Origin: a virus
DNA: 38,238 bases
IMG/VR virus record: IMGVR_UViG_3300042691_011780
Coordinates: 1 to 38,238 of that record
Strand: one strand, 5' to 3'
The first letter of the stretch is position 1. Every line of letters starts with the position of its first letter. The position numbers and the translations under genes are program-made. The notes beneath the pieces were generated by a model that was not told the DNA's origin, searched no databases, and worked only from the letters and a program-made list of their open reading frames with translations. Positions 1-38,238 of this stretch are shown here, in pieces.

Positions 1-175
1 TCTGATCCATCGGAGTCGCGCAGACCTTGCAGACGCCTCGTTGCCACTTCTCGTCGCCGTCCCAAGTCTCGACGAGCTTGCGTTCGAGAGCCGTGCGGGT
101 CGCTGGCTCTGGGTTGATCTTGATCCCGGTCGAGTCGAAGACCCGCTCGGCTTCCAGTAAGTTGAGAGTCGGCAT
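1..175 (-). CDS. Partial gene downstream of the replication protein (C-terminus outside window)
   Basis: The ATG at 173-175 lies two bases after the TAA stop of the replication-protein gene, so the two are probably translationally coupled. Fifty-eight codons are visible before the window edge. The product starts MPTLNLLEAERVF and has a CxxC pair (VCKVC) near residue 50, which could begin a zinc-binding segment. Phages of this layout often carry a helicase loader (DnaC/IstB-like) or another replication factor directly after the replication initiator, and some have an N-terminal zinc motif. The Walker motifs that would prove this lie outside the window. The role is inferred from position only. 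Confidence 0.6.
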   Translation of the reverse strand, partial: MPTLNLLEAERVFDSTGIKINPEPATRTALERKLVETWDGDEKWQRGVCKVCATPMDQ

Positions 176-177
176 CG

Positions 178-888
178 TTACCAGTCTTTCGAGCGCACGC
201 TTCCAAACTCAGCTTGCACGCCCTGCGCCTGCATCGGCTTGTCGCATCGGTTGAGCCAGTTGACGAAGCGACGGCGCGTCGGCTGGCGATTGTTCACGGA
301 GCACCAGCTGGTCATCTTGGCGAATTCCGCTGGTACGTTGAGGGTCTTATAAGCTGGATTGGCAGCGAGAGCAGCCAGCCATTCGGAATCGGAGACTGCT
401 GGAGCGGAAACCTCCGCGCCCTCTGTCTTCTCTTTCTCTTTCCTTTCTCCTTCTCCTTCTCTTTCTCCTTCCGTTAGGTCTGAGCTTTGCCTCAGCTTAG
501 GCTGTGCTTTGCCTTTGCTTTGGCCCACCTTTGCTCCGTTGGCCCGCACAGCTTCGAGTTTTGCTTCGGAGCGGCTTAGTCCTCCTCGCCTGCCAGCCTC
601 CCGGCGCGACTTTATTTCTGCCTGCTTATCCGAGGGATAGGCCCAGACGACGAGGTCTTGACCGTCCCAAACCAGCAGCGGCTGCGCGGAATGCACCTCG
701 TCGTAGGTGACGCCACAGATTTGCTGCCATTGCCTGTCCTTCCATTCGGCGCACGCGCGGATACGCCCATCGTTCTCCTGAGAGCAGCAGTACGCGAGCA
801 GCGAGAGCCACGTAGCCCGAGCCACCGGCTCAGAGCCGATGAACTCAGGCGAGCGGAGGGTCGCGATGTTGAGGTTGACCCAGTTCAT
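178..888 (-). CDS. Phage replication protein (initiator/replisome organiser-like)
   Basis: The 236-residue product starts MNWVNLNIATLRSPEF at an ATG that overlaps the RusA stop (ATGA). An upstream in-frame extension would run into rusA and is not needed. The N-terminus resembles the winged-helix start of phage replisome organisers. The middle (about residues 125-165) is a charged Glu/Lys/Arg linker coded by an uninterrupted purine tract, and the C-terminus (NRQPTRRRFVNWLNR) is typical of phage O-like replication proteins that bind a helicase loader. It sits with rusA, recT and an exonuclease in the early DNA-metabolism block. By analogy with lambda O it may bind an origin inside its own gene, where CAAAG repeats and the purine tract lie. 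The family call is moderate; the initiator role is inferred. Confidence 0.65.
   Translation of the reverse strand: MNWVNLNIATLRSPEFIGSEPVARATWLSLLAYCCSQENDGRIRACAEWKDRQWQQICGVTYDEVHSAQPLLVWDGQDLVVWAYPSDKQAEIKSRREAGRRGGLSRSEAKLEAVRANGAKVGQSKGKAQPKLRQSSDLTEGEREGEGERKEKEKTEGAEVSAPAVSDSEWLAALAANPAYKTLNVPAEFAKMTSWCSVNNRQPTRRRFVNWLNRCDKPMQAQGVQAEFGSVRSKDW
426..533. other. Candidate replication origin: polypurine tract plus CAAAG repeats
   Basis: Inside the replication-protein gene, positions 426-472 are 47 uninterrupted pyrimidines on the plus strand (purines on the coding strand). Next to it, the coding strand has five CAAAG copies (plus-strand CTTTG at 485, 507, 513, 518 and 529) and a CTGAG/CTCAG dyad. 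Lambda-type origins are iteron clusters inside the initiator gene beside an easily melted segment, so the layout is suggestive. The repeats could simply be codons for a Lys/Gln-rich linker. Confidence 0.3.
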
Positions 889-1331
889 AGCATCTGGATT
901 TCGATGGCGCAGCCGGGTCTGCCGGTCGTCCATTGCTTCGTCAGCCTGAGGGAGACGATCTGAGAGTCATCGACCCAGAAGCGCTGCGAGTCCGTGATCG
1001 CGTCGAGGACGGCTTTCGCCAGATTGTCGAGGTCCGGCTTCTGCGTATGCGCGGAGGGCGCTTTCAGCTTCAGCTTGCCGTCCGACAGCAGATGCGACTT
1101 CGGGCGCGGGAAGTAGAAGGCGATCTCCACCTTCACCAACGAGCGCGGGTAGTGATGATCTGGCGCCGAAGAAAGCTCCCTGCACTTCGCCACGACGCTC
1201 TGCTTCCAAGCGTCTGCCGTGTCTGCGTCATAGACTCGCGCGACGTACTTGTTGCCCATCTTGCGAGCGAACGCCCTCGGACGCGGCTGCGCCTTTGGAT
1301 CGCCGTAGACGAGAAGCTGGTACTTGATCAC
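885..1331 (-). CDS. rusA: RusA-like Holliday junction resolvase
   Basis: This encodes a 148-residue endodeoxyribonuclease that resolves branched recombination or replication intermediates before packaging. The GTG start at 1329-1331 overlaps the upstream stop (GTGA) and has a GGAGG Shine-Dalgarno just before it; a longer ATG version would read through the neighbouring gene. Family marks are the N-terminal GDPKAQPRPRAF, the segment KPDLDNLAKAVLDAIT holding the catalytic acidic residues, and VDDSQIV. RusA proteins are about 120-150 residues, so the length fits. It lies between small early genes and the replication gene, in the same coupled run as the exonuclease and RecT-like genes. Confidence 0.9.
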   Translation of the reverse strand: MIKYQLLVYGDPKAQPRPRAFARKMGNKYVARVYDADTADAWKQSVVAKCRELSSAPDHHYPRSLVKVEIAFYFPRPKSHLLSDGKLKLKAPSAHTQKPDLDNLAKAVLDAITDSQRFWVDDSQIVSLRLTKQWTTGRPGCAIEIQML

Positions 1332-1540
1332 GGCACCTCCTCCCGCCGCATCTTGCGGCGCTCTCCGATCAGCAAGCGCTCCTCGCGCGTCAGATACACC
1401 CTGACGAGTCCCATCATCTTCGCCTGATCCGTGATGTGTCTCCATTGGCATTCCAGTTCTGCTTTGATCTGCTTGGTCTGCGCCATCCGCATCAGCATCT
1501 CGCGGATCGCTGGCGTCTTCGGGTTTGGTTTCTGGCTCAA
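1328..1540 (-). CDS. Small unknown early protein, 70 aa, TTG start
   Basis: I do not recognise this 70-residue basic helical protein. The TTG start at 1538-1540 overlaps the preceding stop and has a strong GGGAGGA ribosome binding site at normal distance, which decides the start. The C-terminal half (VRVYLTREERLLIGERRKMRREE) is arginine-rich, and its YLTREERLLI segment resembles YITDEERLRI in the 78-residue protein at 2048-2284, so the two may share a short nucleic-acid-binding element. It is coupled to rusA by GTGA overlap. Confidence 0.7.
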   Translation of the reverse strand: MSQKPNPKTPAIREMLMRMAQTKQIKAELECQWRHITDQAKMMGLVRVYLTREERLLIGERRKMRREEVP

Positions 1541-1746
1541 TGTTTTTTCCTCCCGAGAGCGCGCGCTGCGGTGTGCTTGGCGAACCGTTCGTAGTCCAAC
1601 CCTTTCGGCTGGTCAGCGATCTTGGCGAGCGCCGTTCTGAACTTAGCCTGCTCCAGTCGCAGACGGAGGTTGTCCTTCTCCAGCGCCGCGAACTTTTCCT
1701 CGCGGCAGGGACAGGCGTAATGGTGAGTGGTGCAACTTGAGCTCAC
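1537..1746 (-). CDS. Small coiled-coil protein with Cys/His cluster, 69 aa
   Basis: The GTG start overlaps the previous stop and is preceded by AAGGAGG. The N-terminus CTTHHYACPC has three cysteines and two histidines within ten residues, suggesting a metal (zinc) site. A heptad-like helix follows (about residues 17-45), then a basic tail ARALGRKKH. No family recognised. It belongs to a run of overlapping small early genes between the exonuclease and rusA; a DNA- or host-protein-binding role is only a guess. Confidence 0.7.
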   Translation of the reverse strand: MSSSCTTHHYACPCREEKFAALEKDNLRLRLEQAKFRTALAKIADQPKGLDYERFAKHTAARALGRKKH

Positions 1747-2051
1747 GGCTGCGCCTCCTTTCGGGCGGCGTCGGTAGCTGCGCGGAGCGATTCGGGCGTC
1801 ACACCAAGAGGACGCTCCGAGGATGAGACACTCCGGTTCCGCGCCAGCCAGTCCAACCGCTCCTTATCCGCCCGCAGCGCACGCCATTGCTCGACCGGCA
1901 CGTTGATGTGGTTGGGCGCGCCCAAAGTGCTGGTCAGTTCGCGCAGCGAGACGATCTCGGCCCGCAGCGCGGCGTTCTCGCGTCGCAACTCTGCAATGCG
2001 ATCGGTCTGCACCCGGTATGCGTCTTCCCAGCACGTAGCGTTAGTACTCAC
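1743..2051 (-). CDS. Coiled-coil early protein, 102 aa
   Basis: The GTG start overlaps the stop of the upstream gene (GTGA) with a GGGAG ribosome binding site. Residues about 15-40 (RIAELRRENAALRAEIVSL) form a clear leucine heptad coiled coil. The WLARNRSVSSSERPLGVTPESLR region resembles small Ea8.5-like or EaA-type accessory proteins of temperate phages only in general character. Function unknown. Likely cotranscribed with rusA and the replication gene. Confidence 0.7.
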   Translation of the reverse strand: MSTNATCWEDAYRVQTDRIAELRRENAALRAEIVSLRELTSTLGAPNHINVPVEQWRALRADKERLDWLARNRSVSSSERPLGVTPESLRAATDAARKEAQP

Positions 2052-2284
2052 AGCTTCACTCCCTTCCGAGCCGCGATGATGCGGAGCCGCTCTTCATCGG
2101 TGATGTAAGCGCGGCGCATACCGCTGAGCTTGTAGTGCGTATGCACGTGCGAGATCGAGAGACCTAGCGCGTGCGCGGTTATCTTCGGGTCATTCATTTC
2201 TTGGATCATCCTTTCGAGGTCGGCGTCGCGTTTGAGAAGCTCCTCTTTATTCAGTCGTCTGCGTTTTGGTTTTGTATCGTCCAT
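2048..2284 (-). CDS. Small HTH-like DNA-binding protein, 78 aa
   Basis: The start is ATG at 2282-2284 (MDDTKPKRRR), chosen because AGGAGG sits at ideal spacing. A basic N-terminus is followed by a helix-turn-helix-like stretch at about residues 35-58 (KITAHALGLSISHVHTHYK), then YITDEERLRIIAARKG. It could be a small regulator or DNA-binding accessory factor of the early operon. It overlaps the end of the membrane-protein gene upstream by 38 bases, so it is translated from its own SD inside that gene. Confidence 0.7.
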   Translation of the reverse strand: MDDTKPKRRRLNKEELLKRDADLERMIQEMNDPKITAHALGLSISHVHTHYKLSGMRRAYITDEERLRIIAARKGVKL

Positions 2285-2450
2285 ATTTGTCCCTCCTGCG
2301 TTTGTCTTCTTCGACGCGCCGGAAGAATGAATCCATCCATTCCTGATCGCGCCCAAGTTGCTCTCCGTCCTTCAGTCCGCGCCAGTAACCGAGCAGGATG
2401 CCCAGCGTGGTGGACAGGAGTGCCGCCGCCAGCATCTCGATCTCATTCAT
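2247..2450 (-). CDS. Small membrane protein, 67 aa, N-terminal TM segment
   Basis: An N-terminal hydrophobic helix (about residues 5-24, MLAAALLSTTLGILLGYW) is followed by a highly charged cytosolic tail (EWMDSFFRRVEEDKRRRDKYGRYK). The ATG overlaps the end of the 30-residue membrane protein gene by eight bases. The topology recalls small phage inner-membrane proteins acting in superinfection exclusion, lysis or host takeover, but no family is recognised. Confidence 0.65.
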   Translation of the reverse strand: MNEIEMLAAALLSTTLGILLGYWRGLKDGEQLGRDQEWMDSFFRRVEEDKRRRDKYGRYKTKTQTTE

Positions 2451-2535
2451 CGTCGCCTCCGTCCTGCGCCGTGAGCAGCGCGTAGGCCACGATCGAGACC
2501 AGCAACAGAAGAACGGCGAAGACCGTGGTCATCAT
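2443..2535 (-). CDS. Tiny membrane protein, 30 aa
   Basis: This 30-codon gene begins ATGATG overlapping the exonuclease stop (TGA) and ends eight bases into the next gene. It encodes a single hydrophobic helix (VFAVLLLLVSIVAYALL) and an acidic tail AQDGGDDE. The tight overlaps on both sides and the clean transmembrane signature support it as real despite its size. Function unknown; with the next gene it forms a pair of tiny membrane proteins. Confidence 0.6.
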   Translation of the reverse strand: MMTTVFAVLLLLVSIVAYALLTAQDGGDDE

Positions 2536-3362
2536 TTTTGAGCGTACCATTTTGGGAGGCTGAGATGCGTGATCTCGTTCGGCACGTTCGGCCACTCGTT
2601 CTTCTCGACGCACGCCTTGAGCCTGCGGAGATCGTCGATGGTCTCGTCCTGACCGACAGAGATCGCTTGATCGTCGAGGCGGAAGACTGCCACGCCGTAG
2701 GGAGGTTGTTTTTCAACGACGATGAAGAAGAAGTCGAATACCGGCTTCGCCAACACCTCGGTCAGCAGCGGCAGATAGAACCCTACTTGCCTGTGATACC
2801 CATACGAGAAGCAGGACTTTTCGAATGAACGGTAGGCGTCCGAGTCTAGAGTCTCGATCGTTTTCAGATCGGCGACGTAAGGACGACCCTCGGAAAGTTC
2901 GACACCCTTAGGGTTAAACCAATCGGTCCTGCATTGCAGTGCAATCGTCGCTCCATAGGATCGCCAGACAAGCTCTGGAGATCCGTCCGAAAGGAGTTGA
3001 GAGGCGAGAGGGTTGGCCCTCACGGCGTTCATCATCGCACTTACCTGTGCCCACTCCTCAGCGTCGAGGAACTCCTTCCCGGCGTGCTGCGCGATGAATG
3101 ATTCCCACGCTGCCTTGCCCTCTTTCGTCCGGCGGTCGATGCCTTCCGGTCGCTGCGCGTAGAGCGTAACGAACTTCTCTGGCTCAAGTACTGCGCTATG
3201 CGTCGCGCTGCCGAGACGAAAGGCTGCGGTCGGCTCAGGAGCCGGAAGCTCCTTGGTGACGTACCGCATCTGAAACAGACGCGGACGCCGCCGGAAGACT
3301 TCCAGCTTACTGTGCGAGATCGCTGCGTTCGCGTGGTACTGCTCGCTGGTTTCGAGGATCAT
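2532..3362 (-). CDS. RecE-like PD-(D/E)XK exonuclease
   Basis: This 276-residue protein is the likely 5'-3' exonuclease partner of the RecT-like protein encoded upstream, together a single-strand-annealing recombination pair. Motifs of the RecE/RecB-like nuclease fold are visible: GSATH at 51-55, E130, D147 in CRTDWF, the DLK core at 165-167 in VADLKT, and YHRQVGFY at 189-196. The length fits the compact phage RecE C-terminal-type exonucleases (DUF3799-like). The start ATG at 3362 has a GGAGG site and overlaps the preceding stop. Confidence 0.85.
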   Translation of the reverse strand: MILETSEQYHANAAISHSKLEVFRRRPRLFQMRYVTKELPAPEPTAAFRLGSATHSAVLEPEKFVTLYAQRPEGIDRRTKEGKAAWESFIAQHAGKEFLDAEEWAQVSAMMNAVRANPLASQLLSDGSPELVWRSYGATIALQCRTDWFNPKGVELSEGRPYVADLKTIETLDSDAYRSFEKSCFSYGYHRQVGFYLPLLTEVLAKPVFDFFFIVVEKQPPYGVAVFRLDDQAISVGQDETIDDLRRLKACVEKNEWPNVPNEITHLSLPKWYAQK

Positions 3363-3676
3363 TTAGAGCCCTCCTCCAGTTCGCGCGCCCGTCTCAGAAT
3401 CTGACGAGCCTGTTCACGGAGTTGAGCGATGTGACCGGGACTCGCCTCCATCTTGTTCAAGAGGTCGGCGATCGCTTCCTCGAATGTTTGGCCCTCGCCA
3501 AACCTGTAGGCGTATCGGTCGTCTCCTTTAACACCATAGGCCCAAGCGCGGACATCACCGCTGCGTATCTGAAGCGTTAGCTTCTCGACCTCGCTGGCGT
3601 GGATAGCGCCGAGCCGCTCCTGCTCGCTGGCTATGTACGCCTTGATCGCATCCAGAGGGATGATCGCGCCGTTCAT
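3359..3676 (-). CDS. Unknown protein between RecT-like and exonuclease genes, 105 aa
   Basis: This 105-residue protein has predicted helices at the N-terminus (LDAIKAYIASEQERLGAIHASEVEKL) and C-terminus (HIAQLREQARQILRRARELEEG). The start ATG has AGGAGGTG upstream and overlaps the previous stop (ATGA). No family recognised. Its place inside the recombination operon suggests an accessory role in DNA metabolism, but nothing in the sequence proves it. Confidence 0.7.
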   Translation of the reverse strand: MNGAIIPLDAIKAYIASEQERLGAIHASEVEKLTLQIRSGDVRAWAYGVKGDDRYAYRFGEGQTFEEAIADLLNKMEASPGHIAQLREQARQILRRARELEEGSK

Positions 3677-3960
3677 TCGGCACCTCCTGCGAGCGGCAGT
3701 TTCGTTTGGTTCGGATCGACCTCGGCTTCGCTCTCGTCACGATACCGAGCCGACCAACCGAGCTTCACGCTCACGCGCGAGACCTCGGCTACGGCGTCGA
3801 ACTCGACGACCACAGAGACCTTCGCTCGCAGTTCGTGCTGCGCGTCGTCGTCGATGAACGTCTCGGTTGCCGCCTTTCGGATGTTTTCGAAGTTGCTCTC
3901 GAAAAGACTACGGAACTGTTCCGTAGCGCTGTTGATGATCGCTTCCTTGATGGTGCTCAT
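3673..3960 (-). CDS. Unknown protein downstream of RecT-like gene, 95 aa
   Basis: This small protein has an N-terminal amphipathic helix, a central beta-rich segment (ELRAKVSVVVEFDAVAEVSRVSVKLGWSARY) and a C-terminal DPNQTKLPL tail. Comparable alpha/beta proteins accompany single-strand annealing proteins in many phages, but I cannot name the family. The ATG has no clear SD and lies three bases after the stop of the RecT-like gene. Confidence 0.65.
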   Translation of the reverse strand: MSTIKEAIINSATEQFRSLFESNFENIRKAATETFIDDDAQHELRAKVSVVVEFDAVAEVSRVSVKLGWSARYRDESEAEVDPNQTKLPLAGGAE

Positions 3961-3963
3961 AGG

Positions 3964-4599
3964 TCAGAGATTAGCGCTGAGTCCGGTCGCGACCTTCTCG
4001 GCGAGAGGAGTGACGTTGATCGGTTCCACGGGAATGTCCCTCGCTTCCTCGACGGTGCGGAGACCCTTCAAAATATCTCCGAATAGATCGCGGAGGACGT
4101 AGCCTCTGGCGCGGAACCGCAGCATACGCTTCGGGTAATCCGTCCACGGACCCGCCTTGCCCCAGAGCTTCGCGCGCTTCGCGTCGGCGACGGTGAACGT
4201 CTCGACTGCAGACTGATCGCCCTTGCGGACGGCGGTGACCCGATAGCCCTGCGTGTCCGCGCCGGGTTCGCCAATCTCCTCCTCCTTGTATGAGACGAGG
4301 AGTCCGCTGGAGCGAACGAGAGCGAGAGCCGCATCTCCGTAGATCGCCGGTCGCCCATTGATGATCGCCGTGTTCTGGAGCGCTGCCATCGGGCTCAACC
4401 CGATCTCGGCTCCGAGCTGGATGGCGACCAAGACCGACTCCGGTCGCTCCATTCCCTTTGGCGCGAATCCGCTAGCGACGACGGCGTTGCTGAAGCGGAA
4501 CGCTTCCTCGAGCGAGGCGAGCTGCACGCCGGTCGAGCCGAAGCCGATGGGCGCTTTCACCTTCGCGATTTCTGTGCTGGTGTTTTTGACGTCTTCCAT
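3964..4599 (-). CDS. recT: RecT-family single-strand annealing protein
   Basis: This 211-residue protein anneals complementary single strands made by the exonuclease. Hallmarks are ESVLVAIQLGAEIGLSPMAALQN (about residues 54-76), AIINGRPAIYGDAALALVRSSGLL, and the C-terminal LWGKAGPWTDYPKRMLRFRARGYVLRDLF. These match the RecT/annealase fold better than Erf or Sak. It heads a unit after a hairpin plus an A/C-rich SD-less leader. The exonuclease follows two genes later. Confidence 0.85.
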   Translation of the reverse strand: MEDVKNTSTEIAKVKAPIGFGSTGVQLASLEEAFRFSNAVVASGFAPKGMERPESVLVAIQLGAEIGLSPMAALQNTAIINGRPAIYGDAALALVRSSGLLVSYKEEEIGEPGADTQGYRVTAVRKGDQSAVETFTVADAKRAKLWGKAGPWTDYPKRMLRFRARGYVLRDLFGDILKGLRTVEEARDIPVEPINVTPLAEKVATGLSANL

Positions 4600-4631
4600 T
4601 TTGATGTTCGTTGATCGTTGTCTATTGGGTT

Positions 4632-4663
4632 CCCTGCCACCTTGGTCGGTGGCAGGGTTTTTT
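4632..4663 (+). terminator. Perfect 10-bp hairpin with U-tract on the plus strand
   Basis: CCCTGCCACC (4632-4641), loop TTGGTC, GGTGGCAGGG (4648-4657), then six T on the plus strand. Read plus-ward it is a textbook intrinsic terminator, although no plus-strand gene is present; it may stop antisense transcription. Read minus-ward the same hairpin lies in the 5' leader of the RecT-like gene, preceded by A6. Confidence 0.75.
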
Positions 4664-4667
4664 CTGC

Positions 4668-5114
4668 TCAGAAGGAATCTCCTGAGTCGAAATCTTCGAT
4701 GCTCACGGCAGGCGCGCCCGGTTTCAGCGAGGCGTCGAGCGTGTTACGGCGGCGGTGAATGATTTGGCGCGCAGCGTTCTCCAGCGCGACGTCGGCAGGA
4801 CGCGGCGCGAACGGCTTCCCGGTGCGGTCGAGCTTCGGTTCCTTCACCGAGGCGTACCACTCGATGCTTCGCTCGCCGAGCTGACCGAGCGGCATCCCGT
4901 TGTTTTTTCCGAAGTGAACCACGACGGAGTCAGGATCGTCGACCACAAAGGTCGGCTGCGGAATCGGAGGACGCGCGGCGAACGCAGCGCCAGATGCGGA
5001 AGCGGGCGAGGCATCGCTGCGATCGAGCGGTGGCGTGGAGGCATTGGGTTTGGAGAGCGCTTCACGAATCTCGCGAAGCTTGCTGATGATGATGTCGAAC
5101 TGATCGGTTGTCAT
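4668..5114 (-). CDS. DUF3820-like/QSregVF-type small protein with low-complexity N-half
   Basis: The start is the ATG at 5112-5114 overlapping the endolysin stop (ATGA), giving 148 residues; longer versions read into the endolysin. The C-terminal half carries VHFGKNNGMPLGQLGERSIEWY, the signature of the small domain found in DUF3820 proteins and at the C-terminus of some exonuclease-type proteins (F-G-K-x-x-G-x-P-L). The N-terminal half is Ala/Ser/Pro-rich. It directly precedes the RecT-like gene and may act with DNA-processing enzymes. Function unproven. Confidence 0.65.
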   Translation of the reverse strand: MTTDQFDIIISKLREIREALSKPNASTPPLDRSDASPASASGAAFAARPPIPQPTFVVDDPDSVVVHFGKNNGMPLGQLGERSIEWYASVKEPKLDRTGKPFAPRPADVALENAARQIIHRRRNTLDASLKPGAPAVSIEDFDSGDSF

Positions 5115-5491
5115 TTGATGTTCCTCTGCACTTTTGCTGCGTACTGGATGGTTTGTGGTTTCCTGTGTCCGCTCGGTCCGCCGTTGTGGATGCGAGCGAG
5201 AGTAGTGGTGTCGCCTGCTGCCCAAGCCTGCGGCGCGTAGCGACGGAGGTAGGCAGAGGCGACCTTTATGGAATAAGAGAGGTCGGCGCAATCTTCGTAG
5301 CGGCCAGAGACGCGGGCGTCCTGCCAGTACGAGCGATGAATCTGGAGCGGACCGAGAGCGCGCCCGTTATCACCGATGATCGGACCGCGCTTGCCGCCGG
5401 TCTCGACGAGGTGAACCGCGCGCCAGAACGACTCCGGTGGCGCGGCGTGGAGGCTGGCTCCGAGCGCGAGACAAAGAGCGGCGCGGATCAC
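5111..5491 (-). CDS. Secreted lysozyme/transglycosylase-like endolysin
   Basis: The GTG start at 5489-5491 overlaps the preceding stop and gives a 126-residue protein. It starts with a Sec-type signal (IRAALCLALGASLHA, cleavage likely after residue 16). The mature part has a lysozyme/SLT-like core: E30 in HLVETGG as likely catalytic glutamate, GDNGRALGPLQIHRSYW, then YSIKVASAYLRRYAPQAW and ARIHNGGPSG. It would cut peptidoglycan in the periplasm after export by the host Sec pathway. Unusually, it sits in the recombination/early block, about 15 kb from the holin-like genes. Confidence 0.75.
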   Translation of the reverse strand: MIRAALCLALGASLHAAPPESFWRAVHLVETGGKRGPIIGDNGRALGPLQIHRSYWQDARVSGRYEDCADLSYSIKVASAYLRRYAPQAWAAGDTTTLARIHNGGPSGHRKPQTIQYAAKVQRNIK

Positions 5492-5697
5492 GACTCGTCC
5501 TCCTGCTCGTCGTCGTCTTCGTCTTCCTCGCACGGCTCGTCAGCCAACGCAGCTTGAAAGGCAGCGTGAGCCGCGTGCTCGGCAGCACGCTTCGCAGCCC
5601 ATCTCGCCTCGTCGGCAGCGGTCCACGGGTTCTGCTCGGCGTGCCGCGCGCTCATCTCGGCGAACGCATCGCGGGCGGAAATCGGTTGCTGACTCAC
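5488..5697 (-). CDS. Small acidic-tailed protein, 69 aa
   Basis: GTG start, GTGA overlap with the upstream stop, and a GAGGTGG ribosome binding site. The product is Ala-rich and helical, with a strongly acidic C-terminus (EPCEEDEDDDEQEDES) resembling DNA-mimic-like tails. No family recognised. The acidic tail would suit binding to a basic host protein, but that is speculation. Confidence 0.65.
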   Translation of the reverse strand: MSQQPISARDAFAEMSARHAEQNPWTAADEARWAAKRAAEHAAHAAFQAALADEPCEEDEDDDEQEDES

Positions 5698-5936
5698 GAC
5701 GCCACCTCCCGACCGCGCAAACCGGAAAGCGCCTCGGCGACCTCGACCTCGCGAGCCCGCAGAGCTTGGTCGATCCTGACCACGGCCATCGTGATATCGT
5801 TGGAGAGACGCCGAGCGCGCGCGCAGCTACTGACGGAATTCCTGTGCTTGTTGTACTCTCGCACCAGCGCGTTCCGCAGACTGTTGAGGAAGTCCGAGGA
5901 GCACTCGGCGGGAATCTGGATCGTGGTCTTTTTCAT
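5694..5936 (-). CDS. Small helical protein, 80 aa
   Basis: The start MKKTTIQIPAEC is taken at ATG 5934-5936, which follows an A/C-rich leader rather than an SD. The protein is helical, with a basic centre (LRNALVREYNKHRNSVSSCARARRLSND) and a C-terminus LRAREVEVAEALSGLRGREVAS. No family recognised. It heads the early operon that leads through the endolysin. Confidence 0.65.
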   Translation of the reverse strand: MKKTTIQIPAECSSDFLNSLRNALVREYNKHRNSVSSCARARRLSNDITMAVVRIDQALRAREVEVAEALSGLRGREVAS

Positions 5937-5975
5937 TGTGGTCTTTGTTTTTGGGTTTTGTCTAAGGACTAAATG

Positions 5976-5995
5976 GAGCCCTCCGTAGAGGGCTC
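5976..5995 (-). promoter_or_regulatory. UNCG-tetraloop hairpin (copy A) in an A/C-rich leader
   Basis: On the minus strand this reads GAGCCCTC-TACG-GAGGGCTC, an eight-base-pair stem closed by a UNCG-type tetraloop. It lies between two genes and is followed by CATTTAG and an A/C-rich leader to the ATG at 5936. Related copies occur at 32179 and 33642. No U-tract follows on the minus strand. Confidence 0.75.
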
Positions 5996-6004
5996 GATTA
6001 ATCC

Positions 6005-6439
6005 TCAAGCCGCGACGGCCACGTTCGCATCAGCCAAGTCGCGGAGGAAGTACCGCGTATCGTCGTCGAGCGCTTCATTCTTGGAGGCGGCGAGGAAGGC
6101 GTCGCGCTTGCTGATGGACGGGTTGCGGAAGCGGACGACCGCCAGAGCCATCGCGATATCAGACTTCACCTCGTCTTCAAGGAGCTCGAAGGTCTTCTGG
6201 TCGAGCCGCTCTTTCCAGCCGAGCAGCGCGCCCGTTTCGAAGTTCGAGCGCCCGATAGAGCAGACCAGCACCGCGTCGCTCATCAGCGCCGGACGGCTGA
6301 ACATATGGCGCAGGAACGACTGGCGGATCAGGTTGGCGACGGTGACGAGGTTGGTCGCCTCATCCGGGATTTCGAGGGCGGCATCCTTAACGGTGCCGTA
6401 GGTGAAGCGGACGGTTCGGGTTTTGATCGTGGAGGTCAT
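6005..6439 (-). CDS. Unknown early-region protein, 144 aa
   Basis: The 144-residue product starts MTSTIKTRTVRFTYGTVKD. It contains a probable helix-rich core (VANLIRQSFLRHMF; WKERLDQKTFELLEDEVKSDIAMALAVVRFR) and a C-terminus ISKRDAFLAASKNEALDDDTRYFLRDL. No family recognised. It is the first gene after the virion operon and lies downstream of the 19-bp motif region, so it probably starts a separately regulated transcript. Initiation lacks an SD (GTAACCTATG). Confidence 0.65.
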   Translation of the reverse strand: MTSTIKTRTVRFTYGTVKDAALEIPDEATNLVTVANLIRQSFLRHMFSRPALMSDAVLVCSIGRSNFETGALLGWKERLDQKTFELLEDEVKSDIAMALAVVRFRNPSISKRDAFLAASKNEALDDDTRYFLRDLADANVAVAA

Positions 6440-6553
6440 AGGTTACATCGATCAGCTTGGCCCTCGTCGAGCAATTAACAAGCTTATTTTTCTGACCTCT
6501 CCTAACCTCCTGCAAACCAACGACTTGCAGAAACAAAAAGTTTCGATAAACAA
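6440..6553 (-). promoter_or_regulatory. Probable promoter/operator region with dyad and shared 19-bp motif
   Basis: This 114-base gene-free stretch is AT-rich. It holds a dyad (CTGCAA at 6510-6515 and TTGCAG at 6525-6530) overlapping a 19-bp motif at 6497-6515. That motif recurs with 17/19 identity at 34678-34696, upstream of another unit. Next to it are a GAAAC-TTTTT-GTTTC stem-loop and AAAAATAAGCTTG. No convincing sigma-70 promoter is visible, so a host- or phage-specific promoter or operator is inferred. Confidence 0.5.
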
Positions 6554-6880
6554 CTAAACATCTACCGCATCCGCGAAGGCATTGCTGCCGAAATCACAGG
6601 AAACCGGCTCGGCTTTTGCAGCGACGTAGAGCTGTGCGAGAATGTCCGTCGACTCGAGCGCCGGGTTTCCGACGTACTGATCAAACTTGTCGCCGGTCAG
6701 CGTGAGCTTGGCGATCCACGGAGTGAGTGGCGTCTTGCCATTCTCAGCCGCAGTCGCGTCGACGTACAGCGCGAACAGCGCGCCAGCCTCTCTGGCTTGC
6801 CTGTCCCACCGATGCGTAATCAGGCGCGTGTAATTTCCAGAGACTCCGCTCGGGAGCGTGAATAGTTTTTGGAAAGCCAT
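6554..6880 (-). CDS. Tail-tip-associated unknown protein, 108 aa
   Basis: The 108-residue product starts MAFQKLFTLPSGVSGNYTRLITHRWDRQ, a beginning of the type seen in small proteins encoded right after tail-tip genes. The rest is mixed alpha/beta without catalytic motifs. It lies three bases after the gpJ-like gene and ends the virion operon. A minor virion or receptor-related role is inferred from position. Confidence 0.6.
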   Translation of the reverse strand: MAFQKLFTLPSGVSGNYTRLITHRWDRQAREAGALFALYVDATAAENGKTPLTPWIAKLTLTGDKFDQYVGNPALESTDILAQLYVAAKAEPVSCDFGSNAFADAVDV

Positions 6881-6883
6881 AGG

Positions 6884-9800
6884 TTAAACAAAATAATCCA
6901 TCACGCCGATCGAGAATCGATGCGGTCCCGATGGGACGTTTGTTCCATCTGAAGTCGCGAGCGTAAAGTAAGCCACCGAGGACGAGTTGCCTGTCGCGTC
7001 GAAGTCGTACGTGCCGATGACGTTAACGTCGTTGCTGCATTGAATCCAACCGGCATCCGGCTTCGCGTTGAAACCACGCGCCGAAATGTTGAGCGTGATG
7101 ACTTCGGTCGCCGCTGTTCCGGCTAGAGTCCAGACGTCGGTAGTTTCGAAGCGCACGTTCACCTGTCTCGTAGATGCGCCGCCTCCGGTCTTGAGTCCAG
7201 TCGTGGTTACGTCGTCGGAGTTGTACCGCGAGATTGTTCCGATGGGTCGCTTGATGAGCGATGGCGATCCGGTCACCAGTCCTAGCGATGCCCAACTCGA
7301 TGCGATGCCAGAGCGTGTAAGCACGCGCACGAAGCCGTACCCGCCTGCCGTTCCATTGACCTCGTAGAAATACACAACGCGCGATTGCGCGCTGGTCATT
7401 GGGAAACTGTACTGGGTTTGATTCCCGGCTGGAAACCAAGCAATGCCCGGAGCAGTAGGACTGTTCGTCGTAGCAATCTTTGCCTCAACATTTGCGATAT
7501 CGCTTTGAGTAGGCGCAGTTATTGCGACACCGATAGCATACATTGGCACTTGTCCTTGGAATATCGGTTCCGCATATTCACCAGTTGTGTACGCGACTGT
7601 CGGAGCGGTGGGCGGAGTTGTGTAGTTTGGAGCAGACCGGGAAAGCGTTGGCGAAATTGCGGAGGCAACCTCAAAAGTTGAAACCGCGCGCGCTGCAAAC
7701 TCATACGTTTGTCCCGGCGTTAGGTCGTCGATTGAAACGGCAACCGAACCGCTCGTAAGTTGGTTGCCGACTTGCCAGTCACTCGCGCTTGACCGTCGAT
7801 AAAGGATTGTCAGCAGCACTCCTCCGGTCGGCATAGCAGGAGCCGTGAGATTGATCCGAGCGAGAGTTGTGCCATCGCTGGCGAGATATCCCGACTCACT
7901 CACGAACGTCGGCGCATTCGGCGTAGCGGGCGCGGTCTGGTTGGTATCTGCGGTTGCGATGAACGTCGGGACTGCGGTTACGCGCGAACTGAAACCCGAC
8001 ACGTTTTCAAGGAAGTCGTAGGCATTGACCCAGTAATAATAGGTGGTGCCGAGAACGACGTCGGTGTCGACGAAGCGCGAAGCACGAACCTCAGCAACCT
8101 TGTTTGTGTTTGCGTTAGGAGGAGTGACTCCGGTCGTGTTGCGGTAGACTCCGTACTCCGAAAGATCCGCCTCGGTGCTATCGTTCCAGTCCAACGAAAC
8201 CGCTTTGCCTGTTCCCACTACCACGGCGAGACCAGTCGGCGTCGCTGGTGCGGACGTATCCTTTGGAGCCATCCGCGAAAGCGCCGATGAAACCGCAGAG
8301 AGATAGCCGAAGCTGGAGACGCCTTGCGCTGCGAACTCGTAGGTGATGCCGGGCGCAAGACCCTCGACCGATACCGTGATGCTTCCGGTGTCGATTTGAG
8401 AGACGAGCATCCACTCGCTCGCTCCAGCCATTCGGAATAGAATGTTGAGCGCTACCGCTCCGGTCGGCTTAACCGGAGCAAGGATATTGATGCGTGCAAA
8501 CGCCGTGCCGTCCGACGAAATGTAAGTTGTCTCTGTCGAAAACGTCGGCGCACTCGGAGTTGCAGGAACCGTTGGATCAACCGAGCCTCCGCTGATGTAG
8601 GTCGGAACAGCAGACACGCGATTCGAGAAACCGGAATAGTTCGCGAGCGCGTCAACCGCATTGACCCAGTAATAATAAGTCGTGCCGATCGTTACTTCCG
8701 TGTCGACGAACCGCGAACCACCAGCGTTCGCGATCTTGTTCGTTGCGATGTCTGCGGGTGTGATTCCCGTGGTGTTCCGATAGACTCCGTAGGACAGAAA
8801 ATCTGCCTCGGCGTTATCGATCCAATCCAACGACACAGCTTGTCCGGTCCCGACGAAGGCTGTTAACCCAGACGGATCGGCAGGCGGAGTCGTGTCCTTC
8901 AAGACCGTAACGCTCGCAGCGATGTAAGTGCTGGAAGTTCCGAAGTAGGATTGCCCGAAGAGGCGAACGTCGTAGGTCGTTCCGATCCGTACATCAGAGG
9001 AGATGTAATCCAGCGTCTGATTTCCTCCGACCTTTGACCAAGTAAGATACGTCGTCGAGTTGCCCGGTTTGTATTCGATGATTACCTGACCGCCGGACTG
9101 GATGAATTCCTCGGCGGGAGCTGACCACGAAACCTTGATCCGTGGTAGCGCGGTGCCGTCCGCTTGAATTAGCTGCGTCGTTCCATCAGCGACTAGCGCG
9201 AGGTTCGTCGGCGCTCCGAGCGAAAAAGGATTGGGTAGCGTTGTCGTCGGCGTCGTGTCCACCACGATCTCGTCGCTGACATTCCAGTCGTAGACGGTCG
9301 ACGCCGTCTCTCGCATCGTCATCTCGATCGCCAGCTGAGGTGGCTGTCCATCCGAGACGAAGTTCCAGTCGATGACCTCGAAGACCTTGTTCGTCCATCC
9401 AAACTTCGACAGCGTCACCATCACAGTGTCACCCGCACGGACTTGCATCGCGTCGAGGCGGAAGCGCGCCGTGAAGGTAATCTCCTGCCGCCCTCTTAGC
9501 AGTTCGATGCGCGCCAATCGCTGCGCGCAGGAGCTTGAAGTCGTCATCGGGAGGACGACGTCTCGCCAATACCGCACGCCGTTGTCCTGACTCAGAAGCG
9601 TCGCCGAAGTTGCAGGCGGGAAGTCGGTCGGTTGCCATTCGCTCTTCTCAGAAACGAAGACGCCTTTCACCGCATTGACCCGGTCACGCGCCGAGGTCTT
9701 GGTCTGCACGCTGAGAGGTCCGGCAAAGTCGGAGTCGGTAAGCGTCACCGTAGGGATGCGGTAACCCGCAGCATACGGGATGATCTTGCCACCTGAGTAG

Positions 9801-10717
9801 GCGACTAATCCGCCCATCGCCGACAGCAGCTTGCCAATGTTCTCGTCTGGACTCGCGCTGGTGTACAGGACGCCATTCGCCTCATAGCGCTTCTCGTATG
9901 TGACCGGAGACGCCGGGAGGATCTGCACGTTCTCGTCGCAGATGTTCGCTGCCACAGAGAACGCAGTATCATCGACCTCGCTCGCACTCAGCCCAAGACC
10001 GTAGACTGAATCGGTCAGGTAGTCTCGGAGACACAGAGCAGGGTTCGCCGAGTAAACGGCGGTCGCAGTACGCGGGTCGTAGACCTGTTTGCCTTTTACC
10101 AGCGCGCTGATGTTCGGGATGCCGCCAGCGAATACCTGTTGGTCCCAAGTTAGCCGCACGTAGATGTATGCGATCCCGCGCAGCCGATGCTGCTCCGTCC
10201 ATTCTCCATTCGCCAAGCCTGCGGTTCGTGCGACCAGCTGCGCCTGTGCCACCTGATCTGGCAATCCAAGCTTCTTGTAAATCTCGGCTTTGCCCGCGAA
10301 CCTTCCGGTCGCTCCGCTGCCGGGACCGGTCAGCGCAAGCTCGTCGTTGAAGTAGACGTCTCCGATCTCTTCGACTTGGTGACCGGCCATCGCTACTACT
10401 ATGTGAAGATACTCGTTCTTGGTTCCTGTGGTCGACAGGTAGACGATGACTCCTGAGACGCGCGTCTGTCCATAAATGATCTGACGCGCGGCGATAGGCG
10501 AGCGAACCATTTGCGTCCGGCTCGCGAGCGACGGGTCGTCATAGCTCGGCATCTTCGGCGCGAGCAATTTGTTGACCGCCATATTCGCGCCGACAAGAGC
10601 GACGAAGGAGACGATCGCGGTGACCGCCTGCAGCGTTGCCATAGAGACGACCACGACGCCCGCAGCATTAGCGGTGCCGAATGTCGTCAGTAACCAGATC
10701 GCGATAGTCTCAGCCAT
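6884..10717 (-). CDS. gpJ-like tip attachment / host specificity protein with duplicated FN3 modules
   Basis: This 1277-residue protein should form the tail tip hub extension that contacts the host receptor. The N-terminus (residues 1-55) has a hydrophobic Ala/Val-rich segment like the gpI/gpK-like tails fused in some tip proteins. Residues about 60-480 contain the gpJ core (RQIIYGQTRVSGVIVY; RGIAYIYVRLTWDQQVF; NPALCLRDYLTD). From about residue 520 onward are fibronectin type III domains, with a two-domain unit repeated in tandem (about 607-818 and 819-1032; GTTYYYWVNA in each). The C-terminus ends SGPHRFSIGVMDYFV. It follows the NlpC/P60-like gene as in lambda. Confidence 0.85.
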   Translation of the reverse strand: MAETIAIWLLTTFGTANAAGVVVVSMATLQAVTAIVSFVALVGANMAVNKLLAPKMPSYDDPSLASRTQMVRSPIAARQIIYGQTRVSGVIVYLSTTGTKNEYLHIVVAMAGHQVEEIGDVYFNDELALTGPGSGATGRFAGKAEIYKKLGLPDQVAQAQLVARTAGLANGEWTEQHRLRGIAYIYVRLTWDQQVFAGGIPNISALVKGKQVYDPRTATAVYSANPALCLRDYLTDSVYGLGLSASEVDDTAFSVAANICDENVQILPASPVTYEKRYEANGVLYTSASPDENIGKLLSAMGGLVAYSGGKIIPYAAGYRIPTVTLTDSDFAGPLSVQTKTSARDRVNAVKGVFVSEKSEWQPTDFPPATSATLLSQDNGVRYWRDVVLPMTTSSSCAQRLARIELLRGRQEITFTARFRLDAMQVRAGDTVMVTLSKFGWTNKVFEVIDWNFVSDGQPPQLAIEMTMRETASTVYDWNVSDEIVVDTTPTTTLPNPFSLGAPTNLALVADGTTQLIQADGTALPRIKVSWSAPAEEFIQSGGQVIIEYKPGNSTTYLTWSKVGGNQTLDYISSDVRIGTTYDVRLFGQSYFGTSSTYIAASVTVLKDTTPPADPSGLTAFVGTGQAVSLDWIDNAEADFLSYGVYRNTTGITPADIATNKIANAGGSRFVDTEVTIGTTYYYWVNAVDALANYSGFSNRVSAVPTYISGGSVDPTVPATPSAPTFSTETTYISSDGTAFARINILAPVKPTGAVALNILFRMAGASEWMLVSQIDTGSITVSVEGLAPGITYEFAAQGVSSFGYLSAVSSALSRMAPKDTSAPATPTGLAVVVGTGKAVSLDWNDSTEADLSEYGVYRNTTGVTPPNANTNKVAEVRASRFVDTDVVLGTTYYYWVNAYDFLENVSGFSSRVTAVPTFIATADTNQTAPATPNAPTFVSESGYLASDGTTLARINLTAPAMPTGGVLLTILYRRSSASDWQVGNQLTSGSVAVSIDDLTPGQTYEFAARAVSTFEVASAISPTLSRSAPNYTTPPTAPTVAYTTGEYAEPIFQGQVPMYAIGVAITAPTQSDIANVEAKIATTNSPTAPGIAWFPAGNQTQYSFPMTSAQSRVVYFYEVNGTAGGYGFVRVLTRSGIASSWASLGLVTGSPSLIKRPIGTISRYNSDDVTTTGLKTGGGASTRQVNVRFETTDVWTLAGTAATEVITLNISARGFNAKPDAGWIQCSNDVNVIGTYDFDATGNSSSVAYFTLATSDGTNVPSGPHRFSIGVMDYFV
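7620..8897 (-). repeat. Tandem duplication of an about 212-residue FN3 module inside the tip gene
   Basis: Two consecutive coding units (about 8263-8897 and 7620-8262) encode matching segments: AVSLDW, EADxxxYGVYRNTTG, SRFVDT, GTTYYYWVNA, VSGFS/YSGFS, PTYI/PTFI and YEFAA. The DNA is also similar, for example around 8030 and 8665 (CCCAGTAATAATA). Such duplications change fibre length or receptor reach. Confidence 0.75.
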
Positions 10718-10719
10718 TG

Positions 10720-11139
10720 TTAGACGCGCCAGAAGTACCCGGCTTTCTTGAAGTCGAACGGCGCGAAGAGTAGCCCTCGCGCTCCTACAAATGCAGCGTG
10801 TGTCCCAATCGAAATGCCGATACTCTCGCCGTTGCCTGTGTCGGCGACGACCAAGTCTCCTCGCTGGTCGAACTTGCTGTCGATGCGTTCAATCCCGACC
10901 GGCTCTCCGAAGAAACGTATGATCCCTCGCACGCCTCCGTGCTTCTGGAGGATTCGTGCCGCGCTCAAAGCCGAGGAGTATTTTCCGCGAAGCTCCGAAG
11001 CCGGATCGTTTCCCGTGCAGAGCCGGACCCAATCGGCAGCAAACAGGCAGCAGTCGTTCTGTCCCCAAGCGAACGGCATCTCGCGCCGCTCCTCGATGAA
11101 GTCCGTCAGCAGCTTCGGCCATCGCGGGTGCCTGCTCAT
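10720..11139 (-). CDS. NlpC/P60-like tail peptidase (DUF6950-type, gpK-like position)
   Basis: The start MSRHPRWPKL is at the ATG overlapping the previous stop (ATGA); upstream sequence would read into that gene. The 139-residue protein has WGQNDCCLFAADWV with the likely nucleophile Cys30, and downstream GTHAAFVGARGLLFAPF that could supply His. These are the marks of cysteine peptidase-like tail proteins coded just before gpJ. It probably cleaves cell-wall peptides at the tail tip or assists tip assembly. Confidence 0.75.
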   Translation of the reverse strand: MSRHPRWPKLLTDFIEERREMPFAWGQNDCCLFAADWVRLCTGNDPASELRGKYSSALSAARILQKHGGVRGIIRFFGEPVGIERIDSKFDQRGDLVVADTGNGESIGISIGTHAAFVGARGLLFAPFDFKKAGYFWRV

Positions 11140-11792
11140 TGGTATTCCTGCGATCCGCTGTTCTGTCCTCCTTCCCAATCGATGCCTTGCGCCTGTGCAG
11201 GATTTCCCCAGTACACCGGCTTTTCCTGCAGATCGTTGACGTATTCCAACCCAAGATCGGGAAGCGTGATCGAAGGGTTCGTCGGGAACAGCGTGCGCTG
11301 CTCCTCATCGGTGTACCGCAGCTCTCTCGGTCTCTGGAAGTCCATCAGCTTCGACTCTGCGGTCAGGATGATCTCCGCGTTCTGACCGTCGTCCGTGATC
11401 TGCATCACATCCATACGCCCAGAAAAGACGGTGACTGGCGAAGCGATCAGTGTCCCAGCTGTGGGAGAAAGCGCGCCAAACATCACGCTCGCCGAACGCC
11501 CTTGATACGTCTCGGTCAGAGCGATTGCGATGCTCGCAGTCGGAACGCCAGAGAGGCGCATCGAGATGCCTCGCGCAGCCAGATCGGTCGTCTCCTGCAC
11601 AGGCGAGATCGTGCCGAAGGTGCCGAGTCCGAGGTATGTCGTCGAGTTGTAAACGAGGTTTCCGTACCCGGTCCAGAGGTAGACCGGCGTAGAGAAGTTG
11701 AGCGACGCCATCAGGATCGGCGACAGCTGCGCCGTCGTGACCTCGGTCACCATCGACGCTGAGAGGGTACGCCCTGCGGTGGTTATGCTCAT
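11136..11792 (-). CDS. Minor tail tip protein (gpL-like position)
   Basis: This 218-residue protein is beta-rich with YLWTGYGNLVYNSTTYLGLG and ISMRLSGVP near the N-terminus. The C-terminal part reads DFQRPRELRYTDEEQRTLFP, a combination typical of a conserved siphophage tail-hub family encoded before the NlpC/P60 gene. It likely forms part of the baseplate hub. ATGA overlaps link it to the genes on both sides. No cysteine cluster of the iron-sulfur type known in lambda gpL is visible. Confidence 0.65.
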   Translation of the reverse strand: MSITTAGRTLSASMVTEVTTAQLSPILMASLNFSTPVYLWTGYGNLVYNSTTYLGLGTFGTISPVQETTDLAARGISMRLSGVPTASIAIALTETYQGRSASVMFGALSPTAGTLIASPVTVFSGRMDVMQITDDGQNAEIILTAESKLMDFQRPRELRYTDEEQRTLFPTNPSITLPDLGLEYVNDLQEKPVYWGNPAQAQGIDWEGGQNSGSQEYQ

Positions 11793-12370
11793 TGCGCGAC
11801 GTCCTCGACGATGCCGAACGCGACGCCGTAAATCTTGGCGAGGTCGATTGACCAGCTCGTCAGCGGTTCCGACAGCCGGAAGATTCCCTTAGCGTTTGAG
11901 TAGGTGATCGAGGTTCCAGCAGCGTAACTTGAGCGGAGAGCCGGGAAGACCTCGACGCTGGTCGACGAGTTCACGACGATGACTTTGTAGAGTGACGTAG
12001 AAATCTGGAGCCAGTCGCCGACTGCGAACGTGCCTGTGGCGCCTGAGATGCCGAGCGTCGTGGTGTTCGCAGTCCCGCTCGCGACTGTCAGCGTACCCGT
12101 GACGGTGCCTCGCGTCGTCGGGTTCGCATAATCTTGGAAGTAGAACGTGCCTCTTTGAACAGAGAGGAGAAACCCGATCACCGCTTCCGCATCGGCGCGC
12201 ACCATTGGCGGGCATTCCACCTGACCGGACCAAGCCTGACCCGGCCAGTTGTACTGCTGCGTCTGGTAAGTGAACGGAGAGACGTTGCGCGAGGTGGCAG
12301 AGAAGCCAGACAGCGACAGGCGCGAGATGCGGAACGGCGAAGGTGGCGTGACTGGATAGGTGATTGCCAT
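11789..12370 (-). CDS. Distal tail / minor tail protein (gpM-like position)
   Basis: This 193-residue beta-rich protein begins MAITYPVTPPSPFRISRLSL and includes QYNWPGQAWSGQVECPPM and GTFYFQDYANPTTRG. The family is recurrent directly after the tape measure in siphophages and is expected to form the distal tail ring joining tube and tip. It has an SD-less start six bases after the tape measure gene. Name given by position; the exact family was not verified. Confidence 0.65.
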   Translation of the reverse strand: MAITYPVTPPSPFRISRLSLSGFSATSRNVSPFTYQTQQYNWPGQAWSGQVECPPMVRADAEAVIGFLLSVQRGTFYFQDYANPTTRGTVTGTLTVASGTANTTTLGISGATGTFAVGDWLQISTSLYKVIVVNSSTSVEVFPALRSSYAAGTSITYSNAKGIFRLSEPLTSWSIDLAKIYGVAFGIVEDVAQ

Positions 12371-12375
12371 AGGCG

Positions 12376-13731
12376 TCAGGCGAACGCTGAACGATAGGCG
12401 CCTCCGCGCCGGACCATATCAGGAATCTCAGCCTTCAACCGGCGGCGCTCCATCTCCAAGATCGGCGCAAGCTCTGCGCGGGATACGCCAGCCGCGATGT
12501 TGTAGGTGATGTTCACGCCACCGCCGCCTCCCGAGGACGCGGCTAGACGGTCGTTGCTAATGATCGACCCAGAGTTGCGAGGCACGAACAGCTCAGGACC
12601 GCGCTCGCCAACGATGTACGGATTGCCAGCGCCAACCGGACCACCTTCGGCGCGAAACAGATTCTTGAAGAAGCCGCCGAGCCCAGCGCCCAGAGGCGCC
12701 GTAACCGCCTCGCGGAACGCCATCCGAAGGAGATCCTTCGCGAGACCCTGCAGCACCTCGCGCAATTTGTTGCCCGCAAAGACGGCGTCTTCCAGCGACT
12801 GCGCGATGATCTCGCCGGACTGCCGCCCGATCTTCTGCATCGTCGTCTCCAGAATCTCGCGCTTGCCGAGGAGCTCGATGTACTGCCGCTGGAGTTCCGT
12901 CAGCTGCTCCATTCGCGCAAGCTCGTCGGGCGTCGCGAGCGAAGGCACGAAGTCCTTTCCAAGCGTGCTCTGAAGGCTTTCGATTTGACCGACAAGCTCT
13001 TCGATCTGTCCTGCAATCTTCATTTGCTGAAGCTCGACCGGAAGCATCTTGTCGTAGAAGTCCTGCGTCGCTGCCGTCGTCGCTTCCACAGACTTCTGGT
13101 AGTCCTCGTAAACCTTGATGGCTATTTTCCGCTGCTCGGCGGATAGGCGAACCGTTTCCTTCTCCTTCATCAGCGCGTCGAGCTGCGTCGACATCGCCGG
13201 GTCTTTCGCCGCCGCGTTTACCCGCTTAATCTCCTCTGAGAGTCGCGCGAAGTTTTGCGAAGGCGTCTCGCCAATAGCCTCCAGCTCGCGCCGCATATCA
13301 GCGATCTCCTCCCTGATCTCCTTAATCTTCGGAGCGTCTTTTTCTACGCGCAGCTTATCAGCGATGGATGCGGAATCTTGTTTCGTGATCCCTCGCATCG
13401 CGTCGGTCAAATCCAACACGCCATTGACCACTCCGACGACACCCATCTTCAGCCGTTTCATCACCGCATCGATGGCGCTCGTCGCTCGCGTGACTTGGTC
13501 CAGCTCCTCCGCTGTAGCTCCGAACTTCTCCGCGTCCTTCTCGACATCGCGCAAGGCGTTCGCGAATTCCGTGACGCCCTTCTTCGCCAGCTGGAACGTG
13601 AAGAAGGCGCCAATCGCCACGCCTGCCTTGCTGACCTGACCCTTGAGGGTTTCGAGCGACCGCTGAACTTGCAGGAAGACCTTGCGCGTCAGGTCGAGCG
13701 CTCTGATTGCGATTGTAGCTTCAGCGGCCAT
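12376..13731 (-). CDS. Tail tape measure protein (short)
   Basis: This 451-residue helical protein sets tail length and is threaded through the tube. It shows a long coiled-coil middle (about residues 100-300), a hydrophobic stretch near 35-60 (SKAGVAIGAFFTFQLAKKG), and the tell-tale C-terminus FRAEGGPVGAGNPYIVGERGPELFVPRNSG at about 360-390, seen in many lambda-group tape measures. At about 0.15 nm per residue it predicts a tail near 65-70 nm, short for a siphovirus. Its ATG overlaps the end of the frameshifted gpGT frame by 11 bases. Confidence 0.85.
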   Translation of the reverse strand: MAAEATIAIRALDLTRKVFLQVQRSLETLKGQVSKAGVAIGAFFTFQLAKKGVTEFANALRDVEKDAEKFGATAEELDQVTRATSAIDAVMKRLKMGVVGVVNGVLDLTDAMRGITKQDSASIADKLRVEKDAPKIKEIREEIADMRRELEAIGETPSQNFARLSEEIKRVNAAAKDPAMSTQLDALMKEKETVRLSAEQRKIAIKVYEDYQKSVEATTAATQDFYDKMLPVELQQMKIAGQIEELVGQIESLQSTLGKDFVPSLATPDELARMEQLTELQRQYIELLGKREILETTMQKIGRQSGEIIAQSLEDAVFAGNKLREVLQGLAKDLLRMAFREAVTAPLGAGLGGFFKNLFRAEGGPVGAGNPYIVGERGPELFVPRNSGSIISNDRLAASSGGGGGVNITYNIAAGVSRAELAPILEMERRRLKAEIPDMVRRGGAYRSAFA

Positions 13732-14202
13732 TTTTGTTTAGACGGTTTTTGTGGTTCAGATACGCGATCCAGCCCTGCATTTCCGCGACCGGCATCTGAA
13801 CCACTTCGCTAGCGAACTTGCCGAGCATTTCCGCAATCGCATACACGGCGAGGAGGTCGGCTCCCTCATCGCCGTGGATCAGTTTCCCAGTTCTTCCGCC
13901 TTCGGCGCCTCGTCGGAAAGGATAGCGTTAGCGACTCGCGCGAGGACATTCGAGTCGGCGCGATTCAGCAGCGTGATCTTATGGTCCAGCGTGAACAGCT
14001 TCTGGCCGCTCTCGTCGCACGCCTTCATAATCAGGATGTCTACGAGCAACTCCATATCGCTGTCCCGACTCTTGCGGTACAGCCGGTTCTTCTCGGAGAG
14101 CGTGACCGGCGTCGCGTATACCGTAAGCTTCCATTCCGGCACCTCGATCTTCTTAGTGCCGAGGGAGGAGAAGTGTTCCTTGATGCGATCGATTGCGTCC
14201 AT
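13721..14202 (-). CDS. gpGT-like tail assembly chaperone made by -1 frameshift
   Basis: Ribosomes slipping at GGGAAAC would continue past the gpG stop in the -1 frame to a TGA at 13721-13723, making a 160-residue fusion. The extension (GKLIHGDEGADLLAVYAIAEM, then VQMPVAEMQGWIAYLN) is a sensible T-like domain. Such G-T fusions bind the tape measure and recruit tube protein during tail assembly. The out-of-frame ORF has no plausible start of its own. The coordinates span both frames, so the straight translation is interrupted at 13879-13888. Confidence 0.85.
13879..14202 (-). CDS. gpG-like tail assembly chaperone
   Basis: This 107-residue unshifted product starts MDAIDRIKEHFSSLGTKKIEVPEW and ends EELGN directly at the slippery site. 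It has a good GAGGTGA ribosome binding site, unlike most virion genes here. The order tube - G - GT - tape measure is as in lambda. It chaperones the tape measure and is expected to be absent from the mature virion. Confidence 0.85.
   Translation of the reverse strand: MDAIDRIKEHFSSLGTKKIEVPEWKLTVYATPVTLSEKNRLYRKSRDSDMELLVDILIMKACDESGQKLFTLDHKITLLNRADSNVLARVANAILSDEAPKAEELGN
13882..13888 (-). promoter_or_regulatory. Programmed -1 ribosomal frameshift site GGGAAAC
   Basis: In the gpG frame the minus strand reads CTG GGA AAC TGA, so the heptamer G GGA AAC (X XXY YYZ form) directly abuts the stop. Lambda uses the near-identical GGGAAAG at the same place. The -1 frame stays open for 53 more codons. 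Confidence 0.9.
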
Positions 14203-14210
14203 TGGTCACC

Positions 14211-14597
14211 TCAGACGGTCAGCGATTGCAGGACGCTGGCGCCCTCGACCGAGATGCTGCCTTCGACCATCCCATCAAAAGCGGCGGAGATGTCGAACTT
14301 CGTGACCACGCCAGAGCCGGTGTAGTACCGGGAGGTCAGCGCCGTGCCCTCGGGATAGAGCGCGACGGTCACAGTCTGACCGACCGTGATGGCGATCTGA
14401 CCGTTGTTCACCTCGTCCCAGAACAGATCAGCGTTAAGGTTCCACGTTCCGAGCGTCGCCTTGCGCGTCCGATACGTGTCGCCCAGCGTGGTGTCCTCGA
14501 CGGTGTCGAAGCTGTGCGCGAGCGCGTAGTTGCGAAGCTCGCCGACCGTGGTTGCAGAGATTTGGAGGGAGCCCTCCCGTCCGAGATGGTTAGCCAT
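14211..14597 (-). CDS. Major tail tube protein
   Basis: This 128-residue beta-rich protein reads MANHLGREGSLQISATTVGELRNYAL, with DTTLGDTYRTRKATLGTWNLNADLFWDEV in the middle and VEGSISVEGASVLQSL at the end. This is the compact tube-protein fold of small siphophages (gpV/TP901-1-like). It sits between the terminator-type protein and the gpG chaperone, as expected. The leader is SD-less (GACTAAAATGG), although this should be one of the most abundant products. Confidence 0.85.
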   Translation of the reverse strand: MANHLGREGSLQISATTVGELRNYALAHSFDTVEDTTLGDTYRTRKATLGTWNLNADLFWDEVNNGQIAITVGQTVTVALYPEGTALTSRYYTGSGVVTKFDISAAFDGMVEGSISVEGASVLQSLTV

Positions 14598-14598
14598 T

Positions 14599-15030
14599 TT
14601 AGTCTTGAGTTAGATAGATTGCTTGGAAGGTGTGACGAGCCACGCCCCATTGACGTTCCTCGTCGGGTTCGATCACATAATTCACCCTCGTCAAATGGAG
14701 ATCGCGGCACGCGCCTCCTAGGGTGACATCTGCCAAAACGGCGGCTTCGACTGCCGCGCTGCCTGTATCGAGGAGGTCGTCGAGGATCGTGCTGCCAGTG
14801 ACAGCCGTGAAGTAATCGACCGCCACTTCTAGGGTCCGGTACTGCACCCGGTTGTTCGGAGCGAGCGACCGCACATCGATATCCTCGTTCACCGCATAGA
14901 CGGCGCACGCCGGGAAACTCGTCGAGGCGATGGTGCGATCCCGTCCTCGCAGCAGGTTCGCAGTCACGACGACGCTGGCGCCGGTGATGGCGTTTCCGAT
15001 AGCGTTGCGGATGTTCGTTCTGCTGCTCAT
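14599..15030 (-). CDS. Tail terminator-like minor tail protein (gpU-like)
   Basis: This 143-residue protein begins SSRTNIRNAIGNAITGASV, with LPA-like FPACAVYAVNEDIDV and a long central helix (DDLLDTGSAAVEAAVL), ending ARHTFQAIYLTQD. The pattern matches gpU/tail terminator proteins that cap the tube at its head end. It lies directly before the tube gene, as in lambda (Z-U-V). Confidence 0.7.
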   Translation of the reverse strand: MSSRTNIRNAIGNAITGASVVVTANLLRGRDRTIASTSFPACAVYAVNEDIDVRSLAPNNRVQYRTLEVAVDYFTAVTGSTILDDLLDTGSAAVEAAVLADVTLGGACRDLHLTRVNYVIEPDEERQWGVARHTFQAIYLTQD

Positions 15031-15031
15031 C

Positions 15032-15808
15032 TCAGTAGGATCCAGCGGCTAAGCTGGTGAAGCCGAGGTTTATCGCGAGCTTCTTCTGGGCGCGCTCGAT
15101 CTTCAGTTGCGTCACGCGGAGCCGGAACTTCACCGCAGTCTCGATCTTCTTCTGCAGCGCGAAGTCCTTGATGTTTCCGTTACGTGCCACGAAATACGGG
15201 TTCCGCGCGAACGAGTATTCGACGCCAGCGCGCGACCCGGCATACGAGCCCTGAGCGAATTTCTTGATCTTGATGTTATGGACAGCGGCAGCATTTGCCC
15301 ATCCGCTGAGAGCGAATCCGACCCGATTGCTGACATCTCGGAAGTACTTCCGCATATCAGCGCGGAACGCGATAGCCTTAGGCTCTCCCTTAGGTACTCG
15401 TCCTGCGACGCGGCGCGCCCGGTGCTCGGCTTGTATCTCAGCGGGCGTTCCGAGCACCTTGAACCCTTGCCAAATCTTCAGATTCGGGTTCTGCATCAGC
15501 TGCCTCAGTTTGCCAGCGTCCTTCCGCCGAATGTACTTGGCGATAGATGGATAGAAGCCTCTCCCGGTTTGCTTCGCCTCGTAGCTCTGATAGTTCACTG
15601 CCTGCGCGACCCGGTTGAGGTCGGTGCGAATCGTGTTCACGCCAGCCATCCGGCTCGGAGGAGGCGTATTGCGGACTGCGCTTGCGACGAGGTACTTCGT
15701 TTCCTCTCGAATGATAGGGCCAAGCTCCAAACCAACCCGCTGAGACAGCTCGTAGAGCTTCGTCTCAAGCTGGCGCGACTCTATGGAGATTTGAAACGAC
15801 TCGCTCAT
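15032..15808 (-). CDS. Tail completion / minor tail protein (gpZ-like position)
   Basis: The start MSESFQISIESRQL is the ATG overlapping the preceding stop (ATGA). The 258-residue basic protein has an N-terminal helical part (RQLETKLYELSQRVGLELGP), then Arg-rich segments and a C-terminus of alternating helices. Position before the gpU-like gene suggests lambda gpZ or an HK97 gp10-like head-tail completion function. It is longer than typical gp10 proteins. Confidence 0.65.
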   Translation of the reverse strand: MSESFQISIESRQLETKLYELSQRVGLELGPIIREETKYLVASAVRNTPPPSRMAGVNTIRTDLNRVAQAVNYQSYEAKQTGRGFYPSIAKYIRRKDAGKLRQLMQNPNLKIWQGFKVLGTPAEIQAEHRARRVAGRVPKGEPKAIAFRADMRKYFRDVSNRVGFALSGWANAAAVHNIKIKKFAQGSYAGSRAGVEYSFARNPYFVARNGNIKDFALQKKIETAVKFRLRVTQLKIERAQKKLAINLGFTSLAAGSY

Positions 15809-16122
15809 ATCACCTTGCAGACATCGAGTTCGCATCCGGTGCCCTCGGCGTCGTAGCGGATCTGCTCGACGAAGTAGGTCACGCCAGATCGCACCAGCGT
15901 CTGCGTGAGAGACGGACCTGAGATCAGCTGCGAGGTCAGGAGGAAGATCGTGTACTTCGACTCGGACCTCCGCTGATCCTCGAAGGCGTCAAAGACGTCC
16001 CGCGACAGCGCCCATACGCCGGTCACGGTAGACCCGCCCATCGCAAAGGTGATTCCCGCCTGATCGAGAATCGCTCCGAAGTCGGTGGCTAGTTGAGCCG
16101 GGTCGAAGTCGCGAACTGCCAT
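15805..16122 (-). CDS. Small head-tail connector-type protein, 105 aa
   Basis: The start MAVRDFDPAQLATDFGAIL was chosen because upstream in-frame sequence is antisense-like Arg-rich and reads into the glycosyltransferase gene. The 105-residue protein has ITFAMGGSTVTGVWAL and SGVTYFVEQIRYDAEGTGCELDVCKV, compatible with the beta-barrel stopper/neck proteins (gpFII-like). It is coupled to the next gene by ATGA. Confidence 0.6.
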   Translation of the reverse strand: MAVRDFDPAQLATDFGAILDQAGITFAMGGSTVTGVWALSRDVFDAFEDQRRSESKYTIFLLTSQLISGPSLTQTLVRSGVTYFVEQIRYDAEGTGCELDVCKVI

Positions 16123-16144
16123 ACCAAAGTCGCTCTTGGCAAAT

Positions 16145-16741
16145 TCAGCGCGTAGGCGGCGGCGCCTCCGAGACAGCGTCGCTGTAGCGATAGTGATGCA
16201 GCACCTTCGAGATGTGCATCTCTCCGGTCGCATCCATCACCAGATGCTTGGCCCACGCCCAGTCCTCGCCGTAGTTCGATGCCGGGAACCGGACGCGCCT
16301 CGCCATATCTCCACGCCACGCGCATACGTGCCACGCGCTGCGTTTAAACGACGGCTGCTTGAACGCCTCGTTTTGGTGCCTAAGAGAGAACGAGCAGATC
16401 GCCTCGACTCCGTTGACCACAGCCAGCTGGTCAAAGGTGATGACCGATGTCCTAGGCGTTGCGACCGCGATCGTGTCCGTGAGCAAACGAACGTATTCTG
16501 GCGCTACCCAGTCATCATCATCGCAGAATGCCACGAACTGACCTCGGGACATCTGTACGAGCGCGTCCCGCTTTTCGCCGATGGTCCGCATCCGGTTGTC
16601 GAGGAAACTCAGAACCTCGACTTTCTGCGGCTGCTCCAGCTGTGCGATCTGGGTCTGTAACTCATCGATCAGCGGCAGAAGATGCGAGGCGATGCGGCGA
16701 GGCGTCGCCGGGATCAGGATTGAGAGAGCTGGGATTTCCAT
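16145..16741 (-). CDS. GT-A (GT2-like) glycosyltransferase in the virion operon
   Basis: This 198-residue enzyme starts MEIPALSILIPATPRR. The nucleotide-sugar site is shown by FLDNRMRTIGEKRDALVQMSRGQFVAFCDDDDW, where the acidic run CDDDD (about residues 73-77) is the DxD-type metal site. The downstream NYGEDWAWAKHLV is the usual acceptor-side ED motif. It would transfer a sugar from a nucleotide donor to an acceptor not identified here: virion protein, DNA, or a product of the neighbouring two-domain enzyme. Its start overlaps the end of that enzyme by 28 bases. Confidence 0.8.
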   Translation of the reverse strand: MEIPALSILIPATPRRIASHLLPLIDELQTQIAQLEQPQKVEVLSFLDNRMRTIGEKRDALVQMSRGQFVAFCDDDDWVAPEYVRLLTDTIAVATPRTSVITFDQLAVVNGVEAICSFSLRHQNEAFKQPSFKRSAWHVCAWRGDMARRVRFPASNYGEDWAWAKHLVMDATGEMHISKVLHHYRYSDAVSEAPPPTR

Positions 16742-18447
16742 TGAGGTGCGTCAGGGTTGCGGCTGCGAAACAGGGCTTCTCCAGCGGTGTAGCGAGCCTG
16801 CTGGTTGTTGTGGCGGTAGGTCGCGTCCATCGGCGCTTTGCCGAAACAAGGATGGCAGTGCTCGAAGGTGATCCAAGACCGGGCGTCGATGACCACCTTG
16901 TCGCGCCCGGCGCGATAGGAAAACTCGTTGTCCGAGAACACGGACTCGTAGCCTTCGTGGAAGACCTCCCGTCCCTGTTGCTCGTATCGAGCGCGAGACA
17001 GGATCGCCATACAGAGGAGGTCATCCTTGCGGTGCCCGTCTGAGACGGCGATCACGACTGGCTCCTTCTTGAGATCGATGCCATCGCAGGCGTTGAGTAG
17101 CATCTGGTCCCAGCCGCGAACCGGCATCCAGTCATCGGAGAGCTGCACCAGAAGCTCGCCTCCCGCCATCCGAGCGGCGCCGTTCCAAGCTGACACGCAA
17201 CTCTGCTTCGGACTCAGGTAGGTCAGGAACTGTTTGCCCATCTCCACCGAGGTAGCGTCGTCGAGGTCGATAGCGAAGATGTGCTCGATTCGAGTCGGGT
17301 CGCTGGCGTAGTTGAGCCAAGCCTCTCGCGTCTGGAATGCCTTCGAGCTTCGATTCCGCGTAGCGTGCAGCAGGCTGATCTTCGGAGCCACGCCCGCGTG
17401 ATACTGCCATTGCGCCAGATCCGCCGCAGCTTTGTTCCCGCTGGCGCGACAGGCTCGGGCATAGAGGTCGTAACCGGCCCAGCCGTACCACTTGACTTCG
17501 TGCGTCCACGGTCGGTCCTTCGGCAGCGGCTCTCGGAGCGATGCCATCCGGTCCGCCCAGTACTTCGCCTTGTCGTATTCCTTGAACTCGAAGTTCAGCA
17601 GGATCATCGCTGCGATCGCCTCACGGCACCAAGGGTAAATCCCGTGCGCCTCCATCAGCCAGAGGTTCGCGTCGCGTCTCGACGAACTGAGCTTCGCCAA
17701 ATTGAGCAGCGTCTCGTAACGGAAGGCTGGCTGGAGATTCGGGAACGCCAGCGCGATCTTCCCAAACTCGATGGCGGCTTCCCTATTCTGAGAGCAGAAA
17801 TGTTCCTGATGGATGTAGAAGTATTGGGTCGCTGCCTCCTTCACGGAGTGCGACAGGATGCGGAGGTTCCGGCGCCGGTTCTCCTTCTTCACCTCGATAG
17901 GAGCGTGCAGCCAGACCGGCTCCTCCCAGTCTTCGTGCTTATCTCCCGGCATCAACAGGAAGTTTTCGTGAACCGAGTGATACCACTTCCGACCCTTCTG
18001 GAAGAAGTCGCGGGCAATGGCTCGCTCCCGGTAGAGCTTCTTGCCGGTGCCCTGCACATCGTAGTAGCAGCGGACCATTGCCAGATCGGAACCCGCCTGC
18101 TCCAGCCTGTGCCGGAACGCCTTCGCATCTCCGACGAACTTATCATCGCAGTCGCACCAAATGAGCCATTCGCCATCGCCATTCTGGAACGCGAGATTTC
18201 GCGCGGCAGCAAAATCATCCACGTGGTCCCAGCCTTCTGCGCCGATGCCGTTGCGGTATTCGCTGACGACGCAGGCGATGTCGCGTTCGCGGCACCATAG
18301 CTGCGCGAGCCCGATCGTGTCGTCCGGCTTTAGGCTTCCGACAGCCCGCGTGATCGACAGTTGATCGAAGGTTCCCTCGAACGAGTTCAGCATCCGAACG
18401 ATGTACTGCTCCTCGTTCCCGCAGATGACACAGAGTGAAACGCGCAT
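16714..18447 (-). CDS. Two-domain GT-A glycosyltransferase with helical middle
   Basis: This 577-residue protein has an N-terminal GT2-like domain (residues 1-170; MRVSLCVICGNEEQYIVRML; DDFAAARNLAF; WLIWCDCDD as DxD site; RGRKWYHSVHENF-like acceptor motif). A helical TPR-like middle follows (about 210-350). A second GT domain (about 365-550) has PKISLLHATRN, NGAARMAGGELLVQLSDDW and FEHCHPCFG. Two catalytic centres suggest a disaccharide or repeating sugar addition. It is the first gene after the capsid terminator, with an 18-base leader and no SD. Confidence 0.8.
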   Translation of the reverse strand: MRVSLCVICGNEEQYIVRMLNSFEGTFDQLSITRAVGSLKPDDTIGLAQLWCRERDIACVVSEYRNGIGAEGWDHVDDFAAARNLAFQNGDGEWLIWCDCDDKFVGDAKAFRHRLEQAGSDLAMVRCYYDVQGTGKKLYRERAIARDFFQKGRKWYHSVHENFLLMPGDKHEDWEEPVWLHAPIEVKKENRRRNLRILSHSVKEAATQYFYIHQEHFCSQNREAAIEFGKIALAFPNLQPAFRYETLLNLAKLSSSRRDANLWLMEAHGIYPWCREAIAAMILLNFEFKEYDKAKYWADRMASLREPLPKDRPWTHEVKWYGWAGYDLYARACRASGNKAAADLAQWQYHAGVAPKISLLHATRNRSSKAFQTREAWLNYASDPTRIEHIFAIDLDDATSVEMGKQFLTYLSPKQSCVSAWNGAARMAGGELLVQLSDDWMPVRGWDQMLLNACDGIDLKKEPVVIAVSDGHRKDDLLCMAILSRARYEQQGREVFHEGYESVFSDNEFSYRAGRDKVVIDARSWITFEHCHPCFGKAPMDATYRHNNQQARYTAGEALFRSRNPDAPQWKSQLSQS

Positions 18448-18464
18448 AAGGCTCGGCGCCTCGT

Positions 18465-18501
18465 CAAAAAGAAACCCGCTCCCCAGCGAAGGAGAGCGGG
18501 T
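18465..18501 (-). terminator. Intrinsic terminator after the major capsid gene
   Basis: The minus strand has ACCCGCTC (18494-18501) pairing with GAGCGGGT (18474-18481), followed by TTTCTTTTT (18473-18465). It lies 28-64 bases after the capsid stop and right before the glycosyltransferase pair. A second stem, ACGGGT/ACCCGT (18509-18523), precedes it. Confidence 0.85.
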
Positions 18502-18528
18502 CGAGCGAACGGGTGCTACCCGTAAGCG

Positions 18529-19494
18529 TTAGGCGTACTGAGTGGTGATCAGCTGACCAGCGTTCGTGTTGATGACCTTCTCAGAGACGTACTGAGCGGC
18601 GCGCACGATGTTGCTCTTGATGCTTTCGTCGCGGTACGTGAACACGCCAACCGCAGGCCCGTACTCAGACCAGTTCAAGGTGTACCCAGCGCCACCGCCG
18701 AAATAACCGGCGCCGCCCTCGGTCACGGAACCGACCCAGATGTACGTATTCGGCCACACGTTCGCGGACGAATAGGCGACGCCCTCGGGCGCGGCGTCGT
18801 AGGACGCGCGACCGATGAGCACCTCCTGCACGCCGAAGACCTGAGCCGCCGCCTCGGTCGAGGCGTTGAGGATGGTGTCGGAACTGATCCCGACGCCACG
18901 CAGGCGATTCTGGAACTTCGTCGAAGCGCGGATGCGGGTCCACACCTGATACGGGATCACAACGCGGAGGTTGTTCACCGCCTCGCCGTTCGCCAGAAGG
19001 CGATCGATGGCCAGCTGGACGTCTTCGCCGACATCGAAGGTGGCTAGGTTCGCAGTCGTGTAAGCCGTGCCCGAATTCGTCGCAGTGAAGTTCGAGGTGT
19101 TGAACACCTGAGCCTGCACGCGCAGTTCGTGCGCGAGGAGCAGCTTACGCTGCGCCAGCTTCGCGGCCATCACCTCAGCGTCGAAGAAGCGCTGGATGTC
19201 CGCCGAGATCACATCGTCAACGGCTTCCTCATATCCCCACTCCTGAGCTAGGTAGCTTTCGTACTGGAAAGCACGGGTGCCGCGAGCAAAGGACGAGTAT
19301 GGAGCGCGAGGCTTCACCTCGGTCTTGAGCAGCTGACCCTGCTGCAGACGGAAGGACGGGTACTGACCAGCGCGAACCGGGACGTTCAGAATCGGCAGCA
19401 CGCGGGTGCCGATCAAGTTCGTCTCCCAGTCCTTCGCCTGTTCCAGTACACCAGCGATATCGCCGCGAAAGATCGCGGCAGTATTAGAATACAT
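18529..19494 (-). CDS. Major capsid protein (HK97-fold)
   Basis: This 321-residue protein of the expected size has no signal or membrane segment. It shows capsid-like features: an N-terminal arm, FRLQQGQLLKTEVKPRAPYSS, a long helix DIQRFFDAEVMAAKLAQRKLLLAHE (spine-helix position, about residues 100-125), VVIPYQVWTRIRASTKFQNRL, and a C-terminal WSEYGPAVGVFTYRDESIKSNIVRAAQ as in this capsid group. Order protease-decoration-capsid supports the call. An intrinsic terminator follows directly, which fits very high expression. The start is ATG after an AT-rich SD-less leader. Confidence 0.88.
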   Translation of the reverse strand: MYSNTAAIFRGDIAGVLEQAKDWETNLIGTRVLPILNVPVRAGQYPSFRLQQGQLLKTEVKPRAPYSSFARGTRAFQYESYLAQEWGYEEAVDDVISADIQRFFDAEVMAAKLAQRKLLLAHELRVQAQVFNTSNFTATNSGTAYTTANLATFDVGEDVQLAIDRLLANGEAVNNLRVVIPYQVWTRIRASTKFQNRLRGVGISSDTILNASTEAAAQVFGVQEVLIGRASYDAAPEGVAYSSANVWPNTYIWVGSVTEGGAGYFGGGAGYTLNWSEYGPAVGVFTYRDESIKSNIVRAAQYVSEKVINTNAGQLITTQYA

Positions 19495-19513
19495 AGTAGG
19501 TAAAGATTAAGGG

Positions 19514-19864
19514 TTAGATGTTCTTCGGGATAAACTCGATGACGGCGCCAGCGCTCGAAGTCGTCGTCAGCGACTTGCCGACGATGTTCGTGCCGGTCGT
19601 CGCGAGCAGACCGTTACTGCCGAGATACAGCGTGTCGCCGACCGTGACGGGACCGGCGGTCAGCGTGCCATTCAGCGTGCCGTTGTTGGTGAAGAACGCC
19701 ACGGTGACGTAATCACCGGACGCGGCGTCGACGACGGCGATGCCGTCGCAAGCGGTGGAGGTCGAGAGACCGACGCCGCGATTGTTGGAGATCACGACGC
19801 CGAGGGCGTGCGTGATAACCGTGTTGGCGAGGAACGTGCCCGTTCCGACATAATTGGTAGCCAT
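19514..19864 (-). CDS. Head decoration protein (DUF2190-like)
   Basis: This 116-residue beta-rich protein (MATNYVGTGTFLANTVITHALGVVISN; AASGDYVTVAFF; VGDTLYLGSNGLLATTGTNIVGKSL; GAVIEFIP) matches the DUF2190 capsid-decoration family, which forms trimers on the shell. It lies between the protease/scaffold gene and the capsid gene, as in many siphophages. The leader is A/C-rich (CTCCAACTCACAATGG) without an SD. Confidence 0.8.
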   Translation of the reverse strand: MATNYVGTGTFLANTVITHALGVVISNNRGVGLSTSTACDGIAVVDAASGDYVTVAFFTNNGTLNGTLTAGPVTVGDTLYLGSNGLLATTGTNIVGKSLTTTSSAGAVIEFIPKNI

Positions 19865-19876
19865 TGTGAGTTGGAG

Positions 19877-20827
19877 TTAGAACTTAACGATTTCGCCCTG
19901 CGAGACCCGCTGGCGGTAAGCAGCGTACTCGCTGGAGTGATTCTTGATGCAGAACGCCATCGCGGAAGCGAAGTCGCCCTTGAGCTCGTCGCGCTTGGCG
20001 CGCAGCAAGTCCTCGAAGCGCTTCGACTCCTCCTTCTTGGAGGAGGCTTCAGCCGTCACGACAGGCGCGGCGGGCGCACCGATCGTTTTGGCGAATTCCT
20101 TGAGCGCCGCCTCAGCCGCCTTGGTGGCAGCGAGCTGCGCGATTTCCGCCTGCGTGCTCATCGCAGCAGGCTTGTCTTCGGGCTTCGGCGCACCGGCCTC
20201 CAACTTGGAGAGGCGCTCCGACAAACCCATCATAGCGGATTCGATCATACCCGCGATTTCCTTCTTCACTTCATCGTTCATAGGAATGGTGATTTCGATC
20301 TCAGGTTTCTCCTCCTCGGGCGTGGTGCCCTCGGCGGTCTGAAAAGCTTTGAGGCGACGCTCGAACAAACCCTCGGCGTTTGCCGCAGGGTCTGAAACGA
20401 GGTCCACCGAGTAGATCTCCGAGCAGCGCTGGAGCATCTTCTTGTCAGCGCCGACTTCGACGGCGCCCGAAAATGCGATGGAGAGCCCGAAGGTATCAGG
20501 GATCTTCTCGGCGATCTCCAGAATGTACGCCCGGTGCGGCGAGTTTTGCAGGAGGTGCAGGTCGCCGAGGAGCTTCGGCCCATCGATGCGGAGATTGTCG
20601 ACGAAGCCGATAATGTCGCCAGCGCCGCCGTGGTGATCCATCTTCACCTTCAACCCGCCCTCGTACTTCAGCGCCGCTTCCTTGACTTGTTCGAGCGTAG
20701 TCGCGTCGATAGTAACGCCGTGCCCGAGAGCCGGTCCCTCGCTGATAAGCGAGACGCCCTTGATGACGCCAGCCTCGGCATCGATCTGTCCAGAGGCTAC
20801 AGCAAAAGTGATAGTAGGCTTCATCAT
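19877..20827 (-). CDS. Prohead protease (S78-like) fused to scaffold-like C-terminus
   Basis: This 316-residue protein has an N-terminal protease domain (1-160). Its marks are MDHHGG (63-68) with the candidate catalytic His, GFVDNLRIDGPKLLGDLHLL, and the Ser in TFGLSIAFSG (113-121), as in HK97-type prohead proteases. The C-terminal half (about 183-316) is a charged, Ala/Glu/Lys-rich helical region typical of a scaffold that is degraded during maturation. An internal in-frame ATG at 20279-20281 could yield a separate 134-residue scaffold. The ATG overlaps the stop of the small membrane gene. Confidence 0.85.
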   Translation of the reverse strand: MMKPTITFAVASGQIDAEAGVIKGVSLISEGPALGHGVTIDATTLEQVKEAALKYEGGLKVKMDHHGGAGDIIGFVDNLRIDGPKLLGDLHLLQNSPHRAYILEIAEKIPDTFGLSIAFSGAVEVGADKKMLQRCSEIYSVDLVSDPAANAEGLFERRLKAFQTAEGTTPEEEKPEIEITIPMNDEVKKEIAGMIESAMMGLSERLSKLEAGAPKPEDKPAAMSTQAEIAQLAATKAAEAALKEFAKTIGAPAAPVVTAEASSKKEESKRFEDLLRAKRDELKGDFASAMAFCIKNHSSEYAAYRQRVSQGEIVKF

Positions 20828-21042
20828 TTAATAAACAGTTTCGTCAAGATTGGCACCAAAACGCCACAGGCGCCGACCGCTCCGATCCACTTCCAGAGGT
20901 GCTTTTCGTGCGTCACGATCTTGCGCTCGATCCACTCAACCCGAGTGGCAAGACCTCGATGGCCCATTTCCTCGTCGCCGATGATCGCCTTTTCGATCCG
21001 CTCGACCGAGGTTTGCAGTTTGTCGAAGCTCTCCGGTGTCAT
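20824..21042 (-). CDS. XhlA/holin-like small membrane protein, 72 aa
   Basis: This 72-residue protein has an N-terminal coiled-coil region (SVERIEKAIIGDEEMGHRG; RVEWIERKIVTHEKHLWKW) and a C-terminal transmembrane helix (IGAVGACGVLVPILTKLFIK). This is the topology of hemolysin XhlA-type lysis proteins. Next to the 3-TM-holin-like gene it suggests a lysis pair. ATGA overlaps the protease start. Confidence 0.65.
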   Translation of the reverse strand: MTPESFDKLQTSVERIEKAIIGDEEMGHRGLATRVEWIERKIVTHEKHLWKWIGAVGACGVLVPILTKLFIK

Positions 21043-21473
21043 TTGGAACGAGTCAGTTGGTGCCGCACGCCGAGCCAGAAATAGACGCAGGCGAAGGACA
21101 CGGTTAAAATCTCAGGCTGAAGTCCGGCAAGCTGATCCGCCGGTCGGCTCCAGATGTACCAGCACGCGCCGCCCACCATAAGCGGGCGTACCATCTGCGT
21201 GCAGAAAGCAGCGACGGTCATCAGACCGTGCATCCAGTTCGGAGCGGTAGGCGGCGGCGTGTAGCCTGTCCCAGCCGTACCCTCGACCGCTTTGGCAAAC
21301 GCCTCGACTTCCGCGATGGCAATTTGCTTCTCCTTGAGCGCGGCGATCTCAGCGATGCGGCGCTTACTCGCAGACCACTCCTTCAGTTCGGCAACGCCGG
21401 ACCCGAGTAGCTGCGTGATGCCGCCGAGGATTGTACCTCCAGCGGCTGATGCGAGAAACGAGACAAGGCTCAT
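21039..21473 (-). CDS. Holin-like membrane protein (3-TM holin family-like)
   Basis: The start is taken at ATG 21471-21473, two bases after a preceding stop; a TTG three codons upstream is possible. The 144-residue protein has an N-terminal hydrophobic segment (LVSFLASAAGGTILGGITQLLG), a charged helix (EWSASKRRIAEIAALKEKQIAIAEVEAF) and two C-terminal membrane segments (MVRPLMVGGACWYIW and ILTVSFACVYFWLGVRHQ). This is the layout of GTA-type three-TM holins, which open the inner membrane for endolysin. Confidence 0.65.
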   Translation of the reverse strand: MSLVSFLASAAGGTILGGITQLLGSGVAELKEWSASKRRIAEIAALKEKQIAIAEVEAFAKAVEGTAGTGYTPPPTAPNWMHGLMTVAAFCTQMVRPLMVGGACWYIWSRPADQLAGLQPEILTVSFACVYFWLGVRHQLTRSK

Positions 21474-21475
21474 CG

Positions 21476-21640
21476 TCAGCAACCCGCTAGGATGCCGACA
21501 ACGAGAAGCAGCCCGACGACCAGAGTCGCGAGCTGCGCCTTGGTCAGCAGATCAATTTTCCTTTCCGCCGGTAGGTTCGACCAGCGGGACCAGAGTTCGC
21601 AGAGCTTTTTCAAGGAGTTCGTGTTCGGAGCGCGTACCAC
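21476..21640 (-). CDS. Putative nested membrane ORF, 54 aa (GTG start, low support)
   Basis: This frame overlaps the 50-residue gene out of phase and ends with a hydrophobic helix (LATLVVGLLLVVGILAGC) right before its TGA, which lies two bases from the holin-like ATG. The GTG at 21638-21640 has no SD. The clean transmembrane C-terminus and tight coupling make translation plausible. It could be a lysis accessory protein, or only an untranslated coincidence. Confidence 0.35.
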   Translation of the reverse strand: MVRAPNTNSLKKLCELWSRWSNLPAERKIDLLTKAQLATLVVGLLLVVGILAGC

Positions 21641-21704
21641 GGAACTGAGCCGCAGCTTGCGCGAGGATATCGAGTGCCTGTTTCGGAGTCGGGTTTTGGT
21701 CCAT
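21552..21704 (-). CDS. Small helical protein, 50 aa, in the lysis region
   Basis: The ATG at 21702-21704 has a strong GAGGTGATTT ribosome binding site. The product MDQNPTPKQALDILAQAAAQ continues with FRGTRSEHELLEKALRTLVP and is soluble and helical. No family recognised. It is too small for many gene finders but has the best SD of this region. It precedes the holin-like genes. Confidence 0.7.
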   Translation of the reverse strand: MDQNPTPKQALDILAQAAAQFRGTRSEHELLEKALRTLVPLVEPTGGKEN

Positions 21705-21725
21705 AAATCACCTCAGCGCGTCAAA

Positions 21726-22046
21726 TCAAACGCGCGTCAGAGCGAGATTCGCGGCGGCGCAATCGAGTTGGTACTCGGTGTCGTCGACGGTTTCGGACCA
21801 GCCGTCCCATTGCGCCTGCGTCATCGAGACGTTCCCGTTTTTGAGCATCGTCGTAACTTCCTGCGCGGGCACCTCTGGCACGTAGTCGGGATCGCCCTCA
21901 GTGCCGGAAGCCGGAACGGTCGGCACAATCGTCACGGACTGAAGCTCGTAGTAATAGCCGGGAGGCGGGCCAAGCTCACCAGCGCGAAGGTACAGCGTGT
22001 TGGCAGTACCGGGAAAAACGTCAACGGGTTGGATAGCGGTTTGCAT
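21726..22046 (-). CDS. Fibre-associated unknown protein, 106 aa
   Basis: This 106-residue protein begins MQTAIQPVDVFPGTANTLYLR, contains PPPGYYYELQSV and TMLKNGNVSMTQAQWDGWS, and ends LDCAAANLALTRV. The same style of small protein is often encoded after tail fibres; function unknown. It has an SD-less start. Confidence 0.65.
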   Translation of the reverse strand: MQTAIQPVDVFPGTANTLYLRAGELGPPPGYYYELQSVTIVPTVPASGTEGDPDYVPEVPAQEVTTMLKNGNVSMTQAQWDGWSETVDDTEYQLDCAAANLALTRV

Positions 22047-22055
22047 AGGGAGAGA

Positions 22056-22454
22056 TTAGGTGAGGTACGGATCGGGCGCGAGGATGACGGCAGGGTCGAG
22101 GCCAAGCTGGGAGCACATTGCCAGCACGGTTGCATTGTTCGACCAGAACCAAGCGTAGTTGGTCCAGAGGAACTGCTGCTCCGCAGGCAGACCGGCGATG
22201 AGCGCCATCAAGTCAGCAAGCTTCCCGGCATCGACGACGCGTGAAGTAATCGTGTCCTTGCTGACGCGATAGGGTTGCGGCGGCGGGATCGGCTTTACGA
22301 GCCACGCGCACGCCTCCCACACGGGCGGCTGCTCGGTGGCCGGATCGTAGCTCGGCGGGACGGTGACGACCCACCCTTTCCGCTCCAGCGTAGCGATGAC
22401 GGACGGGTCGGTCTCGGAGCGGAGCTCGCAGTCGAGGACGAGATAGGTAGGCAT
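22056..22454 (-). CDS. Fibre-associated unknown protein, 132 aa
   Basis: The 132-residue product begins MPTYLVLDCELRSETDPSVIATLERKGW and has VWEACAWLVKPIPPPQPYRVSKDTITSRV. Its VSKDTITSRVVDAGKL segment resembles the linker of small proteins coded after fibres. It could be a fibre-assembly chaperone or a minor virion protein, but no motif proves this. It lies between the lectin-like gene and the lysis region. Confidence 0.65.
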   Translation of the reverse strand: MPTYLVLDCELRSETDPSVIATLERKGWVVTVPPSYDPATEQPPVWEACAWLVKPIPPPQPYRVSKDTITSRVVDAGKLADLMALIAGLPAEQQFLWTNYAWFWSNNATVLAMCSQLGLDPAVILAPDPYLT

Positions 22455-22457
22455 AAA

Positions 22458-23216
22458 TTAGGAGCAGGCGATTTTGAAGGCTAGCGCGTTTGATCGCTCA
22501 AGGCGAGCGCGCATAGGCTGTCCTATGTTTGATCCATAATAAATAATTGCTGCAATGTCGCCTGTCCAAACTTCGCCTGAAAAAAAGCTTCCTCCTACTG
22601 AAAACGCTCTCGTAAAAGATGATATTGTTCCGGTTGTTTCAACTCTAGTACTAACCCTAGTTCCGTTGACATAAATCCGAGCCAATGATGTCCAAAATAC
22701 CGTGGAAACAATACGAAAGTCACTTCCGCTGGATGTAGGCCCAACTGCACGCGGGTTGCTTGGTGTATTGTAACCGCTTCCCCAAGCAGCTAAATCCCCA
22801 ATCTGCCAGTCAATCGCCGTATCGCGGACGACATAACAAAGGCCGATTCCAGTAGTCTCATTTGAGACGGCTCCGTACCCGTGCGTTGCTATCGGTCGAT
22901 AAAACGTTGTAGCAGATGTCCAGCTATTAGCTTTCGCAACCATTATTGCGCTAACCTGTGATGGGCTTGCGAATGAAGATGTAGTTAATAGGTCATTGGA
23001 CCCATCAAATCGAAGAATTGGGTTTCCGCCTTGAATTGCCGTCTTGTAGGTTGGGCGATTTGCAGACGTTGCTTGCGTCGCGTTACGTCCATTAGCCGAT
23101 AAATCCGTCCACGTATCCACCGCATTTCCGTCGCTAAATCCACTCAGGAATCGCGAATCGAAAGCGCAAGCTGTCTCACGCAAGCTCTTGTTCAGATGTC
23201 GCTGACGCGCTCTCAT
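22458..23216 (-). CDS. Concanavalin-like/LamG-type lectin domain protein
   Basis: This 252-residue protein is mostly one jelly-roll lectin-like domain: SGFSDGNAVDTWTDLSANGRNATQ, ILRFDGSNDLLTTSSF, ARIYVNGTRVSTRV, FSVGGSFFSGEVWTGDIAAIIYY. It overlaps the fibre stop by ATGA and probably binds glycans as a detachable fibre tip or receptor-binding subunit. Codon choice and base composition are visibly AT-richer than the neighbours, suggesting recent transfer. Confidence 0.8.
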   Translation of the reverse strand: MRARQRHLNKSLRETACAFDSRFLSGFSDGNAVDTWTDLSANGRNATQATSANRPTYKTAIQGGNPILRFDGSNDLLTTSSFASPSQVSAIMVAKANSWTSATTFYRPIATHGYGAVSNETTGIGLCYVVRDTAIDWQIGDLAAWGSGYNTPSNPRAVGPTSSGSDFRIVSTVFWTSLARIYVNGTRVSTRVETTGTISSFTRAFSVGGSFFSGEVWTGDIAAIIYYGSNIGQPMRARLERSNALAFKIACS

Positions 23217-26200
23217 CAGGCCGAGGTGAAGGAGATTTCGACGCCGAGCAGGCGGGCGTCGCTGCCGAGCGTGTCGCTGCCGTTGGTGGCGTCGCGGTAG
23301 ATTTGGAACTGGAGCGGAGTCGTAGCCGCAGGCGTGCCGCCGCTGGTGACCGCGCTGGTCGCTGCCGATATGTGCATATCGCCCGTCGCGAGGAGCGTGT
23401 CGGTGACCGTCTGCGCCGTGCCGAAGGCGGTGTCGAGCGCGTCGTCGTCCGCGAAGGCGCGCGCCTGCAAGCCCCAGACCACGGAGCCGGTACTGCTAGA
23501 CGAGGACCAGAAAAAGCGCGCCGTGACCGTGCCGTTGTTGTAGTTGCTCGGCATCCGCACCAGAGCTTGCGCGTACTCGATAGCCGCCGGGTCAAACAGA
23601 AGCTCGTCGAAGTTCTGGCGGTTGGTCGTCGTCTCCGTCGAGTCCACGCCGCAGCCGTTGGTCGTGCGCGGAATCCATTGCGACGCCGGAATCCAGACGT
23701 TCGTCAATCCGGCACCGCTGCTCGGAGAGATTGTGCCGGTGACCGTGAGGTTGCCGTTGATCGTGACGTTTCCGTTGTCATTGATAACGACCCGGTCGGT
23801 CGTAGTGGACGAGACCCGCGTCGCAAAGCGCAGGCTGTAGCCCGTGCCATCGCCGTAGAAAATGCGCGTGTCTGGAGAGTCGTAGGAGACTTGGAAGCCA
23901 GCGCCAAGCGTTGCGTAGGCAACTCCAAGGGTTAGCGATCCAGTAGACCGGAAGCCTCCTGCCGTGGTCCTGAGCCCGGCGGCAAACGTTGCGCCCTGCG
24001 CGTTGTCTAGCGTCAACGCCGTGCCTCCGTTAACGCCAAGCACAAGGTTGTTACACGAAACGGTGTTCACGATACCGTTTCCACTTGCCGTGCTTGCAGT
24101 CAGCGTAAGTTCCGTCCCAGAAGTTGAGTGCCGCAGCGAAAGTCCCGGCGACACACTCGCGGTTTGAAAGCGAAGTATCGAAGTATTGAGACGGAAGAAC
24201 GACCAGTCAGTACCCATCCCGATGCCGCCAGTCGCTGCCGTATGGTCGGCCAGTTGCAGGCGCCCGTTGCTGGAGTCGAACCCTGTCCCAACCAAAAGCG
24301 TGCCCGAGTTATTAAACCTCGCCCATTCCGACGTACCAGCCAGCGAACGGAAAAGGATATTGGTCCCGTTGAGTACCACCGCACCCGTGCCGGCCGCGCT
24401 CAGGCTGATGTTTGAGTTGGTGAGCGCATCTGCGTTAAGACTCACCGCGCCACCACTTGGAAACTGGAGGTAAGCGTTGCTTAACCCGCTGTATAAAGTT
24501 CCGCCACCAACAAACCGCAGGCTCGGCTGACCGCCCGCTCCGAAGTACACGATGTCCGTAGCGGCTGACACCTTGTAAAAGCCGGTGTCTGGGTCGTTCG
24601 CAAACGTCATCGACGGAGCTTGGTAAGTACCATCTCCGAACTGCATCCGCCCGTTGAACGGCACGTTCCACGCGACGCCGCTGGCAGGCAGCGTGATGTT
24701 CGCACCGTTGCCCGAGGTGTCGTACCAAGTGAGACCGCTGCCGGTCTGCGCCGCGTCGGGCGCGAGGACTGCGCCAAGCGCGTTCAAGGTTACGCTATCA
24801 ACCGTGATTGCACCGGCTCCCGCTTGGAAAAGGTAGAACGACCCGAGCGGCGCCGAGCTTCCTGCCGCGAACTCAGCCGTCTTTGTCCCGGTCCCGGTAA
24901 ATACCGCGACAATTGCACCGCCGCTGTAAATCGCCAGCCCGTCAACCGCGGTGTTTGCCGTAATATTAACGGTTACCAGATACCGACTGCCCGGCCTCAA
25001 TAGCCCGTTGCGCCACGCAAAAGAGCCACCAGCCGAAAGGTTGAGCGACCCTCCGCTGATCGTCGCGCTACCCGAAAGCGTCCACCATCCGGTGTTACTT
25101 GCAAAGGTAGAATTGTCGCCAGTTATGATCGAGGTGTTGCTGGCCGAGTTGATGTCCGACGCCGCAGGCACGCCGCGTTCGTAAAGTTCTACGATCTCGG
25201 TAGCCGATAAAGCCCGATTGAATATTAGGGCACCGCTAATCGTTCCGCTCCAGACCGCCGTTCCTGTATCAACGGACGAACCAATGAACGTGCTCGCTAC
25301 AGAGTAATTGTTCGTATCCGAAATGGCCGTTCCAGCAATTCCGTTCAGATATCCGGTCCCTGTCGTGCCACTCCTTCGGTAAACTACGAACACCATCTTC
25401 CCGGCGGTTACCGCCGAGGTAACACTAAATGGGCCGTTGATGGACTGTTTGCCTACGCCAAACACGCCCGAGTCCATTCGCAGGACGAACGCATTATTTG
25501 CGCCACCGAACACGCATTGCGTTCCGCTGAGGTTGGCTGGATTAACCCACGCAGCCACCGTGAAGTCGCCGGTTCCGAATACGACCGCATTGCTCGTTGA
25601 AGTCGCAACGGTGCCATTGAAAACCAGACCCTGACGCGCTGCGCGCCCGCTTAACGTGCTTGGCACCGAAGGTCCGCTCGCACCGAGCAGGATGTCCTTG
25701 GCAAACGTCGCGTTCTGGGAGGTGTCGAGAGTCAGCGCCGCCGTGTTGTTGGTGCGGATGACGACCGGGTTCGACGCCAGCGATCCATACACCAGCGAGC
25801 TTCCTCCGAAGAAGCCGAACAGGCCGGTGCCCGCCGTTTCCTCCATCGTGATCGCGCCGTTGACCTGTAGCCTACCGAGCGTGTTGTCGATGGTCTTGGC
25901 GATGAGAAAATTGCCTCCAGCCAGAAACCGAGCGCGCTCGATGTTGTTGCTGTACAGAAGGAACCCGGTGTTGCTGCGCGAGCCGACGCCGGTGTACCCG
26001 GTGCCGACGATGCTCATCAACTCGTCGGTACCGTAGTTGAGCAGCGCGAGCGTCTGATTGGTCGAGGTGAGGCGCGAGAGACTGAGTCCGCCTGCCGTAG
26101 CCGCTCCGCTCGGAGTCAGCGTGATCGGCTGGTTGGAGCCAGCAGCGGAAATCGTAACGCTATTACTCAGCGTCATCGACGCGCCGCCATTCTGAGCGAA

Positions 26201-27676
26201 AACGGAGTTGGTCGCGTTGTACCCGGTAAAGAGGGAGTTGCCGCCCGTGTACTCCAGAACGTGAGTCGCCACGCCTCCCGTAGTCGCTACCGAAGTCGTG
26301 CCTTTGAAAATTGGGTTATTCGGGATCGAGAGCGTGACGGCTGCGTCGGCGTTGGTGACCGTGATCTGGTTCGCCGTGCCGGTCAGCCGCGCGTTCTTCC
26401 AGAGGTCGGTCGTCGCGTCGTAAAGCAGCGTTTGCCCAGCCAGCTTCGGCGCCGTGATCTGAACGTCGTGGATTTCGTCTAGCTCGTAGCCGTTCTGAAT
26501 CCGCACGTACAACTCACCGCTGCCCGCGTTGGCACGCTCGACGATGCCGACGTACACCAGATGATTCGGCGCATACGGCTTGGTCGCGGTGAACGTGCCG
26601 GGAGTCGCGCCGAGGTACACCGAGTCGCCGTCTGCAAACGTGCCGAGATTCAGTCCATCGATCACGCCGACACAGGTCACCGTTCCGGTTCCGCCTGCGG
26701 AGATCGACGCCGAGGAAACGACGCCGAACGTCTTCGCGCTCGTCGCGTCGCTCGTATTGTAGGCCAGCTTTACCGACACGCGATTGCCGGTTGCCGCGAA
26801 GGCGTAGACGACTTGGCCCTTGGTGATCGCGACCGACTCCGCGTTGGTGACGTTGGCGATCAGCGTCTCGGCGCTAGTCCCGCCGCCGCCGCCGGTTGAC
26901 GAGATCGTGATCTCGGTCGGCGTCTCGGTCAGCGTGACGTTGGCTCCAGCGGTTAGCGTCTTGCGGACGTAGTTCGATCCCTCCGCTCCAACGATGTCTA
27001 GGTCCGAGGTCGGAGACCCGATCAGATCGTTGAGCGAGGTGATCCCGCCGCCGCCGCCACCTTGACCTCGCGCCGCTGAGAGCGTCCACGCCGCCGAAGA
27101 GCGCGACGGCTTCTCGGTGTTGTCGTCTACGTTGCTGACGTAGCTTTCGCCGTTGTACGAGACGAGGTCGAGCTTCTGATACCGCTCGCCTGCCTGCCAC
27201 TTGCCGCGAGGATTCAGCCCGCGAGGCTCGGCAAACTCCTTCCGCAGTTGGTCGATCTGATTCGCGCGCGGGAAGCGGGACAGTTCATCGGTGACCAGTT
27301 CCTTGACCTTGACGGGAATCGCAGCCTGCACCTCCGCGATCTTCGCCTCGGCTTGGTTCAGCACCTCGGCGGCGCGGTCCTTCTCCTGCATCAGCGCGGC
27401 GTACTTAGCCGACGCTGCCATCTCCAGAGACTTGAGTACCTCCGCGATCCGCTCGGAGACCTCGCCGCGCAAATCCTCGACCCGCTCGTCAGTCTTCTGC
27501 GCGAAGAACGCCTCCAGCTCGGAACGCAACTCAGGCTCTACCGCCTCAAACTTCTTCTCGACCTCGGCGGAAAGGTAGTCGCGAAGCTGCGGCAACTGCT
27601 CGACGAGTTGCTTCAGTTCGTCGCGCTGGACGATGGCAAGCTCGATGAGGTTGTCGATCTGGGTCTGGTAGTCCAT
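23216..27676 (-). CDS. Large tail fibre/side fibre with carbohydrate-binding and LamG domains
   Basis: This 1486-residue protein has an N-terminal coiled coil (about 1-155). Next is a CBM5/12-like module (GKWQAGERYQKLDLVSYNGESYVS, about 157-195), a Gly-rich hinge, then long repetitive beta sequence. A LamG-like domain lies at about 690-850 (LVFNGTVATSTSNAVVFGTGDFTVAAWVNP), and the C-terminal 150 residues form a domain common in phage fibres (IPASQWIPRTTNGCGVDSTETTTNRQNF; EYAQALVRMPSNYNNGTV; SDARLLGVEISF). It recognises the cell surface. Its place between portal and protease is unusual. Confidence 0.85.
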   Translation of the reverse strand: MDYQTQIDNLIELAIVQRDELKQLVEQLPQLRDYLSAEVEKKFEAVEPELRSELEAFFAQKTDERVEDLRGEVSERIAEVLKSLEMAASAKYAALMQEKDRAAEVLNQAEAKIAEVQAAIPVKVKELVTDELSRFPRANQIDQLRKEFAEPRGLNPRGKWQAGERYQKLDLVSYNGESYVSNVDDNTEKPSRSSAAWTLSAARGQGGGGGGITSLNDLIGSPTSDLDIVGAEGSNYVRKTLTAGANVTLTETPTEITISSTGGGGGTSAETLIANVTNAESVAITKGQVVYAFAATGNRVSVKLAYNTSDATSAKTFGVVSSASISAGGTGTVTCVGVIDGLNLGTFADGDSVYLGATPGTFTATKPYAPNHLVYVGIVERANAGSGELYVRIQNGYELDEIHDVQITAPKLAGQTLLYDATTDLWKNARLTGTANQITVTNADAAVTLSIPNNPIFKGTTSVATTGGVATHVLEYTGGNSLFTGYNATNSVFAQNGGASMTLSNSVTISAAGSNQPITLTPSGAATAGGLSLSRLTSTNQTLALLNYGTDELMSIVGTGYTGVGSRSNTGFLLYSNNIERARFLAGGNFLIAKTIDNTLGRLQVNGAITMEETAGTGLFGFFGGSSLVYGSLASNPVVIRTNNTAALTLDTSQNATFAKDILLGASGPSVPSTLSGRAARQGLVFNGTVATSTSNAVVFGTGDFTVAAWVNPANLSGTQCVFGGANNAFVLRMDSGVFGVGKQSINGPFSVTSAVTAGKMVFVVYRRSGTTGTGYLNGIAGTAISDTNNYSVASTFIGSSVDTGTAVWSGTISGALIFNRALSATEIVELYERGVPAASDINSASNTSIITGDNSTFASNTGWWTLSGSATISGGSLNLSAGGSFAWRNGLLRPGSRYLVTVNITANTAVDGLAIYSGGAIVAVFTGTGTKTAEFAAGSSAPLGSFYLFQAGAGAITVDSVTLNALGAVLAPDAAQTGSGLTWYDTSGNGANITLPASGVAWNVPFNGRMQFGDGTYQAPSMTFANDPDTGFYKVSAATDIVYFGAGGQPSLRFVGGGTLYSGLSNAYLQFPSGGAVSLNADALTNSNISLSAAGTGAVVLNGTNILFRSLAGTSEWARFNNSGTLLVGTGFDSSNGRLQLADHTAATGGIGMGTDWSFFRLNTSILRFQTASVSPGLSLRHSTSGTELTLTASTASGNGIVNTVSCNNLVLGVNGGTALTLDNAQGATFAAGLRTTAGGFRSTGSLTLGVAYATLGAGFQVSYDSPDTRIFYGDGTGYSLRFATRVSSTTTDRVVINDNGNVTINGNLTVTGTISPSSGAGLTNVWIPASQWIPRTTNGCGVDSTETTTNRQNFDELLFDPAAIEYAQALVRMPSNYNNGTVTARFFWSSSSSTGSVVWGLQARAFADDDALDTAFGTAQTVTDTLLATGDMHISAATSAVTSGGTPAATTPLQFQIYRDATNGSDTLGSDARLLGVEISFTSA

Positions 27677-27682
27677 TTGAGC

Positions 27683-29908
27683 TTAGTCCTTCTTTTCGTT
27701 GACCGGCGTCAGAATCGGTTCCGCAGCCTTGGCGATGCGTTGGTTCCTGACATCCACCTCGGCGCGTAGCTTTTTGCGGTACTCGACCAGAGCCTCCAAC
27801 CAAGCACCCGGCTTCGCCTGCTCCTGCTTCGCGTAAACGATCATCGACGCGCCGCTCTCGGGTGAGACTTCCGGTTTCTCGTACTTCGTGCGTGCCGCAA
27901 GCTCCTTAGCGTTCAACCGCTCGACGATAGCGTTGGCCCAAGTCTGACCGGCGTCGCCGCCCCAACCCATCCAAGCTTGCCAGCCTTTGCCCTGCTGAGG
28001 CCAAGTCTCGCCCTTCTTATCAATTTCGTGCCGGTCAAAGTATGCCTTCATCCGCCGCACAGTCTCCTCCGAGAGCGGCTTCCGGTTCTGTAGATCGCGA
28101 GCGCGCGCCAAGCCGACCGCAGTCATCCCTCGCTGTGATGGCGGTTTAGACTGACGGACCTCCAGCGCTCGCTTTGCGTTCGCCGCCATCTCCTTCGTAG
28201 GAACGTACGTGTCGTCGGCGAAGTTGATCTCGATTGTCTGCGACAAAGTTTCCTCGGTTGAGACCGGAGCACTGGCAGGATTGCCAGTTTCTGGAAGCTT
28301 TGCATCCGGTGAGCCGTTGCCAGTTGTGGCATTGACTGCATCGACCGACGCATCTGCTACTTCGCCACCGAGAGCAGCCGCAGCGGCAGGCGTAGAAGGT
28401 AGCTGCTGGACGGTAAGTCGAATGGCCGTTTCTGGAATTCCGTACTTCTGCGCGAGGTCTCGGACATAAGCCGCCTCTGCTGCAATCTGATCCAACCGAG
28501 CGAATGCGTCTGTGCCCTCCTGTGCAGCGATCTCTTGCAGGGACTTCGCGCCTTGCCGGTTCTCTGCCATATTGGCGGCGCTCTCGCGTCCTACGTCGAT
28601 GGTCAACTTAGGCGGGAATCTCCACTCGCCACGGGTGGCACGATGGAGCGCTTGCACCATCGTCTCGCCACTCTGCAATGGAGGCGGCGGCAATTCCTGT
28701 CGGGCAATCGCATCGAGGAGCACCGCATTTTTGATCGGATCGAGAACCTTGTCCTGCAGCACGCCTTGGTGCCGATGAAACACGCGATCGGCTGCAGCGA
28801 ATTCCGCACGCACGCTTGGCCCGGTGTAGTCCTCCGTGCCGAACAAGACGCCCTGCGGGATACCGGTCCCGATGGCGATTTCGTGCATCAGGTGCGAGAT
28901 GAAGCCCGCGAAGGCATTAGAAGGGCGCGACGGCATCACCTCCACCTTGTCAGCCGTTCCGAAGTACCGGATCGTCGCTACCTGAGAAAACTCGTTCTGC
29001 TGCTCCTGTCCGGTTGGCAGCACTTGGTTCGGCGGACCGGGCGTGAAGAGGTTGCGCGGATTGGCGCTGCCTCGGTCGGAGAAGACCAGCGCCGCCTGCT
29101 GAGAAGCGAAGCGAACACCCGCTTTCTCGGCCTCCAGAATCTCATTCAGCATTCGGATCGTGCGCTCAGAGCAATGGAAGTCAGTGATTCCGCGCATCTG
29201 GTCCGAGCGAAACGGATCGAAGTAGTGGCAGAAGCTCGCTGCCGGAATGTCTTCGGCGCCGAAGTAGACGCCCTCGCGCGTAACCCGGTAGATGCGATAG
29301 GCGACTGGACGACCGTAATCATCGACGATGACGCCTTGGAAATAGTTGTTCGACTCGGCGCCGATCTCATTCGGATTCCCGATGCGGGTGGCAGGGATGA
29401 TCTGAATCTTCAGACCCTCCTCGAATCGCCGGATCGCGAAGCCGCAGTCGCCGTCAACCGGGCGCTCCTCGCACGCCAGCTGAATGAGCTTCCGAAAGGA
29501 GTGCCGCCCACTGATGTCGCACTGCTTGCACCAGTTGTGGAAGAATTCGTTGACCTTGCCGTTGTAGTCCTTGTCGCCGGTCGCGGCGCTGTACTCGGTA
29601 GGCGTAAGGAACTGGCCGAATTTTCGCGAGATGGCGCGCGCCTGCGGTACGTTCTCCACCAGCTCCCGCGCCTCCCACATCATAACGACGCGAGACCGGG
29701 TGGTCTGCGCCGACTCGCTCGGCTGACCATACGTCCTCGGAGCGTAGATGCGATTCGTGACGCTGGCGTTGTACGAGAACAGCTCCCGCTGCACGCGCGC
29801 CTCCAGCCGCTTCAGCGCGTAGCTCGGCGCGACGGCTTCGAGAGCGCGTTCGTACCAAGGACGATTGGCGATAACTGCAGAAGCGTCGAAGCTCGGTAGG
29901 TTGCTCAT
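27683..29908 (-). CDS. Lambda-type portal protein with extra C-terminal domain
   Basis: The start is taken at ATG 29906-29908; a TTG two codons earlier overlaps the gpW stop. The N-terminal about 510 residues match lambda gpB-type portals (YNASVTNRIYAPRTYGQ; NFFHNWCKQCDISGRHSF-like region; GTGIPQGVLFGTEDYTGPSVRAEFAAADRVF). It forms the dodecameric DNA channel. From about residue 560 there is an added segment (KPPSQRGMTAVGLARARDL; KAYFDRHEIDKKGETWPQQG; AWMGWGGDAGQTWA), a domain also seen in other phage contexts. No protease domain is fused. Confidence 0.88.
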   Translation of the reverse strand: MSNLPSFDASAVIANRPWYERALEAVAPSYALKRLEARVQRELFSYNASVTNRIYAPRTYGQPSESAQTTRSRVVMMWEARELVENVPQARAISRKFGQFLTPTEYSAATGDKDYNGKVNEFFHNWCKQCDISGRHSFRKLIQLACEERPVDGDCGFAIRRFEEGLKIQIIPATRIGNPNEIGAESNNYFQGVIVDDYGRPVAYRIYRVTREGVYFGAEDIPAASFCHYFDPFRSDQMRGITDFHCSERTIRMLNEILEAEKAGVRFASQQAALVFSDRGSANPRNLFTPGPPNQVLPTGQEQQNEFSQVATIRYFGTADKVEVMPSRPSNAFAGFISHLMHEIAIGTGIPQGVLFGTEDYTGPSVRAEFAAADRVFHRHQGVLQDKVLDPIKNAVLLDAIARQELPPPPLQSGETMVQALHRATRGEWRFPPKLTIDVGRESAANMAENRQGAKSLQEIAAQEGTDAFARLDQIAAEAAYVRDLAQKYGIPETAIRLTVQQLPSTPAAAAALGGEVADASVDAVNATTGNGSPDAKLPETGNPASAPVSTEETLSQTIEINFADDTYVPTKEMAANAKRALEVRQSKPPSQRGMTAVGLARARDLQNRKPLSEETVRRMKAYFDRHEIDKKGETWPQQGKGWQAWMGWGGDAGQTWANAIVERLNAKELAARTKYEKPEVSPESGASMIVYAKQEQAKPGAWLEALVEYRKKLRAEVDVRNQRIAKAAEPILTPVNEKKD

Positions 29909-29910
29909 CG

Positions 29911-30153
29911 TCAAAAGCCGTTGAAGGACACAAACGAAGTCGTGGTCGTCGTCCCGTTCGCGTCGTCAATGGCCGACTGCAACTGTCCAAGCATCATATT
30001 GAGCTTGTCCAAATCCGCCCGGTTGACGGATTTCCCGTTGAGGCTGTAGCTCTGATTCAGCAGGACGGCTTGGATCGCCTCCAGCGTTTTCGTCTTCAGC
30101 GTGTTGAGCGTGCCAACATCGATGCCAAAGAAAGGATTCGACAGCGCGGCCAT
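29911..30153 (-). CDS. gpW-like head-tail joining protein
   Basis: This 80-residue protein, MAALSNPFFGIDVGTLNTLKTKTLEAIQAVLLNQSYSLNGKSVNRADLDKL, has the helix-hairpin-helix layout of the gpW family. It sits exactly between large terminase and portal, as in lambda (A-W-B). It binds the portal after packaging and forms the platform for tail attachment. The C-terminus TTTTTSFVSFNGF is flexible. Confidence 0.75.
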   Translation of the reverse strand: MAALSNPFFGIDVGTLNTLKTKTLEAIQAVLLNQSYSLNGKSVNRADLDKLNMMLGQLQSAIDDANGTTTTTSFVSFNGF

Positions 30154-30187
30154 TTCAAAAAGCCGCCTGCGTCAAAAGGGACTTTGA

Positions 30188-31984
30188 CTATTGGGCCACC
30201 TCTTTAGGCGGAACGTAGCGGAGGACGTTCGCGATGGTCGCCATACAAAGTAACATCGCGCTCGTATCGAGACCGTGGTTGGCAGCGTTGTGCTTGACCT
30301 CCCGCCACTCCCATACGCCTGACCGAATCTCGATCTTCGCCTCGCCTTTCAGATGTTCGAGGTAGAGCGGATTCACATCGGCTGGCAATTCCCACCTCAG
30401 GTCGCCCTTGTTCTCCAGCGCCGTCTGCAGGACGTCCTTGAAGTAGTCGCCAGAGAAATTGTAGAAGTAGGTATCGCCTCCTCGGAAGTCCGATACGTGC
30501 GGGTCGCTGAACGGGAAGTTGATCACCTGTCCGCTGGCGTCGTCCCTGAGCGCCCAAGTCCGGCGCCCGTATCCGCGCATCGACCGCCAGCCGAATTCGG
30601 CTGAGTCCTGATCTACGTCGGCTGGCCGGTAGCCTCGATCCTGCGCCACGCATTGATCCGCCACCTTGTACTGCCGCTGCAGGAGGCGGAGACCGGCGCG
30701 CGTATCGACGCGCCCGAAATAAAGCTGACGGTAGCGAGGGCGCGGCTCAGTCGAGAAGGCTCCGATCTCGCACCACCAGTGATCGAGCTGGCGGTCGATC
30801 GCCATAAAACGGATCACCTCCTCTGGCACCGGCTGACCCTTGTCGTAATCGGCGACGCTGTAATCACCCTTCGGAACAAATACGTTGAGCACGCGCCTTT
30901 CCATCAGCCACGGCTTCGCCTCGCGCTTCGTGCGAAACTCCTGCATAGGAGTCGTGTCTCCGACGCGGATAGCGTGATTGTGCGCTTCGCAGAATTCCTC
31001 GACGAGCAGTTTCATCGGTCGGCTGACCAACGCCTCGATTCTGAACGATACCAGTTCTTTCGTAGCTCTGGGATTGGTCGCGACGAAGCGCCCGGTCCTG
31101 CGCCAGTCGGCGCGCGTCTTCTCCTCGTCTGGCGATTCGTGCCCGCAATGAGAGCAGCGAAAGCGGCAAGTCTCGACCGCACGCTGGATGTCGAAGGTGT
31201 CATCCTCGCGCTTGGCCGACTTGTCCCAGACGACGCCTCCGACGACGTCGCGCCCGTCGCGCTTGAGAAATGAGATTTCGTGCAGCTTGTGACAGGAGGG
31301 ACATTCCGCCATCCACTCCCGCTGGTCTCCGCTCCGGTAGGATAGGTCTTCCACGTTCCCTGTCTCGGCATCCATCACCGCCGCCTGCGAGACGTTGTAC
31401 ACCTTGCTGCGCCCGACCTCCTCGAACTTCGAGACGCGCGCCAGAGCGTGACCGTAGACGTCCTGCCACTTTGGGAGCCAAATCTCGTCGTTGACTTTGT
31501 AACGGATCGACTGGCTCTGCTGCGTAGAAATGTTCGCCGGATTAACCGTCAGGAAAAAGCCGCCGAAGTAAATCTCGGTCTGCGTTCTCTGCGGTCCCAT
31601 CTTTGGCAGCAATTTGGCGACAGGCTTGCACCGTTCTAGCAGAGGGTTGAGCCGCGACTTGCAATGCCGCTCCACCATCTCGTCGGTCTGCATAGTCCAA
31701 GAGATTGGACCGGCATCGTTGCAGATAAGCCACGGAATCCAGATATCGGCGATCAAGGTGCCGCCGATCTGCACCGCTTTGCGGAAATGCACACGCCTGA
31801 TCATCGGGTCTTGGAGCGCGTCGAAGATCGGCATCAGCCAAGGCGTGATCCTCGCGTTGAACGGTCCGCCGGTCGCGTAGGATTCCGGCAGGGTAATGTG
31901 CCGCCGCGCCCACTCGTAGATTGGCGCGCGATCTGGCTTCGGGAAAAAGAATCTGCGCCCGAGTCGCGCCTCTACCTCATTCAT
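30188..31984 (-). CDS. GpA-type terminase large subunit
   Basis: This 598-residue packaging motor/nuclease starts MNEVEARLGRRFFF at ATG 31982-31984 overlapping the previous stop; a longer start would enter the small gene. Features are the gpA N-terminus (APIYEWARRHITLPE), a Walker A-like KAVQIGGT (69-76), YKVNDEIWLPKW as Walker B region, a paired-Cys zinc motif CPSC...CSHC, and the C-terminal nuclease half beginning MAIDRQLDHWW. It cuts concatemers and powers DNA into the prohead. Confidence 0.92.
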   Translation of the reverse strand: MNEVEARLGRRFFFPKPDRAPIYEWARRHITLPESYATGGPFNARITPWLMPIFDALQDPMIRRVHFRKAVQIGGTLIADIWIPWLICNDAGPISWTMQTDEMVERHCKSRLNPLLERCKPVAKLLPKMGPQRTQTEIYFGGFFLTVNPANISTQQSQSIRYKVNDEIWLPKWQDVYGHALARVSKFEEVGRSKVYNVSQAAVMDAETGNVEDLSYRSGDQREWMAECPSCHKLHEISFLKRDGRDVVGGVVWDKSAKREDDTFDIQRAVETCRFRCSHCGHESPDEEKTRADWRRTGRFVATNPRATKELVSFRIEALVSRPMKLLVEEFCEAHNHAIRVGDTTPMQEFRTKREAKPWLMERRVLNVFVPKGDYSVADYDKGQPVPEEVIRFMAIDRQLDHWWCEIGAFSTEPRPRYRQLYFGRVDTRAGLRLLQRQYKVADQCVAQDRGYRPADVDQDSAEFGWRSMRGYGRRTWALRDDASGQVINFPFSDPHVSDFRGGDTYFYNFSGDYFKDVLQTALENKGDLRWELPADVNPLYLEHLKGEAKIEIRSGVWEWREVKHNAANHGLDTSAMLLCMATIANVLRYVPPKEVAQ

Positions 31985-32165
31985 TCGCAGGAGGCTGCTC
32001 TTTCTTCGGGCGTCCTCCGAGGGCGCCATTTTTCCGCGCAGCGATCGCCTTTCTTTCCGACTTCGCAGACCCTCCTCGTCGTCCGAGCAAACGTGCGACT
32101 TCAGAGATGTTGATCGCTGGCTCCTCGACTAACGGTGCCGCTTCAGTTGTGGATTGGTTCTGCAT
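31977..32165 (-). CDS. Small basic protein before terL, 62 aa
   Basis: This 62-residue protein has an acidic N-terminus and a basic C-terminus (ARLLGRRGGSAKSERKAIAARKNGALGGRPKK). The VARLLGRRGG segment is helix-turn-helix-like, and similar small ARKNGALGGRP proteins occur in plasmids and phages. Its stop overlaps the terL start. Possibly DNA-binding; function unknown. Confidence 0.65.
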   Translation of the reverse strand: MQNQSTTEAAPLVEEPAINISEVARLLGRRGGSAKSERKAIAARKNGALGGRPKKEQPPANE

Positions 32166-32178
32166 AAGGGCTCAATGA

Positions 32179-32200
32179 AGCCCTCTCCGAAGAGAGGGCT
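32179..32200 (-). promoter_or_regulatory. UUCG-tetraloop hairpin (copy B)
   Basis: On the minus strand this reads AGCCCTCTC-TTCG-GAGAGGGCT, a nine-base-pair stem with a C(UUCG)G loop. It lies between the DUF932 stop and the ATG at 32165. It is flanked by CATC before and CATTGAGCCCT after, as in copy C. Confidence 0.8.
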
Positions 32201-32210
32201 CGATGAAACC

Positions 32211-33287
32211 TCAGGCGACCAGATTCAACAGCTGACCGGCGCGCTTCTCCAGATCGATTCGCGCGTCGACGAAGTCGAAGTCGCGAGCATAAGCCGTGAA
32301 TCCCTGCACCAAATCCCAGAGCGTCCGGCACTCGCCCTCCTCCTTGATCGCGACAGAGATCGCCTCGCGCGTCTCAGCCTTCGTGAACCGAAAAGGCGCG
32401 AGCAACGAATCCAGTTCGTCTCCGGTCGGCAGCAACTTTTGGGTGGCCCGCGTGATGGTCGCCTCATCGTTTGCGATCGACGACTCGGCGTACTGCTGGA
32501 GCATCGGCGCCGCGTCGGAGTCGAATCGCGCGGGACCGTTCTTCGAGTGGCGGATCACCAGCTTGTTGATCTGCGACGCGCCCCAGACGATGTGGTTGCC
32601 GCAGACCTCGTTGAAAAGGAAGGTCATCAGACCGAAGGTCTTAGCGCCGACCTCCGAGTTCCAGACGAAGAACCCGCGATTGAGCTTCGCGCGCCGCCCG
32701 ACTTCGAGCCGGGAGCCGCCATCGATCATAAACATAAACACATCGCGGTCGCTCGCGTAGAGACCGGAAGGGACCGGCGCTCCGGTGTGGCGGTCGTAGG
32801 CGAGCGGGTTGTAAAACTTACCGTTCGTGCGCTCGACGATTCGCTGCACGGCATCAACGCAATCGGCGTCCCAGATGCGCCCATAGGTTGGACTGGTCAC
32901 CGCCTGCAGCGTGTTGGCACGCTGGCCGGTCTGATCGACGATGGTCATAAACTTGACCGCCTCGCGGTCAGCGCGCTCGATACCGTCGTTAATGCAGGAG
33001 ACCGCTAAATCCGTTGGGAGCTTTCGCAGATAATGCGAGGGAGCGCCGATCAGCGAGCTGAACTGGCCGAAGCTCCAATGGCTCGGCTCGCAGGCAGCGA
33101 TGCCGTTGTTGAAGATGATCGTGCCGTCACGCTGCTCGGCGCGAATCGCCGGGAGCGGGATGTCGACGGAGCGGGAGACCATCCGGCGCGAATGAACGGA
33201 GGCGCGGAGATCAGCCAGCGTCTTGAAGCGCTGGTCGGCTGGACGGGACGCCCATTGGGCGGAGGCTTGCATCAGGTTCGTGGTCAT
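32211..33287 (-). CDS. DUF932 (phage/plasmid-like TIGR03299-type) protein
   Basis: This 358-residue protein has DIPLPAIRAEQRDGTIIFNNGI, LRKLPTDLAVSCINDGI, RANTLQAVTSPTYGRIWDADCV, YASDRDVFMFMIDGG, GFFVWNSEVGAKTFGLMTFLFNEVCGNHIVWGA and the helical C-terminus, all typical of the DUF932 family found on plasmids and phages. The biochemical role is not known. The unit starts with a leader of tandem hairpins and an A/C-rich segment. Confidence 0.85.
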   Translation of the reverse strand: MTTNLMQASAQWASRPADQRFKTLADLRASVHSRRMVSRSVDIPLPAIRAEQRDGTIIFNNGIAACEPSHWSFGQFSSLIGAPSHYLRKLPTDLAVSCINDGIERADREAVKFMTIVDQTGQRANTLQAVTSPTYGRIWDADCVDAVQRIVERTNGKFYNPLAYDRHTGAPVPSGLYASDRDVFMFMIDGGSRLEVGRRAKLNRGFFVWNSEVGAKTFGLMTFLFNEVCGNHIVWGASQINKLVIRHSKNGPARFDSDAAPMLQQYAESSIANDEATITRATQKLLPTGDELDSLLAPFRFTKAETREAISVAIKEEGECRTLWDLVQGFTAYARDFDFVDARIDLEKRAGQLLNLVA

Positions 33288-33312
33288 TGTCGGTTTGGTT
33301 TTTGGTTGGGTT
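33282..33312 (-). repeat. A/C-rich leader repeat, copy 1
   Basis: A 31-base start-codon leader before the DUF932 gene, identical except one base to 33589-33619. On the minus strand it reads AACCCAACC, AAAAACC, then AACCGACAATGACC. No Shine-Dalgarno is present. Confidence 0.85.
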
Positions 33313-33378
33313 TCACTCTGACGGTCTCGTCAGCAGCCGCTTAACGGCTGGACGCCCGAGGGCGTTTCGACCTTTGAT
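33313..33378 (-). promoter_or_regulatory. Leader with three short hairpins before DUF932 gene
   Basis: Three small inverted repeats lie in tandem: ACGCC/GGCGT (33352-33365), CAGCCG/CGGCTG (33334-33350) and GACG/CGTC (33320-33331). They sit between the stop at 33379 and the A/C-rich leader. They could form a regulatory 5'UTR. Confidence 0.5.
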
Positions 33379-33594
33379 TCAATCCTCGGCCAAGGTTTGC
33401 GATCCGTGAGAAACCAAAAGCCAATCGCCGTCGCGGATGTGGCCGGTGAGGAACCCGGTCGTCGGGCTCCACAACTTGAGGGAGCCGAAATAGCAGTTCT
33501 TCTCGTCCGCTGCCGGTTCCAGCTCACCGACCTTGGTGGCGAACACAGAGTCGCTATCGGCAAACTCGGTCAATTTGTAGATGCTGTAGGTCAT
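33379..33594 (-). CDS. Small unknown protein, 71 aa
   Basis: The 71-residue product starts MTYSIYKLTEFADSDSVFATKVGELEPAADEKNCYFGSLKLWSP and ends DGDWLLVSHGSQTLAED. It is beta-rich; no family recognised. The start is fixed by the repeated A/C-rich leader just upstream; the longer reading frame runs through that non-coding leader. Confidence 0.65.
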   Translation of the reverse strand: MTYSIYKLTEFADSDSVFATKVGELEPAADEKNCYFGSLKLWSPTTGFLTGHIRDGDWLLVSHGSQTLAED

Positions 33595-33619
33595 TGTCGT
33601 TTTGGTTTTTGGTTGGGTT
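33589..33619 (-). repeat. A/C-rich leader repeat, copy 2
   Basis: This copy differs by one base from 33282-33312 and occupies the same place relative to its gene start (33594). The pair suggests duplicated translation-initiation or promoter elements. Weaker relatives precede the starts at 33935, 34327, 5936 and 38177. Confidence 0.85.
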
Positions 33620-33641
33620 GTTTGAGCTTGAGGGCTCAATG

Positions 33642-33661
33642 GAGCCTCCCGTGAGAGGCTC
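33642..33661 (-). promoter_or_regulatory. Hairpin (copy C) in leader of the 71-aa gene
   Basis: On the minus strand it reads GAGCCTC-TCACGG-GAGGCTC, seven base pairs plus a possible U-G pair around a CACG loop. The flanks CATC and CATTGAGCCCT match copy B. It is followed by the A/C-rich leader. Confidence 0.75.
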
Positions 33662-33677
33662 GATGAGACCTCGCAGC

Positions 33678-33935
33678 TCAGTTCCAATCCGGGTTCCGCG
33701 AGGTGACCACCGCGTCGCGAACGCCGTCGCGTTTATTGTGAATCGCAACGTGGCATCCACCGACGTACACGAACGCCCACGGCATTTCGATTCGCATCGC
33801 CTTGGCGAACTGCTCGCGGGTCAGTTGGTTCGCGTTGTGACGGCACATCGCCTTCTGGATGTGAGCGCCGACCAGCGAGAAGGTCTCGAGGGTGACGGTC
33901 AGGGCGTTCTGGATTTTGATGGTCTCGTTGTTCAT
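33678..33935 (-). CDS. Small unknown protein, 85 aa
   Basis: The start is placed at MNNETIKIQNALTV; an ATG six codons earlier (33953) also follows an A/C-rich stretch. The protein contains LVGAHIQKAMCRHNANQLTREQF and FVYVGGCHVAIHNKRDGVRDAV. It has paired Cys and His residues but no clear metal motif. Family unknown. It belongs to the accessory cluster between terminase genes. Confidence 0.6.
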   Translation of the reverse strand: MNNETIKIQNALTVTLETFSLVGAHIQKAMCRHNANQLTREQFAKAMRIEMPWAFVYVGGCHVAIHNKRDGVRDAVVTSRNPDWN

Positions 33936-33953
33936 TGCGGGTTGGGTTTTCAT

Positions 33954-34060
33954 TTTCGGTTTGGTTTTCGTTGAGTCGCGGTTGACGATGCAAAGAAAAA
34001 GCGAAGCGGTTCGGAAAAGCAAGCTTTATTTTTGGAAATCTTCCGAGGCTCGATGCCCGC
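33954..34060 (-). other. Gene-free leader with partial hairpin element
   Basis: This AT-rich leader contains the fragment CATCGAGCCTC (34045-34055), matching the flank of hairpins B and C, then AAAAATAAAGCTTGC and an A/C-rich segment before the next start. I see no gene in it. Similar AAAAATAAGCTTG occurs at about 6478-6490. Confidence 0.5.
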
Positions 34061-34327
34061 TTACGCGGCGGTAGTGCGGTACAAGTGGATCATCTCACCG
34101 CGTCCGCAGGCGGTAGAACCGACGAACTCGCTTCTAAGCGGAATCCCGTAAATCACGCGCAGGGCGGCGAGCGCGGCTGAATGATTCTCCTTCGTCGAGA
34201 GCGCGTAATCGTATGAGATCGTGGCCGGACGTCCGCATTGACCGCTTTCGCCAACGACGGCGGCTTTGATCAGGGTGCCTCTGGTATCGGTGGCGGGCAT
34301 CAGCTTGGTCTTGATAGCGAAGAACAT
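34061..34327 (-). CDS. Small unknown protein, 88 aa
   Basis: The product reads MFFAIKTKLMPATDTRGTLIKAAVVGESGQ, then STKENHSAALAALRVIYGIPLRSEFVGS and ends HLYRTTAA. It is an alpha/beta small protein of unknown family. The SD-less start follows GATAACCCAACCACGACAATG, a degenerate A/C-rich leader. It is likely in one transcript with the gene upstream (34361-34609). Confidence 0.65.
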   Translation of the reverse strand: MFFAIKTKLMPATDTRGTLIKAAVVGESGQCGRPATISYDYALSTKENHSAALAALRVIYGIPLRSEFVGSTACGRGEMIHLYRTTAA

Positions 34328-34360
34328 TGTCGTGGTTGGGTTATCTAAGGTTGAGGTTTC

Positions 34361-34609
34361 TTACTTGTTCTCGAAGAAAGTGCTGATCGCCTTCTCTCCG
34401 AAGTGGTAGCGGAGCAGATCGCCGATCAGGCAGATCTTCCCGCCCATTTCGGCGGCGGTGTATTTGCACCAGACGCGCCCTTGGATGCCGTTGTGCAGCC
34501 GGAGGATTTCGGCGGTGGACTTGCTGCGATAGTTTTTGAAGGTCGCGGCAATACGCACGCGGGTGGCTTCGTCGAGGACGTAGGGCGCTTTGGTGGTCAG
34601 GGCGGTCAT
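34361..34609 (-). CDS. Small unknown protein, 82 aa
   Basis: The start is MTALTTKAPYVLDEATRVRI at ATG 34607-34609, immediately after CACAAACAA. It has no SD. The product has helices (RIAATFKNYRSKSTAEILRLHN) and ends YHFGEKAISTFFENK. Family unknown. It is the first gene of the accessory cluster and lies downstream of the motif/dyad region shared with 6440-6553. Confidence 0.65.
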   Translation of the reverse strand: MTALTTKAPYVLDEATRVRIAATFKNYRSKSTAEILRLHNGIQGRVWCKYTAAEMGGKICLIGDLLRYHFGEKAISTFFENK

Positions 34610-34715
34610 TTGTTTGTGCCCTAGAATGAACCCAAACGCTTGGGAAAACAAGCCCAAACTTCCGTTTGCAACTCCTGCTTTCCTAACTTCCTGCAACTAC
34701 GTCAGTTGCGGATTA
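34610..34715 (-). promoter_or_regulatory. Probable promoter/operator region with dyad and shared 19-bp motif
   Basis: This region contains a dyad GCAACT/AGTTGC (34693-34709) overlapping the 19-bp motif at 34678-34696 that recurs at 6497-6515. A minus-strand GATAAT lies at 34712-34717, and a CCCAA/TTGGG stem lies closer to the gene. GATAAT resembles a -10 box, but no good -35 is visible. Confidence 0.5.
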
Positions 34716-35096
34716 TCAAGCTTCTCGCATTTCTAAGCGATCGATCAGTTCCGCTTCGCTTACGGGCTTGTCGTCCCAGAGAATCCGCCCGTTTTCTGGC
34801 GAAGTGTTTTCCAGCCGCAGGCTATGAAAGCCGCACCATCTCCATCCGAGGCTCGGCGCGCCGTTCTCGATGCCTGTTCGCAGGATTGTCGCGACCTCGC
34901 CGAGCGCGATGCGCTGCATCGTGGACAGGTCCGCTCCGTTGATCTTCAGCTCGACGATCTGGAGAACCTTCCGTTCGTAGTCGCGGAAAATAAAGTCGAC
35001 GTCGAATACCGTGAACCCGCGCGCGCTGGTCAAGCGCCGCCGGACCCATCGCGAGAAATCAAGGTTACGACTCCCTGTTTGCTCCGCTCTCGTCAT
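34716..35096 (-). CDS. PD-(D/E)XK-like small nuclease-fold protein, 126 aa
   Basis: The segment VFDVDFIFRDYERKVLQIVELKING (about residues 29-53) fits the D...(D/E)xK nuclease core (D34, E49, K51). The rest is helical with WRWCGFHSLRLENTSPENGRI near the end. It might be an endonuclease acting on DNA during packaging or on host DNA. It overlaps the terS-like gene by 32 bases, so it is expressed with it. Confidence 0.6.
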   Translation of the reverse strand: MTRAEQTGSRNLDFSRWVRRRLTSARGFTVFDVDFIFRDYERKVLQIVELKINGADLSTMQRIALGEVATILRTGIENGAPSLGWRWCGFHSLRLENTSPENGRILWDDKPVSEAELIDRLEMREA

Positions 35097-35736
35097 CGTC
35101 CTGCCTGATCGTCTGCTTGATCGCTTCGTTCTGGAAGGTCGCGATGTTCGCGTTCACGACGTCGCGGATTTCGTCGAGGATCGAGCGCCCTTCTAGGTTC
35201 GCTTCCGCCGCCGTCTTGCCTGCGACGCGCGGGCCCAACTCTACTTCCAGCTTCAGCCGCAGCAGCAAGTCGAGTTTCTGCGCCAGCGTGCCGAGCATCT
35301 CGTCGACGACTTCTGACGCGATGAGCGCGCCTGACTCGCGCGCGATTTTCATATCCCGCAGCTTGATCTCCCGCTGCATAAGCTGCGCTTTGAGATCGGC
35401 GAGGGTCTGCGTCGCGACGTCCTTGCCGATCAGCTTCTCCGCGCAGAAGCGCTGCCAAGCTGCGAGGTTCTCTCGCCTGCCACCCGGCTCCCGCTTCGGC
35501 GCCTCGTTCGGATACTTCGCGCGCGCATCGTAGATCGCACGCCGGTTGAGGCCTAGTTCTTTAGCGAGAGCACTGGTATCTTTTACCCACTCGCCATCGC
35601 CGATTTCGGCTTCCCATCTCTCCATCGCCTTTTGCTCGGAGATGGAGAGCGTCTTACCGGCGCGCAGCTTCGCTACGATATTCGAGATGTTCTGCCGCGC
35701 GATCTTACTGGCTGCTTGCGAAACGTCTTCAGCCAT
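35065..35736 (-). CDS. Terminase small subunit-like (Nu1-type) protein
   Basis: The start is MAEDVSQAASKIARQN at ATG 35734-35736, sharing TAATG with the glycosyltransferase stop. The 223-residue protein has a winged-HTH-like segment (WVKDTSALAKELGLNRRAIYDARAKYP, about 50-76) for cos/pac binding, a helical middle, and a C-terminal region ending in acidic Asp/Glu residues. These are Nu1/gp1-like features. It lies about 3 kb from terL, which is unusual. Confidence 0.7.
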   Translation of the reverse strand: MAEDVSQAASKIARQNISNIVAKLRAGKTLSISEQKAMERWEAEIGDGEWVKDTSALAKELGLNRRAIYDARAKYPNEAPKREPGGRRENLAAWQRFCAEKLIGKDVATQTLADLKAQLMQREIKLRDMKIARESGALIASEVVDEMLGTLAQKLDLLLRLKLEVELGPRVAGKTAAEANLEGRSILDEIRDVVNANIATFQNEAIKQTIRQDDDESGANRES

Positions 35737-36704
35737 TAAAGGAAAGCCGCGCAAACCTTGTCGGACACAGAAGCTGGCAGATGCTCAACTAATGTTCTGC
35801 GTCCGTTCTCGATGATTTCAGCTGACGGCTGTCTTTCGAGCAGCGCAGCGAGATGCGCGCCGTCTCTAGCCGCTAGGCAGTTGAAGCCATCTCGCAATTC
35901 TCCTTTGTTGTCCTTGGTCCACTTGGTGTTTACGATCAACGCAGCACCACCATCCCAAGCCTCCAAAAAGGTGTACTGAGTTCCGCATCCGTCGTCTTTG
36001 ATCGCTGACATATCCACCACCCAGTTCGCCGAAGCTGCTAGTCTTGCACCAGCTCCCTCTGTTCGCTCGAACTTCCCATAATAGTTATTCCTCCAGTTCG
36101 GGAACCGCGTGTTGATTTTGTGAAAGGTGTAGATCGTGTTTTCTGCTCCGTAAATGCAGCAGCGCCGGTTCGCTGGTACGATGGTATTAGCTTCTGCGAT
36201 GAGATCGGTATGCTTGTCCCAGTCTAGCCTCGAAAACGCTACGGCATTTCGACTCGGGTTTCGTGTCGGGTTGGACGGCGCATAGGGATGCGGAATGAAA
36301 CTCGAAGCTAAACCCTTCCCAGACAAAACCGCTCCCATCGTTTTCCTGATTGCGAAAATATGGTTCGCCTTTCGGAATACTGCGGTTCGTTCATCGTCGA
36401 GTTCCGTTGGGTCGTGCACGACGTAGGCGGCTTTTCTAGAGCGCAACACGTTAGCCGCCTCTAAATTTTTGCTGTCGAGTGCCGTAACGATCAACGCGCC
36501 CGAAAGCTCAGAAACCGCCTGAGCCGGAATGCGCTGTGTCATCACGCTACCGGAATACGGTAACAGTGTTGGAGCTAGTCTTGCGCCAACCGTGTACAAG
36601 TTGACCGTGTGACCCTGCGATTTTAGGCAGCGATACAAATGCTCGGTGAAGCTCACCCAGCCTCCGAATTTCGGCTCCGCTAAATAAAGAAGACTGAATT
36701 TCAT
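35736..36704 (-). CDS. GT-B (GT4-like) glycosyltransferase, likely DNA-base glycosyltransferase
   Basis: The start MKFSLLYLAEPKFGGW is at ATG 36702-36704, inside TAATG with the TET-like stop; longer frames run through that gene. The 322-residue enzyme has a GT-B N-terminal half (GGWVSFTEHLYRCLKSQGHTV) and a C-terminal half with AVAFSRLDWDKHTDLIAEAN and DDGCGTQYTFLEAWDGGAALIVN, the nucleotide-sugar E-x7-E-type region. Coupling to the dioxygenase predicts that it adds a sugar to the hydroxylated base in phage DNA. The donor sugar is unknown. Confidence 0.75.
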   Translation of the reverse strand: MKFSLLYLAEPKFGGWVSFTEHLYRCLKSQGHTVNLYTVGARLAPTLLPYSGSVMTQRIPAQAVSELSGALIVTALDSKNLEAANVLRSRKAAYVVHDPTELDDERTAVFRKANHIFAIRKTMGAVLSGKGLASSFIPHPYAPSNPTRNPSRNAVAFSRLDWDKHTDLIAEANTIVPANRRCCIYGAENTIYTFHKINTRFPNWRNNYYGKFERTEGAGARLAASANWVVDMSAIKDDGCGTQYTFLEAWDGGAALIVNTKWTKDNKGELRDGFNCLAARDGAHLAALLERQPSAEIIENGRRTLVEHLPASVSDKVCAAFL

Positions 36705-37537
36705 TACTTCACTTTTTGGCCGCTCAAGCGGCGGTTTTCCACTTGTTCCCGTCGCATACGCGCACGCGCGATTTCTTCCCTGAGCGGAGCGCAATTCCAC
36801 ATAGCGCGCAGCGAGTAATACACGATTGAGAACCTTCGTGCGTTTGGCTGCAGTTTCTTGATCGGAGTTACTCCGTGCAGAATAGCTTGGCCGTCGAAGT
36901 AAAAGATGCTTTTGTCGCGGACCTCGCACATCACATCGTATTCTGGCATAGCGAGGTATCCGCCTCCGATATGCCGCTTCAACACGATCATCGACGACCA
37001 GACGTCTTTGAAGTTGCCTGAGTCAAAATGATAGCAGAGCGGATTGTTGTCGTTGATGATTCCAGAGGTAAACGGAACGTCCGCTAAATGATAGTCTTGA
37101 ACTACCTTCTCTTTTGTTGTGCGGAGATGCTCGCCGTACAGCTCAGGGTTGTGCAGCGCGTAGTGCTTCGCAGCGATGGCGCCGCCCGAGAGAATCTTCG
37201 CGTGCTGTGCAGGCTGCTCAGTCGCGAAGCTGGTGATGGAGCAGAAGTCCTTTCGGATGGCGTTCCTCGGATTGTACCCGAAGATGCGGCTGGTCGTCTT
37301 GAGCCCGCTCGTCCGATAGGTCTCCTGATACTTCACCTTCGTGCAGCAATCGAACATTTCGTCGAGCGCTGCCGAGTCCTCAGTTGGTTGCACGTAGAGG
37401 CAGACAACTTTTCCAGACTCCTCGTCGACGAGTCTGAACTCGTCTTTCAACAGCGTTGAACAATCCTCCTCCTGCGCGCGCCGTTGAACGAACTCCGTTA
37501 ACTTCAACTTTCGTTTTTTAAGAACAAGAGTTTGCAT
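36704..37537 (-). CDS. TET/JBP-like 2-oxoglutarate Fe(II) dioxygenase
   Basis: This 277-residue protein has a TET/JBP-family core: YHFDSGNFKDVWSSMIVL with the H170-x-D172 iron ligands, GGGYLAMPEYDV (191-202), FYFDGQAILHGVTP with the distal His221, and ARRFSIVYYSL with Arg235 to bind 2-oxoglutarate. TET/JBP enzymes oxidise the methyl group of 5-methylcytosine or thymine; phage members act in DNA hypermodification. The N-terminal 150 residues are unassigned. It overlaps the ParB-like gene by 20 bases and shares TAATG with the glycosyltransferase. Confidence 0.8.
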   Translation of the reverse strand: MQTLVLKKRKLKLTEFVQRRAQEEDCSTLLKDEFRLVDEESGKVVCLYVQPTEDSAALDEMFDCCTKVKYQETYRTSGLKTTSRIFGYNPRNAIRKDFCSITSFATEQPAQHAKILSGGAIAAKHYALHNPELYGEHLRTTKEKVVQDYHLADVPFTSGIINDNNPLCYHFDSGNFKDVWSSMIVLKRHIGGGYLAMPEYDVMCEVRDKSIFYFDGQAILHGVTPIKKLQPNARRFSIVYYSLRAMWNCAPLREEIARARMRREQVENRRLSGQKVK

Positions 37538-38177
37538 ATTCTCGAATCGCGACCATCGCGGCGAGCGTGTTGTTTTCTAGTTCCTTGGCTTTCTTGATGA
37601 TTTCGAGCTTTCCCATAATTTCCTCGAACTCAGCCACATCCATAATCAGAACGATTTGCCGGACGGAGCTTTGCTCATAACTTTCCAGCGCTTCGTCTGG
37701 TGTCGTTCCGCGTTCTTGCCCAGCAGAAATCAGATCGTTTTTCAGCCACGATTCTAGATCGGCGCCGGAAAAACCCGTCAGGTCTAAATCGAAGTCTTGG
37801 GACTTGAGCTCGACCATAAGCTTTTTCAGCTCGTCGTGATTCGTTTCCGCGAGCTCCGCGATGCGATTATCAGCGATGAGATCCGCCCACTCTGCTGCCT
37901 CGGTTTCGTATTCTTGGAAATCAACCGGAACTAACTTCGTGCCGAGCCTCAACGCAGCCGCGAGTCGACCGTGACCCTTGACGATGAAACCCGAGCGCTT
38001 GGAAACCACGATCGGTGATCGCCAGCCTTGGGTTTTGATGATTCGCGAAAGTATTTCGATCTGCGATTCGGGATGCGTGTTCGGATTTCTCGGATTAGCG
38101 ACCAAGCCTGCCGGATCGGCGAGCTTATCGTGCGAGCAAAATACCGCAATTCCGTTAGCGTCAGCGCGAGGCTTCAT
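37518..38177 (-). CDS. ParB-like N-terminal domain protein, 219 aa
   Basis: This has a ParB/Srx-type domain: NPRNPNTHPESQIEILSRIIKTQGW, then SPIVVSKRSGFIVKGHGRLAAALRLG with the GHGR motif at 68-71, DLIADNRIAELAETNHDELKKL. Phage ParB-like proteins with this layout often pair with DNA-modifying enzymes and may guide them to sites or act as nucleotide-dependent switches. The start is set at ATG 38175-38177 after an A/C-rich leader (ACCAGAAACCAACAG). The frame stays open to the window edge, so a longer N-terminus cannot be excluded. Confidence 0.8.
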   Translation of the reverse strand: MKPRADANGIAVFCSHDKLADPAGLVANPRNPNTHPESQIEILSRIIKTQGWRSPIVVSKRSGFIVKGHGRLAAALRLGTKLVPVDFQEYETEAAEWADLIADNRIAELAETNHDELKKLMVELKSQDFDLDLTGFSGADLESWLKNDLISAGQERGTTPDEALESYEQSSVRQIVLIMDVAEFEEIMGKLEIIKKAKELENNTLAAMVAIREYANSCS

Positions 38178-38238
38178 TATTTTCTGTTGGTTTCTGGTTT
38201 TGAACGATACGCGATTTTTTGGACGAGGCGCTTCGGAC
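38178..38238 (-). other. A/C-rich leader or upstream coding at the window edge
   Basis: No separate gene is proven. The minus strand carries an A/C-rich segment like the leaders elsewhere in this genome, while the ParB-like frame and one other frame remain open to the edge. Confidence 0.4.

Follow-up and report, generated by a model that had tools for sequence, protein, structure and literature searches.

A ParB-TET/JBP-GT-B gene cassette with an exchangeable third gene in a phage genome points to a probable base-J-like DNA modification

Results

The window, i.e. the whole 38,238-bp stretch of DNA analyzed here, which is the virus record of an uncultured phage, carries a compact cassette at its right end (minus strand, 35736-38177), in which genes for a ParB-like protein, a TET/JBP dioxygenase, and a GT-B glycosyltransferase are followed by that for the terminase small subunit. 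The initial annotation had described three chained genes here, and all of the ORFs are present on that strand: a ParB/Srx-fold protein of 219 residues, the first of the cassette (37518..38177, assigned from PHROG matches and locus context), a TET/JBP-type Fe(II)/2-oxoglutarate dioxygenase of 277 residues (36704..37537, assigned from PF12851, its residues, and a model), and a GT-B glycosyltransferase of 322 residues, a putative DNA glycosyltransferase (35736..36704, assigned from a model and from linkage). The first two genes overlap by 20 nt, and TAATG stop-start junctions lie between the dioxygenase and transferase genes and between the transferase gene and that for the terminase small subunit (35065..35736, minus strand; phrog_57, E 4.4e-4). 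Since these junctions join them, the ParB-TET-GT unit is coupled onward into the terminase small subunit, whose membership of the unit was absent from the initial annotation. The terminase large subunit (30188..32029, minus strand; PF05876, 2.2e-28) provides a further downstream landmark. For the transferase, the most likely start codon is the ATG at 36704 (322 residues), in preference to the GTG at 36929 given in the ORF list, the longer ORF from which would overlap the dioxygenase gene. Two further genes of the GT2 type in the same phage adjoin the major capsid gene.

A related record of 38,133 bp (G001, which contains locus L013) encodes homologues of most of the window genes, and their order is the same on a circle that has been opened at another point; because of this circularly permuted gene order, both records are near whole genomes. 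In L013, ~1.75 kb separates a replication-type gene from the ParB gene, at the place where the window contig ends, and this gap encodes a PF13578 methyltransferase-like protein and two small ORFs; that a methylase missing from the window lay in the gap is possible but unlikely. A scan for the host in 84,980 bacterial and archaeal genomes gave only four distant relatives, and no cultured phage proved to be close in a search with the terminase.

The 277-residue protein is a member of the TET/JBP family by both HMM and structure, as the initial annotation had proposed. In a Pfam search it matches PF12851 (Tet_JBP) at 43 bits against a cut-off of 34.9, and in an alignment of 39 sequences of diverse relatives the metal-binding residues H170, D172, and H221 and the 2-oxoglutarate-binding R235, which constitute an intact HxD...H...R set, are invariant; the invariant columns are common to methylase-linked and other relatives. 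The closest folds to its AlphaFold model (pLDDT 93) are those of TET2, CMD1, NgTET, and CcTet (Z 18.0-20.8), with FTO and AlkB-type proteins ranking lower (Z 15.7 and below), the double-stranded beta-helix being nearer to that of TET than to those of AlkB/FTO; Foldseek ranks the matches likewise, with TET-type proteins first and FTO/AlkB after. Neither enzyme had a relative among PDB sequences in profile searches started from the TET and GT alignments, and both were therefore placed with respect to the PDB by fold comparison alone. The PHROG label attached to the TET family ('queuine tRNA-ribosyltransferase', phrog_6059) was rejected, HMM and fold both indicating TET.

The transferase has no family match in Pfam or PHROGs and no match among annotated phages and, as judged by its sequence, is a member of no described Pfam or PHROG family; at least 139 relatives were found in IMG/VR by a GT-seeded scan. 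Its model (pLDDT 96) has a GT-B fold with two Rossmann-like domains. Thus, the glycosyltransferase assignment of the initial annotation is borne out by predicted structure at the level of the GT-B fold, although HMM searches of the glycosyltransferase families in Pfam and PHROGs gave it no family. The best fold matches are HepE, PimA, and other cellular GT-B/GT4-like enzymes, tied with T4 alpha-glucosyltransferase (AGT); HepE, PimA, and T4 AGT all match at Z 25-26 over ~300 of the 322 residues, and the complexes of T4 AGT with UDP and HMU-DNA (VIA Z 25.2, 312-313 of 322 residues) give the longest alignments among the matches listed. Because the scores for cellular enzymes and T4 AGT are tied, the comparison establishes the GT-B fold and not specificity for DNA. 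T4 AGT itself matches PF11440 in Pfam whereas the window transferase does not, and hhalign of the transferase profile against T4 AGT is not significant (probability 3%). A search for the TAGT family (PF20691) gave no match anywhere in the window at E 10.

The first cassette protein has ParB-like PHROG matches (phrog_620, 1.6e-32; phrog_498, 5e-38), the former supporting the ParB domain given in the initial annotation, although the match to PF02195 (ParB_N) is below threshold (20 bits, cut-off 26.3). A ParB HMM match lies upstream of TET in each of the 110 loci that extend far enough in that direction, and the protein is probably a DNA-binding or recruitment partner. In a scan of 2.9 million IMG/VR contigs seeded with the TET profile, 448 TET-encoding stretches were found, of which 80 were kept; many of the relative records are fragments. 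Among the kept loci a compact order is frequent, either ParB-TET-X or ParB-X-TET, then the small and large terminase subunits. In the GT-seeded scan, TET adjoins GT-B relatives in 65 of the 84 distinct loci examined, a share to be set against the 448 TET-encoding stretches in all 2.9 million contigs. The arrangement ParB-TET-GT is kept in two loci (L014 and L016) despite only ~24% identity of their large terminases to that of the window. Well over 80 viral contigs share the cassette arrangement, which is therefore not due to chance.

Beyond what the initial annotation covered, near-identical phages have exchanged their third gene. None of the four loci that are closest in TET (L002-L005, 82-87% identical) has the GT-B gene of the window: in L002 and L003 its place is taken by a gene for a 235-residue protein with an FkbM methyltransferase domain (PF05050), in L004 by one for a TAGT (PF20691, above cut-off), and in L005 by one for a weakly TAGT-like protein. 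As defined by blastn, nucleotide homology to the window ends 16-34 nt before the TET stop codon in the closest relatives and restarts no more than 5 nt from the start of the terminase small-subunit gene. The exchangeable slot (35737..36703, minus strand) thus has its breakpoints at gene borders, with the small-subunit gene as its downstream border, and in close relatives the third gene is exchanged gene-for-gene between conserved flanks. Slot contents were classed at 131 loci: GT-B (58, a count raised by seeding one scan with the GT), TAGT (29), FkbM-like (16), sets of amino acid:DNA transferase, FAD oxidoreductase, or kinase (15), C5-methylase (3), GT-B plus TAGT (1, L143), and nothing recognised (9). 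When the slot label is mapped on a tree of 95 TET rows, at least 28 changes are required, a count that is approximate because the tree is from a quick search, with some of its branches long and 29 of its forks weak. In 200 label shuffles the mean was 39.9 changes, and none needed fewer than 34. The slot is thus partly inherited yet often changed. A literature search joining FkbM with phage, TET, and hmU found no FkbM-containing paper, which is weak evidence of absence.

With respect to the modified base, the identity of which the initial annotation left open, no C5-cytosine methylase (PF00145) was found in the window, which may lack ~1.5 kb beside the ParB gene, or in the permuted relative G001. 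Of 33 TET-bearing relative records, only 2 have such a gene (G020 and G021, both with TET plus GT-B), and it adjoins TET in L048, L049, and L050; these three loci and the two GT-B records rule out a family acting on thymine only. Whole-record searches found TET to be absent from 14 of 15 large GT-B records without an adjacent TET, the record of L146 giving a weak match. In 10 of these 15, both the helical domain of a 5-hmdU kinase (PF18723) and a thymidylate-synthase homologue (PF00303) are present, neither of which was found in any of the 33 TET-bearing records. The GT-B family is thereby linked to two alternative sources of a hydroxymethylpyrimidine, i.e. TET, or 5-hmdU kinase together with the thymidylate-synthase homologue. 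The kinase ties the TET-less setting to 5-hmdU, and the thymidylate-synthase homologue may act as a dUMP hydroxymethylase. In actinophages, TET relatives adjoin an amino acid:DNA transferase and a P-loop kinase, in clusters that have been published as a predicted thymine hypermodification system (PMC11955845). No 5-hmdU DNA kinase or amino acid:DNA transferase was found among the window genes scanned, which did not include every small ORF; such genes are present in other TET cassettes, whereas the window cassette would add a sugar in their stead.

Discussion

Gene content, folds, catalytic residues, conserved linkage, and the clean swaps of the third gene delineate a cassette which, in our view, probably acts after replication, with TET hydroxylating what is likely thymine, the GT-B enzyme glycosylating the product, ParB recruiting the enzymes, and the third gene being interchangeable. 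In the proposed mechanism, the TET/JBP enzyme would take as its substrate a pyrimidine already incorporated into the phage DNA, most likely thymine, and hydroxylate its C5-methyl group to give 5-hydroxymethyluracil. The GT-B enzyme would then move a sugar, of whatever identity, from a nucleotide-sugar donor to the new hydroxyl, and the product would be a 5-(glycosyloxymethyl)uracil resembling base J. ParB would probably recruit the enzymes to DNA or spread them along it, and modification may occur late, just before packaging, as suggested by co-transcription with terminase. The third gene would be an interchangeable decoration module, encoding a GT-B enzyme, a TAGT, an FkbM-like O-methyltransferase, or a set of amino acid:DNA transferase and kinase. 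A glycosylated hydroxymethyl base in the phage DNA, as the initial annotation had inferred, is the best reading of the locus, and protection of that DNA from host nucleases by the putative modification is plausible.

The scarcity of C5-methylases, the 5-hmdU genes of the TET-less GT relatives, and the actinophage clusters together favor 5hmU over 5hmC, and the likeliest product would be a glycosylated 5-hydroxymethyluracil, not a modified cytosine. A route through cytosine, in which the host, or a phage methylase encoded off the contig, supplies 5mC for TET to oxidise to 5hmC ahead of glycosylation, is less likely but has experimental precedent in a phage TET plus glycosyltransferase acting on 5mC, as outlined in PMC12730594, citing Burke et al. 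2021. The structural matches of the dioxygenase are TETs that act on 5mC, host-made 5-methylcytosine could serve as substrate, and a C5-methylase adjoins TET in the three methylase-linked loci and occurs in two TET plus GT-B records; against this, the methylase is absent from the window, from G001, and from 31 of the 33 TET-bearing records, and TET-less members of the GT-B family mostly accompany a 5-hmdU kinase. The resemblance to TET2 and NgTET is strong, and eukaryotic TETs oxidise 5mC iteratively, which would suit a demethylase or a defence-erasing enzyme that takes off a host methyl mark, the transferase capping an intermediate incidentally. We give this possibility very little credence, since TET is constantly paired with a transferase whose known or predicted target is a hydroxymethyl group, which speaks for an end product that is stable.

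It is also improbable, in our assessment, that the transferase decorates the capsid, the tail, or the host surface and lies beside TET by chance or as a passenger. Its fold is common to many cellular GT4-like enzymes, and the same phage has its two GT2-type genes beside the major capsid gene; however, TET is its neighbour in 65 of 84 loci, also in divergent phages (~24% identical terminase), 5-hmdU genes accompany the GT in most TET-less large records, and the slot is otherwise filled by known or predicted DNA-modification enzymes, such as TAGT and amino acid:DNA transferase.

The preferred reading, that of a glycosylated 5-hydroxymethyluracil, can be compared with several known systems. In the kinetoplastid base J pathway, thymine is converted to hmU by JBP1/2 and then to glycosylated hmU by the J-glucosyltransferase; the same chemistry is predicted here, with a TET/JBP enzyme plus a GT, but in a phage rather than a eukaryote. 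T4 AGT acts on a hydroxymethylpyrimidine in DNA, T4 making its hmC at the nucleotide level. The window transferase shares with AGT (PF11440) the GT-B fold, with the close match to its HMU-DNA complexes given above, yet it is without sequence similarity to AGT and its Z scores are tied with those of GT4-like enzymes. TAGT (PF20691), the second glucosyltransferase of T2/T6, has a GT-A fold (PMC13216743). It fills the slot of the window GT-B gene in L004, in L005 (weakly TAGT-like), and in many other loci, whereas the window protein is a GT-B enzyme without a PF20691 match; L143 carries GT-B plus TAGT, as T6 carries AGT plus TAGT.

According to PMC12730594 and PMC10273834, which cite Burke et al. 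2021, phages with a C5-methylase, a TET, and glycosyltransferases make glycosylated cytosine. As far as these sources describe them, those systems are like the window in having a phage TET/JBP enzyme followed by glycosyltransferases, acting after replication, but they have a phage C5-methylase, none of which was found in the window. The window is thus distinct from the published cytosine systems in this respect, in its GT-B family without a profile, and in its swappable slot. The clusters of actinophages (Rhodococcus phage Tonitrus, PMC11955845, and phages of Mycobacterium, Gordonia, and Microbacterium) likewise have ParB then TET/JBP upstream of terminase, and most of the examined clusters lie at the left end of their genome; they add an amino acid:DNA transferase (ADDT) and a kinase, whereas the window has a single GT-B gene instead.

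Known phage DNA glycosyltransferases comprise the GT-B alpha-GT and beta-GT families and the GT-A TAGT (PMC13216743), to which the profile-less GT-B family, with its many IMG/VR relatives, would be an addition. With confidence and doubt in about equal measure, we propose that these phages follow a base-J-like route via this unclassified family of GT-B DNA glycosyltransferases and swap a decoration gene as a unit between near-identical phages, probably varying the epitope presented to modification-dependent restriction enzymes or antiviral DNA glycosylases. With TAGT and FkbM-type genes exchanged for it in a fixed slot with conserved flanks, 'decoration swapping' can be tested directly. New bases are predicted from this exchange, among them an O-methylated 5-hydroxymethylpyrimidine. 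The cassette enzymes would be useful for the mapping or labelling of 5hmU. If the base is thymine, the cassette would be a bacterial-virus parallel to base J, and since the sugar-adding gene is swapped in near-identical phages, relatives may bear different chemical disguises against bacterial defences.

Discussion

The labels 'queuine tRNA-ribosyltransferase' or 'DpdA-like' carried by TET/JBP-family phage proteins (phrog_6059, the PHROG matched by the TET family of the window; RefSeq phage records, e.g. NC_051582.1 gp2) look like propagated misannotation; we rejected the first of them for phrog_6059 because HMM and fold both identify the family member in the window as a TET.

Several independent contigs end less than ~70 bp upstream of ParB, i.e. 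the window (38178-38238) and, at their starts, the related loci L002, L003, L004, L011 and L012; the sequence of L013 continues past this point. The shared position may be a genome terminus or packaging site. In addition to the cassette GT-B, two minus-strand glycosyltransferase genes of the window (16145-16741 and 16714-18447; Glycos_transf_2, PHROG glycosyltransferases) immediately follow the gene for the major head protein on its downstream side, with homologues in records G001 (the 38,133 bp record of L013) and G044, and perhaps have a role in capsid glycosylation.

The related locus L122 encodes a 597 aa radical SAM protein (4211-6004), with a weakly TAGT-like C-terminal stretch, immediately upstream of a GT-B without TET. 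The L053 and L054 cassettes (~5000-9500) have multiple ParB-like genes and a further gene that clusters as a second TET. In L027 and L028, whose cassettes are related to the window's group, the TET ORF is 362 aa, an FkbM-like match is close by, and the ORF caller called no separate ParB gene.

In L143 (771-1556, with GT-B at ~1559-2350) TET is followed by both TAGT and GT-B, which, at the level of its genes, parallels T6, where alpha-GT and TAGT together make a disaccharide. The exchangeable slot beside TET is occupied in 16 loci by an FkbM-like SAM methyltransferase (e.g. L002:1486-2193 and L039:6517-7191), of which a literature search joining FkbM with phage, TET and hmU found no mention; the predicted product is an O-methylated hydroxymethylpyrimidine.
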